Part shown: positions 1-64,000 of the stretch, in pieces
Numbering within the stretch: the first letter of the stretch is position 1
Layout of the letters: each line of letters starts with the position of its first letter
Assembly (NCBI RefSeq): GCF_002163875.1
Contig: NZ_CP019333.1
Span: 2,906,864 to 2,970,863, forward strand
DNA: 64,000 bases
Origin: Gilvibacter sp. SZ-19
Lineage (GTDB): Bacteria > Bacteroidota > Bacteroidia > Flavobacteriales > Flavobacteriaceae
Direction: 5' to 3'
Position numbers and translations under genes: made by a program
Notes under the pieces: generated by a model
Seen by the model: only the letters and a program-made list of their open reading frames with translations
What the model was told of the DNA's origin: nothing
Database searches by the model: none

Positions 1-123
1 TACCTCCTATTAGCCTATTACGTAGGTGAAAAACTCAACTGGTGCACGCGTACGCTGCTTATCGTTATGGCTTGTGCTATATTGCCTTTTGGTCCGTTCT
101 ATGCAGAACGCAAATACCTGTAA
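1..123 (+). CDS. DUF3817 integral membrane protein, C-terminal fragment
   Basis: Open from the window edge, this frame gives 40 residues ending at TAA 121-123. It has a hydrophobic stretch, then a short polar loop, then a second hydrophobic stretch running into an FGPF-type ending and a basic tail. That is how I remember the C-terminus of the small DUF3817 membrane proteins, whose function is unknown. Only the last helix is visible, so the family call is tentative. The next gene starts two bases after the stop, so the two are probably co-transcribed. Confidence 0.5.
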   Translation, partial: YLLLAYYVGEKLNWCTRTLLIVMACAILPFGPFYAERKYL

Positions 124-125
124 AC

Positions 126-1379
126 ATGCAAGAAACACCTTGGCTACATTGGTTTAGAGATCTATTTTTAGAGCAAGGAGTAGGCCCGGACTGGGCTGTT
201 TATCTCAATGCAGCGATAGTCTTGATCGCTTTATTGCTTGTTTTATTTGTAGTGGATTTTATACTGCGGAAGAGTATTGTAACTGTCTTTAGACTGTTTA
301 GCGACAGGACCAAGACAAGCTTTGACGATTTTCTCTCCGAGAGTAATTTTCCACGCTTTGTCGCGCATGTCATCCCTGTGCTTATTGTCCGATACACCCT
401 AGGGCACCTTTTTGAAGACTTGCCAGTAACGCGTGGAATAAGCCTTACTGCAGTAGACGTCTATTCGGTCATTCTCGCAGCGCTTATCTGCAGAAGTGTC
501 TTGAGAAGTTTACGCGAATACTTAAAGACCAAGCCTTTATTTAACGACAAACCACTCGACAGTTATGTTCAGGTGATGATGATCATTATCTGGATAATTG
601 CCATGCTAGTAATAGCATACCGCGTGTCTGGGGAGAGTTTTATCACCTTGACCAGTTTAGGGGCCGTATCGGCCTTATTACTGCTGATCTTTAAAGACAC
701 TATACTCGGTTTTATTGCCAGTATACAGATCACAGTGAACGATATAGTCCGCATAGGCGACTGGATCACCTTTAACCGCTATGGGGCCGATGGTTATGTG
801 ACAGAAATCAATTTGGCTACGGTACGGGTACAAAACTTTGACAATACCTTTACCACTATCCCTACTTACTCCTTGATCTCGGATTCTTTTCAGAACTGGC
901 GAGGCATGCAGGAATCCGCAGGGCGAAGAATTAAACGGTCCTTACTGATAAAACAGAATTCGGTGCGTTATTTGACCGATGCCGATCTGCAAGAACTCAA
1001 AAAGATCCAACTCATCACCTCTTACATAGAGCAGCGCCAAAAGACCCATTTAGATTACAATGCGCAACATGGCTACGACAGTTCACTGATCATAAACGGA
1101 CGTCAACAGACCAATTTGGGAGTTTTTAGAAAATATATAGATGCTTATTTGCATAAGAACAACGCCATCAACAAGGACTTGTTTTTAATGGTGCGCCATT
1201 TGCAGCCTACTCCTAAAGGTATTCCGGTGGAGATCTACTGTTTCAGTTACGACAAGAACTGGGTGAATTACGAACATATTCAAGCCGATATTTTCGACCA
1301 CCTGATCGCTGCAGTGAAGTATTTTGACCTGGAGATCTACGAATACCCATCTGGAGTAGACCTCAAAGGCGAAGACTAA
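126..1379 (+). CDS. MscS-family mechanosensitive channel, YbdG-like
   Basis: A 417-residue inner-membrane channel of the MscS superfamily, which releases solutes on hypo-osmotic shock. The length matches the YbdG/MscM subfamily (about 415). Hydrophobic helices lie near residues 20-45, 75-130 and 150-180. The pore helix and beta domain follow, recognisable from the run SLGAVSALLLLIFKDTILGF and then an RIGDWI motif around residue 210. A C-terminal alpha/beta domain completes the protein. I chose ATG 126, two bases after the upstream stop; the frame is open 28 codons further upstream, but that part reads through the preceding gene. The stop overlaps the stop of the convergent thioesterase by four bases (CTAA, 1376-1379). 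Confidence 0.9.
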   Translation: MQETPWLHWFRDLFLEQGVGPDWAVYLNAAIVLIALLLVLFVVDFILRKSIVTVFRLFSDRTKTSFDDFLSESNFPRFVAHVIPVLIVRYTLGHLFEDLPVTRGISLTAVDVYSVILAALICRSVLRSLREYLKTKPLFNDKPLDSYVQVMMIIIWIIAMLVIAYRVSGESFITLTSLGAVSALLLLIFKDTILGFIASIQITVNDIVRIGDWITFNRYGADGYVTEINLATVRVQNFDNTFTTIPTYSLISDSFQNWRGMQESAGRRIKRSLLIKQNSVRYLTDADLQELKKIQLITSYIEQRQKTHLDYNAQHGYDSSLIINGRQQTNLGVFRKYIDAYLHKNNAINKDLFLMVRHLQPTPKGIPVEIYCFSYDKNWVNYEHIQADIFDHLIAAVKYFDLEIYEYPSGVDLKGED

Positions 1380-1777
1380 TCGTCTAGCTCGTCGTTTAGC
1401 CTGTCGGCCACGTATTCCACTTTTGTCTTTCCATGAGGTTTTGGTTTGCCGTCAGGACCCATACTCACCATGACAATGCGGTCTATGGTAATGATCACCT
1501 CTCGGGTCATTTTATTGCGAACCTCACACTGAAGACTTATGGAAGTAGTACCAAAATGGGCGACATCTATCCCAATTTCTACAATATCTCCCGGCTGAGC
1601 CGAACTCACAAAATTGATCTCCGACATATATTTGGTAACCACTTTAGGGTTCTCCAATTGAATGATGGTATAGAGCGCTGCCTCTTCGTCTATCCATTCT
1701 AAAAGACGACCTCCAAATAAGGTTCCGTTGGGGTTTAGATCTTCAGGCTTGATCCACTTTCTGGTGTGAAATCGCAT
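1376..1777 (-). CDS. Hotdog-fold acyl-CoA thioesterase
   Basis: A 133-residue cytosolic acyl-CoA thioesterase of the YciA/BACH type, hydrolysing acyl-CoA to free acid and CoA. The sequence has the family signature near residues 16-32: N-PNGTLFGG followed by a helix with WIDEEAA, where the Asp is the expected catalytic acid. It also has the strand VVTKYMSEINFVSSAQPGD, typical of the single-hotdog hexameric enzymes. A -7 box (TATCTTTG, minus strand, 1803-1796) lies 18 bases upstream of the ATG, so it probably has its own promoter. Substrate chain length cannot be read from the sequence. Confidence 0.88.
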   Translation of the reverse strand: MRFHTRKWIKPEDLNPNGTLFGGRLLEWIDEEAALYTIIQLENPKVVTKYMSEINFVSSAQPGDIVEIGIDVAHFGTTSISLQCEVRNKMTREVIITIDRIVMVSMGPDGKPKPHGKTKVEYVADRLNDELDD

Positions 1778-1795
1778 AAGCTTAAGGGTTTACCA

Positions 1796-1803
1796 CAAAG
1801 ATA
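1796..1803 (-). promoter_or_regulatory. -7 promoter element of the thioesterase gene
   Basis: TATCTTTG on the minus strand matches the Bacteroidota -7 consensus TAnnTTTG exactly and lies 18 bases before the ATG at 1777. I see no clear TTTG -33 element at the usual 19-21 base spacing. Confidence 0.5.
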
Positions 1804-1843
1804 CGGCTTTGATGCTGTTAAAATTTGTGAAATCCGTATCTTT
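1797..1843. repeat. Inverted repeat between divergent genes
   Basis: AAAGATACGG (1797-1806) and CCGTATCTTT (1834-1843) form perfect 10-bp arms separated by 27 bases. Each arm contains an outward-facing -7-like TATCTTT: TATCTTTG on the minus strand for the thioesterase, and TATCTTTC on the plus strand for the LolA-like gene. The symmetry may therefore be two mirrored promoters rather than a regulator site. Confidence 0.5.
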
Positions 1844-1907
1844 CATGTAACAAATTCGGCCTGATGAGGTCTAACACTTGTGATCAAAAAAAATTAAAAA
1901 TTATCCG

Positions 1908-2666
1908 ATGAAAATCTTAAAAACACTAAGCATTCTATTGGTAATGGCTTTTGCCGTTCCGACTCAGGCACAAACTGTCGACGAAATTCTCAACAACTAT
2001 TTTGAGAATACCGGCGGAATCGAAGCCTGGAACAAACTAGAAGCCATGCAAATGACTGCTATGGCCAACGCCCAAGGAATGGAGATCCCGGTAACGGTAA
2101 TCCAAACCAAAGACGGGAAAATGTTGATCAAGATCAACTTCCAAGGGCAAGAGATAGTACAACAAGCTTATGATGGAGAAACCATGTGGGCTACTAACTT
2201 TATGACTCAGCAACCAGAAAAGGCCGATGCCGAAGCTACTGCAAACATGAAGTTACAAACCAAAGACTTCCCATCTCCTTTCTTGAACTACAAAGAAAAA
2301 GGCTTCACTGTGGAGCTTTTGGGCGAAGAGGTTAAAGAAGGTACAGAGACCTACAAGATCAAATTGACTCAAGCGCCTCGTATGGTAGACGGAAAAGAAG
2401 TTCCTAACGTAAGCTTCTACTACTTTGAAAAGGAAAACTTTGTTCCTATCATGTCAGAGACCGAGATTCCTTCAGGACCAGCTGCAGGGCAAATGGCGGT
2501 TTCCACTATGAGTGACTACCAAGAGGTAGACGGACTTTATTTCCCATTCGATATGGGTATGGGTGGTCAGTCTATCATGGTAAAAGATATTGTTCTTAAT
2601 CCAGATCTAGAAGACGCCATGTTCGCATTCCCTGAGACTGCAGAAGGCGAAGACGATAAGGACTAA
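1908..2666 (+). CDS. LolA-like secreted protein (outer-membrane lipoprotein-sorting fold)
   Basis: A 252-residue secreted protein. The N-terminus is a clear signal peptide of about 22 residues ending in TQAQ, so the mature protein is periplasmic or exported. The rest alternates strands with aromatic and Gly/Gln-rich turns: an early ENTGGIEAWNKL helix, YDGETMWATN in the middle, and VDGLYFPFDM near the end. That pattern fits the LolA/LolB-type half-barrel family common in Bacteroidota and often labelled outer-membrane lipoprotein-sorting protein. It is unlikely to be the housekeeping LolA and its cargo is unknown. The tail is very acidic. A strong terminator structure follows, so this is a single-gene unit. 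Confidence 0.75.
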   Translation: MKILKTLSILLVMAFAVPTQAQTVDEILNNYFENTGGIEAWNKLEAMQMTAMANAQGMEIPVTVIQTKDGKMLIKINFQGQEIVQQAYDGETMWATNFMTQQPEKADAEATANMKLQTKDFPSPFLNYKEKGFTVELLGEEVKEGTETYKIKLTQAPRMVDGKEVPNVSFYYFEKENFVPIMSETEIPSGPAAGQMAVSTMSDYQEVDGLYFPFDMGMGGQSIMVKDIVLNPDLEDAMFAFPETAEGEDDKD

Positions 2667-2678
2667 TTACACTTCAGG

Positions 2679-2760
2679 GCTGTTTAAACGTGGGCGGGAG
2701 TTCTTCTTGCCGTGTGCTTCACAAAAGCTTATAGCACATGCGTTTAAACAGCTTTTTTTT
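2679..2760 (+). terminator. Rho-independent terminator with nested stems
   Basis: A perfect 12-bp outer stem, GCTGTTTAAACG (2679-2690) with CGTTTAAACAGC (2741-2752), is followed by eight T. The 50-base interior holds a second hairpin, TGTGCT (2713-2718) with AGCACA (2733-2738). The outer stem plus T-run is a good terminator for the LolA-like gene. The large structured interior is unusual. Confidence 0.8.
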
Positions 2761-2786
2761 TGCTAACCAATACAAAATTTAATCAG

Positions 2787-5700
2787 ATGAAAAGAATTCT
2801 CTTTGCACTGACAGCGCTGTTATGCCTCCCGGCAGTTAATGCGCAAGACATTGCTTTAAAAGGCAAAGAACTCTTTGGTGATATGCGCGCCCGTCATATT
2901 GGGCCTGCTCTAATGAGTGGACGTATCATCGATATGGAAACACACCCCACAGATCCGCGAATTGTATATGCTGGAACCGCTGGTGGTGGTGTTTGGCGAT
3001 CTAGCGATGGAGCTGCAACCTTCTCTCCTATTTTTGACGAGCACGCACAGTCTATTGGTAGTGTTGCCGTAGATCCTAAAAATCCAGACCAAGTGATCTG
3101 GGTAGGGACTGGAGAGATCTGGACCCGTAATTCTGTTTCTATAGGCGATGGACTATACAAGTCTACAGATGGAGGCGCGAACTGGGATAAGATCGGTTTC
3201 GAGAAATCGGAACGCATTGCCTCTATTGTGATCAACCCAGAAAACACAGATATAGTTTATGTCGGTGTGCTGGGAGCCCTGTGGAGTGACAGCGATGAGC
3301 GCGGTGTTTACAAGACCACAGATGGCGGAAAGACTTGGGATAAGGTCCTCTATGTAGACCAAACCACCGGTGCTGCAGATGTAATCATGGATCCGGAGAA
3401 TCCGAATGTGCTCTATGCTTCTATGTGGGAGTTTAGACGCTCCGGATGGGGATTTAGCTCAGGAGGCGCCAATTCTGCCCTTTACAAATCAACCGATGCA
3501 GGTAAGACCTGGAACAAGATACACAACGGATTCCCTGCTGGCGATCTAGGAAGGATCGCTGTTGCGGTTGCTCCTAGCGACAACAGTATCTTATACGCAG
3601 TTCTAGAGACCGAAGACAAATCTAAAAATGGACTTTGGAAGTCTACAGATGCTGGCGCCAGCTGGGAACATCTAAACAACGACTTTGGACTTACTGTCCG
3701 TCCTTTTTACTTTTCTAGAATCACCATAGACCCTAGAAACCCTGATGTTGTGGTTAAAGGTGGTTTGAGTGGTTCTATTAGTCGTGACGGAGGAAAGACC
3801 TTTAAATCGCTAGGAAATATGCACAGTGATATCCACGATGTGGTTTTCCATATCAATGACAGCGATATCATGTACGCCGGAACCGATGGTGGTGTTTACC
3901 GCTCTTGGAATGGAGGTACTACTTTTGAGATCGTTGAGAACTTGCCACTTTCGCAATTCTATCAGATCAGCGTTGACGATGCGGAGCCCTATAATGTTTA
4001 TGGTGGCTTACAAGACAACGGTTCTTGGTGGGGGCCTAACTCATCTCCGGGTGGTGTTAACGCTCGCGACTGGAACAGTGTTGGTGCTGGCGACGGTTTC
4101 CGAGTGCTGAAACATCCGACCAAAAACATCATTTATTCAGAAATGCAAGGTGCCGAGAATGTTTGGCGCTACGATGTAGATAAGAACCGTACGCGTACCA
4201 TTCAGCCGCGTCCTAAGAAAGGAGATCCGGAGCTACGTTTCAATTGGAACGCTCCTATGGCGGTAAGTGTGCATCAGCCAGATCGATTCTATATGGGTAG
4301 CCAGTTCGTTCACAAATCGGAAGATATGGGCGACACTTGGGAGATCATTTCTCCGGACCTTACGACCAATGATCCTGCTAAGCAAGATCAGTCGCAATCT
4401 GGTGGGCTTTCTATTGATAACTCCGGAGCGGAGAATCACACGACCATCTTTACCATTGCAGAATCTCCATTGAACGAGAACGTACTATGGGTAGGAACAG
4501 ACGATGGAAACGTACAAGTTACTCGCGATGGCGGAAAGAACTGGGAAAACGTTACCGCAAATTTGGTAGGGATTCCTGCCAATACTTGGGTATATCACAT
4601 AGAAGCTAGTGTGCATGGCGAAGGTACTGCTTATGTAGTTTTTGAAGGACACACCTCAGGTGACATGAAGCCTTATGCGCTAAAGACTACAGATTACGGT
4701 AAAACTTGGAAGAACATCATTTCTGATGATGTGGTTGGTTTTGTCCGCAACATCCAAGAAGATTACGAAAGCGAAGACTTGCTATTCCTAGGGACAGAGT
4801 TTGGACTTTATGTGAGTATCGACGGCGGAAATAACTGGTCTCAGTTTACCAACAATATGCCTCCGGTTGCCGTTCACTTTATCGATCTGCAAAAGCAGAC
4901 CAATGATTTGGTAATGGGTACGCACGGTCGTGGGGTGATCATCATTGACGATATTTCTCCTTTGCGTGAGTTGAGTCAAGAGGTATTAAGCAAGGACGTT
5001 CACTTCTTTGCTTCAGAACCGACCATTATGGTAGAAGAAAGTGGTTTTAGCGGAAGCTTTGGAGGAGAAACCCAATTTGTGGGGCAGAACTCCCCTACTT
5101 CTGCGCGTATTGTGTACTACCTTAAAAAGCGCCACACTTTTGGTAAAATGACCATGGAGATCCAAGATATGGAAGGAAATGTGATCTCTACTTTGGGCCC
5201 TGGAAAGTCTAAGGGTATCAATGTGGTGTACTGGAACTACACTTCGGCACAACCAAAAGTTGCAGAGGCCAAGACCTTGAGCTTCGGTGGTTTCACCTCT
5301 CCTCGAGTGCCTGCCGGAAAGTACAAAGTGGTAATGACCAAAAAGAACGACGTCTACGAAACGGAGATCGAGTTAAAATACGATCCGAATTCTTTGACTA
5401 CTCTTGAGGAACGCAAGCAGCAGGAGCAAATGACCAAAACGCTTTACGATATGGTAGAAGATATGGCCTACGTGGTTTACACCATGAACCAGACCATGGA
5501 TTATGCCGAAAGTGTGATGGAGTCCAATCCGAAGTCAAAAAAGGTAGCGCAGAACTTACACGATGCCTTAACCGCCTTAATGAAGGATATGGTTGTAACC
5601 ACCGGTGATAACTATGTGGCTTCTGCCGAGCCTGAGCTTCGCGAAAAAATGACCGAACTCTACAGTAATGTAGCTACGAATTTCGACGGGGTAAGTGCTT

Positions 5701-5864
5701 CCGATATGGCGAGTTTTGATCTTATCAATACCGAGTATCAAGAGGCGCTGGGGCGTTTAGAGGCCATAATGAACAAAGAGGGTAAGAAGTTCAACAGCTT
5801 CTTGAGCAAAAATGACCTTCCTATGGTAAGCCTGAAGACCAAAGACGAGTTCCTGGAGAACTAA
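2787..5864 (+). CDS. Secreted BNR/Asp-box beta-propeller protein (VPS10/sortilin-like)
   Basis: A 1025-residue exported protein with a signal peptide ending in VNAQ near residue 20. The first 700 residues carry at least eight Asp-box (BNR) motifs of the form S/T-x-D-x-G-x-x-W, at about residues 124, 175, 232, 284, 331, 577, 632 and 675, plus a degenerate one near 72. This is a multi-bladed propeller as in VPS10/sortilin and sialidase-like folds. The C-terminal 300 residues are a beta-sandwich followed by a helical tail. Such proteins are abundant in marine Flavobacteria and are often labelled glycosyl hydrolase, but I see no catalytic residues that would justify an enzyme name. ATG 2787 is chosen because the signal peptide starts there. 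It is monocistronic, with terminators on both sides. Confidence 0.85.
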   Translation: MKRILFALTALLCLPAVNAQDIALKGKELFGDMRARHIGPALMSGRIIDMETHPTDPRIVYAGTAGGGVWRSSDGAATFSPIFDEHAQSIGSVAVDPKNPDQVIWVGTGEIWTRNSVSIGDGLYKSTDGGANWDKIGFEKSERIASIVINPENTDIVYVGVLGALWSDSDERGVYKTTDGGKTWDKVLYVDQTTGAADVIMDPENPNVLYASMWEFRRSGWGFSSGGANSALYKSTDAGKTWNKIHNGFPAGDLGRIAVAVAPSDNSILYAVLETEDKSKNGLWKSTDAGASWEHLNNDFGLTVRPFYFSRITIDPRNPDVVVKGGLSGSISRDGGKTFKSLGNMHSDIHDVVFHINDSDIMYAGTDGGVYRSWNGGTTFEIVENLPLSQFYQISVDDAEPYNVYGGLQDNGSWWGPNSSPGGVNARDWNSVGAGDGFRVLKHPTKNIIYSEMQGAENVWRYDVDKNRTRTIQPRPKKGDPELRFNWNAPMAVSVHQPDRFYMGSQFVHKSEDMGDTWEIISPDLTTNDPAKQDQSQSGGLSIDNSGAENHTTIFTIAESPLNENVLWVGTDDGNVQVTRDGGKNWENVTANLVGIPANTWVYHIEASVHGEGTAYVVFEGHTSGDMKPYALKTTDYGKTWKNIISDDVVGFVRNIQEDYESEDLLFLGTEFGLYVSIDGGNNWSQFTNNMPPVAVHFIDLQKQTNDLVMGTHGRGVIIIDDISPLRELSQEVLSKDVHFFASEPTIMVEESGFSGSFGGETQFVGQNSPTSARIVYYLKKRHTFGKMTMEIQDMEGNVISTLGPGKSKGINVVYWNYTSAQPKVAEAKTLSFGGFTSPRVPAGKYKVVMTKKNDVYETEIELKYDPNSLTTLEERKQQEQMTKTLYDMVEDMAYVVYTMNQTMDYAESVMESNPKSKKVAQNLHDALTALMKDMVVTTGDNYVASAEPELREKMTELYSNVATNFDGVSASDMASFDLINTEYQEALGRLEAIMNKEGKKFNSFLSKNDLPMVSLKTKDEFLEN

Positions 5865-5886
5865 TTGTCTTATAAACAAATATTTA

Positions 5887-5912
5887 AGGGTTCCTTCGGG
5901 AGCCCTTTTTTG
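5887..5912 (+). terminator. Rho-independent terminator
   Basis: AGGGTTCC, a TTCG tetraloop, then GGAGCCCT and a T-run. The seven-base core stem has one G-T wobble. It lies 22 bases after the stop of the propeller gene. Confidence 0.85.
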
Positions 5913-5992
5913 TTGATAGAACTGTTCATAACTGTAGGTAAATTCCGCCTAGCTCGGGACTTCTTATTGTAATTTTAATAAACCTTACTGCC

Positions 5993-6400
5993 ATGGATGA
6001 TAGAGACCGCCAATTATTGGACATCAGACCTCAGATCCCTTCTGCCAGAATCTTAGATTCTATGAGTGCAGAAGAGTACTTTCAAAACAGCACCCTCCGC
6101 CCTATTGCCAAACTTCAGAACGAGCTCTTGCTAGATATGTTCAGAAACTATATCCGCAAGCATAAGAATGTTTTCTATGAGCTATCTGTAGAGAAACGCT
6201 TGGATTATATAGAAAATGCCATTCACAAAGACATGAAGTTCAGAAATTCTTTAAAAGGGATGATCATCGGACAGTTCACTGTGGAGGAATACAGGCTATA
6301 TACCTTACATTCTAGCGCTTTGAACAAGCGCATGATGAATATTGTAAAGGAACGCCTTAAAAGTCAGCTGCAGGTCTTAGAATATCAGTACGCGTACTAG
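5993..6400 (+). CDS. Conserved flavobacterial protein of unknown function (135 aa)
   Basis: A 135-residue helical, soluble protein with no signal peptide. The core is LRPIAKLQNELLLDMFRNYI followed by a helix ending KRLDYIENAIHKDMKFRNSLKGMIIGQFTVEEY. I recognise this as a small protein conserved across Flavobacteriaceae and often called glyoxalase in databases. I see none of the VOC-fold metal residues or beta-alpha-beta units that such a name would require, so I reject that function. The last 24 bases overlap the end of the convergent DUF3307 gene. Confidence 0.75.
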   Translation: MDDRDRQLLDIRPQIPSARILDSMSAEEYFQNSTLRPIAKLQNELLLDMFRNYIRKHKNVFYELSVEKRLDYIENAIHKDMKFRNSLKGMIIGQFTVEEYRLYTLHSSALNKRMMNIVKERLKSQLQVLEYQYAY

Positions 6401-7108
6401 GCTTCCTATTAAAATACTCAAGGCAAAACTCATCAGCGTACCAATGAGTACGTATTCGGTCTGTTTGCGTGCGTTTCCAGTCTTTGAATCACCAAAACGC
6501 AAAATAGACTTCGCGCCTATCAAAAAACCGATAGCCCCAAAGTTATCTGTGAGAATTAGGGTAAAGATCAAAATACGCTCAAAGATCCCGATCACTCTAC
6601 CTGCACTCTCTAAACTGCTCAAGGCCTCTTCTTCTGCGATTTCTTCCTGCCACTTCTTGGTTGCCTTTCCTATAATGAATCCGACGGGGAAGATCACTAA
6701 TAAATAACCCGTTGTAATTGCCAAAAAGTAGGGACTAGTAAAGAATTCTTTCAGCCCTTTGAGCACCTCGACTTGCTCAGCATTCAAATACCACCAGGCC
6801 AATGCCAGTACAAGCACATGAAGGAATTGATCTATTAGAAACACCTTGAGGTTGTCTTCTTTTGCCCGTAGTTTCCAGAGATCGATAAAGAAATGAGTAA
6901 CCGCAATGCCAATGGGCACCAAAAAACTCGTCCATTGCTGTAAGAGCAAGTAGGTCAACAGTCCTGCGAGAATAGCGTGAAAATACAAGAACCAAGACTT
7001 GGCCTTTAATTGCTGTTTATGGCTTACCCAAGCTTTGGTTTGAAAGACAAAGTCTGTTAGAACATGAGCCAACAACAACTGTAAAGCGATCAATAAGGAA
7101 TCATTCAT
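6377..7108 (-). CDS. DUF3307 membrane protein
   Basis: A 243-residue polytopic inner-membrane protein. The N-terminal third matches DUF3307: an LLAHVLTDFVFQT helix with conserved His/Asp near residues 13-20, then HKQQLKAKSWFLYFHA, and a VTHFFIDLWK helix with His and Asp near 70. Six or seven hydrophobic segments are visible. The buried His/Asp pairs suggest a membrane metal site, but no activity is known. Its start overlaps the SatD-like gene by eight bases (7101-7108), so the two are translated from one message. The downstream end overlaps the convergent 135-residue protein by 24 bases. Confidence 0.85.
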   Translation of the reverse strand: MNDSLLIALQLLLAHVLTDFVFQTKAWVSHKQQLKAKSWFLYFHAILAGLLTYLLLQQWTSFLVPIGIAVTHFFIDLWKLRAKEDNLKVFLIDQFLHVLVLALAWWYLNAEQVEVLKGLKEFFTSPYFLAITTGYLLVIFPVGFIIGKATKKWQEEIAEEEALSSLESAGRVIGIFERILIFTLILTDNFGAIGFLIGAKSILRFGDSKTGNARKQTEYVLIGTLMSFALSILIGSLVRVLIF

Positions 7109-7763
7109 GGCAATGTGTTTTTATAAGACTTTCAAAACGCCGCAGTAAACCTTGGATCTCCTGCCAGCTAGCCGCCTTCTTTCTGAGATTTATAGCCGCC
7201 TGACTGCGATCTAGTTGGTCTGCGATCTCTTGTTCCTTATAGCCTTTTAATAGGTAGTACACTACCTCAGAAGATGCTACCGACCAACGGTCTGTGACAT
7301 TGTCCAAGAAGGCAAAGGTAGTGTCCAGCTCGGCGTTGATATCCGCATCGGCACACTGAAACTGGGTTTTTCTTCCTAAGGATTTCATCCCATCCAAAAG
7401 TCGTCCGGAATATTGATAGGCCATACCGTTAGCAGTATGAACCTCCTGTTGAGGAAATTCACCCTCCCCTACACCTATGGCTAGACGCACATCGCCCATC
7501 GGGATCACAGCTTTAGAGATCATAGGGTCAATTTGAGCCTTGGTAACTGTAGCTTTTAATCGCAAGGCTATGCGCAGTGCCAAACTAGGTTCTTGCAGCA
7601 CCACTTGAAAACTATCTCCTCGAAACATATCAAAACGAACGGCTCCAGGGAATTCTTCAGTAAGCTTTGCAAATTCACCCTGTAGTTCCTCTAGAATGAA
7701 TTCCAGCTGCTTCTTCTTGTATTTGGTAGAGTCGATTAAATCGGCAGTAATTACAGCGATCAT
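7101..7763 (-). CDS. SatD-family protein with C-terminal helix-turn-helix
   Basis: A 220-residue soluble protein. The N-terminal half opens with an IAVITADLIDST strand-loop and contains FDMFRGDSFQVVLQ and VRLAIGVGEG. This is the SatD arrangement, which resembles the palm core of class III nucleotide cyclases. Residues about 175-210 (KGYKEQEIADQLDRSQAAINLRKKAAS) form a convincing helix-turn-helix. It overlaps the DUF3307 membrane gene by eight bases; SatD-DUF3307 pairing is recurrent in Bacteroidota. Three identical-spacing palindromes lie directly before its ATG, so autoregulation is likely. My inference is a cytosolic sensor-repressor controlling its membrane partner. The ligand is unknown. 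Confidence 0.8.
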   Translation of the reverse strand: MIAVITADLIDSTKYKKKQLEFILEELQGEFAKLTEEFPGAVRFDMFRGDSFQVVLQEPSLALRIALRLKATVTKAQIDPMISKAVIPMGDVRLAIGVGEGEFPQQEVHTANGMAYQYSGRLLDGMKSLGRKTQFQCADADINAELDTTFAFLDNVTDRWSVASSEVVYYLLKGYKEQEIADQLDRSQAAINLRKKAASWQEIQGLLRRFESLIKTHCHE

Positions 7764-7772
7764 AGTATTAAT

Positions 7773-7794
7773 TTATAAGCTAAAATACTTATAA
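7773..7794. promoter_or_regulatory. Palindromic operator 1 upstream of satD-like gene
   Basis: TTATAAG-N8-CTTATAA, a perfect 7-bp dyad in a 22-bp unit. It lies nine bases before the ATG of the SatD-like gene and is the first of three units with identical geometry. Confidence 0.8.
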
Positions 7795-7801
7795 TTTTTA
7801 T

Positions 7802-7823
7802 ATATAAGCCTTTTGACTTATAA
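7802..7823. promoter_or_regulatory. Palindromic operator 2 upstream of satD-like gene
   Basis: ATATAAG-N8-CTTATAA, the same dyad with one mismatch in the left arm. Its centre is exactly 29 bp from that of operator 1. Confidence 0.8.
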
Positions 7824-7830
7824 TTTATTT

Positions 7831-7852
7831 TTATAAGCTATATGACTTATAA
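7831..7852. promoter_or_regulatory. Palindromic operator 3 upstream of satD-like gene
   Basis: TTATAAG-N8-CTTATAA, perfect arms, centred exactly 29 bp from operator 2. It overlaps the last codons of the upstream DUF2461 gene, whose stop codon is at 7847-7849. Confidence 0.8.
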
Positions 7853-8521
7853 TAAGGATTCCCCGTTGAGGTCTGTGGTCAAGACCTCACTCATATAGTC
7901 GAAAAATGGACGTAGCAACTCAAAATGATACAGCACCTTTTCACCAAAATCCGGGGCTAAAACCTCCTTATCGGTAAAGGGATGCACGACAAAGAAAGCC
8001 TTGTTCTTGATCAGATCGATATTGGGATGATCCTTGCTAAATCCCTTGGGAGCAGTTTTGACTTGATACTCGGTATTAAAGCCTCCAAAAGCCTTTTTAA
8101 AATCCGGGGCGGACAAGATCGCTCGGATCGGCTCCGCGTCGAACTCAAATTCCTTGCGAATACGCAATAGATCTGCCGGTTCTGGACCCCAAAACCCTCC
8201 TGCCATGGCAGAAGCTCCGGGTTCTATCCGCAGATAATACCCGCCGCGTCTGTGAGCGCCTTCTCTGCTAAAACTCACGGAACGATGCACATTGTAAGGT
8301 GTCTTGTCCTTACTAAAACGAATGTCTCTATTGATCCTAAAAACCTTGGTTCGTTCTATAACGTCCTTGGTGTTAAGCCCATCGGTAAGATCTTGATAAA
8401 AAGCCTTTAACGCAGCCTCATTGCGTTTGTACTCGGCCCTGTTGGCGTCCATCCATTCTTTATTGTTGTTGTGCTTGAGCGCCTTGAGAAACTCAAAACA
8501 GCTCTTTGGAATCTGGTTCAT
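7847..8521 (-). CDS. DUF2461 family protein
   Basis: A 224-residue soluble protein matching DUF2461 along its whole length. It begins FEFLKALKHNNNKEWMDANRAEY, continues with KVFRINRDIRFSKDKTPY near residues 60-75, GGYYLRIEPG near 95, and a C-terminal helix LLRPFFDYM. The RDIRFSKDKTPYN block is diagnostic. The biochemical role is unknown. It lies 48 bases downstream of the RlmI-like gene on the same strand, and its 3' end carries the third operator of the next gene. Confidence 0.88.
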   Translation of the reverse strand: MNQIPKSCFEFLKALKHNNNKEWMDANRAEYKRNEAALKAFYQDLTDGLNTKDVIERTKVFRINRDIRFSKDKTPYNVHRSVSFSREGAHRRGGYYLRIEPGASAMAGGFWGPEPADLLRIRKEFEFDAEPIRAILSAPDFKKAFGGFNTEYQVKTAPKGFSKDHPNIDLIKNKAFFVVHPFTDKEVLAPDFGEKVLYHFELLRPFFDYMSEVLTTDLNGESLL

Positions 8522-8569
8522 AAGGCTTTTTTTAAGCTTTCTAAAGATACGGAAATCCCAGGCTGTGGC

Positions 8570-9775
8570 TTACTTAAATTTGTAGTAACCACATTTGAGA
8601 TAAGCGCCTTCCGGAAACCCGATCGGATGGTCAAGGTCGTGGGTGGTTTGCTTCCAGAGCGTATAGGACACCCCTGCTTTTGCGAGTTGATCTGCAACCA
8701 GATCAAAGAAGGCTTGGGACCCAATACGCGAAGAACACGACGCCATTACCAACATCCCTTTGGGTGCAACCAAATTCGCCCCAAGAGCTACCAAACGAGC
8801 ATATGCTTTCTTTGCTCGGGGAATTTCGTCTTGTTTCTTGGCAAATGCAGGCGGATCGATAACCACCAGATCATAGCGCTTACCTTCCTCTTGTAAGGCT
8901 GTGAGAACTTCAAAAGCATCGCCTTGTAAACAGTTATGAATTCCACTATGCGGATTAGCGCGAGCATTCTCCTTGGCCAATTCCAAGGCTTGTGCACTGA
9001 GATCGACACTGCTTACTTCTTTGGCTCCGCCCACCAATGCGTGCACAGAAAAGCCTCCCGCGTAAGCGAAAACATCTAAAACAGTTTTCCCATGAGCGAG
9101 ATCGCCCACTTGTTTCCTATTGTGTCTGTGATCTAAAAAATAACCGGTCTTATGACCTTTTATAACATTGGCGTGAAAATTCAAACCGTGTTCTTTAAAG
9201 ACAACATTAGGATCTGCAAGCTCGCCCCACAACACGGTTCCGTCTTCGAATGTTTTAATATTGCGCTGCATATTGCGGCTCAAACGCAACACCACCGCTT
9301 TAGCGCCTGTTAGTTCTGCAAGGAATTCAGGCATCCATTCTAAATGCTGGACCCAAATACCGCTGTAAAGTTTAACGACTGCCACCTCCGCATACAGGTC
9401 TATGATAAGGCCTGGTAGCCCATCATTCTCTCCAAAGGCCAAGCGATAACCGCTCGTCTCTTTTTCCCTTAAGGCGACTCTATTTAAATACGCCTGCTGA
9501 ATTCTAGCTTTAAAAAAGGAGACATCAATAGTTGCCGGACCTTGGTGCTGCAAGACCTTTATATTGATGGGAGATTCAAGGTCAAAATAGCCTAAGCCAA
9601 TAAGCTTATCGGTATGATTGTCATAGATCACCGCCAGGTCTCCTGTCTTTGGCTCTGGACTGGCCTTGACAACAGATTCTTTAAAAAGCCAAGGATGTCC
9701 TTGTTTTAAGCTGCGCTGTCCGGCTTTGCTCAGTTTTACCGCTATGCGTTTCGATTTGAATTCCTGAGCCTCCAC
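8570..9775 (-). CDS. RlmI-type SAM-dependent rRNA (cytosine-C5) methyltransferase
   Basis: A 401-residue cytosolic methyltransferase, close in length to E. coli RlmI (396). Residues about 1-80 form a PUA domain starting with GQRSLKQGHPWLFKES. The middle linker carries GENDGLPGLIIDLY, and the Rossmann domain has motif I VLDVFAYAGGFSVHAL near residue 235 and the DPPAFAK motif IV near 310. The KTGYFLDHRHNR stretch before motif I is typical of the RlmI/RlmK group. The expected reaction is m5C formation in 23S rRNA, though paralogues differ in target. It starts six bases after the FabZ-like gene, so the two share a message. Confidence 0.85.
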   Translation of the reverse strand: MEAQEFKSKRIAVKLSKAGQRSLKQGHPWLFKESVVKASPEPKTGDLAVIYDNHTDKLIGLGYFDLESPINIKVLQHQGPATIDVSFFKARIQQAYLNRVALREKETSGYRLAFGENDGLPGLIIDLYAEVAVVKLYSGIWVQHLEWMPEFLAELTGAKAVVLRLSRNMQRNIKTFEDGTVLWGELADPNVVFKEHGLNFHANVIKGHKTGYFLDHRHNRKQVGDLAHGKTVLDVFAYAGGFSVHALVGGAKEVSSVDLSAQALELAKENARANPHSGIHNCLQGDAFEVLTALQEEGKRYDLVVIDPPAFAKKQDEIPRAKKAYARLVALGANLVAPKGMLVMASCSSRIGSQAFFDLVADQLAKAGVSYTLWKQTTHDLDHPIGFPEGAYLKCGYYKFK

Positions 9776-9781
9776 AAGCAG

Positions 9782-10270
9782 TTAGGATTTCATTTTGGAG
9801 TACGGAAAGATCACGCCGCTAATGGTCCCCTTGCAAGCTACTTTGCCATCTGCTTTATGCATGATCACCTCACACTTCAACTTGTTGAATCTGTAGTACA
9901 CTAAAGTTGACTGTACGCTTACCTTATCCCCTGGAAATACTGGAGTTTTAAAGTCGATATAGGTATCTGCAAGTGCGATACTCACATCTATGGGCTGTGG
10001 ATCTACCATACGAATGCGGGCTCCTGGGTGATCCAAATTGTACAGATAGATACCAAAAGATACCACCCCTATCTGCGCCATACATTCTGTTAGTATAACC
10101 CCTGGTGTTATTGGGTATTCCGGAAAGTGTCCTTTGTAAAAATAGGAGTCCTCTGGGAAGGTATATTCGCCCTTTGCCCCCTTGTCATTGACTTCTAATA
10201 ACTTATCTACAAATAAGAAAGGAGCGCTGTAGGGTAAACATTCTTGTATTTCTTGTGGCGTCATGGCCAT
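9782..10270 (-). CDS. FabZ-like 3-hydroxyacyl-ACP dehydratase
   Basis: A 162-residue single-hotdog protein with the FabZ active-site segment FYKGHFPEYPITPGVILTEC near residues 43-63: His in GHFP, and Glu in the helix TECMAQIG. FabZ enzymes remove water from 3-hydroxyacyl-ACP. The usual GxPVMPG is EYPITPG here, as in flavobacterial homologues used outside the core fatty-acid cycle, so a specialised lipid or pigment role is possible. It lies 12 bases after the branched-chain E1 gene and six before the RlmI-like gene. Confidence 0.82.
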   Translation of the reverse strand: MAMTPQEIQECLPYSAPFLFVDKLLEVNDKGAKGEYTFPEDSYFYKGHFPEYPITPGVILTECMAQIGVVSFGIYLYNLDHPGARIRMVDPQPIDVSIALADTYIDFKTPVFPGDKVSVQSTLVYYRFNKLKCEVIMHKADGKVACKGTISGVIFPYSKMKS

Positions 10271-10282
10271 AGCTGTAAATTT

Positions 10283-12289
10283 TTAGTAGGCCAAAAGTTT
10301 GTCGATGGCAGCAGTAAGTCGTTGTTGGGGTAAATAGTTCTTTTCCAATGCAGCAGCAAAGGGAATTGGCGTTTCCAAACTCCCCACGCGCATGATCGGT
10401 CCGTCCAGATGTTCAAAGCAATGTTCGGCGATCAAAGCAGCAATATCCGAAGCTATTCCACCAAACATAGAGTCTTCTTGCAATAAGAGCACTTTTCCTG
10501 TACGTTTAACGGAGTCGTAGATAGCTGCTACATCCAAAGGTTGTAAAGTACGTAGATCTATAAGGTCTACAGACACTTCCGGACGTTTTTTGATCTCGTC
10601 CAAAGCCCAATGAACTCCCGCCCCATAGGTAATTATACTAATATCTGTTCCCGAATTTAGCCGTGCAGCCTTACCGAGTGGTAAAGTGTAATAGTTAACA
10701 GGCACTTCTTGTCTTATGCTGCGATACAATGCCTTGTGCTCAAAGAAAAGCACCGGGTTCGGGTCTTCTATAGCTGTGGCTAATAAGCCTTTGGCATCTG
10801 CTGGAAAGGCTGGGTAAACCACTTTTAGACCAGGTGTATGTGTAAACCAAGCTTCATTGGTCTGAGAATGAAAAGGTCCTGCACCAACTCCAGCTCCACA
10901 AGGCATACGCACTACCACGTCTGCGGCTTGGCCCCAACGGTAATGCGATTTAGCCAAATAATTTACTATCGGATTGAATCCCGAGGTTACGAAGTCAGCG
11001 AATTGCATTTCCATGACCGACTTATAACCACTTATGGAGAGACCCATACTTGCAGAAACTATAGCCGATTCGCAAATAGGAGTATTTCTTACACGAGCTT
11101 TACCAAACTGTTCTATAAAGCCTTCGGTGATCTTAAAAACACCACCGTATTCTGCAACATCTTGCCCCATGATAACCAGATTATCATGGCGCTCCATACT
11201 TTGCTTTAAACCTTCAGAGATCGCGTCTACAAAGCGAAGTTCTTGTGTAGTTTCTGATTGTTCTACTTCCTGATATACAAAGTTTTGATAAACGTCATCT
11301 AACTCTTCACTTTCACTGGATTCTATTGGATTCTCCGCAAAGGCAAGCTCCAGATTGTCGTTTATCTCATGTACTATGGCAGATTTGTATTCCACCTCCA
11401 TAGCCTCGGTTAGGATTCCTTCTTGTCTTAAATAGGCTGCAAAGTTTTCTACCGGATCTTTGGCTGCCCACTGGTCCATAAGGTCCTGCGGAACATATTT
11501 GGTACCACTGGCCTCTTCATGGCCTCGCATTCTAAAGGTCTTGAATTCTACCAAGACCGGCCGCGGATTAACGCGCATATCATCGGTAATTGCCTTTAAT
11601 TGGCTGTAAACCTCTACGATATTGTTTCCTTCTATAATATGAGACTCCATACCATAGCCCTTACCTCTATCGGCCAAATGTTCGCAATTATACTGCTCTG
11701 ATGTAGGAGTCGAGAGTCCATAGCCGTTGTTCTCTATACAGAACAGCACGGGTAAACTCCACACAGAGGCTACGTTCAATGCTTCGTGTATATCTCCTTC
11801 GCTAGTCCCCCCTTCGCCGGTGAACACAGCGCAGATCTGATTATTCTTCTTTAGGAGGTTCGCCAGCGATATGCCATCAGCAACACCAAATTGTGGTCCT
11901 AAATGGGAGATCATCCCTACGATCTTGTACTCTTGTGTTCCAAAGTGAAAACTGCGATCTCGGCCTTTGGTAAATCCATTGGCTTTACCCTGCCATTGAG
12001 AGAAAAGTCGATTTAAAGGGATTTCTCTAGTGGTAAAAACACCCAAGTTGCGGTGCATAGGCAGAATGTACTCCTCTTTATCTAAAACAGAGGCTACACC
12101 AACCGAAATGGCCTCTTGTCCAATGCCACTGAACCACTTGGATATCTTGCCTTGACGCAACAAAATGAGCATCTTCTCTTCGATCATTCTAGGTTTGAGC
12201 ATGCGCTGATAAAGCGTCAAAAGTGTGTCATTAGATAAAGCTGCCGTAGAATAATCGAATGGAATGGAATGCTCAGCCGTTGATTTCAT
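10283..12289 (-). CDS. 2-oxoacid dehydrogenase E1, fused alpha-beta (branched-chain type)
   Basis: A 668-residue thiamine-diphosphate enzyme with alpha (about 1-330) and beta (about 345-668) subunits in one chain, as usual in Bacteroidota. In the alpha part the ThDP motif reads GEGGTSEGDIHEALN, with Glu for the usual second Asp, ending in ENNGYGLSTP near 185. The beta part has GQDVAEYGGVFKITEGF, then RMPCGAGVGAGPFHSQTNEAWF and VLLLQEDSMFGG. It decarboxylates branched-chain 2-oxoacids to acyl-CoA primers, which feed iso/anteiso fatty acids. E2 and E3 are not in the window. I chose ATG 12289 rather than GTG 12337 because a TACATTTG -7 box (12314-12307) sits between them. Downstream genes follow within 12 bases. 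Confidence 0.88.
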   Translation of the reverse strand: MKSTAEHSIPFDYSTAALSNDTLLTLYQRMLKPRMIEEKMLILLRQGKISKWFSGIGQEAISVGVASVLDKEEYILPMHRNLGVFTTREIPLNRLFSQWQGKANGFTKGRDRSFHFGTQEYKIVGMISHLGPQFGVADGISLANLLKKNNQICAVFTGEGGTSEGDIHEALNVASVWSLPVLFCIENNGYGLSTPTSEQYNCEHLADRGKGYGMESHIIEGNNIVEVYSQLKAITDDMRVNPRPVLVEFKTFRMRGHEEASGTKYVPQDLMDQWAAKDPVENFAAYLRQEGILTEAMEVEYKSAIVHEINDNLELAFAENPIESSESEELDDVYQNFVYQEVEQSETTQELRFVDAISEGLKQSMERHDNLVIMGQDVAEYGGVFKITEGFIEQFGKARVRNTPICESAIVSASMGLSISGYKSVMEMQFADFVTSGFNPIVNYLAKSHYRWGQAADVVVRMPCGAGVGAGPFHSQTNEAWFTHTPGLKVVYPAFPADAKGLLATAIEDPNPVLFFEHKALYRSIRQEVPVNYYTLPLGKAARLNSGTDISIITYGAGVHWALDEIKKRPEVSVDLIDLRTLQPLDVAAIYDSVKRTGKVLLLQEDSMFGGIASDIAALIAEHCFEHLDGPIMRVGSLETPIPFAAALEKNYLPQQRLTAAIDKLLAY

Positions 12290-12306
12290 AGGAAATTTCT
12301 TCTGGT

Positions 12307-12314
12307 CAAATGTA
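12307..12314 (-). promoter_or_regulatory. -7 promoter element of the E1-fabZ-rlmI operon
   Basis: TACATTTG on the minus strand, an exact TAnnTTTG match, lies 17 bases before ATG 12289. Its position inside the possible longer frame argues for the shorter protein start. Confidence 0.5.
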
Positions 12315-12411
12315 GAAAAATTAAGTCGATGCTGCACGAGTACGGGTATTTATTTTACTTGTGAAATTACAGCCGACAGATGCAGAAGACTTTAGAGCCG
12401 AACCCGCATTA

Positions 12412-12444
12412 TTTGTAGGATGAGTGGGATTTTTGGTATATTTG
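12412..12444 (+). promoter_or_regulatory. Bacteroidota-type promoter, -33 and -7 elements
   Basis: TTTG (12412-12415), a 21-base spacer, then TATATTTG (12437-12444): both halves of the Bacteroidota consensus at correct spacing. The ATG of the oxygenase gene is 22 bases downstream. This is the most complete promoter match I found in the window. Confidence 0.65.
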
Positions 12445-12466
12445 CAATTACATTAAACCCACCGAC

Positions 12467-13417
12467 ATGAACAATATTCCAAGCGTTGATCTCGCCGATT
12501 TTTTGTCCGATGATCCTGTACGTAAACAGCGATTCGTAGATCAGATCGGGACTGCCTATGAGGAGATCGGTTTCGTTTCCTTGAAGAATCACTTTTTAAA
12601 AGACGAATTGGTCGAAAAACTGTACGAGCAAGTAAAGGCCTTTTTCGCCCTTCCTCTGGAAACCAAGCAACAATATGAAATTGAAGGGCTTGGCGGACAG
12701 CGTGGCTATATTTCCTTTGGAAAAGAACACGCCAAAGGCAGAAAAAAAGGAGACTTAAAAGAGTTTTGGCACTTCGGACAAGAACCAGACGAAGATGCCA
12801 ACCTCATAGAGGAATATCCTGAGAACGTGCAGGTAAATGAATTGCCTGAGTTCAACCCAACTGGGATGGAAGCCTACCGCATGCTTGAAAAAACAGGGAT
12901 CTATGTACTTAGAGCCTTAGCCTTGTACATCGGTGTGGACGAACACTATTTTGATCATTGGGCGAGCAATGGGAACAGTATTCTCAGACCAATACATTAT
13001 CCTCCTATCACAGAAGAACCCGATGGTGCTGTACGTGCCGGAGCTCATGGTGATATCAACTTGATCACCTTATTAATGGGAGCTTCCACAGGAGGTTTAC
13101 AAGTACTGCGCAAAGACGGAGAATGGATAGATGCCATCCCAAATGAAGACGAACTGGTGATCAATGTTGGAGATATGCTAGAAAGACATACCAACAACAA
13201 ACTGCGATCTACCATCCACCGTGTGGTGAATCCCCCTAAAGAACAATGGGACCAACCGCGATATTCTATTCCGTTCTTTATGCACCCCAGAAGTGATATG
13301 CGTTTGGACTGTATGCCAGAATGTGTAGATGCAGATCATCCTAAAGCCTTTGACGATATTACCGCCGGTGAGTTCTTGCACGAACGCTTGGTCGATATCG
13401 GTTTAATTAAGAAATAA
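12467..13417 (+). CDS. 2OG-Fe(II) oxygenase, isopenicillin N synthase-like
   Basis: A 316-residue soluble oxygenase of the isopenicillin-N-synthase/plant 2OG-dioxygenase family. The N-terminal DIOX_N part is IPSVDLADFLSDDP and GFVSLKNHFL. The iron ligands are His and Asp in GAHGDINLITLL near residue 197 and His in STIHRVVNPP near 252. The 2-oxoglutarate-binding Arg and Ser follow in RYSIPFF. The substrate cannot be told from sequence. It is the first gene of a run: the next start codon follows the stop with no gap, and the phosphorylase comes 12 bases later. Confidence 0.88.
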   Translation: MNNIPSVDLADFLSDDPVRKQRFVDQIGTAYEEIGFVSLKNHFLKDELVEKLYEQVKAFFALPLETKQQYEIEGLGGQRGYISFGKEHAKGRKKGDLKEFWHFGQEPDEDANLIEEYPENVQVNELPEFNPTGMEAYRMLEKTGIYVLRALALYIGVDEHYFDHWASNGNSILRPIHYPPITEEPDGAVRAGAHGDINLITLLMGASTGGLQVLRKDGEWIDAIPNEDELVINVGDMLERHTNNKLRSTIHRVVNPPKEQWDQPRYSIPFFMHPRSDMRLDCMPECVDADHPKAFDDITAGEFLHERLVDIGLIKK

Positions 13418-13750
13418 ATGGATCTTCAGGACCAATTAAAGAATCTCTTTCCGGATCATGTGCCGGAGCCGGAGTCTTCACCAAAAAGTGCCTCCAAGCC
13501 CGATTTTTGGATACAAGACGAACCGCTTTTGTGTAAGTATGAGAAGCGCCGAGGCAAGCCCACTACTATCATTGCGGGTTATAACGGAGCTGCCTCAGAC
13601 TTCAAGGAATTAGCCAAGCAGATCAAACAATTGCTTAGCGTTGGTGGCGGTATTAAAGACGAACAGATCATTATCCAAGGAGACTATCGGGACAAGATCA
13701 TGGAATTCTTAAGGGCGCAAGGATTTCAGGTAAAACGCGTAGGCGGTTAA
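13418..13750 (+). CDS. SUI1/eIF1-family translation factor (YciH-like)
   Basis: A 110-residue protein with an acidic, Pro/Ser-rich leader of about 30 residues and then a SUI1 domain: KRRGKPTTIIAGYNG, a helix with DFKELAKQIKQLL, then VGGGIKDEQIIIQGDYRDKI and a C-terminal GFQVKRVGG. Bacterial SUI1 proteins resemble eukaryotic initiation factor 1; their role in bacteria is not settled. The ATG immediately follows the TAA of the oxygenase gene, implying coupled translation. Confidence 0.9.
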   Translation: MDLQDQLKNLFPDHVPEPESSPKSASKPDFWIQDEPLLCKYEKRRGKPTTIIAGYNGAASDFKELAKQIKQLLSVGGGIKDEQIIIQGDYRDKIMEFLRAQGFQVKRVGG

Positions 13751-13762
13751 TACTACAGATTT

Positions 13763-14632
13763 ATGAATATACCGGAATCCGAATTGGTATTAAACCCAGA
13801 TGGAAGCGTTTATCACTTACATCTCAAGCCAGAGGACATTGCCAACACCGTAATTACCGTGGGCGATCCGGCTCGAGTGGCTAAAGTATCGGCTCATTTT
13901 GACAGTATTCGCTTTAAAACCACCAAGAGGGAATTTGTAACCCATACCGGAACATATAAAGGAAAAGAGATCACCGTGATCTCTACGGGAATTGGCACAG
14001 ACAATATTGATATTGTACTGACAGAATTAGATGCCTTGGTTAATATTGACCTGCATACTCGTACCCCTAAAACCACACATACGAGCCTCGATATTATCCG
14101 CATAGGCACTTGTGGTGGCTTACAAGAAGATGTACCTTTGGATTCTTTGGTGGTAAGTGCCCATGCCATTGGCTTTGACAACTTTGTGTATTTCTACGAG
14201 CACAATGGGCGTTTCAACACCTCTTTAAGCAAGACCTTTATGAAGGCTTCTAAATGGGCTTCTCCCCTTTCTGATCCTTATGCAGTAAGTGCCAATAGCA
14301 CTTTGTTAGAAAAATTCACCAAAGTCGGTTTTTTACCTGGAATTACGGTAACCAATGTTGGTTTTTACGGACCTCAAGGACGTAGCTTACGTATACCTCT
14401 AGCCCAGCCGGAACTCAATACTGCCATGAAAAATTTTAGTTTTCAAGGCAACAGAATTTTAAACCTGGAGATGGAAACTGCAGGAATCTACGCCATGGCA
14501 GATCTCTTGGGACACAACGCACTTTCATTGAATGTCATTCTTGCCAATAGAGAATTAGGAACTTTCAGTAAGGATCCAGGAGCTGCTGTCGACGGATTGA
14601 TAACCACTGCTTTAAACGAATTAGTGAAATGA
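13763..14632 (+). CDS. Nucleoside phosphorylase, uridine phosphorylase-like
   Basis: A 289-residue cytosolic NP-1 family enzyme. Phosphate-binding features are visible: VITVGDPARVAKVS near residue 30, STGIGTDNIDIVLTEL near 77-92, and the IRIGTCGGLQ strand near 112. The base/ribose site MEMETAG-type motif reads NLEMETAGIYAMADLLG near 233. These enzymes cleave nucleosides with phosphate to a free base and ribose-1-phosphate. The ending overlaps the next gene by four bases (ATGA), so its product and the binding-protein-fold partner are made together. Uridine versus purine specificity is uncertain. Confidence 0.85.
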   Translation: MNIPESELVLNPDGSVYHLHLKPEDIANTVITVGDPARVAKVSAHFDSIRFKTTKREFVTHTGTYKGKEITVISTGIGTDNIDIVLTELDALVNIDLHTRTPKTTHTSLDIIRIGTCGGLQEDVPLDSLVVSAHAIGFDNFVYFYEHNGRFNTSLSKTFMKASKWASPLSDPYAVSANSTLLEKFTKVGFLPGITVTNVGFYGPQGRSLRIPLAQPELNTAMKNFSFQGNRILNLEMETAGIYAMADLLGHNALSLNVILANRELGTFSKDPGAAVDGLITTALNELVK

Positions 14633-15504
14633 CGAATTTAATGATCGGAGGAGTGCCGGAACACTTTAACCTCCCATGGTATCTCACTTTGCGTGAAAAA
14701 GCCTACCATCCAAAAGGAATCAACCTGCGTTGGCAAGATTTTCCAGGAGGCACTGGCGCCATGTGTAAAGCCCTTCGCGACGGTAGTATTGATATGGCTG
14801 TTATACTTACCGAAGGTATTATTGCCGATATCGTTAAAGGGAATCCGTCTAAAATTGTACAGATCTTCGTCTCATCTCCTTTGCGGTGGGGAATCCATGT
14901 TGCTGCGGATTCGGACTATAAGGAGATCGATGACCTCAAAGGCACCAAAGCAGCTATAAGTCGCTACGGGTCAGGATCTCATCTGATGGCTTATGTACAC
15001 GCACAACAAGCAGGTTGGGATTTGGAAAAGGACTTGGATTTCGAACTAGTTAAAAACCTGAGTGGAGCTTTAGAAAAGCTACCTCAAGGCATAGGCGACT
15101 ATTTCATGTGGGAAAAGTTTACCACCAAACCTTATGTAGACGATGGTACTTTTCGATTGGTAGGAGAATGCCCTACACCTTGGCCCTGTTTTGTGATCGC
15201 AGTACGTGAGGAATTGCTGGAGAATCAACCGGAAATGGTGACAGATATTTTAGAGATCATCAACCGAACCACCTTTGAATTCAAGCAAATTCCTGCCATT
15301 GACAGAATGCTGGCCAACAGATACGACCAGAAACTGGAGGATATTCAACTTTGGCTTTCTCAAACCCAGTGGAGCCAGCAAAACTTGAGTGCTGAGCAAT
15401 TAATTGCCGTGCAAGAGCAACTGCTCCATTTGGATCTAATTGAAAAATCTTTGGATCCCTCTAAAATTCTTTTCGATTTAAACTACACATTTACAGTAGA
15501 TTAA
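14629..15504 (+). CDS. Cytosolic periplasmic-binding-protein-fold protein (THI5/CA3427-like)
   Basis: A 291-residue type-2 periplasmic-binding-protein fold with no signal peptide or lipobox: it begins directly with the first strand, LMIGGVPEHFNLPWYL. Typical elements are WQDFPGGTGAMCKALRDGSIDMAVILTEG near residues 36-65, SPLRWGIHVAADSDYKEIDDLKGTKAAISRYGSGSH near 84-120, and FMWEKFTTKPYV near 160. It resembles SsuA/THI5-like solute binders and what I recall of the CA3427-like cytosolic family. Translational coupling to a nucleoside phosphorylase (4-base overlap), with no permease or ATPase nearby, suggests a metabolic rather than transport role. This is inference; the ligand is unknown. Confidence 0.7.
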   Translation: MTNLMIGGVPEHFNLPWYLTLREKAYHPKGINLRWQDFPGGTGAMCKALRDGSIDMAVILTEGIIADIVKGNPSKIVQIFVSSPLRWGIHVAADSDYKEIDDLKGTKAAISRYGSGSHLMAYVHAQQAGWDLEKDLDFELVKNLSGALEKLPQGIGDYFMWEKFTTKPYVDDGTFRLVGECPTPWPCFVIAVREELLENQPEMVTDILEIINRTTFEFKQIPAIDRMLANRYDQKLEDIQLWLSQTQWSQQNLSAEQLIAVQEQLLHLDLIEKSLDPSKILFDLNYTFTVD

Positions 15505-15568
15505 ACTCCTTTTTTGCTGTAGTTAAATTTTTTTTGATCTTTTTTTAAGATTCTGCGCAACCCTTTTT

Positions 15569-15594
15569 TAGTTCCTGCATCTAATTAGGGACTA
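15569..15594 (+). other. Hairpin before small membrane-peptide gene
   Basis: TAGTTCCT and AGGGACTA form an eight-base stem with one G-T wobble around a 10-base loop. There is no T-run after it, so it is not a classical terminator. It ends 14 bases before the ATG of the 35-residue peptide. Confidence 0.35.
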
Positions 15595-15608
15595 ATTAAC
15601 AATTAAGC

Positions 15609-15716
15609 ATGACTTACTTCTTTATCATATTAGGCGGATTGCTTCTCACAAACTTCCTCCTGTTGCAGTTCTCTTGCAACGATTGCAGCGAAGTAGAAGT
15701 TCCAGAAGAAGAATAG
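15609..15716 (+). CDS. Possible 35-residue single-pass membrane peptide
   Basis: ATG 15609 to TAG 15716. The peptide has about 20 hydrophobic residues (FFIILGGLLLTNFLLLQF), then a CNDC motif and a strongly acidic tail (EVEVPEEE). The layout, an N-terminal helix with a two-cysteine acidic tail, looks designed rather than random, and an AT-rich promoter-like stretch precedes it. It lies between two convergent genes with no overlap. I know of no family for it, and chance cannot be excluded for so short a frame. Confidence 0.4.
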   Translation: MTYFFIILGGLLLTNFLLLQFSCNDCSEVEVPEEE

Positions 15717-15729
15717 ACATCTTCTAAAC

Positions 15730-16395
15730 TTACCATTGAATTGGAGCCGATCCCCGGGCCTCCAAATAGTCATTTGTTTTACTGAAATGTTTGTTTCCAA
15801 ACCAATAACCGCGATTTGCACTCAGAGGCGAAGGGTGTCCGGTATCTAATACCAAATGTTTTTCTCGGTCGATCTTCTTGCCCTTCTTTTTGGCGTAGCC
15901 ACCCCAGAGTAAGAAAACCAATCCTTCCCTATCCCGATTCAGCGCTGCTATGGCGGCATCGGTAAATGTTTCCCATCCTTTATTCTGATGCGAGCCGGCT
16001 TGGTGGGCTCTCACGGTCAAAGTGGCATTTAGAAGCAAGACTCCCTGCTCGGCCCAATGTTTTAAGCTCCCTTGCTGCGGAGGGCTGACATTCAGATCGT
16101 CTTGCAATTCTTTGTAAATATTGACCAATGAAGGAGGCAACGCAACTCCGGGAGGAACTGAAAAGCACAAACCCTCTGCCTGCCCAGGACCGTGATAGGG
16201 GTCTTGCCCTATTACAACAACTTTTACCTTATCAAAAGGCGTAGCATTAAAGGCGTTAAAGATCAACTTTCCGGGTGGATAACAGCTGTAGTTCTGGTAT
16301 TCGGATCGAACAAAAGCTGTCAAAGACTTGAAATATTCTTTTTCAAACTCGGGTGCGAGCACCCCTTGCCAACTCGGTTCGATTTTTACCTGCAT
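15730..16395 (-). CDS. ung: Uracil-DNA glycosylase, family 1
   Basis: A 221-residue base-excision-repair enzyme that removes uracil from DNA. All family-1 motifs are present: the water-activating loop GQDPYHGPGQAEGLCFSV near residues 62-80, the uracil-binding LLLNATLTVRAHQAGSH near 118-135, and the minor-groove loop HPSPLSANRG near 187. I chose ATG 16395, giving the usual short N-terminus; the frame stays open upstream into mutS2 leader sequence, but that extension has no family resemblance. It is divergent from mutS2, with only 52 bases between the two starts. Confidence 0.93.
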   Translation of the reverse strand: MQVKIEPSWQGVLAPEFEKEYFKSLTAFVRSEYQNYSCYPPGKLIFNAFNATPFDKVKVVVIGQDPYHGPGQAEGLCFSVPPGVALPPSLVNIYKELQDDLNVSPPQQGSLKHWAEQGVLLLNATLTVRAHQAGSHQNKGWETFTDAAIAALNRDREGLVFLLWGGYAKKKGKKIDREKHLVLDTGHPSPLSANRGYWFGNKHFSKTNDYLEARGSAPIQW

Positions 16396-16401
16396 AATCC
16401 G

Positions 16402-16409
16402 TATTTTTG
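16402..16409 (+). promoter_or_regulatory. -7 promoter element of mutS2
   Basis: TATTTTTG, an exact TAnnTTTG match preceded by CCG, lies 38 bases upstream of the GTG start of mutS2 and within the short ung-mutS2 divergent spacer. Confidence 0.5.
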
Positions 16410-16447
16410 TAGCCTTTAAAAACACGAATTTACAACTTAATATCAAG

Positions 16448-18619
16448 GTGGTTTCTATACCTAAAAAGACCTTAGAAGATCTGGAGTTTCCGCAATTGCT
16501 AATGCAAATTGCAGAAGGCTGCATTACTGCACCCGGTAAAGCAGCTGCGACTCAATTACAGCCTTATAAGGGCAAGACAGCCGCTTTGATCGCTTTAGAA
16601 CAGACCCGTGAATTCCTCGCCTCTTTGAGCGGAGACAACCGAATTCCCAACCACGGTTTTGACGTGATCGACAAAGAACTCCACCTGTTGGATATTGAGA
16701 ACAGTCAGATCGAACTAGAGGGTTTTAGAAAGATAGCCGCTCAAATTGCCACTATAGACAGCCTACAACGATTCTTTGATAAGAATAAGGAGTTTTATGT
16801 GCAGCTCAACGATCAGGCTAGTGATATTGTTCTATGTGTCCATCTAAAGGCTGCGATAGATCAGGTGGTAGACAGACACGGTCTTATCAAGGACGATGCC
16901 TCCGAGCAACTCTTTGAGGTTCGCAAACGCCTGAAGCACGTTCGCGGGCAGATCAGCAGTTCGTTCAACAGAGCCCTTACCGCGGCTATTAAAAGTGATT
17001 ATCTGGACGAGATTCGAGAAAGTGTGGTAGAAGGTAAGCGTGTTTTGGCTGTTAAGGCTATGCACCGCCGCAAGGTAAAGGGCGTAGTGGTTGGCAGTTC
17101 AAAAACCGGTAGTATCGTTTACATGGAGCCCAGAGCTACCTTGGAATACGAGAATGAACTGAGCAATTTGCTCTACGAAGAAGCAGAAGCAATTAAAAAG
17201 ATCCTAAAGGAACTTACGGACTTGCACCGACCTTCATTAGAGGATCTTCGCAATGGACAAGCTTATTTGACCCAAATAGATGTGCTCTATGCCAAAGCTA
17301 AATACGCTCTGGCTATCAATGCGTGTATGCCGCGAATTGCAGATGACAAACAATTGATATTAAAGGATGCCTATCATCCGCTCTTGTTGGTCAGCAATGC
17401 CAAACGCAAAGAAAAAACGATTCCGCAGACCCTAAAGTTAACTCAAGACCAAAGGATCATTGTGATCTCTGGGCCAAACGCGGGAGGTAAAAGTATTACC
17501 TTAAAAACAGTGGGCTTACTACAGCTCATGTTGCAATCTGGGATCTTGGTGCCGGTAGATCCTAGCAGTAGCTTCGGATGGTTCGATCGCGTATTGAGTG
17601 ACATTGGCGACAATCAGTCCATAGACAACCACTTAAGTACCTATAGCTATCGTCTTAAGCAGATGAACTACTTTTTAAAAAAGTGCAATGCCAAGACCTT
17701 GTTTTTAATAGACGAATTCGGTACAGGAAGTGACCCTGAGCTCGGTGGTGCTCTGGCAGAGACCTTTTTAGAAGAGTTTTACGAGCGCGAAGCCTTTGGT
17801 ATAATCACTACGCATTACACCAACCTTAAACTCCTGGCCAGCGAATTACCCCATGCGCTAAATGCCAACATGCAGTTCGACCCTAAATCCTTAGAGCCGC
17901 TCTTTACCCTCTTCACTGGGGAGGCAGGAAGTTCTTATACCTTCGAGGTGGCGCAAAAGAACGGTATTCCCTATGGCCTTATCAATAGGGCAAAAAAGAA
18001 GATCGCTGCCGGAAAGGTTCGTTTTGACAAAACCATTGCCAATTTGCAGAAGGAACGCTCTGTAATTAGAAAAACCACGGCCAGTTTAAAATCCGAAGCA
18101 GAAAAGGCTAAAGAAGAAACCCGCCAATTAGAAGAAGCCCAACAAAAGGTACAGCAAAAGCTGGAACGCTATCAGGAGCTTTTTGACAGCCAGCAGCGCA
18201 TGATTCAACTCGGTAAGAAAATAGACAGTATAGCTGCATCTTACGCCAACCATAAGCGCAAGCGCCAGCTTATAGACGAAGTGATGAAGTTGGTCGCCGT
18301 AGAAAACGCCAAGCGCAAACCCCTTAAGAAAACCAAAGCTCCCGCACAGAAAAAAGAAGAAAAGGCTAAAAAACATCAGCTTAAAGAAGAGGTAGAAAAG
18401 GAAATGGCGGTGATACGCAAGCGTAAAAAGCAAGAGAAAGCGCAGCAAAAGAAACAAGAAGCCGCCAAACCAAAAGTATTGCCAAAGGTTGGAGATAGGG
18501 TCCGAATGATAGACGGAAAAGCCATAGGAACCCTAGATGCCATAGAAAAGGACACCGCTGTAGTGAATTACGGTATCTTTACGACTAAAGTAGCAGTGAC
18601 GCAATTAGAAAAGGTATGA
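16448..18619 (+). CDS. mutS2: MutS2-type ATPase without Smr domain
   Basis: A 723-residue MutS2 homologue, involved in recombination suppression or rescue of collided ribosomes in other bacteria. The core helical region is followed by the ATPase: Walker A SGPNAGGKS near residue 340, Walker B LFLIDEFGTGSDP near 420, and THYTNLK near 455. Residues about 530-680 are a Lys/Glu/Gln-rich coiled coil, and the end is a KOW-like barrel (VGDRVRMIDGKAIGTLDAI). The C-terminal Smr nuclease domain of B. subtilis MutS2 (785 aa) is absent. I chose GTG 16448, because the family start VSIPKKTLEDLEF follows; the ATG at 16328 lies inside ung. The last four bases overlap the DCC gene. Confidence 0.88.
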   Translation: MVSIPKKTLEDLEFPQLLMQIAEGCITAPGKAAATQLQPYKGKTAALIALEQTREFLASLSGDNRIPNHGFDVIDKELHLLDIENSQIELEGFRKIAAQIATIDSLQRFFDKNKEFYVQLNDQASDIVLCVHLKAAIDQVVDRHGLIKDDASEQLFEVRKRLKHVRGQISSSFNRALTAAIKSDYLDEIRESVVEGKRVLAVKAMHRRKVKGVVVGSSKTGSIVYMEPRATLEYENELSNLLYEEAEAIKKILKELTDLHRPSLEDLRNGQAYLTQIDVLYAKAKYALAINACMPRIADDKQLILKDAYHPLLLVSNAKRKEKTIPQTLKLTQDQRIIVISGPNAGGKSITLKTVGLLQLMLQSGILVPVDPSSSFGWFDRVLSDIGDNQSIDNHLSTYSYRLKQMNYFLKKCNAKTLFLIDEFGTGSDPELGGALAETFLEEFYEREAFGIITTHYTNLKLLASELPHALNANMQFDPKSLEPLFTLFTGEAGSSYTFEVAQKNGIPYGLINRAKKKIAAGKVRFDKTIANLQKERSVIRKTTASLKSEAEKAKEETRQLEEAQQKVQQKLERYQELFDSQQRMIQLGKKIDSIAASYANHKRKRQLIDEVMKLVAVENAKRKPLKKTKAPAQKKEEKAKKHQLKEEVEKEMAVIRKRKKQEKAQQKKQEAAKPKVLPKVGDRVRMIDGKAIGTLDAIEKDTAVVNYGIFTTKVAVTQLEKV

Positions 18620-19023
18620 GCAATATAGCCGCACATAAGATCATTCTCTTTGATGGGGTTTGCAACCTCTGTAATGGCGCTGTGACCTTTGTTATAAAAC
18701 GCGACCCGAAAGATCATTTTCGCTTTGCTGCCTTGCAAAGTGACATTGGACAGGCCTTGGTGGCAGAGTACGGCATTGATACATCAAAGTTGGATTCTAT
18801 TATCTTGATAGAGAACAACAGGGTTTATAGTAAATCTACAGCTGCTTTGCGCATTGCCAAATACATGAGTGGTGCTTATCCCCTGCTCTACGGATTTATG
18901 ATCATTCCGAACTTTATTCGCAATTGGGTCTACGACTTTGTGGCACGTAACCGTTATAAGTGGTACGGCAAAAAAGACGCTTGCATGATCCCAACTCCAG
19001 AATTGAAGGCTAAATTTCTTTGA
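18616..19023 (+). CDS. DCC-family thiol-disulfide oxidoreductase (DUF393)
   Basis: A 135-residue protein with the hallmark FDGVCNLCNGAVTFVIKRD near residues 11-29, containing the D-x-x-C-x-x-C motif of the DCC/YuxK family. This is a predicted thioredoxin-like redox fold. The mid region FAALQSDIGQAL and C-terminal NRYKWYGKKDACMIPTPE also match. The partner is unknown. It overlaps mutS2 by four bases (ATGA), so it is co-translated with it. No signal peptide is present, so it acts in the cytosol. Confidence 0.85.
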   Translation: MSNIAAHKIILFDGVCNLCNGAVTFVIKRDPKDHFRFAALQSDIGQALVAEYGIDTSKLDSIILIENNRVYSKSTAALRIAKYMSGAYPLLYGFMIIPNFIRNWVYDFVARNRYKWYGKKDACMIPTPELKAKFL

Positions 19024-19044
19024 TCCCTCATTAAGAAGCGAGAC

Positions 19045-19069
19045 AGCCTTATTCAAAAGCCTTGTTCAA
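19045..19069 (+). repeat. Short tandem repeat
   Basis: AGCCTTATTCAA and AGCCTTGTTCAA, two 12-mers differing at one base, repeat at a 13-base interval in the spacer between the DCC gene and the MuiA-like gene. Confidence 0.4.
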
Positions 19070-19102
19070 TCATTATGCCTTTTTACGGCAATACTATCGG
19101 GC

Positions 19103-19110
19103 TAGTTTTG
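19103..19110 (+). promoter_or_regulatory. -7 promoter element of the MuiA-like gene
   Basis: TAGTTTTG, an exact TAnnTTTG match, lies 22 bases before the ATG at 19133. Confidence 0.45.
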
Positions 19111-19132
19111 GTACGAACTAAAACGTATAGCC

Positions 19133-21343
19133 ATGACAAGAATAGTACAATTACTCCTAGTATTTATTGCCTTTAGCGGATGGGCAACAGAGAAGAATCC
19201 GGTAGATACCAAGATCGAATCCGTTACTGTATATCGAGAAGGTGCTACAGTCACCAGAAGTGGTAATATCTTCCTTAAGAAGGGTGAAAACAGCTTATTG
19301 CTAAAGAATCTCGCCCCAGACATCGATGAAAATAGTATACAGATCTCTGGACTTAACAATGCCAGCGTTCGATCTATACTTTATCGCATTGACTATTTGG
19401 AAAAGAAAGAGCCCTCCGCAGCATACAACAGCTTAAAATTAAAGCAAGAACAAGTAGACAAAGCCATAAAACGCATAAACAACACCGTGGCTGGCTTTAA
19501 AGAAGAGCTCAAGATCTTGGGAAAGAACCAAGTCATACATGGAGATCAGAGCAATATCTCTATAGAACGAGTCAAAGAAATGACGCAGTATTATAGAGAC
19601 CGCACTACAGCGATCAAAAATGAACTGCTTAATTTAGAATTCGAGATCGATAGTTTAAAGCTGATCAAAGTGGATCTGTATAAGGAGATGACCGCTTTGC
19701 AAACAGAAAAGAACGAAAAACGCGGCGTAATAGAATTTATCATAGATGCTCCTAACGCTGCGCCTATTGACCTTAGTGTGAGTTATACGGTAGCTACTGC
19801 AGGTTGGTACCCAACCTATGATATTAGAGCCACCAGCACGACCGCTCCTGTTAATATATTATATAAAGCCAATGTTTATCAGCAAACGGGTACCGACTGG
19901 AACAATGTAAGTTTAATACTTTCCACTGGAGACCCTACAACCAACAATACCAAACCGGTTTTGTCACCCAAGTATTTGAATTTTGGCAGTAGCCTCAGCA
20001 GTTCGCTACCAACACAAAGCAGCGCCCTTAAGTATAACCCTACCATTCGCAAAGTAAGCGGAACTGTGGTAGATGATTCAGGACTTCCGCTTCCTGGTGT
20101 TACCGTAATAGAGCAAAATACTGCTAATGGCACCCAAACCGATTTTGACGGCAACTACACCTTAAATATTCAAGGTGGGCGCAATCTGGTGTTCTCTTAT
20201 TTGGGCTTTAAACCTGTTGTGACTCCCATACACGCTACTCGCATGGACCTTAAATTGCAAGAAGACCCGAATGTACTTGACGAAGTTGTCGTGGTGGCGC
20301 AAGGTATTCGCAGAGAGGCCAAAGCCCTCGGTTACGCCTCTGCATCATTTTATGATGGAAACATTCGAATTGGCAATGATGATGTTGCTCGTGTACTTTC
20401 GGGCAAAGCATCAGGGGTGAGTATCAGTTCACAAAGCGGTTCTAGCGGCAGCGCGACCAATATTGTCATTCGCGGATACAACAGCATATCTGGTAGCAAT
20501 CAGGCCTTATTTGTGGTTGACGGGATCCCTTATAGTTCGGACGAGATGAACCTTAATGGAAGCTTAGGCTCGTCTAGTTTTATGGATCTGAATCCGGATG
20601 ATATTGCCAGTGTCAATGTCTTAAAAGGCTTGAGCGCAACAACCCTATATGGAACTGCAGGCAGAAACGGGGTTATCGTTATTACTACCAAATCTGGTGA
20701 AGGCTTAACGGGCGTAGGCAATGCGAAATTTGCGGGACTAACCACCATGCGCTTTGAGATCCCAAAGACGCACAATATAGCTTCGGATGCCAAGATCACA
20801 GCCATAGATTTGGATAAGTTTGAGTTGGCTGCGGATTTTAGCTACTATGCTGCCCCGGCCCTAAATGAGAACGTTTTTCTAACAGCCAAGATAAAGGACT
20901 GGGAGGCCTATGACCTCTTACAAGGAGAAGCCAATATCTATTTTGATGGCAACTTTGCTGGCAAGACCCTTATTAATCCGAACGTGGCGAGTAAGGGTAT
21001 ACAGGTATCGCTTGGGCCAGATACTTCCATAGTGATCGCTAGAAAGGAAAAACAGAATTTTAAAAGCAAGAGCTTTTTAGGCAGCAACCGCGTTTTAGAC
21101 CGGGCCTATGAGATCATTGTAAAGAACAACAAAACCATAGCCGTAGATTTGATCATAGAAGATCGGATCCCTATCTCTCAGAATAAAGAGATCAAGGTAG
21201 AAGACTTAGAATTCGGCAATGGCCAATACAATGAACAGACAGGAATCATTCGCTGGGAAGTGCAATTAGCTCCTCAAGGAACCGGACAGAAGAACTTCAG
21301 TTTTACTGTTAAACATCCGAAGCAACAAAGGATCAACCTATAA
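19133..21343 (+). CDS. MuiA/DUF4139 protein with inserted carboxypeptidase-regulatory and TonB-plug domains
   Basis: A 736-residue exported protein with a signal peptide of about 18 residues. Residues about 20-300 are DUF4140/DUF4139-like, as in mucoidy inhibitor MuiA: VTVYREGATVTRSG early, a coiled coil near 105-190, and AGWYPTYDIRA near 224. At about 309 the sequence turns into a SusC N-terminal module: SGTVVDDSGLPLPGVTV (CarboxypepD_reg-like), the DEVVVVAQG junction near 383, and a complete TonB plug with IRGYNS, LFVVDGIPY and GVIVITTKSG, ending near 525. DUF4139 then resumes to the end (VSLGPDTSIVIARKE). No beta-barrel follows the plug, so it cannot be a transporter by itself. My inference is that the insert docks to an outer-membrane or TonB partner. 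Confidence 0.85.
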   Translation: MTRIVQLLLVFIAFSGWATEKNPVDTKIESVTVYREGATVTRSGNIFLKKGENSLLLKNLAPDIDENSIQISGLNNASVRSILYRIDYLEKKEPSAAYNSLKLKQEQVDKAIKRINNTVAGFKEELKILGKNQVIHGDQSNISIERVKEMTQYYRDRTTAIKNELLNLEFEIDSLKLIKVDLYKEMTALQTEKNEKRGVIEFIIDAPNAAPIDLSVSYTVATAGWYPTYDIRATSTTAPVNILYKANVYQQTGTDWNNVSLILSTGDPTTNNTKPVLSPKYLNFGSSLSSSLPTQSSALKYNPTIRKVSGTVVDDSGLPLPGVTVIEQNTANGTQTDFDGNYTLNIQGGRNLVFSYLGFKPVVTPIHATRMDLKLQEDPNVLDEVVVVAQGIRREAKALGYASASFYDGNIRIGNDDVARVLSGKASGVSISSQSGSSGSATNIVIRGYNSISGSNQALFVVDGIPYSSDEMNLNGSLGSSSFMDLNPDDIASVNVLKGLSATTLYGTAGRNGVIVITTKSGEGLTGVGNAKFAGLTTMRFEIPKTHNIASDAKITAIDLDKFELAADFSYYAAPALNENVFLTAKIKDWEAYDLLQGEANIYFDGNFAGKTLINPNVASKGIQVSLGPDTSIVIARKEKQNFKSKSFLGSNRVLDRAYEIIVKNNKTIAVDLIIEDRIPISQNKEIKVEDLEFGNGQYNEQTGIIRWEVQLAPQGTGQKNFSFTVKHPKQQRINL

Positions 21344-21367
21344 AAAAAGGCCCGCTAAGGGCCTTTT
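21342..21367. terminator. Bidirectional terminator
   Basis: AAAAGGCCC, loop GCTAA, GGGCCTTTT: a perfect nine-base stem with A and T runs on opposite sides. It can terminate the MuiA-like gene on the plus strand and the QEGLA operon on the minus strand, whose last stop codon abuts it at 21368. Confidence 0.88.
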
Positions 21368-22525
21368 CTATTTTAAGTTCTGTAAGATGAAATCGATCTT
21401 AGTGTTGGTATTGTCGTTTTTTTCAAAGGCGTGATTCTCGTACTTCGGAGCTAAAGCTATCCCGTCTTTTAACCAAATATCTATGAGTGGCTTGTGTTCT
21501 AAAGTAACCTTTCCGGTGAGCAAAGTGTTCATATCTTCGCCGCGATGGTAAAAATCGTAGACTTTTTTAAGGCCAGTCAAATACAGATAGTCCTTGGTGT
21601 AACCTCCACCGCGATGCACGCGCAAAGCAATTGAAAAAGCTTCGTCTTTATTGAGTTTATACTGGGCATGCAACAGATCAAAAGTGTCGCAAAAATTATA
21701 ACCCTTGAGCAAACTGTCTACAGCCAGCACACGATACGCCAATTCTTTAAGGCGATACAAAGTGAGACAATCGCTCATATACTCGCTCATTACCGCAAGG
21801 CCTTCTTGAGTCTCTACATTGTTCGGAAAACCATTAAAGAACAACTGTACCGGTTGTCGCATACCGTTAAAGGTGGTCACCATATGCACCCCTATCTCGT
21901 GATTGGCCAATACCTTCAGTTGATTGGCACTAAAGCGATGATTCTTCTTTAACACCAAGGTCTGGGTATTGTTCAAAACCATAGCTGCAGCACTTAGTTT
22001 AGTACTCAGTTTGATCTTGAACTTAAAGTCGTAACGCTTGGTAAATTCTTTAAAATAGGCCTCCGCTTCTTCTACCCCATAAACCGGAAACATCTCATTG
22101 TTGTAGGGTTCGTCTTCAAAGTGCAAGATAAATCGGGCGTTCTCTACATCGCGCTGGGTTGGAGTTCCAAAACTTCTAAGGGAATTGTAGTAGAACTTCT
22201 TGCCCTGACCAATGGTCTCTATACACTTTATCAGTGCAGCGTATTCATCTATAACCTCTTTGTAAAACCCATAGCTTGCCTCATCTTCTATCTCATCTAT
22301 TTTAAGCGAGTAGAGTTCTCGCTGCAACAAATGCGGATCAAAATCGATCTTACGATACCTGAAGTTCGGTTCTGTACTAAAGCGATGTGCAAAGAATTGC
22401 CTTTTTTGATCTTCAATGTTTATTGGGTTGACATAGTTTAACAGCTCTATCTTTCGCACCAAGTGATGCAATTGCTGATCTATCTCAAATAACTTCGGAT
22501 GGGTGTCTTTTAGGGAATCAATCAT
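21368..22525 (-). CDS. QEGLA-motif metallopeptidase (DUF1704)
   Basis: A 385-residue cytosolic protein of the DUF1704/QEGLA family, called flavohaemoglobin-expression-modulating in older annotation. The zinc motif NHEIGVH lies near residue 205 and QEGLAVMSEYM near 237, the gluzincin-like arrangement of the MATCAP/KIAA0895 peptidases, which remove C-terminal residues in eukaryotes. It is the last gene of a three-gene operon, three bases after the N-formylglutamate amidohydrolase-like gene, and ends against a bidirectional terminator. Together with the ATP-grasp ligase, a role in trimming an amide-linked tag or small peptide is plausible. The substrate is unknown. Confidence 0.85.
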   Translation of the reverse strand: MIDSLKDTHPKLFEIDQQLHHLVRKIELLNYVNPINIEDQKRQFFAHRFSTEPNFRYRKIDFDPHLLQRELYSLKIDEIEDEASYGFYKEVIDEYAALIKCIETIGQGKKFYYNSLRSFGTPTQRDVENARFILHFEDEPYNNEMFPVYGVEEAEAYFKEFTKRYDFKFKIKLSTKLSAAAMVLNNTQTLVLKKNHRFSANQLKVLANHEIGVHMVTTFNGMRQPVQLFFNGFPNNVETQEGLAVMSEYMSDCLTLYRLKELAYRVLAVDSLLKGYNFCDTFDLLHAQYKLNKDEAFSIALRVHRGGGYTKDYLYLTGLKKVYDFYHRGEDMNTLLTGKVTLEHKPLIDIWLKDGIALAPKYENHAFEKNDNTNTKIDFILQNLK

Positions 22526-22528
22526 AAA

Positions 22529-23359
22529 TTAACGCGAAAATTCATTGTAAAAGGCCGTAGCATGGGCCTTTACGCGGTCTCTCATCTGCTCTTCGATCGC
22601 GTGTACTACCTCCGGGAAAATGATCTGTTTAAGCTCATCGCAATAGATCTTCTTGTATTCCGTAGCCAGTACCAGAGTATTGTCAAAATTTTGGGTGATG
22701 TATTTTAAGAAATAGCCATTGCCAAAAAAGGTATCGTTGATCTTACTAGTGGTCACTGCTACTCCTGGTAGGTCCAGTTCTGCTAAACTGGCTCGCCATG
22801 ACTCCACATGAGCTCCAAAACGATCGTTGTCGATATTCTTGGTCCCTAGGTTGATCACAGGTACCTCTCTATCCCAGCGCTTCCAATTGTAGGAATGCAT
22901 ATCATAAACAACAACGCTTTTATGCTTTTTCTCCAGCTGCTGGATAAGTGCATGAACTACTTGGTAAAAACTATTGTGCTTGTCTAAACTTCGTTGCTTC
23001 ATCACAGGAGCCAAAGGCTGTCGCCAGAGCTGTTTCCCCCAGGCATCATCGTAAATGGCCACCTCAGGTGCCCTGTTTAAGTCATATTCAAAGCGCGAAT
23101 CGCAACCGGCTATGATGATCGGATGACTAATCACCATGTTCTTGGTCTCCGGATCTTCTTCGAACCAACGCTCGTATTCTGTGTGTAAACAGTGTTCCCA
23201 AAGTTCGTCGCGAAATTGGTGCCCGTCATGTACGGCTCCGCAGACATAAGGAACGTAATCGTCTATCTTAAGGGTAAAGGAATAATCTTCTGCAACCGCA
23301 TGAAATGGGCGCTCCGCCTTAATGTTGGCAATGATCTGTGCTACTGAAAGTCTTTCCAT
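22529..23359 (-). CDS. N-formylglutamate amidohydrolase-family protein
   Basis: A 276-residue cytosolic hydrolase of the FGase/HutG-like family, zinc amidohydrolases related to carboxypeptidase folds. Visible are CGAVHDGHQFRDEL near residues 34-48, VVVYDMHSYNWKRW near 145 with a metal-type His after Asp, and INLGTKN near 165, followed by FGNGYFLKYITQNF. No histidine-utilisation gene is nearby, so formylglutamate is probably not the substrate. Its ATG shares one base with the stop of the ATP-grasp gene and the QEGLA gene follows three bases later, so the three products are made in step. Confidence 0.82.
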   Translation of the reverse strand: MERLSVAQIIANIKAERPFHAVAEDYSFTLKIDDYVPYVCGAVHDGHQFRDELWEHCLHTEYERWFEEDPETKNMVISHPIIIAGCDSRFEYDLNRAPEVAIYDDAWGKQLWRQPLAPVMKQRSLDKHNSFYQVVHALIQQLEKKHKSVVVYDMHSYNWKRWDREVPVINLGTKNIDNDRFGAHVESWRASLAELDLPGVAVTTSKINDTFFGNGYFLKYITQNFDNTLVLATEYKKIYCDELKQIIFPEVVHAIEEQMRDRVKAHATAFYNEFSR

Positions 23360-24387
23360 TAGGCCTCGTCAACGTGTTTACGCAACTTGGTGCGGCGTTC
23401 AAATGCTTTTACGCGCTCTAAGACTTTATCTTCTACAAAGTCAATGACTTTTTCTTGTAAACGTGTCTTGTAAACTTTGTTGATATAGGTGATCCCACCA
23501 GGAGACATCACATTGACCTCTACCAATTTACCATTGATCACGTCTATACCGACAAAGTACAAGCCGTCTTTGACCAATTTCGGGCCAATTCTACGGCAGA
23601 GTTCCTTCTCTTGTTTGGTCAAAGTGTGTTTTTGGACAGAGCCACCGGCACTGACATTCGAGCGGTGATCTTCTTCTCCAGGTACGCGCTTCATAGCGCC
23701 AATAGGACGTCCGTTAAGCAGTAGAATACGCACATCGCCCTGATCTGCTCCTTCAATATAATCTTGAAGGATCACATAATTGGTAGTCCCATCGTTGTTG
23801 TCTATATAGAAATCTAAAAGTGAATTGATACTCAGCATAGCGCGTTTCTCAATAAGGATCACTCCGGAGCCACCAAAACCATTTAACGGTTTAAGGATCA
23901 TCTTATCTGGCCCTTCTTTAATGATCTTTTTGAGATATTCTTTGTTCTTGGTCACATGCGTACGCGGAATGATCTCGTTGTTCTCATCTTCAAATACCGC
24001 CGTATACAGTTTGTTGTTTGCTCTGCGGATTCCATCGAGATCGTTCATAATGAAAACGTCATCCTTTACAGAATCCAAGAAATTCAACATGATCATGTCT
24101 AAAGGTGGATTAGACCGCAGTATGATCACATCAAAACCAGCCAGGGGCAGCATCTCTTCGTAGAGCTCTGTCTTGGCGTGGAAAGACTTTAAATTCTTGG
24201 ACACCTTATCTGGACGTTTTATACAGCGGCAAAAAGCATAAGCAACACTGTCGCGTATGGTTAGATTGGCCGGCGTAGTTATTGCCGTACCGTGGCCTCT
24301 GCGAACAAACTCGTGAATAAGGGAAAGGGTTGTATCGTTTTCTGGGTCCATTTCTTCCCAGGGATACATGATAAAACAAACATTCAT
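23359..24387 (-). CDS. GshB-like ATP-grasp ligase
   Basis: A 342-residue ATP-grasp enzyme resembling glutathione synthase. The N-terminal part holds FIMYPWEEMDPENDTTLSLIHE. The ATP-grasp core has KMILKPLNGFGGSGVILIEK near residues 165-185, LQDYIEGADQGDVRILLLNGRPIGAMKRV near 215-245, the RSNVSAGGS loop near 252, and VGIDVINGKLVEVNVMSPGG near 288, with the Mg-binding acidic residues. The family joins an amino acid to a carboxylate using ATP. Because this genome carries bshA for bacillithiol and the gene sits with a peptidase and an amidohydrolase, it may make another amide product. It is first in the operon, divergent from mscS. Confidence 0.85.
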   Translation of the reverse strand: MNVCFIMYPWEEMDPENDTTLSLIHEFVRRGHGTAITTPANLTIRDSVAYAFCRCIKRPDKVSKNLKSFHAKTELYEEMLPLAGFDVIILRSNPPLDMIMLNFLDSVKDDVFIMNDLDGIRRANNKLYTAVFEDENNEIIPRTHVTKNKEYLKKIIKEGPDKMILKPLNGFGGSGVILIEKRAMLSINSLLDFYIDNNDGTTNYVILQDYIEGADQGDVRILLLNGRPIGAMKRVPGEEDHRSNVSAGGSVQKHTLTKQEKELCRRIGPKLVKDGLYFVGIDVINGKLVEVNVMSPGGITYINKVYKTRLQEKVIDFVEDKVLERVKAFERRTKLRKHVDEA

Positions 24388-24507
24388 AATGGCTGGCGAT
24401 TGAAGTTTATCGAACTTTTCTGCAATTTACACCGTAATGATATAAAAATTAAATTAGCGACCTATGAATTTTTACTGGCAATCGTACTTTTACAAAAAAC
24501 ATACTTT

Positions 24508-25320
24508 ATGGATACTGAAAAGATTATAGAACAGATTAGTGAATTAGCCACCCAGTACGGCATAAAAGTAATTGGTGCTATTGTCATATGGATCGTCGGA
24601 TCCTGGATCATTAAACGTGTACTGAAATTAGTGCGCAAGGCTATGAGTAAATCCAATTACGAAGAAAGCCTGCAGCGCTTTTTAGCGAACTTATTGGGTT
24701 GGGTACTTAAACTACTTCTGATCTTAGCCATTTTGGCCAACCTCGGTATAGAAACCACTTCTTTTGCAGCCGTCTTGGCAGCTGCAGGTTTGGCCGTAGG
24801 TATGGCTTTGCAAGGTTCTTTAGGTAATTTTGCTGGAGGAGTAATGATCTTGATCTTCAAGCCATTCAAGATAGGCGATGTGATCGAGGCCCAGGGAGAA
24901 TTGGGAACTGTAAAGGAAATCGATATTTTCACCACTAAGGTCCTTAAGCCCACCAACAGATTGGCCATTATTCCTAACGGAGCGCTATCTAACGGTAATA
25001 TTATCAATTATACTGCGGAGGGTACCTTGCAAATTCGACACACTATTGGTGTTTCTTACGACTCAGATATTAAACAGACCAAGGATCTATTGCTCAAAGT
25101 AATGCAAGAGACCGACTTGGTTCTAAAAGACCCTGCTCCTTCTGTCACTTTAGGTGCACTAGCCGATAGTTCAGTGAACTTCAACGCTTGGTGTTGGTGT
25201 GATACCGCAGATTATTGGACAGTTTATTTCAGTGTTTTAGAGCGCATTAAAATTGCCCTAGATGAGGCTGGAATAGAAATTCCATACCCACATCAAGTGG
25301 AAATCCAAAAGCAGGGTTAA
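24508..25320 (+). CDS. Small-conductance MscS-type mechanosensitive channel
   Basis: A 270-residue inner-membrane channel close to E. coli MscS (286). TM1 is near residues 20-40 and TM2 near 62-85. The pore helix TM3 is unmistakable: AAVLAAAGLAVGMALQGSLGNFAGGVMILIFKPFKIGD, residues about 88-125, with the alternating Ala/Gly packing pattern. The beta domain and C-terminal alpha/beta domain follow. ATG 24508 is chosen; an upstream in-frame extension would overlap the divergent ATP-grasp gene and lacks family resemblance. It ends at a strong bidirectional terminator. Confidence 0.92.
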   Translation: MDTEKIIEQISELATQYGIKVIGAIVIWIVGSWIIKRVLKLVRKAMSKSNYEESLQRFLANLLGWVLKLLLILAILANLGIETTSFAAVLAAAGLAVGMALQGSLGNFAGGVMILIFKPFKIGDVIEAQGELGTVKEIDIFTTKVLKPTNRLAIIPNGALSNGNIINYTAEGTLQIRHTIGVSYDSDIKQTKDLLLKVMQETDLVLKDPAPSVTLGALADSSVNFNAWCWCDTADYWTVYFSVLERIKIALDEAGIEIPYPHQVEIQKQG

Positions 25321-25325
25321 CAACT

Positions 25326-25370
25326 GTAACTACAAAGATAAAAGGGCCTTTACGGCCCTTTTTTAGTTAC
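25326..25370. terminator. Bidirectional terminator with outer arms
   Basis: The core is AAAAGGGCC, loop TTTAC, GGCCCTTTT (25340-25362), a perfect nine-base stem flanked by A and T runs. It is enclosed by a second perfect inverted repeat, GTAACTA (25326-25332) with TAGTTAC (25364-25370). It serves mscS on the plus strand and the secreted-protein pair on the minus strand. Confidence 0.85.
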
Positions 25371-26304
25371 ATCTTACCACTATATTGTCTACTAGGATAT
25401 ATTCCGAGCCTGCCCAGTTCTGAGCTCTTATTCGAATCACAAGATCTGTACCTGTTAGCCCTGTTAAGATTGTTGAGAAATTTACCAAGCTGCCATCGCT
25501 AGCAAAAGTCTCGTCGAACACAAAGGTGTGGTTTGGTGTCCCAACTAGAGAAAAGCTAGGTACTTCTACAAAGGCGCCTCCGTCTATGGAATATTCGATA
25601 TCCAGGTAGTCGGAATTATCGAATCCGCAGTTATAATCGCCACTATGCGCAGTGGTATCGTATTCAAAATCTCCTCTACCGCTAACATCAAACCCAATTA
25701 CAATATCAGTGTAACCAGTTATGTCTATAGTGGTGGTTTCGAATTGAAAGACGCCATTGGTATCGCGCATCTCTAAGGCGCCACCGGTGACTAGGCCGTA
25801 ATCGCTTGCATCCGCCAATGTGCCAGGTAAAGCGGGAGTTGTAGATCCAAAACTGTCAAAACTGGTTAAGGTCCATTTGGTCACACTTGCCGGATAATCA
25901 CCATTGGCCGAAGATGCACCGGTAACTCCGGAATTTTCAGCATAAGAATTAAAATCCTCTTCGTACAATATATCTGAACAACTGGCCACAGTTTGACAGC
26001 TAATACTGCGCCACAGGTGTTGCACGCCATCATAGATGTCCCAGCAGTGCTTGCCCGTTATCGGATCACTTACATAGACCATAAGGCCATCGTCTGACGC
26101 ATCCGCAGTGCTTACTGGTATACTGGCTTGTTGCGCCTCTGTCACTACAGGCATTAAAAAACCTCCGTAGTTCAAGGTTTTTAAATTCTGAGATTCCAAA
26201 TGTAAAACGGCCGCAGTGTTTGGAACCGTTGTTCCTATTGCTACTTGACCAAAGGCATTTAGTCCAAAGAGAAGCGATAAGGCTATTGCTAACTTGGAAA
26301 TCAT
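25363..26304 (-). CDS. Secreted modular protein, flavobacterial N-terminal module plus adhesin-like beta-sandwich
   Basis: A 313-residue exported protein starting at ATG 26304, where the signal peptide begins (MISKLAIALSLLFGLNAFGQ). Residues about 20-105 form a module shared with the preceding gene: GTTVPNTAAVLHLES, a GGFLMPVVTEAQQASI stretch, DDGLMVYVSDP, and WDIYDG with a terminal Cys. The C-terminal 200 residues start at CSDILYEEDFNSYAE and look like a beta-sandwich of the choice-of-anchor/cleaved-adhesin type with VDNIVVRC at the end. The start lies one base after the previous stop, so it is translationally coupled. Function is unknown; surface or matrix binding is a guess. Confidence 0.7.
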   Translation of the reverse strand: MISKLAIALSLLFGLNAFGQVAIGTTVPNTAAVLHLESQNLKTLNYGGFLMPVVTEAQQASIPVSTADASDDGLMVYVSDPITGKHCWDIYDGVQHLWRSISCQTVASCSDILYEEDFNSYAENSGVTGASSANGDYPASVTKWTLTSFDSFGSTTPALPGTLADASDYGLVTGGALEMRDTNGVFQFETTTIDITGYTDIVIGFDVSGRGDFEYDTTAHSGDYNCGFDNSDYLDIEYSIDGGAFVEVPSFSLVGTPNHTFVFDETFASDGSLVNFSTILTGLTGTDLVIRIRAQNWAGSEYILVDNIVVRCN

Positions 26305-26305
26305 A

Positions 26306-27094
26306 CTAATTGATGGTTTGGGAAGTATTGATACTTCCAAAAGTACTGCTAGCAGGTGAAGACCAGGTAAAATCGCTGTACTGACTTCCTGTACCCCTTA
26401 ACTGCAAAGACTCGGTTGCAGCCGTTGAGTCGCTCTCTGCAACGCCGACATCAACTGAAGTCATTCCACTAGCGGCTCCATCTGTCGCCGTGAAAGAGCC
26501 TTCATAGCTCAAAAACTGAATCACCGTGCCAGAGGGGTTTACTAAGGCAAAGCCATCTGGCCCGTTTTGTAGTGTAGAAGTAAATGCAAGTGTTCCATAA
26601 CCACTGCCCTGGTCGGGTATGGTTCCGCTAAGACTTATGGTTCCGTAGACAATACCTCCTGATCCGTTGTATAGCACTACAGACCAACCGCTTAGATCAA
26701 AACCAGCCTCCCCGGCGATTTCGACAGCTTCATTGGTGTCGGCGCCATTGTTGTCATAATGGAATTCATTGATCCAAGGATCTGCAACTATGATCGGCAT
26801 GCAGTAAACATCATCCCAGACAGAATTCACACCATCCCAGATCTGGACACAGCGCGTACCGCCATCTATTAGATAAATCATTAAACCATCGTCTGCTGCG
26901 CCGGCAGCGATAGCTGCCCGCTGTGTAAGGTCTACGCGAGGAATAAGTAATCCTCCGTAATTGGTGCCGTCCGCACTGCTATTTATATCCAATACCGCGG
27001 CATCACTGGGGGAAGTCGTGTTTATTCCAACCTGGGCCGTGAGTAAGCTCCAGTTTGTGAGGATGAATAAACACAAAAGAGTCATCTTTTGCAT
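26306..27094 (-). CDS. Secreted modular protein with lamin-tail-like domain
   Basis: A 262-residue exported protein with a signal peptide of about 20 residues ending LLTAQ. Its N-terminal module (VGINTTSPSDAAVLDINSS, GGLLIPRVDLTQRAAIAAG, DDGLMIYL, WDGVNSVW) parallels that of the next gene. Residues about 105-262 resemble a lamin-tail domain: WINEFHYDNNGADTNEAVEIAG, then LSGWSVVLYNGSGG and DGFALVNPSG. LTD domains often sit on secreted nucleases or surface proteins, but no catalytic domain is present here. It is first of the pair; a weak -7-like TTATTTTG lies upstream near 27125. Confidence 0.7.
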   Translation of the reverse strand: MQKMTLLCLFILTNWSLLTAQVGINTTSPSDAAVLDINSSADGTNYGGLLIPRVDLTQRAAIAAGAADDGLMIYLIDGGTRCVQIWDGVNSVWDDVYCMPIIVADPWINEFHYDNNGADTNEAVEIAGEAGFDLSGWSVVLYNGSGGIVYGTISLSGTIPDQGSGYGTLAFTSTLQNGPDGFALVNPSGTVIQFLSYEGSFTATDGAASGMTSVDVGVAESDSTAATESLQLRGTGSQYSDFTWSSPASSTFGSINTSQTIN

Positions 27095-27208
27095 TGTTAA
27101 TCAAATCGGATACCCTGCAAAATAATAAAGTACTGACAACAATTAGGTTATCTGTGAATTAAGTTATCAAGAATTTATAAAAGTGTTGAAAGAAATCAGA
27201 TTTTGACC

Positions 27209-28531
27209 TTATTTCACTTCTTCGTAATGGTCGTCCCAATCTTTGGGTTTAGGCTCACCCAGCTTTCCAACAGATTTAGCCACTAACATAGACACTGTGG
27301 CATCTCCAGTAACATTTACAACAGTTCTACACATGTCAAGTGGTCTGTCTACAGCAAAGATCAAAGCCAAAGCTATTGGCATCATTTCGGCTGGAAAACC
27401 AACGGCTTCTAAAACAATTACCAACATAACCATTCCGGCTCCAGGTACTGCTGCAGAACCAATAGAAGCCAAAAGCGCGGTTAAGACTATAGTCAATTGA
27501 TTGCTGAAAATAAGTCCTTCTGGCCATAGCACTTGCATAATAAATACCGCTGCAACTGCCTGATACAAACTGGTTCCATCCATGTTTATAGTCGCTCCAA
27601 CTGGTAAGACAAAACTAGAAACCTCTTTGTCTACGCCAATGTGCTCCTCTACCCTTTCCATAGTGACCGGAAGCGTTGCGGCACTAGAACTTGTAGAAAA
27701 TGCCAACAACTGCGCAGGGCTTATCTGCTTTAAGAACCACAAGGGATTCTTTTTGGCAATGAAGGCTACCAGTAGCATATAAAAACAGATCATTAGTAGT
27801 AAGCCAGTCACAACAACTCCAGCATAGTACAGCAAGCGTTTTAGGATTTCTGGATCGTCTGCAGTTACAACTACCTGAGCTAAAAGCGCAAAAACGGCAA
27901 CCGGAGCTGAAAGCATAATAAGGTCAACCATTTTTAAGACCACGTCGTTCAAAGAATCGAACAGGTCTTTTAAAGGTTTTGCAGCTTTCTCACCAATTAA
28001 GAGCATAGATATACCGAATAAAATGGTAAAAAAGATCACCTGCAACATGAGTCCGTTATCGCTAAAGGCCTTAAAAGCATTGTCTGGCACCATTTCTACC
28101 AAGAATTGTAAGGGGCCTCGGTCTTTGCCCGCTTCTTGGATCTTGGAGGTAACCCCTGAGTTTTCCGCATAGGTCTCCGAGAGTTTCGCTACTGTTTCTT
28201 CGGATATGCCATCGCCGGGTTGGGCTAGATTCACCAACACCAATCCTATAGATATGGCTATTACCGTGGTTAGGATGTAAGTTACTATGGTTCTCAAGCC
28301 GATATTTCTAAACTTGGAAATATCCTTTAGATCAGAGATTCCTTTGATCAGAGAAGCCAATATCAAAGGAATAGCGATAAGTTTTAACAGCTTTACAAAG
28401 ATGGTTCCGAAGGGATTGATCCAATCTCCAACAAACTCCTTACCTCCGGTGACCCCGGTCATGATAAATCCGAAGATAATTCCTAGAAGCATCCCGATAA
28501 GGATCTTCCAATGTAAAGCCATTTTTTTCAT
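27209..28531 (-). CDS. Dicarboxylate/amino acid:cation symporter (DAACS family)
   Basis: A 440-residue inner-membrane transporter of the GltP/DctA family, moving glutamate, aspartate or C4-dicarboxylates with H+ or Na+. Hairpin HP1 contains the Ser-rich motif STSSSAATLPVTM near residue 275. TM7 has VLPVGATINMDGTSLYQA near 308-325, holding the family cation-binding NMDGT. HP2 and TM8 follow with GSAAVPGAGMVML and AVDRPLDMCRTVVNVTGDA near 395. Eight or so transmembrane segments are visible. Eighteen bases separate its ATG from the stop of aroC on the same strand. Confidence 0.92.
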   Translation of the reverse strand: MKKMALHWKILIGMLLGIIFGFIMTGVTGGKEFVGDWINPFGTIFVKLLKLIAIPLILASLIKGISDLKDISKFRNIGLRTIVTYILTTVIAISIGLVLVNLAQPGDGISEETVAKLSETYAENSGVTSKIQEAGKDRGPLQFLVEMVPDNAFKAFSDNGLMLQVIFFTILFGISMLLIGEKAAKPLKDLFDSLNDVVLKMVDLIMLSAPVAVFALLAQVVVTADDPEILKRLLYYAGVVVTGLLLMICFYMLLVAFIAKKNPLWFLKQISPAQLLAFSTSSSAATLPVTMERVEEHIGVDKEVSSFVLPVGATINMDGTSLYQAVAAVFIMQVLWPEGLIFSNQLTIVLTALLASIGSAAVPGAGMVMLVIVLEAVGFPAEMMPIALALIFAVDRPLDMCRTVVNVTGDATVSMLVAKSVGKLGEPKPKDWDDHYEEVK

Positions 28532-28549
28532 CTGTAATAAAGGTTTGGC

Positions 28550-29614
28550 TTACAATTTAGCCAATTTATTTAATAAGTAAGCATCTGCTAAAACCAAGGC
28601 AGCCATAGCCTCAACGATGGGTACTGCTCTAGGTACAACACAAGGGTCGTGGCGGCCTTTGCCCTGCATTTCTACGAGATCGCCAGAGCTATTCAAAGCC
28701 TCTTGCTTTTGCATGATAGTAGCCACAGGTTTAAAGCCAACCTTAAAGTAAATGTCTTCTCCGTTGCTTATTCCTCCTTGAACGCCACCGCTGTGATTGG
28801 TCTTTGTAGAACCATCTGCATTAAAAAGATCATTGTGCTGACTCCCTTTTAATCGCGTGCCCGCAAAACCACTTCCGTATTCGAATCCTTTTACAGCATT
28901 GATAGAAAGCATTGCCTTTCCGAGCTCTGCGTGCAATTTGTCAAAAACAGGCTCACCCAAACCAACTGGAACACCTTGAATAACACAGCTTATACTTCCT
29001 CCAACAGTGTCTCCTTCTTTGCGAATTTCACGGATCAAGGCCTCCATCTGTGCTGCCATCTCAGGATCTGGACAACGCACAGGGTTGCTCTCTGTTAGGT
29101 TAAAGTCTAAGTCTTGATATGGTTTATTAAGGCTGAGCTCACCCACATCAGAAACATAAGCATGGATACTGATACCCGCTAACATTTGCTTGGCCAAAGC
29201 TCCGGCTACTACCCGACAGGCAGTCTCTCTTGCAGAAGATCTTCCTCCTCCGCGATAATCGCGTAAGCCGTATTTCTGCTGATAGGTATAATCTGCATGA
29301 GAGGGTCTGTAGGTGTCTTTGATATGACTGTAGTCTTTAGACTTCTGGTTGGTATTCTCAATGACAAACCCAATTGGAGTTCCCGTGGTCACACCCTCGA
29401 ATATACCCGAAAGGAACTTGACCTGATCTGGTTCTTTGCGTTGGGTAACTATGGCGGATTGTCCAGGTTTTCTGCGGATCATTTCTGCCTGAATGGCATC
29501 GAAATCTACCTGTAAACCCGCAGGGCATCCGTCAATGATTCCCCCTAGAGCTAGTCCGTGAGACTCTCCAAATGTAGTAAGCTTAAATACGTTTCCGAAT
29601 GTGTTTCCTGCCAT
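28550..29614 (-). CDS. aroC: Chorismate synthase
   Basis: A 354-residue FMN-dependent enzyme that converts 5-enolpyruvylshikimate-3-phosphate to chorismate, the last shared step in aromatic synthesis. The family starts exactly here: [19 protein letters not shown], with the signature His. [15 protein letters not shown] lies near residue 45, [21 protein letters not shown] near 125, and the C-terminal [18 protein letters not shown] near 320. I use ATG 29614 because the conserved N-terminus begins there, although the frame stays open 35 codons upstream. A -7 box lies 16 bases before the start. Confidence 0.95.
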
Positions 29615-29630
29615 GATTTGCTTTGAATTC

Positions 29631-29638
29631 CAAAGGTA
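29631..29638 (-). promoter_or_regulatory. -7 promoter element of aroC
   Basis: TACCTTTG on the minus strand, an exact TAnnTTTG match, lies 16 bases before ATG 29614. It supports the shorter AroC start. Confidence 0.5.
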
Positions 29639-29790
29639 ACAGTTCACCTTGAATTTAAAAAGCCTCACTCGGCTTAATATTGCCGAAACAAAGCCGAATT
29701 TGGGGTAACAGTTTTGCAACTTAGTGATAATAAATCACTAACTGATTCTCATTAAAAAATTACGCCCTTTGTATTGCAAAATCAGCAGTA

Positions 29791-30621
29791 TTGAAACGCA
29801 AGGTAAAAGTAGTTGTAATTTCGGATGTCCATCTGGGCACCTATGGCTGTCACGCCAGAGAATTGCTGTACTATTTGAATTCAGTACAGCCCAAGATCTT
29901 GATCCTAAACGGAGATATCGTAGACATCTGGCAGTTTAGAAAGCGGTACTTCCCCAAGTCGCATATGCTCGTTATAAAGAAAATACTCGCCTTGGCTGCT
30001 AAAGGCACCAAGGTCTACTATTTAACGGGCAATCACGACGAGAAACTGCGCAAGTTCACCGATACACGGATGGGAAATCTGCATATCATGGACAAGCTGG
30101 TCTTAAATTTAGATGGCAAAAAGGCTTGGTTCTTTCACGGCGATGTCTTCGATGCCTCGATCAAGCATGCCAAGTGGCTAGCTAAACTGGGCGGTTGGGG
30201 ATACGATCTGCTCATTCTGATGAATCGCGGGTTGAATTGGCTGCTGAGTCTTTTGGGGCGCGATAAATACTCGCTGTCTAAGCGGATCAAGAACAGCGTG
30301 AAATCCGCAGTAAAGTTCATCAGTAACTTTGAAGACACGGCTGCAGAACTAGCCATAGAAAATGCATATGATTTTGTGGTCTGCGGTCATATCCATCAGC
30401 CGGCAATCCGAAAGGTAAAAAATAAGAAAGGACGAACCTTATACCTCAATAGCGGCGATTGGGTAGAAAATCTGACTGCTTTAGAATACAACAACCAAAC
30501 TTGGAAGTTGTTCTCGTACAAAACACGGGAGCGTGTGATGAAGCTAGACCGCACGGTTAATACAGAAACCGATCTTATTCCAGAAGCCTTTTCTGCCATG
30601 CTGAGTACAGCGTCTAATTAA
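29791..30621 (+). CDS. LpxH-like metallophosphoesterase (UDP-2,3-diacylglucosamine diphosphatase family)
   Basis: A 276-residue calcineurin-like phosphoesterase. All five metal motifs are visible: SDVHLGT near residue 10, NGDIVDIW near 40, TGNHDEKL near 78, the FHGDVFD region near 110, and VCGHIHQP near 196. The length and the YGCHARELLYYLNSVQP insert fit the LpxH-type enzymes of Bacteroidota that remove UMP in lipid A synthesis, but related phosphatases exist. The start is TTG 29791; the family begins at this residue and no closer ATG exists. Its stop overlaps that of the convergent FAD/Fe-S gene by four bases (TTAA). Confidence 0.83.
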   Translation: MKRKVKVVVISDVHLGTYGCHARELLYYLNSVQPKILILNGDIVDIWQFRKRYFPKSHMLVIKKILALAAKGTKVYYLTGNHDEKLRKFTDTRMGNLHIMDKLVLNLDGKKAWFFHGDVFDASIKHAKWLAKLGGWGYDLLILMNRGLNWLLSLLGRDKYSLSKRIKNSVKSAVKFISNFEDTAAELAIENAYDFVVCGHIHQPAIRKVKNKKGRTLYLNSGDWVENLTALEYNNQTWKLFSYKTRERVMKLDRTVNTETDLIPEAFSAMLSTASN

Positions 30622-33527
30622 GCTTTCAAGGCGCGTTTTAATATAGTGACCGGATGCAGCGCATGGCGTTTGGTTCCATCGGCTATTTGATGCCTGCAAC
30701 TGGTGCCGTTGGCAGCAAACAAAGTGTCTGAGGTGGCCTTGATTATAGCCGGGAACAGGGTTTGCTCCCCTATTTTCATGCTGATGTTGTAATGTTCTCT
30801 TTCATATCCGAAGCTGCCTGCCATTCCGCAACAACCCGAAGGAATTATAGTGGGTTTATAATTCTCAGGAAGATTCAGCATATCGAAGGTGCACTTCTGA
30901 TCGCTCAAGGCCTTTTGATAGCAGTGGTTGTGGATCTTGATGCGCTTCTTTTCTTTGGTAAAGGCTTCGGAGCTAATTCTACCTGCTGTTGCTTCTGCTG
31001 CAATGAATTCTTCGATCAGTAGTGTTTTCTGTGCAAGTTCTTCTGCCGCCTGCTTATCTGCACTCATATAACGGTACTCGTCCCTAAAACTCAAAATAGC
31101 AGAGGGTTCTATACCTACCAACAGATCGTGCATACCAAGTTGAGGAGCAAGCTTGCTCACATTGATATTGATCTGCTCAGTAGCCTCTTCTAAATAACCT
31201 TTAGACAATAAGGCTCTTGCACTATTATGGCCACGGATTGGCTTTACCACATAACCAAGCGCAAGGAGTAGATCATAAGCATCTTGGGCGATCTCTTTGT
31301 CAAAATACTCAGAGAACTCATCGATAAATAAAAAGACGCCCGGTTTATCTGAGTTTAGCATTGTTTCCGGGCCATTGAACTCAAAACGATGTGCACTCAA
31401 CTTGGGTAATTTTCTTTTAGGAGCAAGACCGAAAATACTCTTAACAGCATTGGTAAATAAGCCCGCAATAAACAACCGATTACTGGTCTTAGGGAAGTTT
31501 GACAGCCAAGCCATTCGCTCGTCGCTTTTAGCAAAGAACCGATCTCTTTTGCTTTCGCCTTTTGCCTTGCGGTATTGGTATTGGATTTCCGCTTTAAACT
31601 TGGCCACATTAACATTGCTGGGGCATTCGCTACTACAAGCCTTACAGCTAATACAGAGGTCCATGACCTTTTTAAGATCCCTGTGCTCAAATGGGTTTTT
31701 ATACTGCGGATCTGTAAGTAATTCTCGCAATACATTAGCCCGAGCTCTAGTAGTGTCCTTTTCGTTACGCGTAGCGTGATAGCTGGGACAAAGCGTTCCA
31801 TTTCCGGGTAATTTTCTGCAATCCCCAGAACCGTTGCACTGCTCTGCAGCCCTAAGCAAGCCTTGGCTTTCGCTAAAATCTAAGAAGGTATTTACCTGAG
31901 GTTCTTCTCTATCGGGTTCGTATCGCAAATGGGTATCGATATCCCAGGCATCGACAATTTTGCCGCGATTAAAGATTCCTTTAGGGTCCAACAACTGTTT
32001 TACCGCTTTAAGATATCCGTAAACGGTTTCCCCTAACATTTCGGGCAGCAAGGAACCTCGGACTATGCCGTCACCATGTTCTCCAGAAAGTGATCCGCGA
32101 TACTTTTTAACCAGTGCGGCCACTGCCTCGGTGATCGTTTTAAACTTCTGGATGTCTTCGCTTTTCTTTAGATTTAATATGGGGCGCAAATGCAGTTCGC
32201 CCGCTCCAGCATGGGCATAATAGACCACCTCTTGGTCAAAGTCTTTCATCAAAGCCGTAAAATCTGTAATGTAGTTAGATAAGTCTGTTACTGCTACAGC
32301 AGTATCTTCTATACAGGCCACGGCCTTGTTATCGCCAATCATGTTCCCAAGTAGTCCTAAACCGGCTTTGCGCAGCTCCATCGCCTGGTCGATCTGCTCC
32401 CCTCTTAAGACCGGCATGGCATAAGCCTTGCCAGAAGTTTGCAAGCTTGCCAAAAGCGAGCTTACTGCAGTTTCTAATTGCTGCGGACTGGATTCACAGA
32501 GTTCCAACAAGAGTACCGCTTTAGGGTCGCCTGAAATAAAAGCCCTATATGGGCGATACTTGGCATTATTGATTGTACAGTCTAAGATCTTCTTATCCAT
32601 CAACTCACAACTGTACAAAGGGTGTTGCATGGTCATAGCAACATCAGTTAGGCAAGCTGCAACGCTATGGTATTGAGGTGCCACCAAGGCTTTGTAAGCT
32701 GGTGGCAGCGGATCTAACCCCAAAGTGATCTTGCTAACCAGGCCCAAAGTACCCTCGCTTCCGGCAATGAGCTTGGCAAGATTAAAGGGCTTGTCACCTC
32801 CAAAAGGTTGCATCTGGTAGAGTATGTCTAAGGCATATCCGGTATTTCTTCTGTGAATTTCTTCTTTGGGAAAGACTTCAAAGATCGCTGCAGCCACTTT
32901 TTTACTATTGAACCTTTCTAGCAATCCTTGATAAATACCGCCCAAGGTAGAACCTGAAGCAATTTCGGCCTCAAAACTCTTCATGGTCTCGTCTTTTAGC
33001 GTCACTACACTGCCGTCATAGAGAACCATTTCTAAAGCGATCAGTTTATCTCGAGTCACTCCGTAGCGAATGGAAGTAGTCCCAGAAGAATTGTTTCCGA
33101 CCATCCCCCCGAGCATACAGCGGTTAGATGTAGAAGTGTTCGGGCCAAAATGCAAACCAGACTTAGACAAGGTCTCGTTCAAGGCATCGCGAATTACACC
33201 CGGGGCAACCACCGCGCGGCGCTGCTGAATATCGATCTCGTGGATCTGCGTAAAATGCTTTGAAAAATCTAGGACCAATCCGTCGGTAACACATTGCCCA
33301 GCCAAAGAAGTGCCCGCAGTCCTTGCTGTTAAACTAAGGTTGTGTTTGTCTGCAAAGCCTATCAATACCTTGAGATCATTAACATGCTTAGGATACACCA
33401 CCCCTAAGGGTAATTCCCTGTAGACAGAGGCATCGGTGGCATACATGCGTTTATGAAGGCTATCCCAATGGATAGACCCTTTTAGTTTCTTACTTAGACG
33501 GATAAGATCACGCTGCGCTACGGCCAT
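30618..33527 (-). CDS. FAD-linked oxidase with fused Fe-S and CCG domains (D-lactate/glycolate dehydrogenase type)
   Basis: A 969-residue fusion of GlcD-like and GlcF-like parts, as in quinone-linked D-2-hydroxyacid dehydrogenases. Residues about 1-530 are the FAD-binding PCMH and C-terminal oxidase domain: TARTAGTSLAGQCV near 60, NNSSGTTSIRYG near 140, and YAHAGAGELHLRPILN near 440. Two cysteine clusters follow: CNGSGDC with CPSYHATRNEKDTTRARAN near 560-590, and CISCKACSSECPSNV near 625. The C-terminal CCG-like region has a Cys in NHCYQKA and GCCGMAGSFG near 900. Substrate is not certain. The -7 box TACCTTTA lies four bases before the ATG, suggesting leaderless mRNA. Confidence 0.88.
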   Translation of the reverse strand: MAVAQRDLIRLSKKLKGSIHWDSLHKRMYATDASVYRELPLGVVYPKHVNDLKVLIGFADKHNLSLTARTAGTSLAGQCVTDGLVLDFSKHFTQIHEIDIQQRRAVVAPGVIRDALNETLSKSGLHFGPNTSTSNRCMLGGMVGNNSSGTTSIRYGVTRDKLIALEMVLYDGSVVTLKDETMKSFEAEIASGSTLGGIYQGLLERFNSKKVAAAIFEVFPKEEIHRRNTGYALDILYQMQPFGGDKPFNLAKLIAGSEGTLGLVSKITLGLDPLPPAYKALVAPQYHSVAACLTDVAMTMQHPLYSCELMDKKILDCTINNAKYRPYRAFISGDPKAVLLLELCESSPQQLETAVSSLLASLQTSGKAYAMPVLRGEQIDQAMELRKAGLGLLGNMIGDNKAVACIEDTAVAVTDLSNYITDFTALMKDFDQEVVYYAHAGAGELHLRPILNLKKSEDIQKFKTITEAVAALVKKYRGSLSGEHGDGIVRGSLLPEMLGETVYGYLKAVKQLLDPKGIFNRGKIVDAWDIDTHLRYEPDREEPQVNTFLDFSESQGLLRAAEQCNGSGDCRKLPGNGTLCPSYHATRNEKDTTRARANVLRELLTDPQYKNPFEHRDLKKVMDLCISCKACSSECPSNVNVAKFKAEIQYQYRKAKGESKRDRFFAKSDERMAWLSNFPKTSNRLFIAGLFTNAVKSIFGLAPKRKLPKLSAHRFEFNGPETMLNSDKPGVFLFIDEFSEYFDKEIAQDAYDLLLALGYVVKPIRGHNSARALLSKGYLEEATEQININVSKLAPQLGMHDLLVGIEPSAILSFRDEYRYMSADKQAAEELAQKTLLIEEFIAAEATAGRISSEAFTKEKKRIKIHNHCYQKALSDQKCTFDMLNLPENYKPTIIPSGCCGMAGSFGYEREHYNISMKIGEQTLFPAIIKATSDTLFAANGTSCRHQIADGTKRHALHPVTILKRALKA

Positions 33528-33531
33528 GGTT

Positions 33532-33539
33532 TAAAGGTA
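33532..33539 (-). promoter_or_regulatory. -7 promoter element touching the FAD/Fe-S dehydrogenase start
   Basis: TACCTTTA on the minus strand is followed by AACC and then ATG. The same box, spacer length and start arrangement occurs before rsmE and the DUF4159 gene. Transcription would begin at or inside the start codon. Confidence 0.5.
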
Positions 33540-33608
33540 CTAACTTATCTTGTCAGCAAACAAAAAAAACACCTACTAAGCGAGCGGCTACAAATAATTA
33601 TTCTGTCG

Positions 33609-33616
33609 TATATTCG
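33609..33616 (+). promoter_or_regulatory. -7-like element of the small outer-membrane protein gene
   Basis: TATATTCG, one mismatch from TAnnTTTG, lies 30 bases upstream of the ATG at 33647 and is preceded by CG like several other -7 boxes in the window. Confidence 0.35.
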
Positions 33617-33646
33617 TTATTGAAGTAATTCTTAAACAGACTTAAT

Positions 33647-34132
33647 ATGAGAACTAGCTTATTTAGCTTGCTGTTCCTAGTTGGAATCGGATTTAGTGCT
33701 TTCGGACAAAATATTTCAAAACACGCCCTAGGGGTTAGACTTGGTGATGACGACGGCTTCGGAGCCGAGATCAGTTATCAATTGGCCTTATTTGAATCCA
33801 CACGAATAGAAGCCGACTTGGGAATCCGCAGTGGAAATAATTACGACGGATTCAAACTTACTGCGCTTCATCAATGGGTTTTTCCTTTAGATGGGAACTT
33901 CAACTGGTATGTAGGTGCCGGTGGTGGTGCTGGAGTATATAGTATAGATAATCCTATCCCTGGAACAGATGATACCGATTCCTTTGCTTTTCTTGCCGGA
34001 AACGCAGGGATCGAATACAATTTCAATATTCCTTTAATGTTGTCCTTGGACGTGAGGCCAGAACTAGGCTTCGGAGATTTTAACGATGACTTCGACTTCG
34101 ACCTCGGTTTGGGAATTCGTTATCAGTTCTAA
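33647..34132 (+). CDS. Small outer-membrane beta-barrel protein
   Basis: A 161-residue exported protein with a signal peptide ending SAFGQ near residue 20. The remainder shows alternating hydrophobic/polar strands, repeated aromatic girdle residues, Gly-rich turns and a terminal Phe (GIRYQF), the signature of an outer-membrane barrel of about eight strands. It matches the small OmpW/porin-like proteins of Flavobacteria with no known cargo. Its stop overlaps that of bshA by four bases (CTAA), and no terminator separates the two convergent genes. Confidence 0.8.
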   Translation: MRTSLFSLLFLVGIGFSAFGQNISKHALGVRLGDDDGFGAEISYQLALFESTRIEADLGIRSGNNYDGFKLTALHQWVFPLDGNFNWYVGAGGGAGVYSIDNPIPGTDDTDSFAFLAGNAGIEYNFNIPLMLSLDVRPELGFGDFNDDFDFDLGLGIRYQF

Positions 34133-35262
34133 AGCAGAGCTGTATTTAAAACACTTTGATATAGTGCCTCGTAAAGGGGCACTATTTTTTTGATGTCGAA
34201 TTGGGCTGCATGCGCCTGACTTTGCTTTTTGAAACGCGCCAAAGTTTCGTCATCTTTTAAAATGCTCACGGCCTTTTGCGCCATATCTTCTACATCGCCT
34301 ACTTCGCTTAGGTAGCCCGATACCCCAGCCTTGTTCACTTCTGGCAATCCGCCAGTATTGCTAGATATCACTGGAACTCCAGATGCCATAGCTTCTAAAG
34401 CGGCTAAACCAAAACTCTCCTTTTCAGAAGGCAATAAGAACAGATCACTAAAGCATAGGATCTTATCTATCTCATTACTATTACCCACAAAGCGTACCTT
34501 GTCTGCAATTCCGATCTCGCGGCAGCGGTGTTCGGCATATTCGCGCTCCGGACCTTCGCCAACCATGATCAATTTAGCTGGTATCTCTCTGGCTATGGCC
34601 TCAAAGACATGTACCACATCTTGTATACGCTTAACCGGTCTAAAATTACTGATGTGAGTTATGATACGCTCTTCTGGACCAGCCATAAGTTCGCGTTGAC
34701 ATTCGGTAAAACCTTGAGGTTGGGCGCTTATATCGATAAAGTTTGGCACTACCTCTATAGGGACCTTGATATCGAATAGTCGCAAGGTGTCCTGCTTTAA
34801 ACTTTCAGAAACCGAGGTAACCACATCGCTTTTATTAATGCTAAAAGTTACCGCAGTTTTAAAGGATGGATGATTACCCACCAAGGTAATATCTGTACCG
34901 TGCAAGGTGGTCACCATGGGTAAGTGAATTCCAGACTCTGCAAGCATCTTTTTGGTCATATAGCCTGCATATGCGTGAGGAATAGCATAGTGTACATGTA
35001 ACAACTCTATCCCGTATTGTTTTACGGTTTCTACCAATTTAGAAGATAAGGCTAATTCGTACGGCTGATAGAGAAAGAGCGGGTACTTCTCAACATGTAC
35101 CTCGTGAAAATGTATGTTCTTGGCCAAAAAGTCCAAGCGTACGGGTTGCTGATAGGTCACAAAATGGATCTCATGACCGCGCTCGGCCAAAGCTATACCC
35201 AATTCGGTAGCCACTACTCCGCTCCCTCCAAAGGTCGGGTAACATACAATTGCAATTTTCAC
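34129..35262 (-). CDS. bshA: N-acetyl-alpha-D-glucosaminyl L-malate synthase (bacillithiol synthesis)
   Basis: A 377-residue GT-B glycosyltransferase (GT4) that joins UDP-GlcNAc to L-malate in the first step of bacillithiol synthesis. It opens with the BshA-type AIVCYPTFGGSGVVATELG. HVHYAIPHAYAGYM lies near residue 95, TTLHGTDITLVG near 122, HISNFRPVKRI near 205 and the nucleotide-sugar motif PSEKESFGLAALEAMASGVPVI near 280. The start codon is GTG 35262. A TACTTTCG -7-like box lies 19 bases upstream. bshB and bshC are not in the window. Its presence means low-molecular-weight thiol needs are met by bacillithiol, which bears on the GshB-like gene at 23359. Confidence 0.92.
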   Translation of the reverse strand: MKIAIVCYPTFGGSGVVATELGIALAERGHEIHFVTYQQPVRLDFLAKNIHFHEVHVEKYPLFLYQPYELALSSKLVETVKQYGIELLHVHYAIPHAYAGYMTKKMLAESGIHLPMVTTLHGTDITLVGNHPSFKTAVTFSINKSDVVTSVSESLKQDTLRLFDIKVPIEVVPNFIDISAQPQGFTECQRELMAGPEERIITHISNFRPVKRIQDVVHVFEAIAREIPAKLIMVGEGPEREYAEHRCREIGIADKVRFVGNSNEIDKILCFSDLFLLPSEKESFGLAALEAMASGVPVISSNTGGLPEVNKAGVSGYLSEVGDVEDMAQKAVSILKDDETLARFKKQSQAHAAQFDIKKIVPLYEALYQSVLNTALL

Positions 35263-35352
35263 TTGATCAGTTTGATGTTTCGAAAGTAAAAGTACAAGGA
35301 ATGTTGGGACTCTAGCCCCGCTCTAAGGTTTTTTTAACAACCCGCAAATGGA

Positions 35353-38271
35353 CTATCTGATAATAGCGTCGTAGATGGCTTGCTGGATGCGTGAGCGCAG
35401 ATCGCTGCTAATGAGCATTCTATTATCGGCTGTTGGGTAGGTTCTATTGGACAAGAACACATAGACGATCTCTTCTTCCGGATCGGCCCAGGTAAAGGTC
35501 CCGGTAAAGCCGGAATGCCCGAAGCTGGTCATGGACACACAACCGCAGGTTGGTCCTACATCGCCGAGTTGTGGTTTGTCAAAGCCCACGCCACGGCGTA
35601 CATCATTTTCGCAGAAATAGCAAGTATTGAAGGCTTCTAAAGTCTCGGGTTTAAAGAATTGGGTCTCTCCATAGGTTCCCTGCCATAAATACATTTGCAT
35701 GATCTTTGCCACATCGTTGGCATTGGCAAAAAGCCCTGCATGACCACTTACACCGCCTAACATGGCCGCACCCTGATCGTGAACAAAACCTTGAACGGCT
35801 TGCATTCTAAAATAGTAATCATCTTCTGTAGGCGGGATCCGATCTGCAGAGAACCGTTCTAAGGGCTTATAACCGGTAAGGTTGGCACCCAAGGGTTCGT
35901 AAATATCACGCTGCACGATATCCTCTAGAGGGTTGCCGTAAAACTCTTCTAAATATTTTCTAAGGATGTAAAAAGGCAAGTCGCTGTATTTATATCCTTT
36001 TCTGCTGCGGAGTTCACTCTCTTTGATGGCTTCATAAATAGTATCCCGATAATCCTTGCGCATATAAAGCTCCTTAGCAACCTGAAGACTAAAGGTGTCA
36101 TTGGGCACTTTGCTGTAGTACAACTCAGAAGGCCCATCCATAACGGTATCTAAGGTCTGCAGATAGAAAGGGATCCAAGCCGTTAGCCGCCCCGTATGGG
36201 TTAGCATACGCTGCAAGCTTATGGTGGCTTTATTAGACCTGCTCCAATCCGGAAGTAATTCTTGAATCTCGGTATCCATATTGATCACTCCTCGATCGTA
36301 GAGTTTCATGACCATAGGAAGTGTCGCTAAAATCTTGGTCAGGGAAGCCAGATCGTAGATATCGTCGTTCTTTACGCGACGTTTCTTGTCCGGGGTGTGG
36401 TAGCCAAAACTGCGCTGGTAAACAACCTTCCCCTTACGGGCTACCAAGACCTGAGCCCCAGGCATCATACCTGCCCAAACCCCATTTCTCGTTAAGGTGT
36501 CAATTTTTTTTAACAGCTTCGGATCCAAACCCACCGAGGCTGCAGTACCGTATTGTAAACGCCCAATAGCCTTAGTATCTAAACCCTCATCCGCCGGATA
36601 AGCTTCATTGACCCCAACAGGAAGTCTTCCATTAATGCCGCGAGCACCAAATATGGCCTGTGCAGCTAGTTGTTGTGCTACATCACTGTTCTGATAAGCA
36701 ACCAATACGGCCTCAAAATTGGCCAGTGTATCTAAGTCCAATAAGGCATAAGGCGAGGTAAATACGCTCAGTATCACTTTGTTCTGTCTGGCAATCTCAT
36801 AGAGCCAAACAACCTCATTGTCGGCCATTTTATAGGACTTCCAAGGGTTTTCATTAGACTTGTGAAAGCCAATGACCACCTTGTCATAGCGCTTAAGTTT
36901 AGTGAGTAATTGCTCCAAAGAATTAGCCTTTACCCAATCTACCTTGGTATAAGCTTTCAATTGCTCGTAAAAGGTGGCTCCAGAATCATCTCCAAAATTC
37001 ACATAGGCAATGCGCTGTTTTTTCAGATCCTTAATCGGTAGTACTGCGGAGTCGTTCTTAACCAAGGTCATGGCCTTTTCTAAAAGCAGCTCGTTCAGGG
37101 CGTCGTCCTTGGGGGTGTTCAAGTCCTCAAAGAGGTTTGCTTCTGCTACAGGCTCATAATTATTAAGGCCAACCCAATACTTAGCCTTGAGTATCTTTTT
37201 TACCGATAAGGCCAATCGCTCCTCAGAGATATCGCCTGCCCGATAAGCAGCAATGATCCTGGCGTGCGCTTTGGGCACATCCTCAGAGATCAATAAAATA
37301 TCATTACCGGCCATAAAGGCTGCGAGATCGATCTCCCCTGGCTCGCTAAAGTTCGAGGCCCCTTTCATATTTAGGGCATCGGTAAAGATCAGCCCATTAA
37401 AGCCCAGCTCTCCTTTGAGTAGGTTGGTTACTATATTGGTAGAAATAGAAGAAGGATAACCGTCTTTGGTCTCTAAGGCAGGAACATTGAGGTGGGCTAC
37501 CATAACACTGGCAATTCCTTCTCTGATAAGCCTTTTATACGGACTGAGTTCCAAACTGTCTAGACGCGCTTTGTCAAAACCTATGGTCGGTAAGGTTTTG
37601 TGAGAATCGGTATCTGTATCGCCATGTCCCGGAAAATGCTTGGCATTGGCCAATACTCCGGCATCTTGCATGCCTCTAAAGAAAGCGCTGGCCTTGTCCG
37701 TAACATTAGCGGCAGACTCTCCAAAAGAGCGATTTCCGATAATAGGGTTTTTAGGATTGGTATTAATATCCACCACAGGGGCAAAATTGATATGCACTCC
37801 CATTCTTTTTGAATGCTCGCCAATGCGACGACCAACCGCCTGTATAAGAGAATCATTCTGGATAGCCCCCAAGGTCATGTTCCAAGGAAAGGCGTAGGTA
37901 CTATCTAAGCGCATGGCCAGTCCCCATTCGGCATCCATACCCACTAATAAGGGTATTTTAGAGGCTGCTTGTAATTCATTGTTGAGTTTAGCCTGGCGGT
38001 AAGGTCCACCTTTAGAAAAGATTATCCCACCTAAATGGTAGTTCGCTATAAGGTCTTTTACCTTATCTGTCTTAGATTTTGGGTCCTGAGAGAATACGTC
38101 TACCATAAAGAGCTGCCCTACTTTTTCCTGTAGCGACATGCTGTTATAAATGGAATCCACCCAAGCCACCTGAGCCAATTGGTCTCCGGAGGTTTGCAGT
38201 AAAGGATCGATCTGCTGTGCGTTAGTCCAGCTAGCAATCATCCCCAAAATGATAACAAGAACCTTCTTCAT
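35353..38271 (-). CDS. Exported GH3 glycosidase fused to a beta-lactamase-family serine hydrolase
   Basis: A 972-residue exported protein with a signal peptide ending TNAQ near residue 19. Residues about 30-590 are a GH3 family enzyme of the NagZ type: the diagnostic KHFPGHGDTDTDSH loop near 218, which supplies the Asp-His acid/base pair, and the nucleophile Asp in GLIFTDALNMKG near 300, followed by the GH3 C-terminal domain. Residues about 610-972 are a penicillin-binding/class C beta-lactamase-like domain with the catalytic SLTK near 655 and a YSD in the YxN position. NagZ-type domains release N-acetylglucosamine from muropeptides. The pairing and the neighbouring amidase point to peptidoglycan turnover, which is inference. 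Confidence 0.88.
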   Translation of the reverse strand: MKKVLVIILGMIASWTNAQQIDPLLQTSGDQLAQVAWVDSIYNSMSLQEKVGQLFMVDVFSQDPKSKTDKVKDLIANYHLGGIIFSKGGPYRQAKLNNELQAASKIPLLVGMDAEWGLAMRLDSTYAFPWNMTLGAIQNDSLIQAVGRRIGEHSKRMGVHINFAPVVDINTNPKNPIIGNRSFGESAANVTDKASAFFRGMQDAGVLANAKHFPGHGDTDTDSHKTLPTIGFDKARLDSLELSPYKRLIREGIASVMVAHLNVPALETKDGYPSSISTNIVTNLLKGELGFNGLIFTDALNMKGASNFSEPGEIDLAAFMAGNDILLISEDVPKAHARIIAAYRAGDISEERLALSVKKILKAKYWVGLNNYEPVAEANLFEDLNTPKDDALNELLLEKAMTLVKNDSAVLPIKDLKKQRIAYVNFGDDSGATFYEQLKAYTKVDWVKANSLEQLLTKLKRYDKVVIGFHKSNENPWKSYKMADNEVVWLYEIARQNKVILSVFTSPYALLDLDTLANFEAVLVAYQNSDVAQQLAAQAIFGARGINGRLPVGVNEAYPADEGLDTKAIGRLQYGTAASVGLDPKLLKKIDTLTRNGVWAGMMPGAQVLVARKGKVVYQRSFGYHTPDKKRRVKNDDIYDLASLTKILATLPMVMKLYDRGVINMDTEIQELLPDWSRSNKATISLQRMLTHTGRLTAWIPFYLQTLDTVMDGPSELYYSKVPNDTFSLQVAKELYMRKDYRDTIYEAIKESELRSRKGYKYSDLPFYILRKYLEEFYGNPLEDIVQRDIYEPLGANLTGYKPLERFSADRIPPTEDDYYFRMQAVQGFVHDQGAAMLGGVSGHAGLFANANDVAKIMQMYLWQGTYGETQFFKPETLEAFNTCYFCENDVRRGVGFDKPQLGDVGPTCGCVSMTSFGHSGFTGTFTWADPEEEIVYVFLSNRTYPTADNRMLISSDLRSRIQQAIYDAIIR

Positions 38272-38291
38272 AGCTATAAACGGATCAAAAA

Positions 38292-38777
38292 CTATGCTAA
38301 GAATCTAGCATGCCAACTCTCTTTAGCGGGAACCTCCCAAAACTCTTCGAACTCGCCTTTAGTGTTGACCAAATTATTGAACACGATGGTTTCTTTGGAG
38401 ACCGATCGGTTCTTGGCCATTTTTTTAAAATCGGCCAAAGATTTATGTGCAATATGCGGCCCGTTGTAATAGGTCACATTGAGTTTGTCCAAAAGACTCA
38501 GACCCATTTGTTGTTCCAAGCCCTGAATAAAATGAACAGAAGCATCTATACTGCAACCAGAAGCCGCAGCTTCTGATTCGTCCAAGGCAATGATGATGAA
38601 TCGTTGATACATCATTTTAAAGGCTGCCTTTAGATTTGCGCCGTGTGCTGTCCACTGCGTTAAGAACTCTTCCAACTTAGGCAAAATAGTACCCACCTCG
38701 TCTTCGGTCATTTTTCTATCTGCTTGGTAGATCCAGACCCGAGCTTCATCCGGTAAAGAATCAAAAGGAACTAGCAT
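38292..38777 (-). CDS. Conserved flavobacterial protein of unknown function (161 aa)
   Basis: A 161-residue soluble protein. It opens LVPFDSLPDEARVWIYQADRK, has a FLTQWTAHGANLKAAFKMMYQRFIIIALDE core near residues 35-70, and a Cys in GCSIDASVHFI near 77. Homologues in Flavobacteria are often called ABC transporter ATPase, but there is no Walker A, signature or Walker B motif, so I reject that name. I start at ATG 38777, one base after the CCG-protein stop; the track-length frame begins eight codons earlier inside that gene. Function is unknown; its fixed place in this envelope/redox string is the only clue. Confidence 0.75.
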   Translation of the reverse strand: MLVPFDSLPDEARVWIYQADRKMTEDEVGTILPKLEEFLTQWTAHGANLKAAFKMMYQRFIIIALDESEAAASGCSIDASVHFIQGLEQQMGLSLLDKLNVTYYNGPHIAHKSLADFKKMAKNRSVSKETIVFNNLVNTKGEFEEFWEVPAKESWHARFLA

Positions 38778-38778
38778 A

Positions 38779-39570
38779 TTATAGATCTTGAGCGTTAGCA
38801 ATCATTTCTGCCACATCCAATACTTGGACACTATCTTCTTTTTCTGCATTCTTAACGCCATCTGTCATCATTGTATTGCAGAAAGGGCATCCCGCAGCTA
38901 TGATCTCTGGTTTGGTCTCTAAGGCCTCCTCGGTTCTTTCGATGTTAATGTCTTTAGTACCAGGCTCTGGCTCTTTGAACATTTGCGCTCCTCCAGCTCC
39001 GCAGCAAAGACCACGACTTTTACAGCGCTTCATCTCTACCAATTCCACCTCTAATTTTTGCAGCAGCTCGCGCGGAGCTTCATAAACACCGTTGGCGCGA
39101 CCTAAATAACAAGGGTCGTGGAAGGTGATCTTCTTGCCCTTATAGGTACCACCAGCAACGCTTAAGCGTCCTTCATTAAGGAGCGACTTCAGAAATTGGG
39201 TATGGTGCATCACTTCGTAATTCCCACCAAGCCCCGGATATTCGTTCTTTATGGTATTGAAGCAGTGTGGACAGGCAGTGACCACTTTTTTTATCTCGTA
39301 AGCATTCATGACCTCGATATTGGTCATGGCCTGCATCTGGAATAAGAATTCGTTTCCAGCGCGTTTTGCCGGATCTCCGGTACAGCTTTCTTCGGTTCCT
39401 AACACAGCAAAGTCAACCTCAGCCTTATTGAGCAATTTCACAAAGGCTTTGGTGATTTTCTTGGCGCGATCGTCAAAACTTCCGGCGCAACCCACCCAAA
39501 AGAGTACTTCTGGGGTTTTACCTTCGGCCATCATCTGCGCCATAGTGGGAACTCGCAATGTTTCGCTCAT
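38779..39570 (-). CDS. CCG-domain Fe-S protein (HdrB/GlpC/LutA-like)
   Basis: A 263-residue cytosolic protein with two cysteine-rich CCG motifs, as in heterodisulfide reductase HdrB. The first is WVGCAGSFDDRA near residue 27, followed by TACPHCFNTIKNEYPGLGG near 99. The second is FHDPCYLGRANG near 152, SRGLCCGAGGAQMF near 188 and AAGCPFCNTMM near 232. Such proteins hold a non-cubane Fe-S centre and act with a membrane or soluble 4Fe-4S partner, probably the 441-residue membrane protein two genes upstream. It is tightly packed: three bases after the HAD-like gene and one before the next. The electron partner is unknown. Confidence 0.85.
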   Translation of the reverse strand: MSETLRVPTMAQMMAEGKTPEVLFWVGCAGSFDDRAKKITKAFVKLLNKAEVDFAVLGTEESCTGDPAKRAGNEFLFQMQAMTNIEVMNAYEIKKVVTACPHCFNTIKNEYPGLGGNYEVMHHTQFLKSLLNEGRLSVAGGTYKGKKITFHDPCYLGRANGVYEAPRELLQKLEVELVEMKRCKSRGLCCGAGGAQMFKEPEPGTKDINIERTEEALETKPEIIAAGCPFCNTMMTDGVKNAEKEDSVQVLDVAEMIANAQDL

Positions 39571-39573
39571 ATA

Positions 39574-40008
39574 TTATTCTTTAAATACCTGAATGGTTAC
39601 ATCTTTTTCTACCAGATCGGTAAACTTCCCTTTGTAGCGGGTAGCCTTAACCAAATGGTTGTCTATCCAATGATAGTTGCCACCTCTGGGTTTCCCCATA
39701 AGTAAGCTGTGGAATTTAAACCCGTGCTTGTTGAGCCATCGCTCGGTAACTTCACGGTGCTCCTCTGTTCTGGAAGTGAAAAAACAAATAATATGCCCTT
39801 CATCGTACCATTTGTTCAAAGTTTCCAAGGCATCCGGAAAAGGCTCACAAGTCTCCATGCGCTCCGGTTGTTCGTTGGGTACATCCTCAGTGATGGTGCC
39901 GTCTATGTCGATCAAATAGTTTTTGACCCCTTCTGGCAAAATTGGACTTACTTGTTCTCCTTGATCTATTTTCTGCTGGAGTAGCTTATCTACTTCTTCC
40001 TTCTTCAT
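39574..40008 (-). CDS. HAD-superfamily phosphatase-like protein
   Basis: A 144-residue protein. After a charged 25-residue helix comes the HAD nucleophile motif YLIDIDGTITEDVP near residues 31-44 (DxDGT). Motif II (FFTSRTEEH, Ser/Thr) follows near 75, then a WLNKHGFKFH helix, and a Lys-rich GKPRGGNYHWIDNHLV with acidic motif near 105-120. Databases sometimes call this phosphoheptose isomerase, which the motifs do not support. Its substrate is unknown. It overlaps the preceding small gene by 23 bases and is followed within three bases by the CCG gene. Confidence 0.75.
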   Translation of the reverse strand: MKKEEVDKLLQQKIDQGEQVSPILPEGVKNYLIDIDGTITEDVPNEQPERMETCEPFPDALETLNKWYDEGHIICFFTSRTEEHREVTERWLNKHGFKFHSLLMGKPRGGNYHWIDNHLVKATRYKGKFTDLVEKDVTIQVFKE

Positions 40009-40321
40009 TGTCTAGTTTTGAAAAATCCTTTTTAGCTATTCGGATAAACAAGGCCAAACGGCGCTCGCCTTCCTCTATTCTATTTTCTGGAGCATAACGT
40101 TGATCGTAGGTCATACTCCAAGCTCGTTTTTTAATGACTTCTATCTGCTGTTCGTTGCAGTAATCGCAAAAGACCTTGGTCACATCTATTTTCTGCGGAT
40201 GGCTGCCCTGATAGTTGATCACTGTGTACACTTTTATCTGTAAGGAGTCCTTGCGGTAACTCTGCGCATATGCTAGAGTCCCTATACAAACAAAGATCAG
40301 TGTAATCAACCATTTATTCAT
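39986..40321 (-). CDS. Small exported protein of unknown function (111 aa)
   Basis: A 111-residue protein with a signal peptide ending LAYAQ near residue 19. The mature part carries a CDYC motif near 52 and a helix QQIEVIKKRAWSMTYDQRYAP. The last 23 bases overlap the start of the HAD-like gene and the start overlaps the membrane Fe-S gene by eight. I know no named family. The periplasmic C-x-x-C in a redox-gene context could bind a metal or form a disulfide, which is a guess. Confidence 0.65.
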   Translation of the reverse strand: MNKWLITLIFVCIGTLAYAQSYRKDSLQIKVYTVINYQGSHPQKIDVTKVFCDYCNEQQIEVIKKRAWSMTYDQRYAPENRIEEGERRLALFIRIAKKDFSKLDNEEGRSR

Positions 40322-41639
40322 TCACCCAATTTAGTCGGTCCATTTGGTTATACGGCCACGGAGCTCCATTGTTCTCTATATTGGTCATGGCGCCGTTGAG
40401 CTCGTTGCTCGCAGCAGATTGTTCCATTACCAGATATTGTCTCATATCCATAATTATGGAAAGCGGATCTATACTAACCGGACAAGCCTCTACACAGGCA
40501 TTACAAGTAGTACAGGCCCAAATTTCTTCATGTGTGATATAATCGCCCAACAATTGCTTGCCGTCGTCCTTGAACTCTCCATTGGCATCTATGTTCTTCC
40601 CAACTTCTTGCAAGCGGTCACGCGTGTCCATCATGATCTTACGCGGAGACAGTTTTTTACCAGTCTGATTGGCCGGACATTCACTGGTACATCTACCACA
40701 CTCTGTGCAGGTATATGCGTTAAGCAGCTGGGTTCTGGACAGATCCATTACATCGCTGGCACCGAACTTTGCTGGAGCCTCCTCTTCCGCTCCAGGATCT
40801 GGCGCTGCAAAGGGATCCGCATTTGGGTCCATCATGAGTTGTACCTCTTTGGTCACTGCTTCAAGATTAGCGAATTGCCCTTTGGGCGTTACTTTGCCAT
40901 AAAAAGTATTTGGAAAAGCCAAAAGGATGTGCAAATGCTTAGAGAAGTATAGATAGTTCAAGAAGATCAAGATCCCGATGATATGCAACCACCAGGCTGT
41001 TCTTTCTAACAAGATCAAACTCGACTCACTCATCCCCTCAAAAAGTGGGGCTATAAAACTACTTACCGGATAACTCCCAGCAGCCGTATAATGCGCTGCG
41101 CCCAGTTGTTGTAAATTCAGGTCCGCAGCATTCATGGTCAAGAACAAGACCATAAGCACTACCTCAAAATACAAGATGATATTGGCGTCGTTCTTTGGCC
41201 AGCCCTTCATCTCCGGGCTCATAAAACGTTTGATGCGTTGCACATTACGGCGGGTCCAGAATAGAATAACTCCAACCAAAACCAAAAGTGCCAAGATCTC
41301 GAAAGTTCCTATTAAAACATCGTAAAGGCCGCCTAAAAATGAAAAGATCCTGTGGGTTCCGAAAATTCCATCTATAATGATCTCTAAGACCTCGATATTT
41401 ATCACAATGAATCCAACATAAACCACAAAGTGTAATAAACCGGCTATAGGACGCTTAACCATTTTAGATTGTCCCATGGCAACACGAGCCATATTACCCC
41501 AGCGCTCCTTGTTGTGGTCCCCGTAGTCTACTTCGCGACCCAATTTGATGTTGCGAATGACCTTGCGGATGTTCAGAGTAAAATAGCCAATGCCCAAAAC
41601 AAGGGCAATCACAAAAAGAATGTTGGGTAGGTATTCCAT
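40314..41639 (-). CDS. Membrane 4Fe-4S dicluster oxidoreductase subunit
   Basis: A 441-residue protein. Five or six transmembrane helices occupy residues about 1-250, with histidines in FVVYVGF-type and WWLHIIGILIFLNYLYFSKHLHI helices that could ligate haem as in HdrE/NarI. The cytosolic part has two ferredoxin clusters: CTECGRCTSECP near 310 and CTTCNACVEACP near 375. This fusion of a quinone/haem membrane domain with 8Fe ferredoxin pairs with CCG proteins (HdrB-like), as found two genes downstream. Together they may pass electrons between quinol and a soluble acceptor. The partner is not identifiable. It starts three bases after mlaD. Confidence 0.85.
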   Translation of the reverse strand: MEYLPNILFVIALVLGIGYFTLNIRKVIRNIKLGREVDYGDHNKERWGNMARVAMGQSKMVKRPIAGLLHFVVYVGFIVINIEVLEIIIDGIFGTHRIFSFLGGLYDVLIGTFEILALLVLVGVILFWTRRNVQRIKRFMSPEMKGWPKNDANIILYFEVVLMVLFLTMNAADLNLQQLGAAHYTAAGSYPVSSFIAPLFEGMSESSLILLERTAWWLHIIGILIFLNYLYFSKHLHILLAFPNTFYGKVTPKGQFANLEAVTKEVQLMMDPNADPFAAPDPGAEEEAPAKFGASDVMDLSRTQLLNAYTCTECGRCTSECPANQTGKKLSPRKIMMDTRDRLQEVGKNIDANGEFKDDGKQLLGDYITHEEIWACTTCNACVEACPVSIDPLSIIMDMRQYLVMEQSAASNELNGAMTNIENNGAPWPYNQMDRLNWVNE

Positions 41640-41642
41640 AGG

Positions 41643-42599
41643 TTAGTTGTCGTCTGTAGCTTCTTTCGGTGCCTCATACTGCTTGGCGCGTTTGCCAAAG
41701 AGCGAGAAATGAACATAGCGCTTCGGATTGAGTTTCATATCCTCTAGCAATTGTTCCAATTGTCCGGAGGCTCCGGAAAGATTGTCGTATAGTTCGTTGT
41801 CGTTTATAAGCTTGCCCATGCTTCCTTCGCCATTCTCTATGGCCAGCATGATATCGTTCACATTGTCTATGGTCTGCTGCAAGCTGGTGACCATAGCATT
41901 GATCTCTAATTTAGATAGTGAATCTGAGAGAACTGCGACATTCTCTGCGGTCTTGTCCAAATTGGCAAAGGTTCTGTCGAGTTTGGCGCGATTCTCTTTG
42001 ATTAGTCCGTTGAGCTCCGCAGAAGCACTCTGAAAAGAACCAGCAGTAGCATTTAGCTTTTGCAAGGTTTCTTGTAAGGCCTTTTGTCCGTTGTCGTCTA
42101 GTACATTGTTAAGCCCAACCAAAATGGTGTCTAGCTGCTCTAGACTGAAGTTTACTTTTTGTTCTATCGGTAAGAGGCGATCAGAAACCGCATCCATCAT
42201 ACCTTGTTCTAATTCTCCGGTGAGCATATCGCCACTTTTGGCCAAGGGCGCATCTGAAAAATCCGGGATAATGGCCAGCGAGCGTCCTCCGATAAGTCCT
42301 CCGGAAAATATCTTGGCCACACTCTTATTGGAAAATTCGAAATCCGTAGAAACAGAGAACTTAACTAGCAGCTCCCCTTTTTCGCCTTGTAGCTCAATAT
42401 CGAGCACTTTACCCACATCCAATCCGTTTATAGAAACCGGAGCAGATACAGCCAATCCGCCTACGTGCGGATAAGTCGCGTAAAAAATTCGTTCGTTTTC
42501 TAGGAGGTTAGAGCCTTTGAGGTAATTAAACCCAAAGAATGCCAATAGCAAAAAAACCACGGCAAGTATCCCTGTCTTGAGTTCTCTGGAAAGTTTCAA
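41643..42599 (-). CDS. MlaD/MCE-domain protein
   Basis: A 318-residue protein with one N-terminal membrane anchor near residues 10-28 and then an MCE domain: GLAVSAPVSINGLDVGKVLDIEL near 47-70 and GGLIGGRSLAIIP near 100. A long helical tail of about 180 residues, rich in coiled coil, follows. MCE proteins form periplasmic hexamers that carry lipids between the membranes. The ATPase and permease partners (MlaE, MlaF) are not in the window. It is 56 bases downstream of the amidase gene, with a -7 box of its own 23 bases before the ATG, and heads the redox string. Confidence 0.9.
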   Translation of the reverse strand: MKLSRELKTGILAVVFLLLAFFGFNYLKGSNLLENERIFYATYPHVGGLAVSAPVSINGLDVGKVLDIELQGEKGELLVKFSVSTDFEFSNKSVAKIFSGGLIGGRSLAIIPDFSDAPLAKSGDMLTGELEQGMMDAVSDRLLPIEQKVNFSLEQLDTILVGLNNVLDDNGQKALQETLQKLNATAGSFQSASAELNGLIKENRAKLDRTFANLDKTAENVAVLSDSLSKLEINAMVTSLQQTIDNVNDIMLAIENGEGSMGKLINDNELYDNLSGASGQLEQLLEDMKLNPKRYVHFSLFGKRAKQYEAPKEATDDN

Positions 42600-42622
42600 A
42601 AAGTGCGTTTTTTGGGTTTAAA

Positions 42623-42630
42623 CAAAGGTA
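42623..42630 (-). promoter_or_regulatory. -7 promoter element of mlaD and the redox string
   Basis: TACCTTTG on the minus strand, an exact TAnnTTTG match, lies 23 bases upstream of ATG 42599 in the amidase-mlaD spacer. Confidence 0.5.
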
Positions 42631-42655
42631 GAAATAAATTCAGAACCGCTGGGGG

Positions 42656-43762
42656 CTAATTCGAATTTATAATCGAGGAGAGTTTTTGCTTTTTACCATC
42701 CTTAAAAGCAACGATATAACAAGAGTCATAACCCTTTTCTTGGGCATAGGTTTTCATGAGTTGGATCTTGTTGTAATCTGAGGTCTCTCCGTAGTAATAT
42801 TTATACAAATTTCCCTCTTTGCTCATGCTGAGCTCACGCAGGCCTTTAAAATTATAGGACTGCAGCTCCAACGCTCTACTACTGGCCGCCAATTGCACCT
42901 TAAAGGTTACTCCTTCGTAGATGTTTTCTTCTGTGGTGGCAATGGCTGTTTCGATCTCCTTTTCGGTGATCTGTGGATTCTTACTGTCTTGGGTAGCCAA
43001 AAGGATGCTCTTTTTATACGATAGAATGGCATCGCTAATGGATTTGGCCATCTCTGTCTTTCCTTTGTTGGAGCTCAGATAAGCGCCTTCTTTCTTGTTG
43101 GTTATAAAGCCGGTCTCAATTAAGACCGATGGCATATAGCTCTGGTGTAAAACAATGAAGCCCGCTTGTTTTACACTGCGATCCTTGCGTCCGAGCTGAT
43201 TGACAAAATTGTTTTGGATCAAACTGGCCAACATTATACTTTGGTCCAGATATTCCTCTTGCATCAAGGTTAAGCCAATAAAAGATTCTGGCGAATTCGG
43301 ATCGTATCCGGCGTAGTTCTCTTCGTAATTGTCCTCTAAGAAGATCACCTCGTTCTCCTTTTTGGCAACTTCTAAGTTCTGCTTGTTGGCGTGTAAACCT
43401 AAGACAAAGGTCTCTGCTCCATAAGCCTGACTGTTGTGCGCATTACAATGTATAGAAACAAAAAGGTCTGCATCTGCGCGATTGGCTATAGCGCCGCGTT
43501 CGTATAGGTTTACAAATTTATCGGTCTTGCGGGTGTAGATCACTTTGACCCCTGGCTGCTTCTCTAAAAGTGCGCCTACCTTTAAGGTTATGGCCAAGGC
43601 AATTTCACTTTCCTTGATGCCGTTGTAATATTTTCCACTATCATGCCCTCCATGGCCTGCATCGAGGACAACCACAAAATCTTGTACAGCTGAATCATCA
43701 AAAGATTGGAGCCCCAAGCTTCCAAGCATCAGCAATCCAAATGTTAAAAGTATTCTATGCAA
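42656..43762 (-). CDS. N-acetylmuramoyl-L-alanine amidase with SPOR-like tail
   Basis: A 368-residue exported amidase_3 enzyme that cuts the bond between MurNAc and the stem peptide. After a signal peptide, the zinc motifs appear: VVLDAGHGGHDSG near residue 30, KESEIALAITLKV with the Glu near 50, and FVSIHCNAH near 100. The catalytic Glu is in VLIETGFITNKKE near 215. The last 75 residues (FKVQLAASSRALE... YYYGETSDYNKIQ... YIVAFKDG) resemble a SPOR domain, which binds denuded glycan at division sites. The start codon is TTG 43762. It is divergent from lptD. Confidence 0.88.
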   Translation of the reverse strand: MHRILLTFGLLMLGSLGLQSFDDSAVQDFVVVLDAGHGGHDSGKYYNGIKESEIALAITLKVGALLEKQPGVKVIYTRKTDKFVNLYERGAIANRADADLFVSIHCNAHNSQAYGAETFVLGLHANKQNLEVAKKENEVIFLEDNYEENYAGYDPNSPESFIGLTLMQEEYLDQSIMLASLIQNNFVNQLGRKDRSVKQAGFIVLHQSYMPSVLIETGFITNKKEGAYLSSNKGKTEMAKSISDAILSYKKSILLATQDSKNPQITEKEIETAIATTEENIYEGVTFKVQLAASSRALELQSYNFKGLRELSMSKEGNLYKYYYGETSDYNKIQLMKTYAQEKGYDSCYIVAFKDGKKQKLSSIINSN

Positions 43763-43910
43763 ATCGTTAATCTTTCTGTTAATAACGCAGCTTTTGCTGC
43801 AAAGTTGCGTCTGTTTTTTATAGGTTGGAGGCTTCTAAATAACCGCCGCTTACTTCATGGTATGAATTTAGGGCATTTTTAAAAGAACGACCTAAAAAAT
43901 TAATGTAATT

Positions 43911-46691
43911 TTGATTCGTCAAAAATTGAGCCACGTTTTAAAAAATAATACTGCATTGCCTGTTCTGACAAAGCCTTATTTGTTTGTGATCGGATTGTTG
44001 CTGCTGATGTTAGCGCCGAGCCAGATGCAGGCACAGGACTTGCCAGACAGTACCGCGGTGGTTATCCCAAGAGCTAGCAGAGACTCTACCCGTGTGGCCA
44101 TGGACAGCTTGTTCACCCAACCTGTGAATATTGCTCAAAGAGACAGCATAACCGGAGACAGCTTGGTCCCAGAACAAGAAGTGATCACCGATGTGGTCGA
44201 TTATTTCGGAAAAGACTATGTTTTTATTAACCGCAGGGAAAACAAGGTATACCTCTATAACGAAGCCTTTGTCACCTATCAGGACATGAAGATAGAAGCT
44301 GGGATCATTGTTCTAGACTACAACAAGAACGAGGTCACCGCCAAGGGAATCGTAGACACCTCGGGCACTTATACCCAAATGCCGGTCTTTACACAAGGCC
44401 CTAGCGAAGTAGAACCAGATTCCATCATCTTTAATTTTGACACCCAAAAAGCGCTCATATACAATTCGCGTACGGTACAGAATGGATTCCGCGTTCGCGG
44501 AGAGGTAGCTAAAAAAGTGAACGACTCGGTAGTCTACATGAGCAATGTGCGCTTTACCACGTCTGAGAACGTGGACGATCCGGAGTATTATTTCTATGCG
44601 CGCAAGGTAAAATTTGTGCCCAAGAAAAAGATCGTTACCGGGCTGACCAATATGTATATAGCCGATGTTCCTACACCCATTGGCTTACCTTTTGCCTTCT
44701 TTCCGCTGACAGAAGATCGGAAATCTGGCTTTATCTTACCGCTTATTGGCGAAGACAATGACCGCGGTTTCTTTTTTCAGAACTTCGGATACTATATTCC
44801 TATTGCAGACTATGCGGATCTCACCGTAATGGGAGACTACTTCACCAACGGAAGTTATGGAGTTAAAGTAGAGAGCGCATACCGGGTACGTTATAAGTTC
44901 AACGGAAATCTGAGTTTTAGATACGAGAACAACCTGACCAGCGAACGCGGATTCCCGGACTTTGCCCAACAGACCATTTACAACCTGCGCTGGAATCACT
45001 CTCAGGATCAAAAGGCCAATCCGAATTCCCGTTTTTCGGCTTCCGTAAACCTCGGTAGTTCTCAGTTCTACCGCCAATCGGTAAACCAAAACAACACGGC
45101 CAACTTTTTGAACAACAACTTGAGTTCTTCGGTGTCTTACACCAAAGTGATACAGGGAAATCCGCAGATAAACTTAGCCTTAACGGCCACACATACCCAA
45201 AACTCGCAAAGTGAACAGATCTCAATGACCTTACCCACCTTTACGGGAAATGTCTCTAGGGTCTTCCCTTTTGCGCCTAAATCTGGAAGTAAAAAGGGTA
45301 TCATTCAAAATATTAACCTGCAATACGATGTGCAGGCTATTAATCAGTACAACACTACAGACAGCCTGTTCTTTAGACCGGAAATGTTTAGAGATGCGCG
45401 TTTGGGAGCTCGCCACACCATTCCGATCACCACAAACTTCAAGTTGCTCAATTACATCAGTGCTTCTGTAAGCGCAAACTATCAGGAGACTTGGGTCTTT
45501 AAGACCTTTGAGCAAAGTTTTGATCCGGAGCTCAATGAAGGAGCTGGTGGCGTAGCTGTAGACACCCTGCGCGGCTTTGATTCTTACCGCACTTATAATT
45601 TCTCGGCTAGTTTAGGAACAACGGTTTACGGGAATTTCCCCTTCGGACTCAAAAAAGATTCCACAGCCAGGAAGATCCAAGCTATAAGACATGTCGTGCG
45701 GCCTACTATAAGTTACAGTAACACTCCTAGTTTTGATCAGTTCTACGATGAGTATACGGCCCAAGTTGCCGGGACTCCAGATCGAGAGGAAGTTGTACAA
45801 TACTCCCGATTCGAGAATACGCTCTATGGGGCTCCTAGTTTGAATGCGAGCAGTAATATTGGCTTTAGTGTTAGCAACACCATAGAGGCCAAGGTCCGCG
45901 ACAAAGACACTACGGCTACAGAACCTAAAAAGATCATGCTGCTCAACAACCTCTCGTTCAGTACCAATTACAATCTGTTGGCAGACTCGCTGAACTTGGC
46001 TCCTGTTAGTTTTAGAGGAAGTTTACCTGTACTGCCCAAGCTGGATCTGAACTTTGGCGGTAGTTTGGACCCCTATGCGCTCAACAACAATAATCAGCGC
46101 ATTAACACACTAAACATCAACAATGGCGGTAGTTTGTTTCGACTCACGGATTTTAACATGAGTATGAACTACGCCTTTAACAGTAAAGATTTCTTAACTG
46201 GAGGAGCTACAGACGAGGACCGCTTAGATAACGAGACCTTTAGGAACGGAGGTCGTCCGGATGACCTATTTGGTAATTCCAACGAATTTGGAAACAATGC
46301 CAGAAACAGAGACCCTGGTGATAAGGAAGATCCTTCTGAATTTCAGCGCTACCGCTATAGTTTCCCTTGGGATCTGCGTCTGGCTTACACCATAACTTAT
46401 TCGAACCGACAACGCGAAAATACAATCTCTTCCCACTCGCTCATGTTCAGTGGAAATGTGGAGTTATCTCCGCGCTGGTCTGTGGGAGCATCTTCGGGTT
46501 ATGACTTTACCAACAAAGGATTCACCTTTACACAGTTTCGATTCAATAGAGATCTGGAGAGTTGGAACATGAACTTTACCTGGGTTCCATTTAGCAACCG
46601 AAGTTCTTGGTACTTTTATGTTGGGATCACTGCGGATGTGCTCAGCGATATCAAATACGACAAACAGCGCCGACCCGATCAGCGACTTTAA
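43911..46691 (+). CDS. lptD: LPS-assembly protein LptD
   Basis: A 926-residue outer-membrane protein that inserts LPS into the outer leaflet. A signal peptide of about 40 residues ends SQMQAQ. The periplasmic OstA-like jellyroll spans about 60-260: VYLYNEAFVTYQDMKIEAGII, KNEVTAKGIVD, then VYMSNVRFTTSENVDDPEYYF. The barrel region begins with LPFAFFPLTEDRKSGFILP near 262 and continues with aromatic-flanked strands to the C-terminus. It is somewhat longer than E. coli LptD (784). The start is TTG 43911, which places the signal peptide correctly. ridA follows 10 bases later on the same strand. Confidence 0.88.
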   Translation: MIRQKLSHVLKNNTALPVLTKPYLFVIGLLLLMLAPSQMQAQDLPDSTAVVIPRASRDSTRVAMDSLFTQPVNIAQRDSITGDSLVPEQEVITDVVDYFGKDYVFINRRENKVYLYNEAFVTYQDMKIEAGIIVLDYNKNEVTAKGIVDTSGTYTQMPVFTQGPSEVEPDSIIFNFDTQKALIYNSRTVQNGFRVRGEVAKKVNDSVVYMSNVRFTTSENVDDPEYYFYARKVKFVPKKKIVTGLTNMYIADVPTPIGLPFAFFPLTEDRKSGFILPLIGEDNDRGFFFQNFGYYIPIADYADLTVMGDYFTNGSYGVKVESAYRVRYKFNGNLSFRYENNLTSERGFPDFAQQTIYNLRWNHSQDQKANPNSRFSASVNLGSSQFYRQSVNQNNTANFLNNNLSSSVSYTKVIQGNPQINLALTATHTQNSQSEQISMTLPTFTGNVSRVFPFAPKSGSKKGIIQNINLQYDVQAINQYNTTDSLFFRPEMFRDARLGARHTIPITTNFKLLNYISASVSANYQETWVFKTFEQSFDPELNEGAGGVAVDTLRGFDSYRTYNFSASLGTTVYGNFPFGLKKDSTARKIQAIRHVVRPTISYSNTPSFDQFYDEYTAQVAGTPDREEVVQYSRFENTLYGAPSLNASSNIGFSVSNTIEAKVRDKDTTATEPKKIMLLNNLSFSTNYNLLADSLNLAPVSFRGSLPVLPKLDLNFGGSLDPYALNNNNQRINTLNINNGGSLFRLTDFNMSMNYAFNSKDFLTGGATDEDRLDNETFRNGGRPDDLFGNSNEFGNNARNRDPGDKEDPSEFQRYRYSFPWDLRLAYTITYSNRQRENTISSHSLMFSGNVELSPRWSVGASSGYDFTNKGFTFTQFRFNRDLESWNMNFTWVPFSNRSSWYFYVGITADVLSDIKYDKQRRPDQRL

Positions 46692-46701
46692 TACTTCTCT
46701 T

Positions 46702-47085
46702 ATGGCAAAAAAGATCATTAATACTACCGATGCCCCTGCACCTATTGGGCCCTATTCTCAAGCTGTGATGTACGGCGATATGCTGTATACTTCAGGACAG
46801 ATCGCGATAGATCCTACGAGTGGCGAAATGGTGATGGAATCGATTCAAGCGGAGACCAGACAGGTCATGGAGAATTTAAAGGCTGTCTTGGCTGCTGCGG
46901 ATATGAGCTTTGAGAACGTTATTAAAACCACGATTTTCTTAAATGACATGGGGCAGTTTGCCGAGGTGAACGCCATTTACGGAGAATACTTTGACGCAGA
47001 TACTGCGCCTGCCAGAGAGACGGTGCAAGTGGCCAATTTGCCCAAATACGTCAATGTAGAGATCGGGATGATCGCCGGACGTTAA
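46702..47085 (+). CDS. RidA-family enamine/imine deaminase
   Basis: A 127-residue YjgF/RidA protein that hydrolyses reactive enamines made by PLP enzymes. The conserved APAPIGPYSQAV lies near residue 10, TSGQIAIDPTSGEMV near 31, and the catalytic Arg is in the C-terminal PARETVQVANLPKYVNVEIGMIA near 103. ATG 46702 gives the usual family start; an earlier in-frame ATG at 46618 lies in lptD. Its stop overlaps the stop of tamB by four bases (TTAA). Confidence 0.93.
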   Translation: MAKKIINTTDAPAPIGPYSQAVMYGDMLYTSGQIAIDPTSGEMVMESIQAETRQVMENLKAVLAAADMSFENVIKTTIFLNDMGQFAEVNAIYGEYFDADTAPARETVQVANLPKYVNVEIGMIAGR

Positions 47086-50000
47086 TTATCGTTCTTCCTT
47101 CCGCCAAAATTTACAGGGCCTAGATCTGGGTCTGAGTCATCTGGAACCACATTTAGAGTACTGTCTGCCTCCAATTCGATATTCTTATTAAAGATCTTTT
47201 TGACCAATTCTCTAAAGGTGTCAAAATCCACAGTATAAGAAATACCTGCTCCCTGTTCAAAGTTGAGCTGTTCTCCAATGAACTGGATCTGCGCCTGACG
47301 ATTAAAGAAATTCATCCGCAGCGAACCGTCCTCATTGATAAGCCACTGGATCTCCACGTCTCCAGCCACTTGGGTATCGTTAACTCCCCCAACAGGGATC
47401 CCAACTTCACCGTTAATAATAATCCGGTCTGTAATATTTGCAGAGATAGTAGTTCTGAATCTGTCGCCGGTATCTAGGTCTGGACGTCTGTCTCCTACAT
47501 CGTAAGCCACTTCTATATTCAGCTTAGAGTCCTTGTCGTTGAGCAAGTCGTTAAGGACAGAGCCCACCGCTTGAGATACCACGCTACCAACCGGATTGTC
47601 AAAACCACCGGCCGTATCTTGGAACTGATCTATGGCCAATAAGAATATTGCTTGTTGTTCGCGCTGTTCTTTAGAGCGCAGCTTGTCTTTAAGCTCTTCT
47701 GCCACTACATTATTAGCGCGTGGGAATTCCACAAAGAAATCGAGCTCAGGCTTTAGGATCTCTCCACTTAGGGCCACCACAGCGTCTACGTTTATCTTTC
47801 TGTTGGCTCCAGGATTATCTAAGAGCACCGAAGGGTTTGCCGTGGTCTTGTAACGGGCTTTAATGTCTAGATTGGCGCGGGTTGGATCTCCGTTCCAGGT
47901 AATAAGACCATCGTCATCCACGTCTATGGTCTTGGAGATGATGTTTTGATATTTGAAGTCATACTTCCCCTCTATCACTCTAAAATCACCCCACATATTG
48001 AATTTACCCAGGGTGTTGAGCTCCACCAGTATAATTCCTGCACCCCGCCCTCTGAGCTTGGAACCGCTCTTCTGATCTATCACAACCTCCAAGAGCGCAT
48101 TTTCATTAATATCCAAGTCGAAGTTCATCTCCAAACCAGTGATCTTTTCTTGGGCTATGGCCTCTCCTCTAAGGCGTGCTGCCTTCTCTTCTGGAGACAG
48201 AAAACGAATATAACCCTCTTCTCCTAGCGCCTCTACATCACTTAGCGGAATATTGAAAACCGTATTCGGTTCTGTGGTCGCTATTACGTCTATGGTCAAG
48301 GCATCGGTAGGGCCATAAATATCCGTCTCACCGCTTACAAAGGCGGTTCCATAGTATAAGGCGTCTTCTTCAAATGGGGTGTCTAGCACCAATAAATTGT
48401 CTGTTACTACCTTGAGATTCAAATTCCAAGTTTGGAACTTTTGATGAGTCACATAACCGGACAAGATACCTCCAGAACCGTATTTGGTATCCTTAAGCGG
48501 GATGTTACCAAGATCCCAGCGGCCGCCGTTAATAAACAACTCCGCGGCATCATCAAAGGCGTAATCCACATTGAGATACGGGATAGCCAAACCAGCTGCA
48601 TCCATACTTATCTTTCCTTTAATATCTGGGTTCTTATAACTACCACTTACTCTGGCAAAACCACTGGCAAAGCCGCGTATATCGGTTATTACGTCTGTTC
48701 CAAAAGGCGTCAATGCACTGAGGTTCAAACGATCCAAACGCACATCGAGGGCTATTTGCGGTTCGCGCGGTCTTAAGTCTATTCCACCGACGGCAGAAAT
48801 GGCCTTTACGCTCCCACTACTCAGCGTACAATTGACATCGTATTGGGAGAGATCTTCGTTTCCGGTGACCTTCATGACCAGATCTCCGTAGTAAACATCA
48901 TTGATACTTACGTCTGAGATCCGCACATTGGAATCCGGATAATACGCGCCATCGCGTTGCAAGAAATTCAAGCGACCATTGACTATGCCGTAAAGATCTA
49001 GATTCTCAACCACCGGCGTAATATTGCCAATGTCCACATCGGTAAAGTTCAACTTAAAGTCCTTGTAGTCGGTCCCTCTTAAAAAGCCAGCCATTTGTAT
49101 AGACTGTTCCTTGTGATTCATGACCAAGGAATCAATCCGTACATCTTTAAAGTTATTGTCAAAGACGATCTTGTTTAGCCTGTTGTTATTCTTATTGATA
49201 TACCAGGTCTTCTCCTTGAACTCCACGGTAGATCGCTTAACCCCTACCACAGATTTTCCTTCGGGATTTATGGTGTGATACAAAGACAGATTGTACTTGT
49301 CTGCATTGTCTTTTCCGCCCGCGAACTCAGACCTGATAAAAAGGGTGTCTTTTAAGGTAAAGTTGATCAGCTCCATATCCTTGAGATCGTAAAAGCCGAG
49401 ATCTACGGAGTCTACTTGTATATAGGTATTAAAAAGTGGGTTGTCGTTGTCTACACGGAGTTTGATATTGCCCAAATAGTTGCCGTAGACACCTATTTCA
49501 GGGGAATTGAAGTTGAGTTTGAACTCAGACTCATCAGAGGAGACAGAACCCGTTACCCTAGAATTCTCCCCGAGTTTGATCTCGGGTACAAAGACATCTA
49601 CGATCTTACTGAATACCTCAAATTCGTAATCCAGATATTGGTTGGTGGTAACCTCTATGGGCTGATAATTGGCATAAATACTCCCTACTCCATTGCGAAA
49701 CAGGTTTGGCAGGTCCATGATCTTGAATTTCCCTACCAATCGGCCATTGACCACATCCGGAGAAATGATCTTTATTTCGCGCTCTTCTCCAAGATTTCCG
49801 GCTTCCACGATCAGATCGTCGAAATAATAATAGTCTTCCAGATTCTGATAGATGGTCTCCTTGAATTCTATCATTCCTACAGCATCATCCACATTGGTGC
49901 CGGTCATGTCCATAAGGATGGAACCAGAAAAAATACTGATAGAATCTCTTTTGACCAGATTGAGCTTGTTTAAGTCAGCATAGTCTACATTGGCCGTAAA

Positions 50001-51524
50001 ATCGTAGCGATTAATGGCTTTAGACACATCGATCAAGCCTTCAAAATCCATGCGTAAGTTCGGGTCGTTGACCGTAAAGGCTCCGTTAAACTCCGGCTTT
50101 TGTAAAGTACCACTTACCCGAACCCCTCGATACGGGTAGTCCATGATCTCTAAAGTGTTGAGACGACCATTAATCTTAGACTTGACGGTTTCTACGTTGA
50201 AGCCACGCCCATCAAAGTTTAGGGATCCGTCTAAGACCCCGATGGCAGAGGTGCCGACAAAGGTGCCCAAATTGAACTGATCCATCCGCAGAAACCCTTT
50301 GTAGGTGGCATTGTCAATCTCATTGATCCGCCCCATTTTAAACACCGTCTGCAGATCTCCTAAACCAGTGGCAATATAGACATCGGATTCTAGGGTGGTT
50401 CCTGTCACTGTAGAACTTCCGTTAACATCAAAGACACCTAGACTCATCAGTTCCTGAGGCAGGTCTGCAAAGGTATTTGGCAATAGTCGCTTTAGATCTG
50501 TATAACTGGTAGATATGTTGTGGTTGCCCGAGGAGACACTAAATCCGTTCTCCGTGCTCAAAAGATTCTTCCCTTGATATCGCCCCCGGATTCGCGTAGA
50601 TCTGAATCTGGTGTTGTTCGTATTAAATACAAAGTCATTCAAGGTCCCTTTGAATTCCCCGGATAGAATTAAAGTCTCGTCACGACCGAATTCGTCGTAA
50701 AATGCGCTCAGATCGTTAGTGCTAATGGCAGAAGGCTCAAAGTTGGCCGTAATGGTCACCTTGTTGATAAAATCTCCCAATTTGTCCGGATAGTCCAACA
50801 TTACAGAAGCACCAATGTTCGAATAAGCCGTCTGAAGGCGGAGGTCTTTGATCTCCATATGTGCCGGCCCATACGTATAATGGCCACTCATGTGATTCAC
50901 GCAGATGTCGTTCCTTTCGTTAAAGTACAAATGGGTCACCCACAAACTGACCTTATCGTCTACGATTTTAAGATCTTGGGCATTTAAGATCAGATCTCTA
51001 AAATCGAAAAGCAATTCGAGCTCCTGATTCTCATCGCGGATACGAATATGCGAATCTTCCATATTTACTTCCTCTGCCATAAGAACAAAGGGTTCACCGC
51101 TTGGTGGATTGTCGTTTTCAAAACGCTCGATGAACAAGGTCAGGTTATCGTCTTGTTCGTCTTTATAGGTGGTCAGATAAAAATCCAGGCCTTCAAAATC
51201 TACATGACTTAGGTCTGGACTGCCCTCGTAGATGCTCCGAAAGCTGAGGATAGAAGCGGAAACCTTTTCAGAAAAAAGCAAAGTATCTGCTTTGTGATCT
51301 TTGATGAGCAATTTGCGCAGCACCAGATCGCCGTTCCAACTAAGGCCTACACGATCAATGTTGATATCGGTCTTGAACTTCTCATTTACTGATTTGGTGA
51401 TCTCTTTAGCTATAGCCGTTTGTACCGGAGGCAGCGAGATAAGGATAATGAGCGACACCAAAAAGATCAGCAGGAACAAAAAGATCCGCTGGATTCGTTT
51501 TCGGTATTTTTTCAGAGCGCTCAA
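47082..51524 (-). CDS. TamB-domain translocation and assembly module protein
   Basis: A 1480-residue AsmA/TamB-family protein. A single N-terminal membrane helix (residues about 12-32) anchors it in the inner membrane. The rest is a long run of short beta strands forming the periplasm-spanning groove used for lipid or outer-membrane protein transit. The C-terminal 300 residues carry the DUF490 signature: FNMWGDFRVIEGKYDFKYQNII, TWNGDPTRANLDIKARYKT and NITDRIIINGEVG. The start is TTG 51524. The protein ends VNFGGRKNDN. The partner TamA-like barrel is not in the window. It is divergent from tsaD, with 37 bases between. Confidence 0.9.
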   Translation of the reverse strand: MSALKKYRKRIQRIFLFLLIFLVSLIILISLPPVQTAIAKEITKSVNEKFKTDINIDRVGLSWNGDLVLRKLLIKDHKADTLLFSEKVSASILSFRSIYEGSPDLSHVDFEGLDFYLTTYKDEQDDNLTLFIERFENDNPPSGEPFVLMAEEVNMEDSHIRIRDENQELELLFDFRDLILNAQDLKIVDDKVSLWVTHLYFNERNDICVNHMSGHYTYGPAHMEIKDLRLQTAYSNIGASVMLDYPDKLGDFINKVTITANFEPSAISTNDLSAFYDEFGRDETLILSGEFKGTLNDFVFNTNNTRFRSTRIRGRYQGKNLLSTENGFSVSSGNHNISTSYTDLKRLLPNTFADLPQELMSLGVFDVNGSSTVTGTTLESDVYIATGLGDLQTVFKMGRINEIDNATYKGFLRMDQFNLGTFVGTSAIGVLDGSLNFDGRGFNVETVKSKINGRLNTLEIMDYPYRGVRVSGTLQKPEFNGAFTVNDPNLRMDFEGLIDVSKAINRYDFTANVDYADLNKLNLVKRDSISIFSGSILMDMTGTNVDDAVGMIEFKETIYQNLEDYYYFDDLIVEAGNLGEEREIKIISPDVVNGRLVGKFKIMDLPNLFRNGVGSIYANYQPIEVTTNQYLDYEFEVFSKIVDVFVPEIKLGENSRVTGSVSSDESEFKLNFNSPEIGVYGNYLGNIKLRVDNDNPLFNTYIQVDSVDLGFYDLKDMELINFTLKDTLFIRSEFAGGKDNADKYNLSLYHTINPEGKSVVGVKRSTVEFKEKTWYINKNNNRLNKIVFDNNFKDVRIDSLVMNHKEQSIQMAGFLRGTDYKDFKLNFTDVDIGNITPVVENLDLYGIVNGRLNFLQRDGAYYPDSNVRISDVSINDVYYGDLVMKVTGNEDLSQYDVNCTLSSGSVKAISAVGGIDLRPREPQIALDVRLDRLNLSALTPFGTDVITDIRGFASGFARVSGSYKNPDIKGKISMDAAGLAIPYLNVDYAFDDAAELFINGGRWDLGNIPLKDTKYGSGGILSGYVTHQKFQTWNLNLKVVTDNLLVLDTPFEEDALYYGTAFVSGETDIYGPTDALTIDVIATTEPNTVFNIPLSDVEALGEEGYIRFLSPEEKAARLRGEAIAQEKITGLEMNFDLDINENALLEVVIDQKSGSKLRGRGAGIILVELNTLGKFNMWGDFRVIEGKYDFKYQNIISKTIDVDDDGLITWNGDPTRANLDIKARYKTTANPSVLLDNPGANRKINVDAVVALSGEILKPELDFFVEFPRANNVVAEELKDKLRSKEQREQQAIFLLAIDQFQDTAGGFDNPVGSVVSQAVGSVLNDLLNDKDSKLNIEVAYDVGDRRPDLDTGDRFRTTISANITDRIIINGEVGIPVGGVNDTQVAGDVEIQWLINEDGSLRMNFFNRQAQIQFIGEQLNFEQGAGISYTVDFDTFRELVKKIFNKNIELEADSTLNVVPDDSDPDLGPVNFGGRKNDN

Positions 51525-51529
51525 AGTCG

Positions 51530-51537
51530 TAATTTTG
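51530..51537 (+). promoter_or_regulatory. -7 promoter element of tsaD
   Basis: TAATTTTG, an exact TAnnTTTG match preceded by CG, lies 24 bases before ATG 51562. Confidence 0.5.
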
Positions 51538-51561
51538 TATTCAATAAATGTACCACTTATT

Positions 51562-52599
51562 ATGGCTAAGCCAACTTATATTTTGGGAATTGAATCTTCA
51601 TGTGATGACACTAGTGCCGCTGTCATTGCAAACGGTAGAATGCTTTCCAATGTTGTTGCTACACAAAAAATACACGAGCAGTATGGCGGGGTTGTTCCAG
51701 AGCTTGCCTCCAGAGCGCATCAGCAAAATATTGTTCCAGTGGTTCATCAGGCCTTAGCTCAAGCAAATATCGCAAAAAAAGACCTAAGCGCCATAGCATT
51801 TACCAGTGGTCCTGGGCTTATGGGTTCGCTCTTGGTTGGCACCTCATTTGCCAAGTCTTTGGCCATGGGATTAAACATTCCCCTAATCGATGTACACCAT
51901 ATGCGGGCACATATTTTAGCGCATTTCATCGAGGTAGAAGGCCAAACGCCACCCGAATTTCCTTTCCTTGCCCTGACCATAAGCGGCGGCCACACCCAAT
52001 TGGTTCGTGTGAACGACTATTTTGATATGGAGCTCTTAGGAGAGACCATAGACGATGCTGTAGGCGAATGCTTTGACAAATCAGGAAAGATTCTTGGCTT
52101 GCCTTACCCTGGAGGCCCACTCTTTGATAAATTGGCCCAGCAGGGGAATCCGAAGGCCTTTCCTTTTCCAAAACCAAAGGTTGGCCCCTATGAATTCAGC
52201 TTTAGTGGCCTTAAAACAGCTGTGCTTTATTTTGTGCAGAAGAATACAGCAGAGAATCCGAACTTTATAGAAGAGAACCTGAAAGATATCTGCGCCAGTG
52301 TACAGTATACCATAGTGGATTACATTATGGATAAACTTAAGAATGCCGTTCGCGACACAGGTATTAAGCGTGTGGCCATAGGCGGAGGAGTTTCTGCAAA
52401 TAGTGGCATTCGCCAAGCCATGGTAGATGCCAAGACGGAACTGGGCTGGGAAACCTTTATTCCACCTTTCCAGTTTTGTACCGACAATGCAGGCATGATC
52501 GCAATGGTTGGCCAACTCAAATACGAGCGCGAGAATTTTGCGGGTTATGAATTACACGCCAAAGCCCGTTTACCCTTTACCCGTCCGGCAGAAATCTAG
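51562..52599 (+). CDS. tsaD: tRNA N6-adenosine threonylcarbamoyltransferase TsaD
   Basis: A 345-residue enzyme that places the threonylcarbamoyl group on A37 of ANN-decoding tRNAs. ASKHA-fold motifs are clear: LGIESSCDDTSAAV near residue 8, VPELASRAHQQNIVPVV near 47, the metal-binding HHMRAHILAHF near 113, LTISGGHTQLV near 139, and GGGVSANSGIRQAM near 275. ATG 51562 is the family start; the frame stays open upstream into the divergent tamB. It is followed 21 bases later by rsmE. Confidence 0.95.
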   Translation: MAKPTYILGIESSCDDTSAAVIANGRMLSNVVATQKIHEQYGGVVPELASRAHQQNIVPVVHQALAQANIAKKDLSAIAFTSGPGLMGSLLVGTSFAKSLAMGLNIPLIDVHHMRAHILAHFIEVEGQTPPEFPFLALTISGGHTQLVRVNDYFDMELLGETIDDAVGECFDKSGKILGLPYPGGPLFDKLAQQGNPKAFPFPKPKVGPYEFSFSGLKTAVLYFVQKNTAENPNFIEENLKDICASVQYTIVDYIMDKLKNAVRDTGIKRVAIGGGVSANSGIRQAMVDAKTELGWETFIPPFQFCTDNAGMIAMVGQLKYERENFAGYELHAKARLPFTRPAEI

Positions 52600-52608
52600 G
52601 GCTTTTTT

Positions 52609-52616
52609 TACCTTTG
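52609..52616 (+). promoter_or_regulatory. -7 promoter element touching the rsmE start
   Basis: TACCTTTG, then AACC, then ATG 52621. The box is an exact consensus match only four bases from the start codon, so the transcript would be leaderless. Confidence 0.5.
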
Positions 52617-52620
52617 AACC

Positions 52621-53337
52621 ATGCAGCTATTCTATCAACCTGAATTAGACACCAACAGTACCAGTGTAGGCTTTGACAAAGAAGAAAGTCGCCACATTAC
52701 TCGCGTACTTAGAAAGTCTACCGGAGACCTTATTCACATTACCAATGGAAAGGGATTGATGTTCCAAGGAGAATTGGGACTGGTAGAACCCAAACATTGC
52801 GAGGCTTATATTACCAAGGTTGAAAAATTACCGGCATTGCCCTACCGACTGCATTTGGCCGTTGCTCCTACAAAATCCAACGATCGGTTTGAATGGTTTT
52901 TAGAGAAAGCTACGGAGATAGGCATTAGTCGAATTACACCCTTGTTGTGTGACCACAGCGAACGCAAGCAGATCAATTGGGAACGTTACCACAAGATCTT
53001 GGTGAGTGCCATGAAGCAATCTCTGCAAGCACACTTACCGGAATTGGTCGAGCTTACCTCATTTTCAAATTTTATCGATGAGCAAGCCGCCCTTAAGGGA
53101 ATCAAAGCCATAGCCCACTGTGAGGAAAGCTCCAAAACTCCACTTAAAACCTTGCTAGGCGAGCAAGAATCTGTGGATATACTTGTGCTAATTGGTCCGG
53201 AAGGTGACTTTAGCCCTGCGGAGATAGAAAAAGCGGTTACGGCGGGCTTTGAGGCTACAAGTCTGGGAGAGCAGCGTCTGCGTACAGAAACTGCCGCGCT
53301 AGTGGCTTGTCATACTGCAGCTTTGATTCGGTCTTAA
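52621..53337 (+). CDS. rsmE: 16S rRNA (uracil-1498-N3)-methyltransferase
   Basis: A 238-residue SPOUT methyltransferase. The N-terminal PUA-like part has KEESRHITRVLRKSTGDLIHI near residue 20. The knot holds KATEIGISRITPLLCDHSE near 95, LIGPEGDFSPAEIEKA near 180 and the C-terminal SLGEQRLRTETAALVA near 215, all RsmE hallmarks. It methylates U1498 of 16S rRNA. It is followed by a convergent lipoprotein gene. Confidence 0.94.
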   Translation: MQLFYQPELDTNSTSVGFDKEESRHITRVLRKSTGDLIHITNGKGLMFQGELGLVEPKHCEAYITKVEKLPALPYRLHLAVAPTKSNDRFEWFLEKATEIGISRITPLLCDHSERKQINWERYHKILVSAMKQSLQAHLPELVELTSFSNFIDEQAALKGIKAIAHCEESSKTPLKTLLGEQESVDILVLIGPEGDFSPAEIEKAVTAGFEATSLGEQRLRTETAALVACHTAALIRS

Positions 53338-53342
53338 ATATT

Positions 53343-53370
53343 GAAACCCAGAGCCGAAGCCCCGGGTTTC
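53343..53370 (-). terminator. UUCG-capped hairpin after the SusCD-lipoprotein operon
   Basis: Read as minus-strand RNA, GAAACCC and GGGUUUC continue into GGGGC and GCUCU around a UUCG loop, giving a 12-bp stem with two G-U pairs. On the plus strand the inner part mispairs, so it is directional. It lacks a long U-run and lies 39 bases after the lipoprotein stop, so it may terminate or protect that transcript's 3' end. Confidence 0.5.
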
Positions 53371-53409
53371 GCTAACCAACCTTGATTCAAAAAAATTTGA
53401 AAAAAAGTA

Positions 53410-54285
53410 TCATTGTTTGGTCCACTGAAGGGTCACATCAGGAGAACCTTCGCCACAAGAATCGGTAATATCGTCTTGAAAGGTCAAGGTAAAACTGCTG
53501 TCGTCTCCAGAGATATACATGCCATTTCCACCAACACCGGGCCCTAAAAAGATAGAGTTGCCACCACAGGCGGTAAAGGTGAATTGTTCATCTGCAAAGA
53601 TCACCTCCTCGCACACAAAATCCATCACATAAGAAGTAAGGTTGTCTAAGCCTACAGAGGCCACATAAAAGGCTTCGAACGCACGTTGGTTTGGTCCGCC
53701 TAGCGTGATGCCTAAAGCCGCTTCAGAGGTCGATTGATCATATAGGGTCAAAACCACTCCACCCCCGTCAGGATCAAAGGTATCGAGGCCAAAAATGGTC
53801 GGCGTAACTTGTTCTACCAGATAATCTCCTGTGAAAGCTCCAGCCTCTACAGGACAAGTAATGAAAACCTTGATTATAAGCGAACTAGAAACTGCCACCT
53901 CTTCTGATGCTTCAATACTTACCAATACCTCTTCTGTTGGGATTTGTTCTCCCAAAGGATCAATTCCCGAGATAGTAAAACTCCCTTGGTAGGCATTGGC
54001 AGGAATGGTAAAACTACTGGGGATGTTGTAGTAATCCGCACCTAGCCCTACTGGGGCAGCGACAGACAAATTGAAAGTTCGGTCTTCTGGAGCTCTGGTA
54101 GAACTGTTGACCACCACCTCTGCCGATCCGGAATCGTTGATCAGAATGGCGAGTTCTACAGTAGATTTTTCAAAGCTCAGTAAGGTCTGACCATTATCCG
54201 GATCGAACAGGATACGGTCTTTATCGGAATCGCAGGCGGTAAAAGCCACGCAATTCATTAAAATGAGTATGATATACTTTTTCAT
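53410..54285 (-). CDS. Surface lipoprotein of the SusCD locus, unknown ligand
   Basis: A 291-residue lipoprotein: signal peptide with lipobox FTAC near residue 18, then Asp-rich residues (DSDKDRILFDPDNG), the kind that leads flavobacterial lipoproteins to the surface. Residues about 35-140 form a beta-sandwich with Calx-beta-like AEVVVNSSTRAPEDRTFNLSV and ADYYNIPSSFTIPANAYQGSFTI. The C-terminal half is a different beta domain with three cysteines. It lies 11 bases downstream of the SusD-like gene on the same strand, where substrate-binding surface proteins usually sit. No sugar-binding motif can be named. Confidence 0.75.
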   Translation of the reverse strand: MKKYIILILMNCVAFTACDSDKDRILFDPDNGQTLLSFEKSTVELAILINDSGSAEVVVNSSTRAPEDRTFNLSVAAPVGLGADYYNIPSSFTIPANAYQGSFTISGIDPLGEQIPTEEVLVSIEASEEVAVSSSLIIKVFITCPVEAGAFTGDYLVEQVTPTIFGLDTFDPDGGGVVLTLYDQSTSEAALGITLGGPNQRAFEAFYVASVGLDNLTSYVMDFVCEEVIFADEQFTFTACGGNSIFLGPGVGGNGMYISGDDSSFTLTFQDDITDSCGEGSPDVTLQWTKQ

Positions 54286-54296
54286 GATTCTTGAAT

Positions 54297-55724
54297 TTAA
54301 TTGGTGTCATAACCTGGATTCTGTTCAATATTCGGGTTTACATCGATCTCGGCTTGCGGAATAGGCAAAGTGAATCTAAAATCACTTGGCAAGAGTTCAC
54401 AAGGCGTAGGCCCGCCGCAATCGGCTTCGTTCCGCACGATCCCAAGACCCGTAAGGTCTCGAGTTCTTCTCAAGTCGATAAATCGATGCCCTTCATAGGC
54501 TAATTCTTTGCGGCGCTCACTTAAAATGTCAGTAATGGCTTCGAGAACAGAGGAATAATTAGGAGCCGGCTGATCGGATCCAAAGCGCGCGTCACGAAGG
54601 GCATCGATGGTTAGTGCTGCCTCGGCCAATTGCCCCAAGCGGGCTTGGGCCTCAGCTTTTATTAAATATTGTTCGGCTACGCGATAGAGTTTTAGGTCGT
54701 TCAACCCAAACTGTCCGTCGCGTCCCGGATATTTCTTGATAAATAAGGTCTCCGGAGGATTACTCACCGGATCTATGGTACCGCCGTCAACATCATCGTC
54801 TAGGAGCACATCATAGCGAACATCTGCAGGGTCCAAGGAATCAAAGAGACCAAAGGACATCTCAAAGAATGCTCCCCCGGTACCTGTAAAATAGAACAGA
54901 CCACCAGCTCTGGCATCTGCCACCGTGCGCGAGGCCTTGAATATGACCTCGGTATTATCCGCATCGGCATACATGGCGATGTACTGCTCCGGAGTCGCTA
55001 AAGGATAAGTGGCAATAAGCTGATCTGCCATACCAATAGCCTGCGTGTAATCACCTCTATATAAGGCAATACGCGCTTTCAAGGCTTTGATAAAGTCCTT
55101 GTTAAGAAAGATATTCACAGAATCTTCCAAAAGCGCATCCGCAGCATCTAAGTCACTTAAGATTCCTGCAAAAACGTCGCCTACGCTATCGCGACTCGGC
55201 AATTCTAAGATCACCACAAAGTCGATATAAGGCACACCCAGGTCATTATCGGCAAATCCTGGTGCAAACACCGTCAAAAGGTCAAAATGCGCCAAGGCTC
55301 TCAAAGCCAAGGCCTGCCCTTCTATCTGTGACAAACGATCTAGCTGTTCTGGCGTTAAGTCACTGCTGTCGATTACCGAAATGGCCTCCAGCACCCGATT
55401 GGCCCGATTGATCACCGCATAATAACTGGAGTAGATATTGTTTACAACGCCACTCCCTGCGTTGATGGTCTGATTGTGTTCTACTGTTCCCTGACCACCG
55501 TTGGCATTACCAAAACGCAGATCGTCTGCAAAGCGAGAGGAGAACTGTATAATCAGCTGCGGATTGTAAGCCGCATACGCCCCACTGAGGGCAAGGTCTA
55601 TGTCTTCCGGAGTGGTCAAGGCTCCTTCTGCAGCAACCGAATCTACCGGAAGTATGTCTGTAGCATCTCGGCACCCTGCAAATAGCAGGCTTGCCGAGGC
55701 GATATATATAAATAACTTCTTCAT
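54297..55724 (-). CDS. RagB/SusD-family nutrient-binding lipoprotein
   Basis: A 475-residue outer-membrane lipoprotein with lipobox LFAGC near residue 16. The SusD fold is plain: an N-terminal ALSGAYAAYNPQ helix near 45, TPR-like helices with ALRALAHFDLLTVFAPGF near 140-157, VPYIDF near 165, ALKARIALYRGDY near 215, and a C-terminal helix ending ELAYEGHRFIDLRR near 425 and FTLPIPQAEIDVNPNIEQNPGY at the end. It caps the SusC channel and delivers ligand. It starts 11 bases after SusC. The ligand is unknown, since no carbohydrate-active enzyme is beside it. Confidence 0.93.
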   Translation of the reverse strand: MKKLFIYIASASLLFAGCRDATDILPVDSVAAEGALTTPEDIDLALSGAYAAYNPQLIIQFSSRFADDLRFGNANGGQGTVEHNQTINAGSGVVNNIYSSYYAVINRANRVLEAISVIDSSDLTPEQLDRLSQIEGQALALRALAHFDLLTVFAPGFADNDLGVPYIDFVVILELPSRDSVGDVFAGILSDLDAADALLEDSVNIFLNKDFIKALKARIALYRGDYTQAIGMADQLIATYPLATPEQYIAMYADADNTEVIFKASRTVADARAGGLFYFTGTGGAFFEMSFGLFDSLDPADVRYDVLLDDDVDGGTIDPVSNPPETLFIKKYPGRDGQFGLNDLKLYRVAEQYLIKAEAQARLGQLAEAALTIDALRDARFGSDQPAPNYSSVLEAITDILSERRKELAYEGHRFIDLRRTRDLTGLGIVRNEADCGGPTPCELLPSDFRFTLPIPQAEIDVNPNIEQNPGYDTN

Positions 55725-55735
55725 GATCTCAATTT

Positions 55736-58700
55736 TTAAAAGGTTAAGTCTAAACCAAGGGTAAAGGTTCTGGCGGTCGGGAAATCGAAGAACGAAGTAC
55801 CGGTATTGGTCTCCGGGTCAAAGCCGCGCCAACGACTAAAGGTTAACACGTTCTGGCCTTGGACATAGATCCTTGCGGCGGCAAAAGGCTTCTTCTTGAA
55901 TTGCTCGCCGCGCAAGGTGTATCCAAGCACGATATTGCGCAGACGCAAAAAGGAACTGTTTTCCAAGTAGCGATCTCCGGCCTGAAATCTGAAGCCGCCC
56001 AAGTTTGGATCGGGCACATCGGTGATGTCTCCCGGCTGACTCCAAGCGTTAAGCACCGTGGTGCTCTGATTGGCAAAACCGGCCAGAGAAGGATCTTCTG
56101 TTACCGCTAAGGAACCGTTGGTACGGTACTGCTCCGCAGCAAAACTCCACAAACAAGACAAGGCAAAGCCTTTGTATTGAATGTCAGCACCAAAACCACC
56201 ACTGTAAAGCGGCTGCGTACCCTTGCCCAAAAAGACAGCGTCGTCTGGATTGAACTGATTGGTGATCTGCCCATTAGCATCCAGATACAAAGGTTCTCCG
56301 TTGGCAGGATTCACCCCGGCATAGCGCACCAGGCGGAATTCTCCAATGGATTGCCCAACCCCAAGATTCCCAACGCGTTCTTCTCCGTCGAAAAGACTTA
56401 AGATCTCGTTGTCGTTGTAATTGAGGTTACCATAGAGGTTTATATACAACTGTTTGGCTTCGTTACGCAAGAGGGCGTAATTGAATTCAAAATCGACTCC
56501 TTTGTTTCTGAGCTTCCCGACATTGTCTGGAAAGGTGTTAAACCCAGAGGTCAAAGAAACAGGACGAAACAACAAGGCATCGCGGGTAGTGTTCGAATAC
56601 ACATCCAGATTTCCACTAAAACGATTGTCAAAAAGGCTAAAATCGATACCGATATTGGCCTGAGTGGTTTCCTCCCATTTTAAGTTTTCATTACCGATGG
56701 CACTGGGTACTACACCCGGAGTGGCGTTGTAACCTATGGCCGGCGAGAACAAACTGAATTGACCAAAAGGAATAAACAGTTCTTGGTTTCCTACCGTTCC
56801 ATAGCTTACCCGCAAGGCGAGTTCATTGACCCACTCTTGCTTTGCCATAAAAGCCTCATTGGCGACATTCCAACGGCCAGAAACGGCATAGAACGTACCG
56901 AACTCATTCTCGTCTGGAAAAAAGGACGAACCATCTCTACGCAAACTGGCCTGCAGTTCGTAACGTTTATCGTAACGGTAACTCAAAACTCCGAAGTAAG
57001 AAAACAGACCGCGGTCGTTCTGGGCCCCGAAAAGGATCGGGATATAAGGACGCGTCTCTGCTCCGCCTTGAAGCTCAACAACTTGCCCGTTGGTAATTCC
57101 GTTGATAGACTCTTCAAAGAGTGGATTCAATCCGAAGCCAACAAAGCCGAAAGAACGTACATGCCTTTTATTGTACTCAGTAAATAAGGAGGCGCTAACA
57201 TCGTGCACATCACCGAAAGTGTTCTTGTATTTAAGACTGGCGTTGAAATTGACACGCAGATCTCTGAAGTCACTTTCTTGACGCGAACCTTTCAGGTCTG
57301 AATCCGCAGTGGGCGTTATTAGCCCACGGATACTCCCAGGTGTTGTGATGATAGTACCGTTCTGTTGGCGGTAATCTGCCCCCAACAAGGCTCCTAGCTT
57401 GAGATTCTTCGCCAATTCATAGGTGGCGTCCAAAGAACCGATAAGGCGAAGCTCTTCTTCGTTGTCGGTATTGAAAGTGGCCGTGTTCAGGGCCAAATAA
57501 GGCGTATTCAGAAATCCATTGGCACCAGAGGCATTGATAGAACCGTCCGGATTTAAGGCTCCAGATTCTACAGTACCAAAAGTGTTCAGGCTTCCGTCTG
57601 GATTAAAGGCATCTTGAAACGGCAAGCCGATATAGGGCACGATAAAAGGATTGTCTAACTGCCCGCCGGTATTGCCGCCACGCACACGATCTACCACAAA
57701 ATTGCTCTTGCTAAAGTTGGCCGTGAACTGGCTCGAAAGCTGAAAGCGATCGGAGCGAACTTCGTTATTCGTTCTAAAGGTAAATCGCTGCAGGGAAGAA
57801 CCTAGCGTGATTCCCTCCTGCTCAAAATATCCCAAAGAATTAAAGCTTCGGCTGTTCTCACCTCCGCGAGAAACGGCGATCTCATGAGAGATGGTAGACC
57901 CATTTCTAAAGAAAATATCGCTCCAGTCGGTATTGATCCGGGCCAGGGTTGCGATCTCCTGATCGGTTAGACCATTTCCGGCTCCTGTTCCGATGAGCCT
58001 TTGATATTCCAACAGCTGCTGAGAATTCAAGACGTCAAAATTCGGATCGGGTTTTAATGAAACTCCATACTGGGAACGATAGGTCAAGGTAAGCGGACTG
58101 TTAAACTTTCCGCGTTTGGTGGTCACCACGATAACCCCTCCGGCAGCACGGCTACCGTAAAGCGCCGAGGCGGACGCGTCCTTAAGGACCTGAATGTCCT
58201 CAATATCGTTGGCGTTCAAACTGCGGAAGTTGTCTTGGTCTACAAACACTCCATCGATAACGAACAAAGGTTCACTGTCTCCATTAAAGGAGTTGACCCC
58301 ACGAATGGTAATGGTTCCCTGTTGACCGGGTTGTCCGGAGCCTGTGGCTACGTTCAAACCAGCAACACGACCTTGTAAGACTTGATCTAAAGAGGCAATG
58401 GGTACCTGCTCCACTTCTTTAGCGTTTACAGTACTAACTGCCGCTGTTGGATTCTCTAAGCCGTAAATTGGGGCTGAGATCACTACAGTCTCTAGAGCCT
58501 CGGACTCTAAAACTACATTGATCTGACTGCGGCCGTTCACAGCGATCTCTAAGGGTGCAGTGGATACATACGAGAACACCAGGGTTTGACTGCCATCTAC
58601 ATTGATGGTATAGCTTCCGTCAAGGTCGGTTTGTACCCCTAAATTGGTGTCTTTGATCTGTACAGTGGCTCCAAAAAGCGGGAAGCCTTCTGCATCGGTT

Positions 58701-58789
58701 ACGGTACCTGTCACAGTAAGTTGCTGAGCAAACCCTAGCCAAGGGATCAGCAGAAATACCAGAGAGGCTTTTTTTAGCATACTCTTCAT
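55736..58789 (-). CDS. SusC/RagA-family TonB-dependent outer-membrane transporter
   Basis: A 1017-residue protein starting at ATG 58789. After a signal peptide come a CarboxypepD_reg-like domain (TVTDAEGFPLFGATVQI near residues 28-45), the plug with IRGVNSFNGDSEPLFVIDGVFVDQ near 170 and ASASALYGSRAAGGVIVVTTKRG near 210, and a 22-strand barrel to the end (TFTLGLDLTF). It imports glycans or peptides with energy from TonB. The TonB-contact motif at the regulatory-plug junction is ETVVISAPIYG. Genes for SusD and a lipoprotein follow, and a membrane AraC-type regulator precedes it. Confidence 0.94.
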   Translation of the reverse strand: MKSMLKKASLVFLLIPWLGFAQQLTVTGTVTDAEGFPLFGATVQIKDTNLGVQTDLDGSYTINVDGSQTLVFSYVSTAPLEIAVNGRSQINVVLESEALETVVISAPIYGLENPTAAVSTVNAKEVEQVPIASLDQVLQGRVAGLNVATGSGQPGQQGTITIRGVNSFNGDSEPLFVIDGVFVDQDNFRSLNANDIEDIQVLKDASASALYGSRAAGGVIVVTTKRGKFNSPLTLTYRSQYGVSLKPDPNFDVLNSQQLLEYQRLIGTGAGNGLTDQEIATLARINTDWSDIFFRNGSTISHEIAVSRGGENSRSFNSLGYFEQEGITLGSSLQRFTFRTNNEVRSDRFQLSSQFTANFSKSNFVVDRVRGGNTGGQLDNPFIVPYIGLPFQDAFNPDGSLNTFGTVESGALNPDGSINASGANGFLNTPYLALNTATFNTDNEEELRLIGSLDATYELAKNLKLGALLGADYRQQNGTIITTPGSIRGLITPTADSDLKGSRQESDFRDLRVNFNASLKYKNTFGDVHDVSASLFTEYNKRHVRSFGFVGFGLNPLFEESINGITNGQVVELQGGAETRPYIPILFGAQNDRGLFSYFGVLSYRYDKRYELQASLRRDGSSFFPDENEFGTFYAVSGRWNVANEAFMAKQEWVNELALRVSYGTVGNQELFIPFGQFSLFSPAIGYNATPGVVPSAIGNENLKWEETTQANIGIDFSLFDNRFSGNLDVYSNTTRDALLFRPVSLTSGFNTFPDNVGKLRNKGVDFEFNYALLRNEAKQLYINLYGNLNYNDNEILSLFDGEERVGNLGVGQSIGEFRLVRYAGVNPANGEPLYLDANGQITNQFNPDDAVFLGKGTQPLYSGGFGADIQYKGFALSCLWSFAAEQYRTNGSLAVTEDPSLAGFANQSTTVLNAWSQPGDITDVPDPNLGGFRFQAGDRYLENSSFLRLRNIVLGYTLRGEQFKKKPFAAARIYVQGQNVLTFSRWRGFDPETNTGTSFFDFPTARTFTLGLDLTF

Positions 58790-58903
58790 ACTAGCAAATT
58801 TTTGATGAAACAAAAACGAGGCTTTAAAAGCAGGATCGCTCTTAAATGCGCTAGTACAAATATTTAAGGGAATGCCGCGGTAAATGGGTGCAATGGATAA
58901 GGA

Positions 58904-58920
58904 TTACCCTTTACCTTTTT
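58904..58920. repeat. Direct repeat copy 1 upstream of susC
   Basis: TTACCCTTTACCTTTT occurs here (with one extra T) and again 43 bases on. It lies about 115 bases upstream of the susC start, in the promoter region. Confidence 0.7.
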
Positions 58921-58940
58921 AAAGTTTACCTAAGCCCGAA

Positions 58941-58946
58941 CGGGCC
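58941..58946. other. Hairpin between the two direct repeats
   Basis: GCCCG-AA-CGGGC (58935-58946 in full) is a short perfect palindrome between the two repeats, also just after the regulator stop. It could be a weak terminator for the regulator gene, but no T-run follows on the minus strand. Confidence 0.35.
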
Positions 58947-58962
58947 TTACCCTTTACCTTTT
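58947..58962. repeat. Direct repeat copy 2 upstream of susC
   Basis: TTACCCTTTACCTTTT, identical over 16 bases to copy 1 and 43 bases (about four helical turns) away. A third TTTACC half-site lies between at 58925-58930. The position suits a binding site for the adjacent AraC-type regulator. Confidence 0.7.
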
Positions 58963-58975
58963 AGACGAAATAAGC

Positions 58976-60385
58976 TTATGAATATAAGGCCTTTACGTAT
59001 TGTGAAGGCGTAACCTCGTTGATCTTCTTAAACGATTTATTAAAGGTTACTTTGTTGTTGAAGCCCACCTCGTAGGCCACGTCGATAATGTTCTTTTCGC
59101 GTTCGGTATCGGCTTTTAGGATCTCCATAGCCTCCTTGATCCTGTAGCTGTTTATTAGCTCAAAGAAGTTCTGCCCGAAATGCTCGTTGATTATCTGTGA
59201 GGCAGAATGACGTGTAGTACCAAGGCGATCGGCAAGGGAATCGAGGTTAATGTCGTTCTCCCGATAGATCTTCTCTTCGTCCAAGAGATTCACCAGCTGA
59301 TTCTTTAGTTCTAAAGAGTAACTGTTGGTGAGCCCAGAATTCTTGTATTTCAGGTAGTTGGATTCTAAATGGAAGCCCATTAAAACCTTAGGCTGGGAAT
59401 AAGCGACATAGGCCACATAGAGTACCATGCCAGACATGAGGATCAACTGCGAGTTGAAAACCGGCCCGGTATTGATATCTGCCATAAGCAGTATACCATA
59501 CACCAAATAAACCAAAGCGTATAAGATCTGAAAGCCAACTATATTACGCTGCCAGACATAAAGCGGTGTTTGCACTTGTGTGCGATGGGTTCTTGTTTTT
59601 AAAAAGAGCAATAAGGTCAATGTTGCGTACACCACCAGCGAAAGTATCTTTCCGGCTGCGACCAATTGTCCGTAAGGATTGGAACTGTAATTGCCTAAAC
59701 CGAGCATCATCCGCAGTTTCTCTTCTGCCGAAAGCGCATATATTGGTAAGAACATGACCACCAAAGCCAGCGTTGGCAAAAGATGAAGCGCGTCTATCCA
59801 TTTAGGTTTATAACCTGTTTTGATCCGTCTGAAGTAAAAATAAAGTAATGGTCCGTATAGGAATGAAAACACTGTCGACATGCTTTGAGTATGCGGTAAT
59901 TCGAAAGTGTAATTCATGGTATAAAGCCCTACGTGTATGATAAACACGGAGTGAATCAAGAGGAACAAACTAAGCAGCAGCGCGGCCAATTGGTCTTTTT
60001 TCTTTCTGATATTGATGATCAGCACAATAAAAAAGCCGATAAGTCCGGAATAGATATAAAAGAGTGCGATCCACTTGAATTGAGGTACGTATTGATCTAC
60101 CAGACTTTGATAGGCCGGAGCCTCACTGATATAATTGAACGAGCTGTGCTCTACAAAGTGAAAGTCTAAAGTGCGTTTAACGTATTTATCTATATAAACG
60201 GCTGCGGTCTCTGCATCGTTGGTCTTGGCCGCTTTAAATGCCAACTCCCTAAACATAAGTACAGAGTCGATCTGCACTTCTTCTTGCATATGTGCCGATG
60301 AGATCTGGGCAAAAGATGTCGTGCCGCTCAAAACTAGGAGCAGTAGCACGATCATTTTTTTGAATTTTGCCTGGATGGTTAGCAT
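58976..60385 (-). CDS. Membrane-anchored AraC-type transcription regulator
   Basis: A 469-residue protein. A signal or anchor segment near residues 10-26 is followed by a helical extracytoplasmic part to about 105, and then six to seven transmembrane helices to about 335. The last 110 residues are an AraC double helix-turn-helix: LADRLGTTRHSASQIINEHFGQNFFELINSYRIKEAMEIL and IIDVAYEVGFNNKVTFNKSFKKINEVTPSQY. This layout couples signals outside to DNA binding at the membrane. It lies 186 bases upstream of SusC on the same strand, the expected place for a locus regulator. A TATCTTTA -7-like box lies 15 bases before its ATG. Confidence 0.85.
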   Translation of the reverse strand: MLTIQAKFKKMIVLLLLVLSGTTSFAQISSAHMQEEVQIDSVLMFRELAFKAAKTNDAETAAVYIDKYVKRTLDFHFVEHSSFNYISEAPAYQSLVDQYVPQFKWIALFYIYSGLIGFFIVLIINIRKKKDQLAALLLSLFLLIHSVFIIHVGLYTMNYTFELPHTQSMSTVFSFLYGPLLYFYFRRIKTGYKPKWIDALHLLPTLALVVMFLPIYALSAEEKLRMMLGLGNYSSNPYGQLVAAGKILSLVVYATLTLLLFLKTRTHRTQVQTPLYVWQRNIVGFQILYALVYLVYGILLMADINTGPVFNSQLILMSGMVLYVAYVAYSQPKVLMGFHLESNYLKYKNSGLTNSYSLELKNQLVNLLDEEKIYRENDINLDSLADRLGTTRHSASQIINEHFGQNFFELINSYRIKEAMEILKADTEREKNIIDVAYEVGFNNKVTFNKSFKKINEVTPSQYVKALYS

Positions 60386-60454
60386 AGCAGAATTTTCAAT
60401 TAAAGATAAGCCTCAGCAAGGTAAAATAAAAGCGGACAGTACATCCCGATAGAA

Positions 60455-60468
60455 GTTTACTCGTAAAC
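60455..60468. promoter_or_regulatory. Palindrome upstream of the AraC-type regulator
   Basis: GTTTAC-TC-GTAAAC, a perfect six-base dyad, lies about 70 bases upstream of the regulator ATG. It shares the GTTTAC core with a half-site in the susC promoter. The 287-base spacer 60386-60672 otherwise shows only AT-rich promoter-like sequence and a TTTACC pair at 60599 and 60610. Confidence 0.35.
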
Positions 60469-60660
60469 CTTTATCAGGAGACAACCATAAAACGCTGTAA
60501 TACAAATATATAGAACACTGTTATAAAAACACTAAGATTTTAACATTCAAAGCTCAGAAATAAATCATTATTAATCATCTTCTTTTAATTTACAACAATT
60601 TACCGGGGATTTACCCTACAATTTTAGCCTATTTGGCATTTATTTAAGAGAAAGGAATGC

Positions 60661-60668
60661 TACCTTTA
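60661..60668 (+). promoter_or_regulatory. -7 promoter element touching the DUF4159 start
   Basis: TACCTTTA, then TGGC, then ATG 60673. It is one base off the consensus, with a TTTG at 60632-60635 as a possible but over-spaced -33. The start would be leaderless. Confidence 0.4.
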
Positions 60669-60672
60669 TGGC

Positions 60673-61329
60673 ATGAGACCGATCCGTATAATAAGTATAA
60701 GTTGTCTGCTATTGTTTAGTCTGACCACAAGCCTTATTGCACAAGAAATTGCTGTGCTACAATACGGCGGTGGTGGCGATTGGTACAGCAACCCAACGGC
60801 GGTTCCGAATTTGATCCGCTTTTGTAACCAAGAGATCGGTACGGTGATGAAAGATCGCGTAAACAGCGTTAAGCCTGGAAGCATTGATCTTTTCAATTAC
60901 CCAATGTTGCATATGACGGGGCATGGGAATGTATATTTTACCGATGAAGAAGCTGAAAATCTACGAACCTATCTGCTGAGTGGTGGTTTTTTACATATCG
61001 ATGACAATTACGGTATGGACCCTTATTTGAGAAAAGAACTCAGTAAGATCTTTCCAGACAAAGAGTTGAAAGAACTACCGGCCTCCCACCCGCTATTCAG
61101 CATACATTTTAAATTTCCACAAGGCTTACCCAAAATACACGAGCACGACAACGGCCGCCCGCAAGCTTTTGGCATTTTTGAGAACGACAGGCTGCTGGTG
61201 TTATATACTTACGAATCTGATATTGGCGATGGTTGGGAAAACCCGGAGATTCACAACGATCCGCCTGCCGTGCGGTTAAAAGCCTTACAGATGGGTGCCA
61301 ATATTGTCAAATTTGCCTTTAATCAATAG
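60673..61329 (+). CDS. DUF4159 exported protein
   Basis: A 218-residue exported protein with a signal peptide ending SLIAQ near residue 24. The mature part matches DUF4159, a domain related to glutamine-amidotransferase-like folds: LQYGGGGDWYSNPTAVPNLIRFCNQ near 30-55, PMLHMTGHGNVYFTDEEAENLRTYLLSGGFLHIDDNYGMD near 80-120, and DRLLVLYTYESDIGDGWENPE near 178. A catalytic Cys at the nucleophile position is not evident, so it is probably non-enzymatic. The following methyltransferase starts two bases after the stop, a conserved flavobacterial order as I recall it. Confidence 0.88.
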   Translation: MRPIRIISISCLLLFSLTTSLIAQEIAVLQYGGGGDWYSNPTAVPNLIRFCNQEIGTVMKDRVNSVKPGSIDLFNYPMLHMTGHGNVYFTDEEAENLRTYLLSGGFLHIDDNYGMDPYLRKELSKIFPDKELKELPASHPLFSIHFKFPQGLPKIHEHDNGRPQAFGIFENDRLLVLYTYESDIGDGWENPEIHNDPPAVRLKALQMGANIVKFAFNQ

Positions 61330-61331
61330 GG

Positions 61332-61844
61332 GTGGCACAATTATCACACGAGCAGACTCAGTTCGAATCTAAACAGTTTCCAATTTCTATTGTTACCGAT
61401 GGCTTGCAATCTCCAGCCAATATTGGTGGTATTCTTAGGCTTATGGAGGCTTTTGGCGTTGGAGAGCTTTTCTTGTGTGAATCCGCAGTAGATCTGAACT
61501 CCTCCCGCTTAAAACGCACTGCAAGAAGCGCAGAGCGCGCAATCACGATACATAGTTTTGACACGACCCTTAATGCTTTAGAGCACATAACGAACAAGGC
61601 TCCCAACACCCAAATAATCGCTTTAGAAATAACCACCAATAGTATCCCTTTGGCACAGCTAGTTTTAGACAGCTCCGCTCCTATCGCTTTGATTTTAGGA
61701 GGCGAAAGCCAAGGAGTGTCTCCAGAAGTACTAGCGCGATGCCATCTGGCCACGCATATACCTATGTACGGAAACAACAGTAGCATGAATGTGGCGCAGG
61801 CTACCGCAATTGCCTTGTATAGTATTAACCGGCAGCTTTTGTAG
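61332..61844 (+). CDS. TrmH/SpoU-family RNA 2'-O-methyltransferase
   Basis: A 170-residue SPOUT methyltransferase with the three SpoU motifs: SPANIGGILRLMEAFGVGELFLCE near residues 28-50 (motif 1), LILGGESQGVSPEVLARC near 125-142 (motif 2), and IPMYGNNSSMNVAQATAIALY near 147-165 (motif 3). There is no N-terminal RNA-binding domain, so it is the short TrmL-like form; the target RNA is unknown. The start is GTG 61332, two bases after the DUF4159 stop. Confidence 0.85.
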   Translation: MAQLSHEQTQFESKQFPISIVTDGLQSPANIGGILRLMEAFGVGELFLCESAVDLNSSRLKRTARSAERAITIHSFDTTLNALEHITNKAPNTQIIALEITTNSIPLAQLVLDSSAPIALILGGESQGVSPEVLARCHLATHIPMYGNNSSMNVAQATAIALYSINRQLL

Positions 61845-61859
61845 TTGCCGTGAATTGCC

Positions 61860-61867
61860 TATTTTTA
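61860..61867 (+). promoter_or_regulatory. -7-like element of the AI-2E-family permease gene
   Basis: TATTTTTA, one mismatch from TAnnTTTG, lies 23 bases upstream of the ATG at 61891. Confidence 0.35.
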
Positions 61868-61890
61868 AAACACAACAATAAACCACCACT

Positions 61891-62979
61891 ATGACATCGA
61901 AAACAATTGCCAACGGAATCTTACGGGCTGTGGGGGTACTTGTAGCTGTAGCCTTGTTGCTTTGGTTCTTATACCAGATCCGTTCGGTATTGGTTTACAT
62001 TTGTCTGGCAGCAGTTATTGCGCTTATTGGTCGTCCGGTAGTGGTATTTTTAAGAAGACGCCTAAAATTTGGCAATAGCTTAGCGGTGGTGACCACCATA
62101 AGTTTGATGTTTGCCGTATTCTTGGGAATTATGTCGCTGTTTATTCCGCTGATAGCCAAACAGAGCAAGAACCTTTCGTTGCTTAATATGAATGGCCTAC
62201 AAAGTAATTTCGAGGAGCTGTTCAACCAGGCTAAGGATTACTTCTCTGCTCGCGGGATAGACCTATTGACCACCTTAGAAGAAATGGACTGGCTCTCTAA
62301 AATAGACTACAAGGCCGTACCTGACTTTTTGAATCATATTTTCGGAGCCTTGGGCTCCTTTAGCATTGGGCTATTTTCGGTGCTGTTCATTTCGTTCTTC
62401 TTTTTAAAGGACAGTTCTATGTTTGACCGCTCGCTGATGAGTCTGGTAAAGAACTCTGATGAGAATCGGCTAAAGAATAGCGTTACCAAGATCCGCAACC
62501 TACTAACTCGTTACTTTTTAGGGCTTCTAGGCCAGGTTACAGTATTGTTTGTACTGTATACCATAATCTTATTGATCTTTGGCATTGAAAACGCTGTGGT
62601 TATCGCATTTCTATGTGCCTTATTGAATCTGATCCCTTATGTAGGGCCGCTTATTGGTGGTGCATTGATGCTCCTGTTGAGTATGTCCAGTAATATTGGG
62701 GCGGATTTTCAAACAGTCATATTACCGACCACTATTTATGTAATGATCGGTTTTGTGGTAGTACAGCTAATAGACAACTTTGTGAATCAGCCTCTAATCT
62801 TCTCTTCTAGTGTCAAGTCGCATCCGTTAGAGATATTTCTGATCATAATTATTGGCGGATTGTTATTAGGCATTGTCGGTATGGTAGTGGCCGTACCTGC
62901 CTATACGGCTATAAAAGTGATCGCCAAGGAGTTCTTGTCGGAATACAAGGTTGTACAGAAGCTCACCAAAAACCTCTAG
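61891..62979 (+). CDS. AI-2E-family transporter
   Basis: A 362-residue polytopic inner-membrane protein of the PerM/TqsA (AI-2E) family. Two N-terminal helices (LLLWFLYQIRSVLVYICLAAVIALIGRPV) precede a 110-residue extracytoplasmic loop. The C-terminal membrane core holds LLGQVTVLFVLYTIILLIFGI near 210 and the family motif ALLNLIPYVGPLIGG near 252, ending in PLEIFLIIIIGGLLLGIVGMVVAVPAY near 325. Members export AI-2 or act in ion homeostasis; which applies here is unknown. A promoter-like TATTTTTA lies upstream. Confidence 0.9.
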   Translation: MTSKTIANGILRAVGVLVAVALLLWFLYQIRSVLVYICLAAVIALIGRPVVVFLRRRLKFGNSLAVVTTISLMFAVFLGIMSLFIPLIAKQSKNLSLLNMNGLQSNFEELFNQAKDYFSARGIDLLTTLEEMDWLSKIDYKAVPDFLNHIFGALGSFSIGLFSVLFISFFFLKDSSMFDRSLMSLVKNSDENRLKNSVTKIRNLLTRYFLGLLGQVTVLFVLYTIILLIFGIENAVVIAFLCALLNLIPYVGPLIGGALMLLLSMSSNIGADFQTVILPTTIYVMIGFVVVQLIDNFVNQPLIFSSSVKSHPLEIFLIIIIGGLLLGIVGMVVAVPAYTAIKVIAKEFLSEYKVVQKLTKNL

Positions 62980-62982
62980 GTC

Positions 62983-64000
62983 TTGCTAAGCGCACTTGTT
63001 AGCCCAGAGGTACAAGAATATATATTGGAGAATCTCCAGGCTGAACCCGCAACTATTGCCCTAAAAAAGGCAGTTTTTGAAAACGTGTCTATGGCAGACA
63101 TTGCCTCTCAGATCGCCGCGCGACAACGGATCAAAACCAAACTCCCTGCGCTCTATGACAAAAGTGGGCTGCTGTTTCCTCCCAAACTCAATTTAGAACA
63201 GAGCTCCTCCGCAGAAACAGCCACCTATAAAGGGCAGCCCCATAGCGGGAAACGTCTTCTGGACCTTACAGGAGGGCTTGGTATAGATACTATGGCTTTT
63301 GCCCAACAGTTTGAAGAAGTGCATTATTGCGAACACAATGCCGAACTGGCGGCCATAGCTGCGCACAACTTTAAAACGCTTGGGCTTGATAATATCACCG
63401 TGCATGTTGGAGATAGTTTACAAGTGTTAGCGCGTGGGCATTGGGATATTATCTATTGCGATCCGGACCGGCGCTCTAAGGTGCAGCGTGCTTTTCGTTT
63501 GGAAGACTGTGAACCTAATGTAGTAGCCTTACAGGAGCGACTCTTAAGGCATACAAACCGTTTACTCATTAAGGCGGCCCCGATGTTAGATCTGGATCAG
63601 GCTCAGCGGCAACTGCCTAGTTTAAAGCAGGTCACTGTACTCGCAGTAAAGGGCGAGGTGAAAGAACTGCTATTGCTCTGTGAAGCACAGGCTACTACCC
63701 TAACCCATATGGCCGTAAACCTTACCTCAGCGGGAGCGGAAATAGATGAAATCGGAGTTGTTAATGAACCTATTACGTTTGCTGACCCCAAAACATATTT
63801 ATACTTGCCGCATGCTGCGCTAATGAAACTACAGGCTTTTGATTATGTCGCTTATAAATACAAGCTGGACAAGCTGTCTGTTAACAGCCATATTTTCACT
63901 GCTGACGAATTGGTATATTTCCCCGGACGTAGATTTAGATTGCTCAAGCAATTCCCTTATGCAAAAAAGACCATGCGCGAATATCAGAAGCAAGACTATT
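62983..64000 (+). CDS. Class I SAM-dependent methyltransferase with THUMP-like domain, partial
   Basis: An open frame from TTG 62983 to the window edge, at least 339 residues without a stop; the C-terminus is outside. The first 85 residues are helical, with VSMADIASQIAARQRIKTKLPALY. The Rossmann domain has motif I LLDLTGGLGIDTMAFAQ near residue 93, VHYCEHNAEL near 113, and DPDRRSK in the catalytic DPPY-like place near 165. The tail FPGRRFRLLKQFPYAKKTM belongs to the THUMP-like domain. It resembles putative rRNA/tRNA methyltransferases conserved in Bacteroidota. It starts three bases after the permease stop, so it is co-transcribed. Confidence 0.8.
   Translation, partial: MLSALVSPEVQEYILENLQAEPATIALKKAVFENVSMADIASQIAARQRIKTKLPALYDKSGLLFPPKLNLEQSSSAETATYKGQPHSGKRLLDLTGGLGIDTMAFAQQFEEVHYCEHNAELAAIAAHNFKTLGLDNITVHVGDSLQVLARGHWDIIYCDPDRRSKVQRAFRLEDCEPNVVALQERLLRHTNRLLIKAAPMLDLDQAQRQLPSLKQVTVLAVKGEVKELLLLCEAQATTLTHMAVNLTSAGAEIDEIGVVNEPITFADPKTYLYLPHAALMKLQAFDYVAYKYKLDKLSVNSHIFTADELVYFPGRRFRLLKQFPYAKKTMREYQKQDY

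What the first reader, a model, noticed from the sequence alone, without database searches (positions are those of the whole stretch)
7773..7852. Three evenly spaced palindromic operators before a SatD/DUF3307 pair
Seen: TTATAAG-N8-CTTATAA occurs three times (7773-7794, 7802-7823 with one mismatch, 7831-7852), with centres exactly 29 bp apart and the last one overlapping the end of the DUF2461 gene. The downstream SatD-like protein carries its own helix-turn-helix and overlaps the DUF3307 membrane gene by eight bases. Inference: SatD binds this array and represses its operon, releasing it on a signal, possibly nucleotide-like given the cyclase-palm resemblance. A 29-bp period (2.76 turns) rotates successive dimers around the helix, unlike typical in-phase operators. 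I know no described operator for this family.
Basis: partly seen in the sequence, partly recalled or inferred. Interest (0 to 1): 0.72.

Follow-up and report, generated by a model that had tools for sequence, protein, structure and literature searches.

The report
Self-regulated operator array of SatD-like gene
Three evenly spaced DNA palindromes sit in front of a little-studied two-gene operon, and comparison with many relatives indicates that the operon's own first protein reads them, with the spacing kept fixed while the letters that are read keep changing.

Summary
The three dyads are real and form the only such cluster found in the genome. They are one case of a conserved architecture: 208 of 224 non-redundant upstream regions of SatD-like palm+HTH genes score above the 99th percentile of shuffles; controls give 3 of 224 and 2 of 220. 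With periods 22-39 allowed, 98 loci choose 28 bp, 110 choose 29, 4 another period and 12 none. Arrays also precede plasmid homologs in Vibrio, Pseudoalteromonas and a haloarchaeon.

Geometry is fixed, sequence is not: the 3-bp core has 26 forms in 184 loci, with 53 parsimony changes on a palm-only tree, falling together with changes at recognition-helix residues 193, 190 and 187, the top three of 187 columns. So the protein's own HTH very probably reads the array. Promoter boxes, where found, favour repression. DUF3307 follows in 222 of 224 loci. The N-terminal domain has a cyclase/GGDEF-like palm fold with two invariant aspartates. Binding, repression, ligand and DUF3307 function are untested at the bench.

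The parts
7773..7794 (.). Operator dyad nearest the SatD-like start codon, TTATAAG-N8-CTTATAA, 0 mismatches; centre 20 bp from the ATG
7802..7823 (.). Middle operator dyad, 1 mismatch
7831..7852 (.). Far operator dyad, 0 mismatches; overlaps the last 6 bases of the DUF2461 ORF
7101..7763 (-). SatD-like regulator, 220 aa: cyclase/GGDEF-like palm (about residues 1-158, D8 and D50 invariant) plus C-terminal HTH with recognition helix about 188-197
6377..7108 (-). DUF3307 membrane protein, 243 aa, second gene of the operon, overlaps the regulator by 8 bp; no clear PDB fold match

Best explanation
The three dyads are the operator array of a one-component autoregulator. Shown by comparison: the array, its 28/29-bp pitch, its link to a palm+HTH gene followed by DUF3307, and co-change of the half-site core with the recognition helix. 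Inferred: a dimer of the SatD-like protein sits on each dyad through its C-terminal HTH, one HTH per TAT-xyz half-site; neighbouring dimers contact each other, which would explain why pitches of 27, 30 or 31 bp are almost absent; full occupancy covers promoter elements and lowers transcription of the satD-like/DUF3307 operon. Inferred and less certain: the palm binds or makes a nucleotide that changes DNA binding, so the level of the DUF3307 protein follows a nucleotide state or the amount of the regulator. Because no second target was found in the window's genome, operator and recognition helix may be free to drift together, which would explain the many changes of specificity.
For: Array in 208 of 224 upstream regions above the 99th percentile of shuffles (one mononucleotide shuffle of every third locus); controls 3 of 224 (coding) and 2 of 220 (527-700 bp upstream) above the same score. 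Open period scan: 28 bp in 98, 29 bp in 110, other periods 4, none 12, of 224. Autocorrelation: best lag 28 or 29 in 168 of 224; in the first 90 loci 68 of 90 against 1 of 90 in coding controls. APC-corrected mutual information summed over half-site positions 6-8 ranks residues 193, 190 and 189 first (186 loci). Palm-only tree, 184 tips: residue 193 co-changes with the core on 21 branches against 8.8 expected, residue 190 on 14 against 5.6, residue 187 on 20 against 11.0, the top three of 187 columns, median z -0.4. At 40-50% palm identity the core is the same in 92% of 322 pairs when residues 189, 190 and 193 all match and in 4% of 912 pairs when none match. No second cluster in the genome. 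TAnnTTTG boxes in 130 of 206 regions against 30.9 expected, at preferred offsets from the dyads. DUF3307 on the same strand downstream in 222 of 224.
Against: No binding or expression data exist. The window has no exact -7 box near the array, and 76 of 206 regions have none. Sixteen of 180 boxes start 31-37 bp downstream of the last dyad centre, which would also fit activation. Without the APC correction only residue 193 of the recognition helix is in the top six columns, and for position 6 alone residue 13 leads even with it. In a partial-correlation ranking residue 207, outside the recognition helix, came first, and the share of pairs with the same core does not rise evenly with the number of matching residues. 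Prediction of the core across deep divergence from residues 187/189/190/193 is hardly better than from palm similarity (0.51 against 0.48 below 45% identity, 0.43 against 0.45 below 35%; random residue sets 0.30 and 0.21 on average), so a code that holds across clades is not shown. Sixteen of 224 loci did not pass, eight of them (L235-L242) from one family of the phylum sample.
Confidence: 0.85

Rival explanations
1. The dyads act as RNA hairpins in the 5' leader (attenuation or RNA processing), not as DNA operators.
For: Any perfect dyad can fold as RNA, and many arrays lie close to the start codon (median 29 bp from last centre).
Against: Sixteen of 180 boxes lie 31-37 bp downstream of the last centre, so those arrays are probably not transcribed. 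The core co-changes with the recognition helix of a DNA-binding fold. The fixed pitch has no obvious use in RNA.
Confidence: 0.04
2. The SatD-like protein activates its operon from the array (positive autoregulation) or switches between activation and repression.
For: Sixteen of 180 boxes start 31-37 bp downstream of the last dyad centre, a place where activators can sit.
Against: Of 180 boxes, 36 start at +6 or +8, 24 at -20, -23 or -48 (that is, within the array) and 53 at +14 to +18, where the last dyad lies just upstream of the -7 box.
Confidence: 0.12
3. The array is a centromere-like or nucleation site on which the protein spreads or polymerises, as in plasmid partition systems, and regulation is secondary.
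For: Strict pitch, 2-5 repeats, autoregulator-like HTH, several copies on plasmids; in two of the plasmid regions read a gene annotated only as AAA family ATPase lies nearby.
Against: All 93 genomes show a single match, and several copies lie on contigs of 2.5-4 Mb, so on chromosomes. The linked partner is a membrane protein. The AAA ATPases were not examined.
Confidence: 0.03
4. Panoptes-like guard: the palm makes a nucleotide that holds the membrane protein DUF3307 inactive, the SatD-like protein also represses its operon, and loss of either releases a harmful membrane effector.
For: Palm fold close to GGDEF, class III cyclase and type III CRISPR effector palms with two invariant aspartates; near-obligate pairing with DUF3307; small mobilizable plasmids and one plasmid copy beside Pycsar-annotated genes; satD reported as accessory yet essential in S. 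pyogenes (passages of PMC11323703); Panoptes logic (passages of PMC12657218 and PMC12657230).
Against: DUF3307 has no PDB fold match at E <= 0.001. The pair is in 91 of 149 genomes of the family, broader than expected of a patchy defence gene, and the window's own neighbours look ordinary; other neighbourhoods were not surveyed. No enzymatic activity is known. The two Panoptes papers do not mention SatD or DUF3307.
Confidence: 0.2

Closest known systems
LacI-family local autoregulators with a recognition code (PMC2978694; abstract and section list seen)
   Same: Local regulation lets operators be found next to the regulator gene, and two amino acids correlate with two operator bases.
   Different: Different protein family; here the operator is a tandem array with fixed 28/29-bp pitch, the N-terminal domain is a cyclase-like palm, and no target beyond the own operon was found in the window's genome.
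SatD family (PF16264; named after the streptococcal sat genes, recalled)
   Same: Homologous proteins: relatives pass the Pfam cut-off in 4 of 21 genomes, and the haloarchaeal plasmid protein scores 110.9 bits.
   Different: The window protein is below the cut-off; no operator array is described in the papers that the searches listed.
Class III nucleotide cyclases / GGDEF diguanylate cyclases / type III CRISPR effector palm (Cas10, name recalled)
   Same: Palm fold, Z 9.0-10.0 in the rows shown, 115-161 residues aligned; D8 and D50 invariant in 90 of 90; RGD aligned to the GGD of DosC, weakly (domain E 0.08).
   Different: Fused to a DNA-binding HTH; no canonical GGDEF motif; activity unknown.
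Panoptes (OptS/mCpol plus OptE/2TM-beta; passages seen)
   Same: Small palm protein encoded with a membrane protein; KpOptS has putative active-site Asp6 and Asp57, the window protein invariant D8 and D50.
   Different: HTH domain and operator array here; DUF3307 is all-helical in the model, without the C-terminal beta-barrel described for 2TM-beta.

Membership tests
Autoregulated one-component transcription factor | DNA-binding domain in the protein | tested here: met
   HTH-like helices 177-184 and 188-197 in a model with mean pLDDT 93.3; weak HTH profile hits; homolog L254 passes the UPF0122 HTH cut-off
Autoregulated one-component transcription factor | Cognate sites upstream of its own gene, conserved in homologs | tested here: met
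   208 of 224, controls 3 of 224 and 2 of 220; co-change with the recognition helix
Autoregulated one-component transcription factor | Protein binds the sites and changes transcription | not testable with these tools
   Only indirect: co-change of recognition helix and core
SatD family PF16264 | Score over the curated cut-off | tested here: not met
   20.5 against 29 bits for the window protein; relatives over the cut-off in 4 of 21 genomes
DUF3307 PF11750 (downstream gene) | Score over the curated cut-off | tested here: met
   83.8 against 23 bits
Class III cyclase / GGDEF enzymes | Palm fold | tested here: met
   Foldseek E down to 3.5e-5, 38 matches at E <= 0.001; Z 9.0-10.0 in the rows shown
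Class III cyclase / GGDEF enzymes | Two metal-binding aspartates at the known places | tested here: inconclusive
   D8 and D50 invariant in 90 of 90, near the end of strand 2-9 and in the turn between strands 42-47 and 51-56 of the model; residue-by-residue superposition not run
Class III cyclase / GGDEF enzymes | Nucleotide cyclase activity | not testable with these tools
   none
Panoptes | OptE/2TM-beta effector beside the palm enzyme | tested here: inconclusive
   Partner is DUF3307, all-helical in the model; no Foldseek match at E <= 0.001; not compared with 2TM-beta directly
Known anti-phage defence families (PADLOC-DB 2.0.0) | Profile hit | tested here: inconclusive
   Weak CARF-type hits to the HTH region of the window protein (E 0.013) and CasR/CARF-type hits to the HTH region of L254's protein (E 8.8e-5); none for DUF3307 of the window or the Sphingomonas protein

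The most novel reading that the evidence does not exclude
The SatD-like/DUF3307 pair is an unrecognised, widely spread two-gene switch in which a cyclase-like palm protein carries its own DNA-binding domain, wraps its promoter with dimers at a fixed 28/29-bp pitch, and restrains a membrane effector both by repression and through a nucleotide. Its apparent single-target design lets operator specificity be rewritten again and again while geometry stays frozen, in Bacteroidota, on Gammaproteobacterial plasmids and on a haloarchaeal plasmid.
Probability: 0.2. Interest if true: 0.87.

Novelty: new variant of a known kind. Interest (0 to 1): 0.7.

Why it matters
If right, it gives a functional handle on two uncharacterised families, and a natural experiment of some 53 operator changes (parsimony count on consensus cores, some possibly noise) under fixed geometry, which makes the evolution of protein-DNA specificity directly testable. 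Residue-to-base trends (for example E or D at 193 with C at half-site position 6, S or T at 190 with G at position 7, K or R at 193 with C at position 8) can be tested one by one. It also asks why a pitch of 28 or 29 bp, which rotates successive dimers around the helix, is kept so strictly.

Tried and rejected
A first dyad-pair finder used arms that included the variable centre and missed most arrays, the window's among them; it was replaced by a half-site array finder and checked by plain autocorrelation. Prediction of the core across clades from four recognition residues was hardly better than, or not better than, palm similarity; it is told as evidence against a transferable code. A scan of viral contigs with the close-clade alignment gave no relative; tblastn of the SatD-like protein of L034 and of the window's DUF3307 in the phage collection gave none. 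DUF3307 does occur in phages all the same: PHROG 2470 matches the window protein at E 1.6e-14, and a jumbo-phage paper holds the word (search listing only, PMC8504454). The plasmid pair of L254 has no DNA match in the E. coli genomes. PMC4886424 on cyclase-like proteins (abstract and passages) concerns DUF2652, not this family. Foldseek of the DUF3307 model gave nothing at E <= 0.001; that does not show that the fold is new. PDB sequence search with the palm profile gave only weak matches.

Rows dropped. Of the 93 matches, 90 were examined; G014, G051 (partial) and G117 were not fetched. Of the matches, 70 loci were examined (30 given with the call, 40 fetched); the other rows (same-family and same-order relatives, some of family f17, second copies, fragments, weak matches) were not fetched. 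One search kept 80 of 87 relatives. Sixteen loci were removed as identical, leaving 224; close relatives remain (206 good arrays have an effective number of 166 at 80% identity). Of these 206 (score >= 13), 20 were set aside for lack of register (186 left) and 22 (184 left); some of them (for example L041, L073, L087) are caught in a shifted register, others (for example L172, L221, L222, L225, L243-L249) have a different outer sequence. The finder models even-centred dyads only: the pEC34A and Enterobacter kobei copies have odd-centred CAACC-N5-GGTTG dyads, two of them 29 bp apart in E. kobei, which the finder read poorly. For the single plasmid loci no shuffles were run.

Full report
Observation. 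Three copies of TTATAAG-N8-CTTATAA lie at 7773-7794, 7802-7823 and 7831-7852, 29 bp apart, one with a single mismatch. No second cluster was found in the genome: up to 1 mismatch there is one further isolated site, and up to 2 mismatches the count is near background, 25 against 21 for the reversed pattern. The array lies in front of a SatD-like gene (7101-7763, minus), which overlaps a DUF3307 gene (6377-7108, minus) by 8 bases; the far dyad touches the end of a DUF2461 gene. The nearest named relatives are Gilvibacter (79% identity, L095 and L096).

Is the array conserved? SatD-like homologs were found in 93 of 149 genomes of the same family, in 91 of 296 genomes of a phylum sample, fragments included, and in 80 named loci. 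After removal of identical loci, 224 upstream regions were compared. Plain autocorrelation gives a best lag of 28 or 29 bp in 168 of 224 and of 56-58 in 18; in the first 90 loci it is 68 of 90 for 28 or 29, against 1 of 90 in coding sequence. A finder for tandem even-centred dyads puts 208 of 224 above the 99th percentile of mononucleotide shuffles, against 3 of 224 coding and 2 of 220 further-upstream control stretches. When all periods from 22 to 39 are allowed, 98 loci choose 28 and 110 choose 29; 25, 27, 38 and 39 get one each, and 12 loci pass with none. Among 206 good arrays, 157 have three dyads, 23 four, 19 two and 7 five. The pitch is stable: 6 parsimony changes on a tree of 184 tips, against 53 changes of the core. 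Outside the own family, 36 of 48 examined loci of the phylum sample have an array; 8 of the 12 misses, L235-L242, are from one family.

What varies? The half-site reads roughly wwTAT followed by a variable core at positions 6-8: AAG in 85, TAG in 24, CGT in 11, CGG in 10, TCC in 9, TAC in 9, CTG in 8, and 19 rarer forms, among 184 loci. The window has AAG.

Who reads it? Mutual information with the core, corrected by APC and summed over positions 6-8, ranks residues 193, 190 and 189 first (186 loci); they lie in helix 188-197, the second helix of the HTH. Uncorrected, residue 193 is first but 189 and 190 are seventh and tenth, and for position 6 alone residue 13 leads. On a tree built from the palm only, residues 193 (21 co-changes, 8.8 expected), 190 (14, 5.6) and 187 (20, 11.0) rank first of 187 columns, then 181 and 189; the median column has z -0.4. 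At equal palm identity, pairs that match at 189, 190 and 193 share the core far more often than pairs that match at none, for example 92% of 322 against 4% of 912 at 40-50% identity; pairs with one or two matches are in between and not in even order (45% and 31%). Trends, counted over related sequences and so not independent: E or D at 193 with C at position 6 (25 of 26), S or T at 190 with G at position 7 (27 of 29), D or E at 189 with C at position 7 (7 of 7), K or R at 193 with C at position 8 (24 of 29). Less favourable: residue 207 led a partial-correlation ranking, and prediction across distant clades from four recognition residues was about as good as from palm similarity. The evidence says that this HTH reads this array; it does not give a universal code.

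Where is the promoter? [quoted passage not shown] The 180 boxes prefer certain offsets from the last dyad centre: 36 start at +6 or +8, 53 at +14 to +18, 24 at -20, -23 or -48, and 16 at +31 to +37. In the first and third group the box lies within the array, in the second the last dyad lies just upstream of the -7 box; both favour repression. The last group would also allow activation and argues against an RNA-hairpin role. The window itself has no exact box.

The partner. A DUF3307 gene follows on the same strand, within the stretch held, in 222 of 224 loci; by the nearest possible start codon it overlaps in 143 of 222. Among 149 genomes of the family DUF3307 is found in 92; all of these but G086 are among the 93 genomes. 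G057 and G106 have the SatD-like gene without a Pfam DUF3307 match; G057 (L031) has one by the local profile search, G106 (L040) has none. The DUF3307 alignment of 37 rows has invariant polar residues, among them H15, H72, D93, Q94 and H97; the model is all-helical (mean pLDDT 87.3) and has no clear PDB match.

The sensor domain. The model of the SatD-like protein (mean pLDDT 93.3) matches guanylate and adenylate cyclases and GGDEF domains, and also GTP cyclohydrolase III and type III CRISPR effector chains. D8 and D50 are invariant in 90 of 90. This makes nucleotide binding or synthesis plausible, not shown.

Beyond Bacteroidota. tblastn in plasmids finds relatives of the regulator or of DUF3307 in Vibrio, Salinivibrio, Pseudoalteromonas, Enterobacteriaceae, Pseudomonas fragi, Sphingomonas, Fusobacterium and haloarchaea; in the eight regions first read the regulator profile finds its gene in all, weakly in Fusobacterium. 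With periods 22-39 allowed, Vibrio lentus has three dyads at 28 bp (score 51.5), Haloplanus two at 29 (29.4), Pseudoalteromonas two at 28 (28.2), Segatella (Bacteroidota) three at 28 (22.4 with the start at the match; 5.8 with the annotated start), Fusobacterium two at 29 (18.5), Salinivibrio two at 28 (16.9); Sphingomonas (14.0, at 27) and P. fragi (5.2 or 11.1) show nothing convincing. Scores below about 20 in this free scan are weak. pEC34A has a best lag of 29 by autocorrelation and E. kobei two odd-centred dyads 29 bp apart.

What is known. A search for the two family names listed two papers, each with one of the names in passing; further searches with satD and helix-turn-helix or cyclase, with the sat operon, and with the repeat lengths listed no description of this operator. 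Passages of PMC11323703 report satD as accessory yet seemingly essential in S. pyogenes, which would fit a gene that restrains a harmful partner; whether that gene has a DUF3307 neighbour was not checked. Panoptes (passages of PMC12657218 and PMC12657230) shows that a small palm enzyme can restrain a membrane effector. Both are leads, not tests. The nearest precedent for the evolutionary pattern is the LacI local-regulation code (abstract and section list of PMC2978694).

Verdict. The finding is real and larger than stated: a fixed-geometry, fast-drifting operator array of an undescribed palm+HTH autoregulator. Confidence is high that its own HTH reads the array, good for repression, low for the ligand and for what DUF3307 does.

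Noticed in passing
L254 (plasmid pEC34A), 1066-2755: A 3770-bp mobilizable plasmid of E. coli, with near-identical copies in Klebsiella, carries a SatD-like gene (annotated hypothetical) directly before a DUF3307 gene; upstream one exact CAACC-N5-GGTTG dyad and a best lag of 29 bp.
   Followed up: partly
L255, 1701-5654: On a Sphingomonas insulae plasmid the pair lies next to genes annotated as Pycsar system effector family, E2 domain-associated cysteine-rich protein and adenylate/guanylate cyclase, hinting at a defence context; no convincing array there.
   Followed up: no
L256, 1767-3184: A haloarchaeal plasmid (Haloplanus) encodes a SatD family protein overlapping a DUF3307 gene, preceded by GTTCGCC-type dyads 29 bp apart.
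   Followed up: partly
L235-L242: One family of the phylum sample has SatD-like genes with a different HTH (TRQAIGDSL and similar) and no detected array.
   Followed up: no
L040: The only one of the 90 examined loci with a SatD-like gene and dyads but no DUF3307 found downstream.
   Followed up: no
window 6377-7108: DUF3307 proteins have invariant His, Asp and Gln residues (H15, H72, D93, Q94, H97); a guess is a membrane enzyme.
   Followed up: no
window 5993-6400: A convergent ORF on the plus strand overlaps the 3' end of the DUF3307 ORF by 24 bp; no Pfam match up to E 1.
   Followed up: no
L220: Four nearly identical 29-bp repeats upstream, with TATATTTG in the linkers and TATGTTTG after the last, so -7-like boxes recur at the pitch of the dyads.
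   Followed up: no
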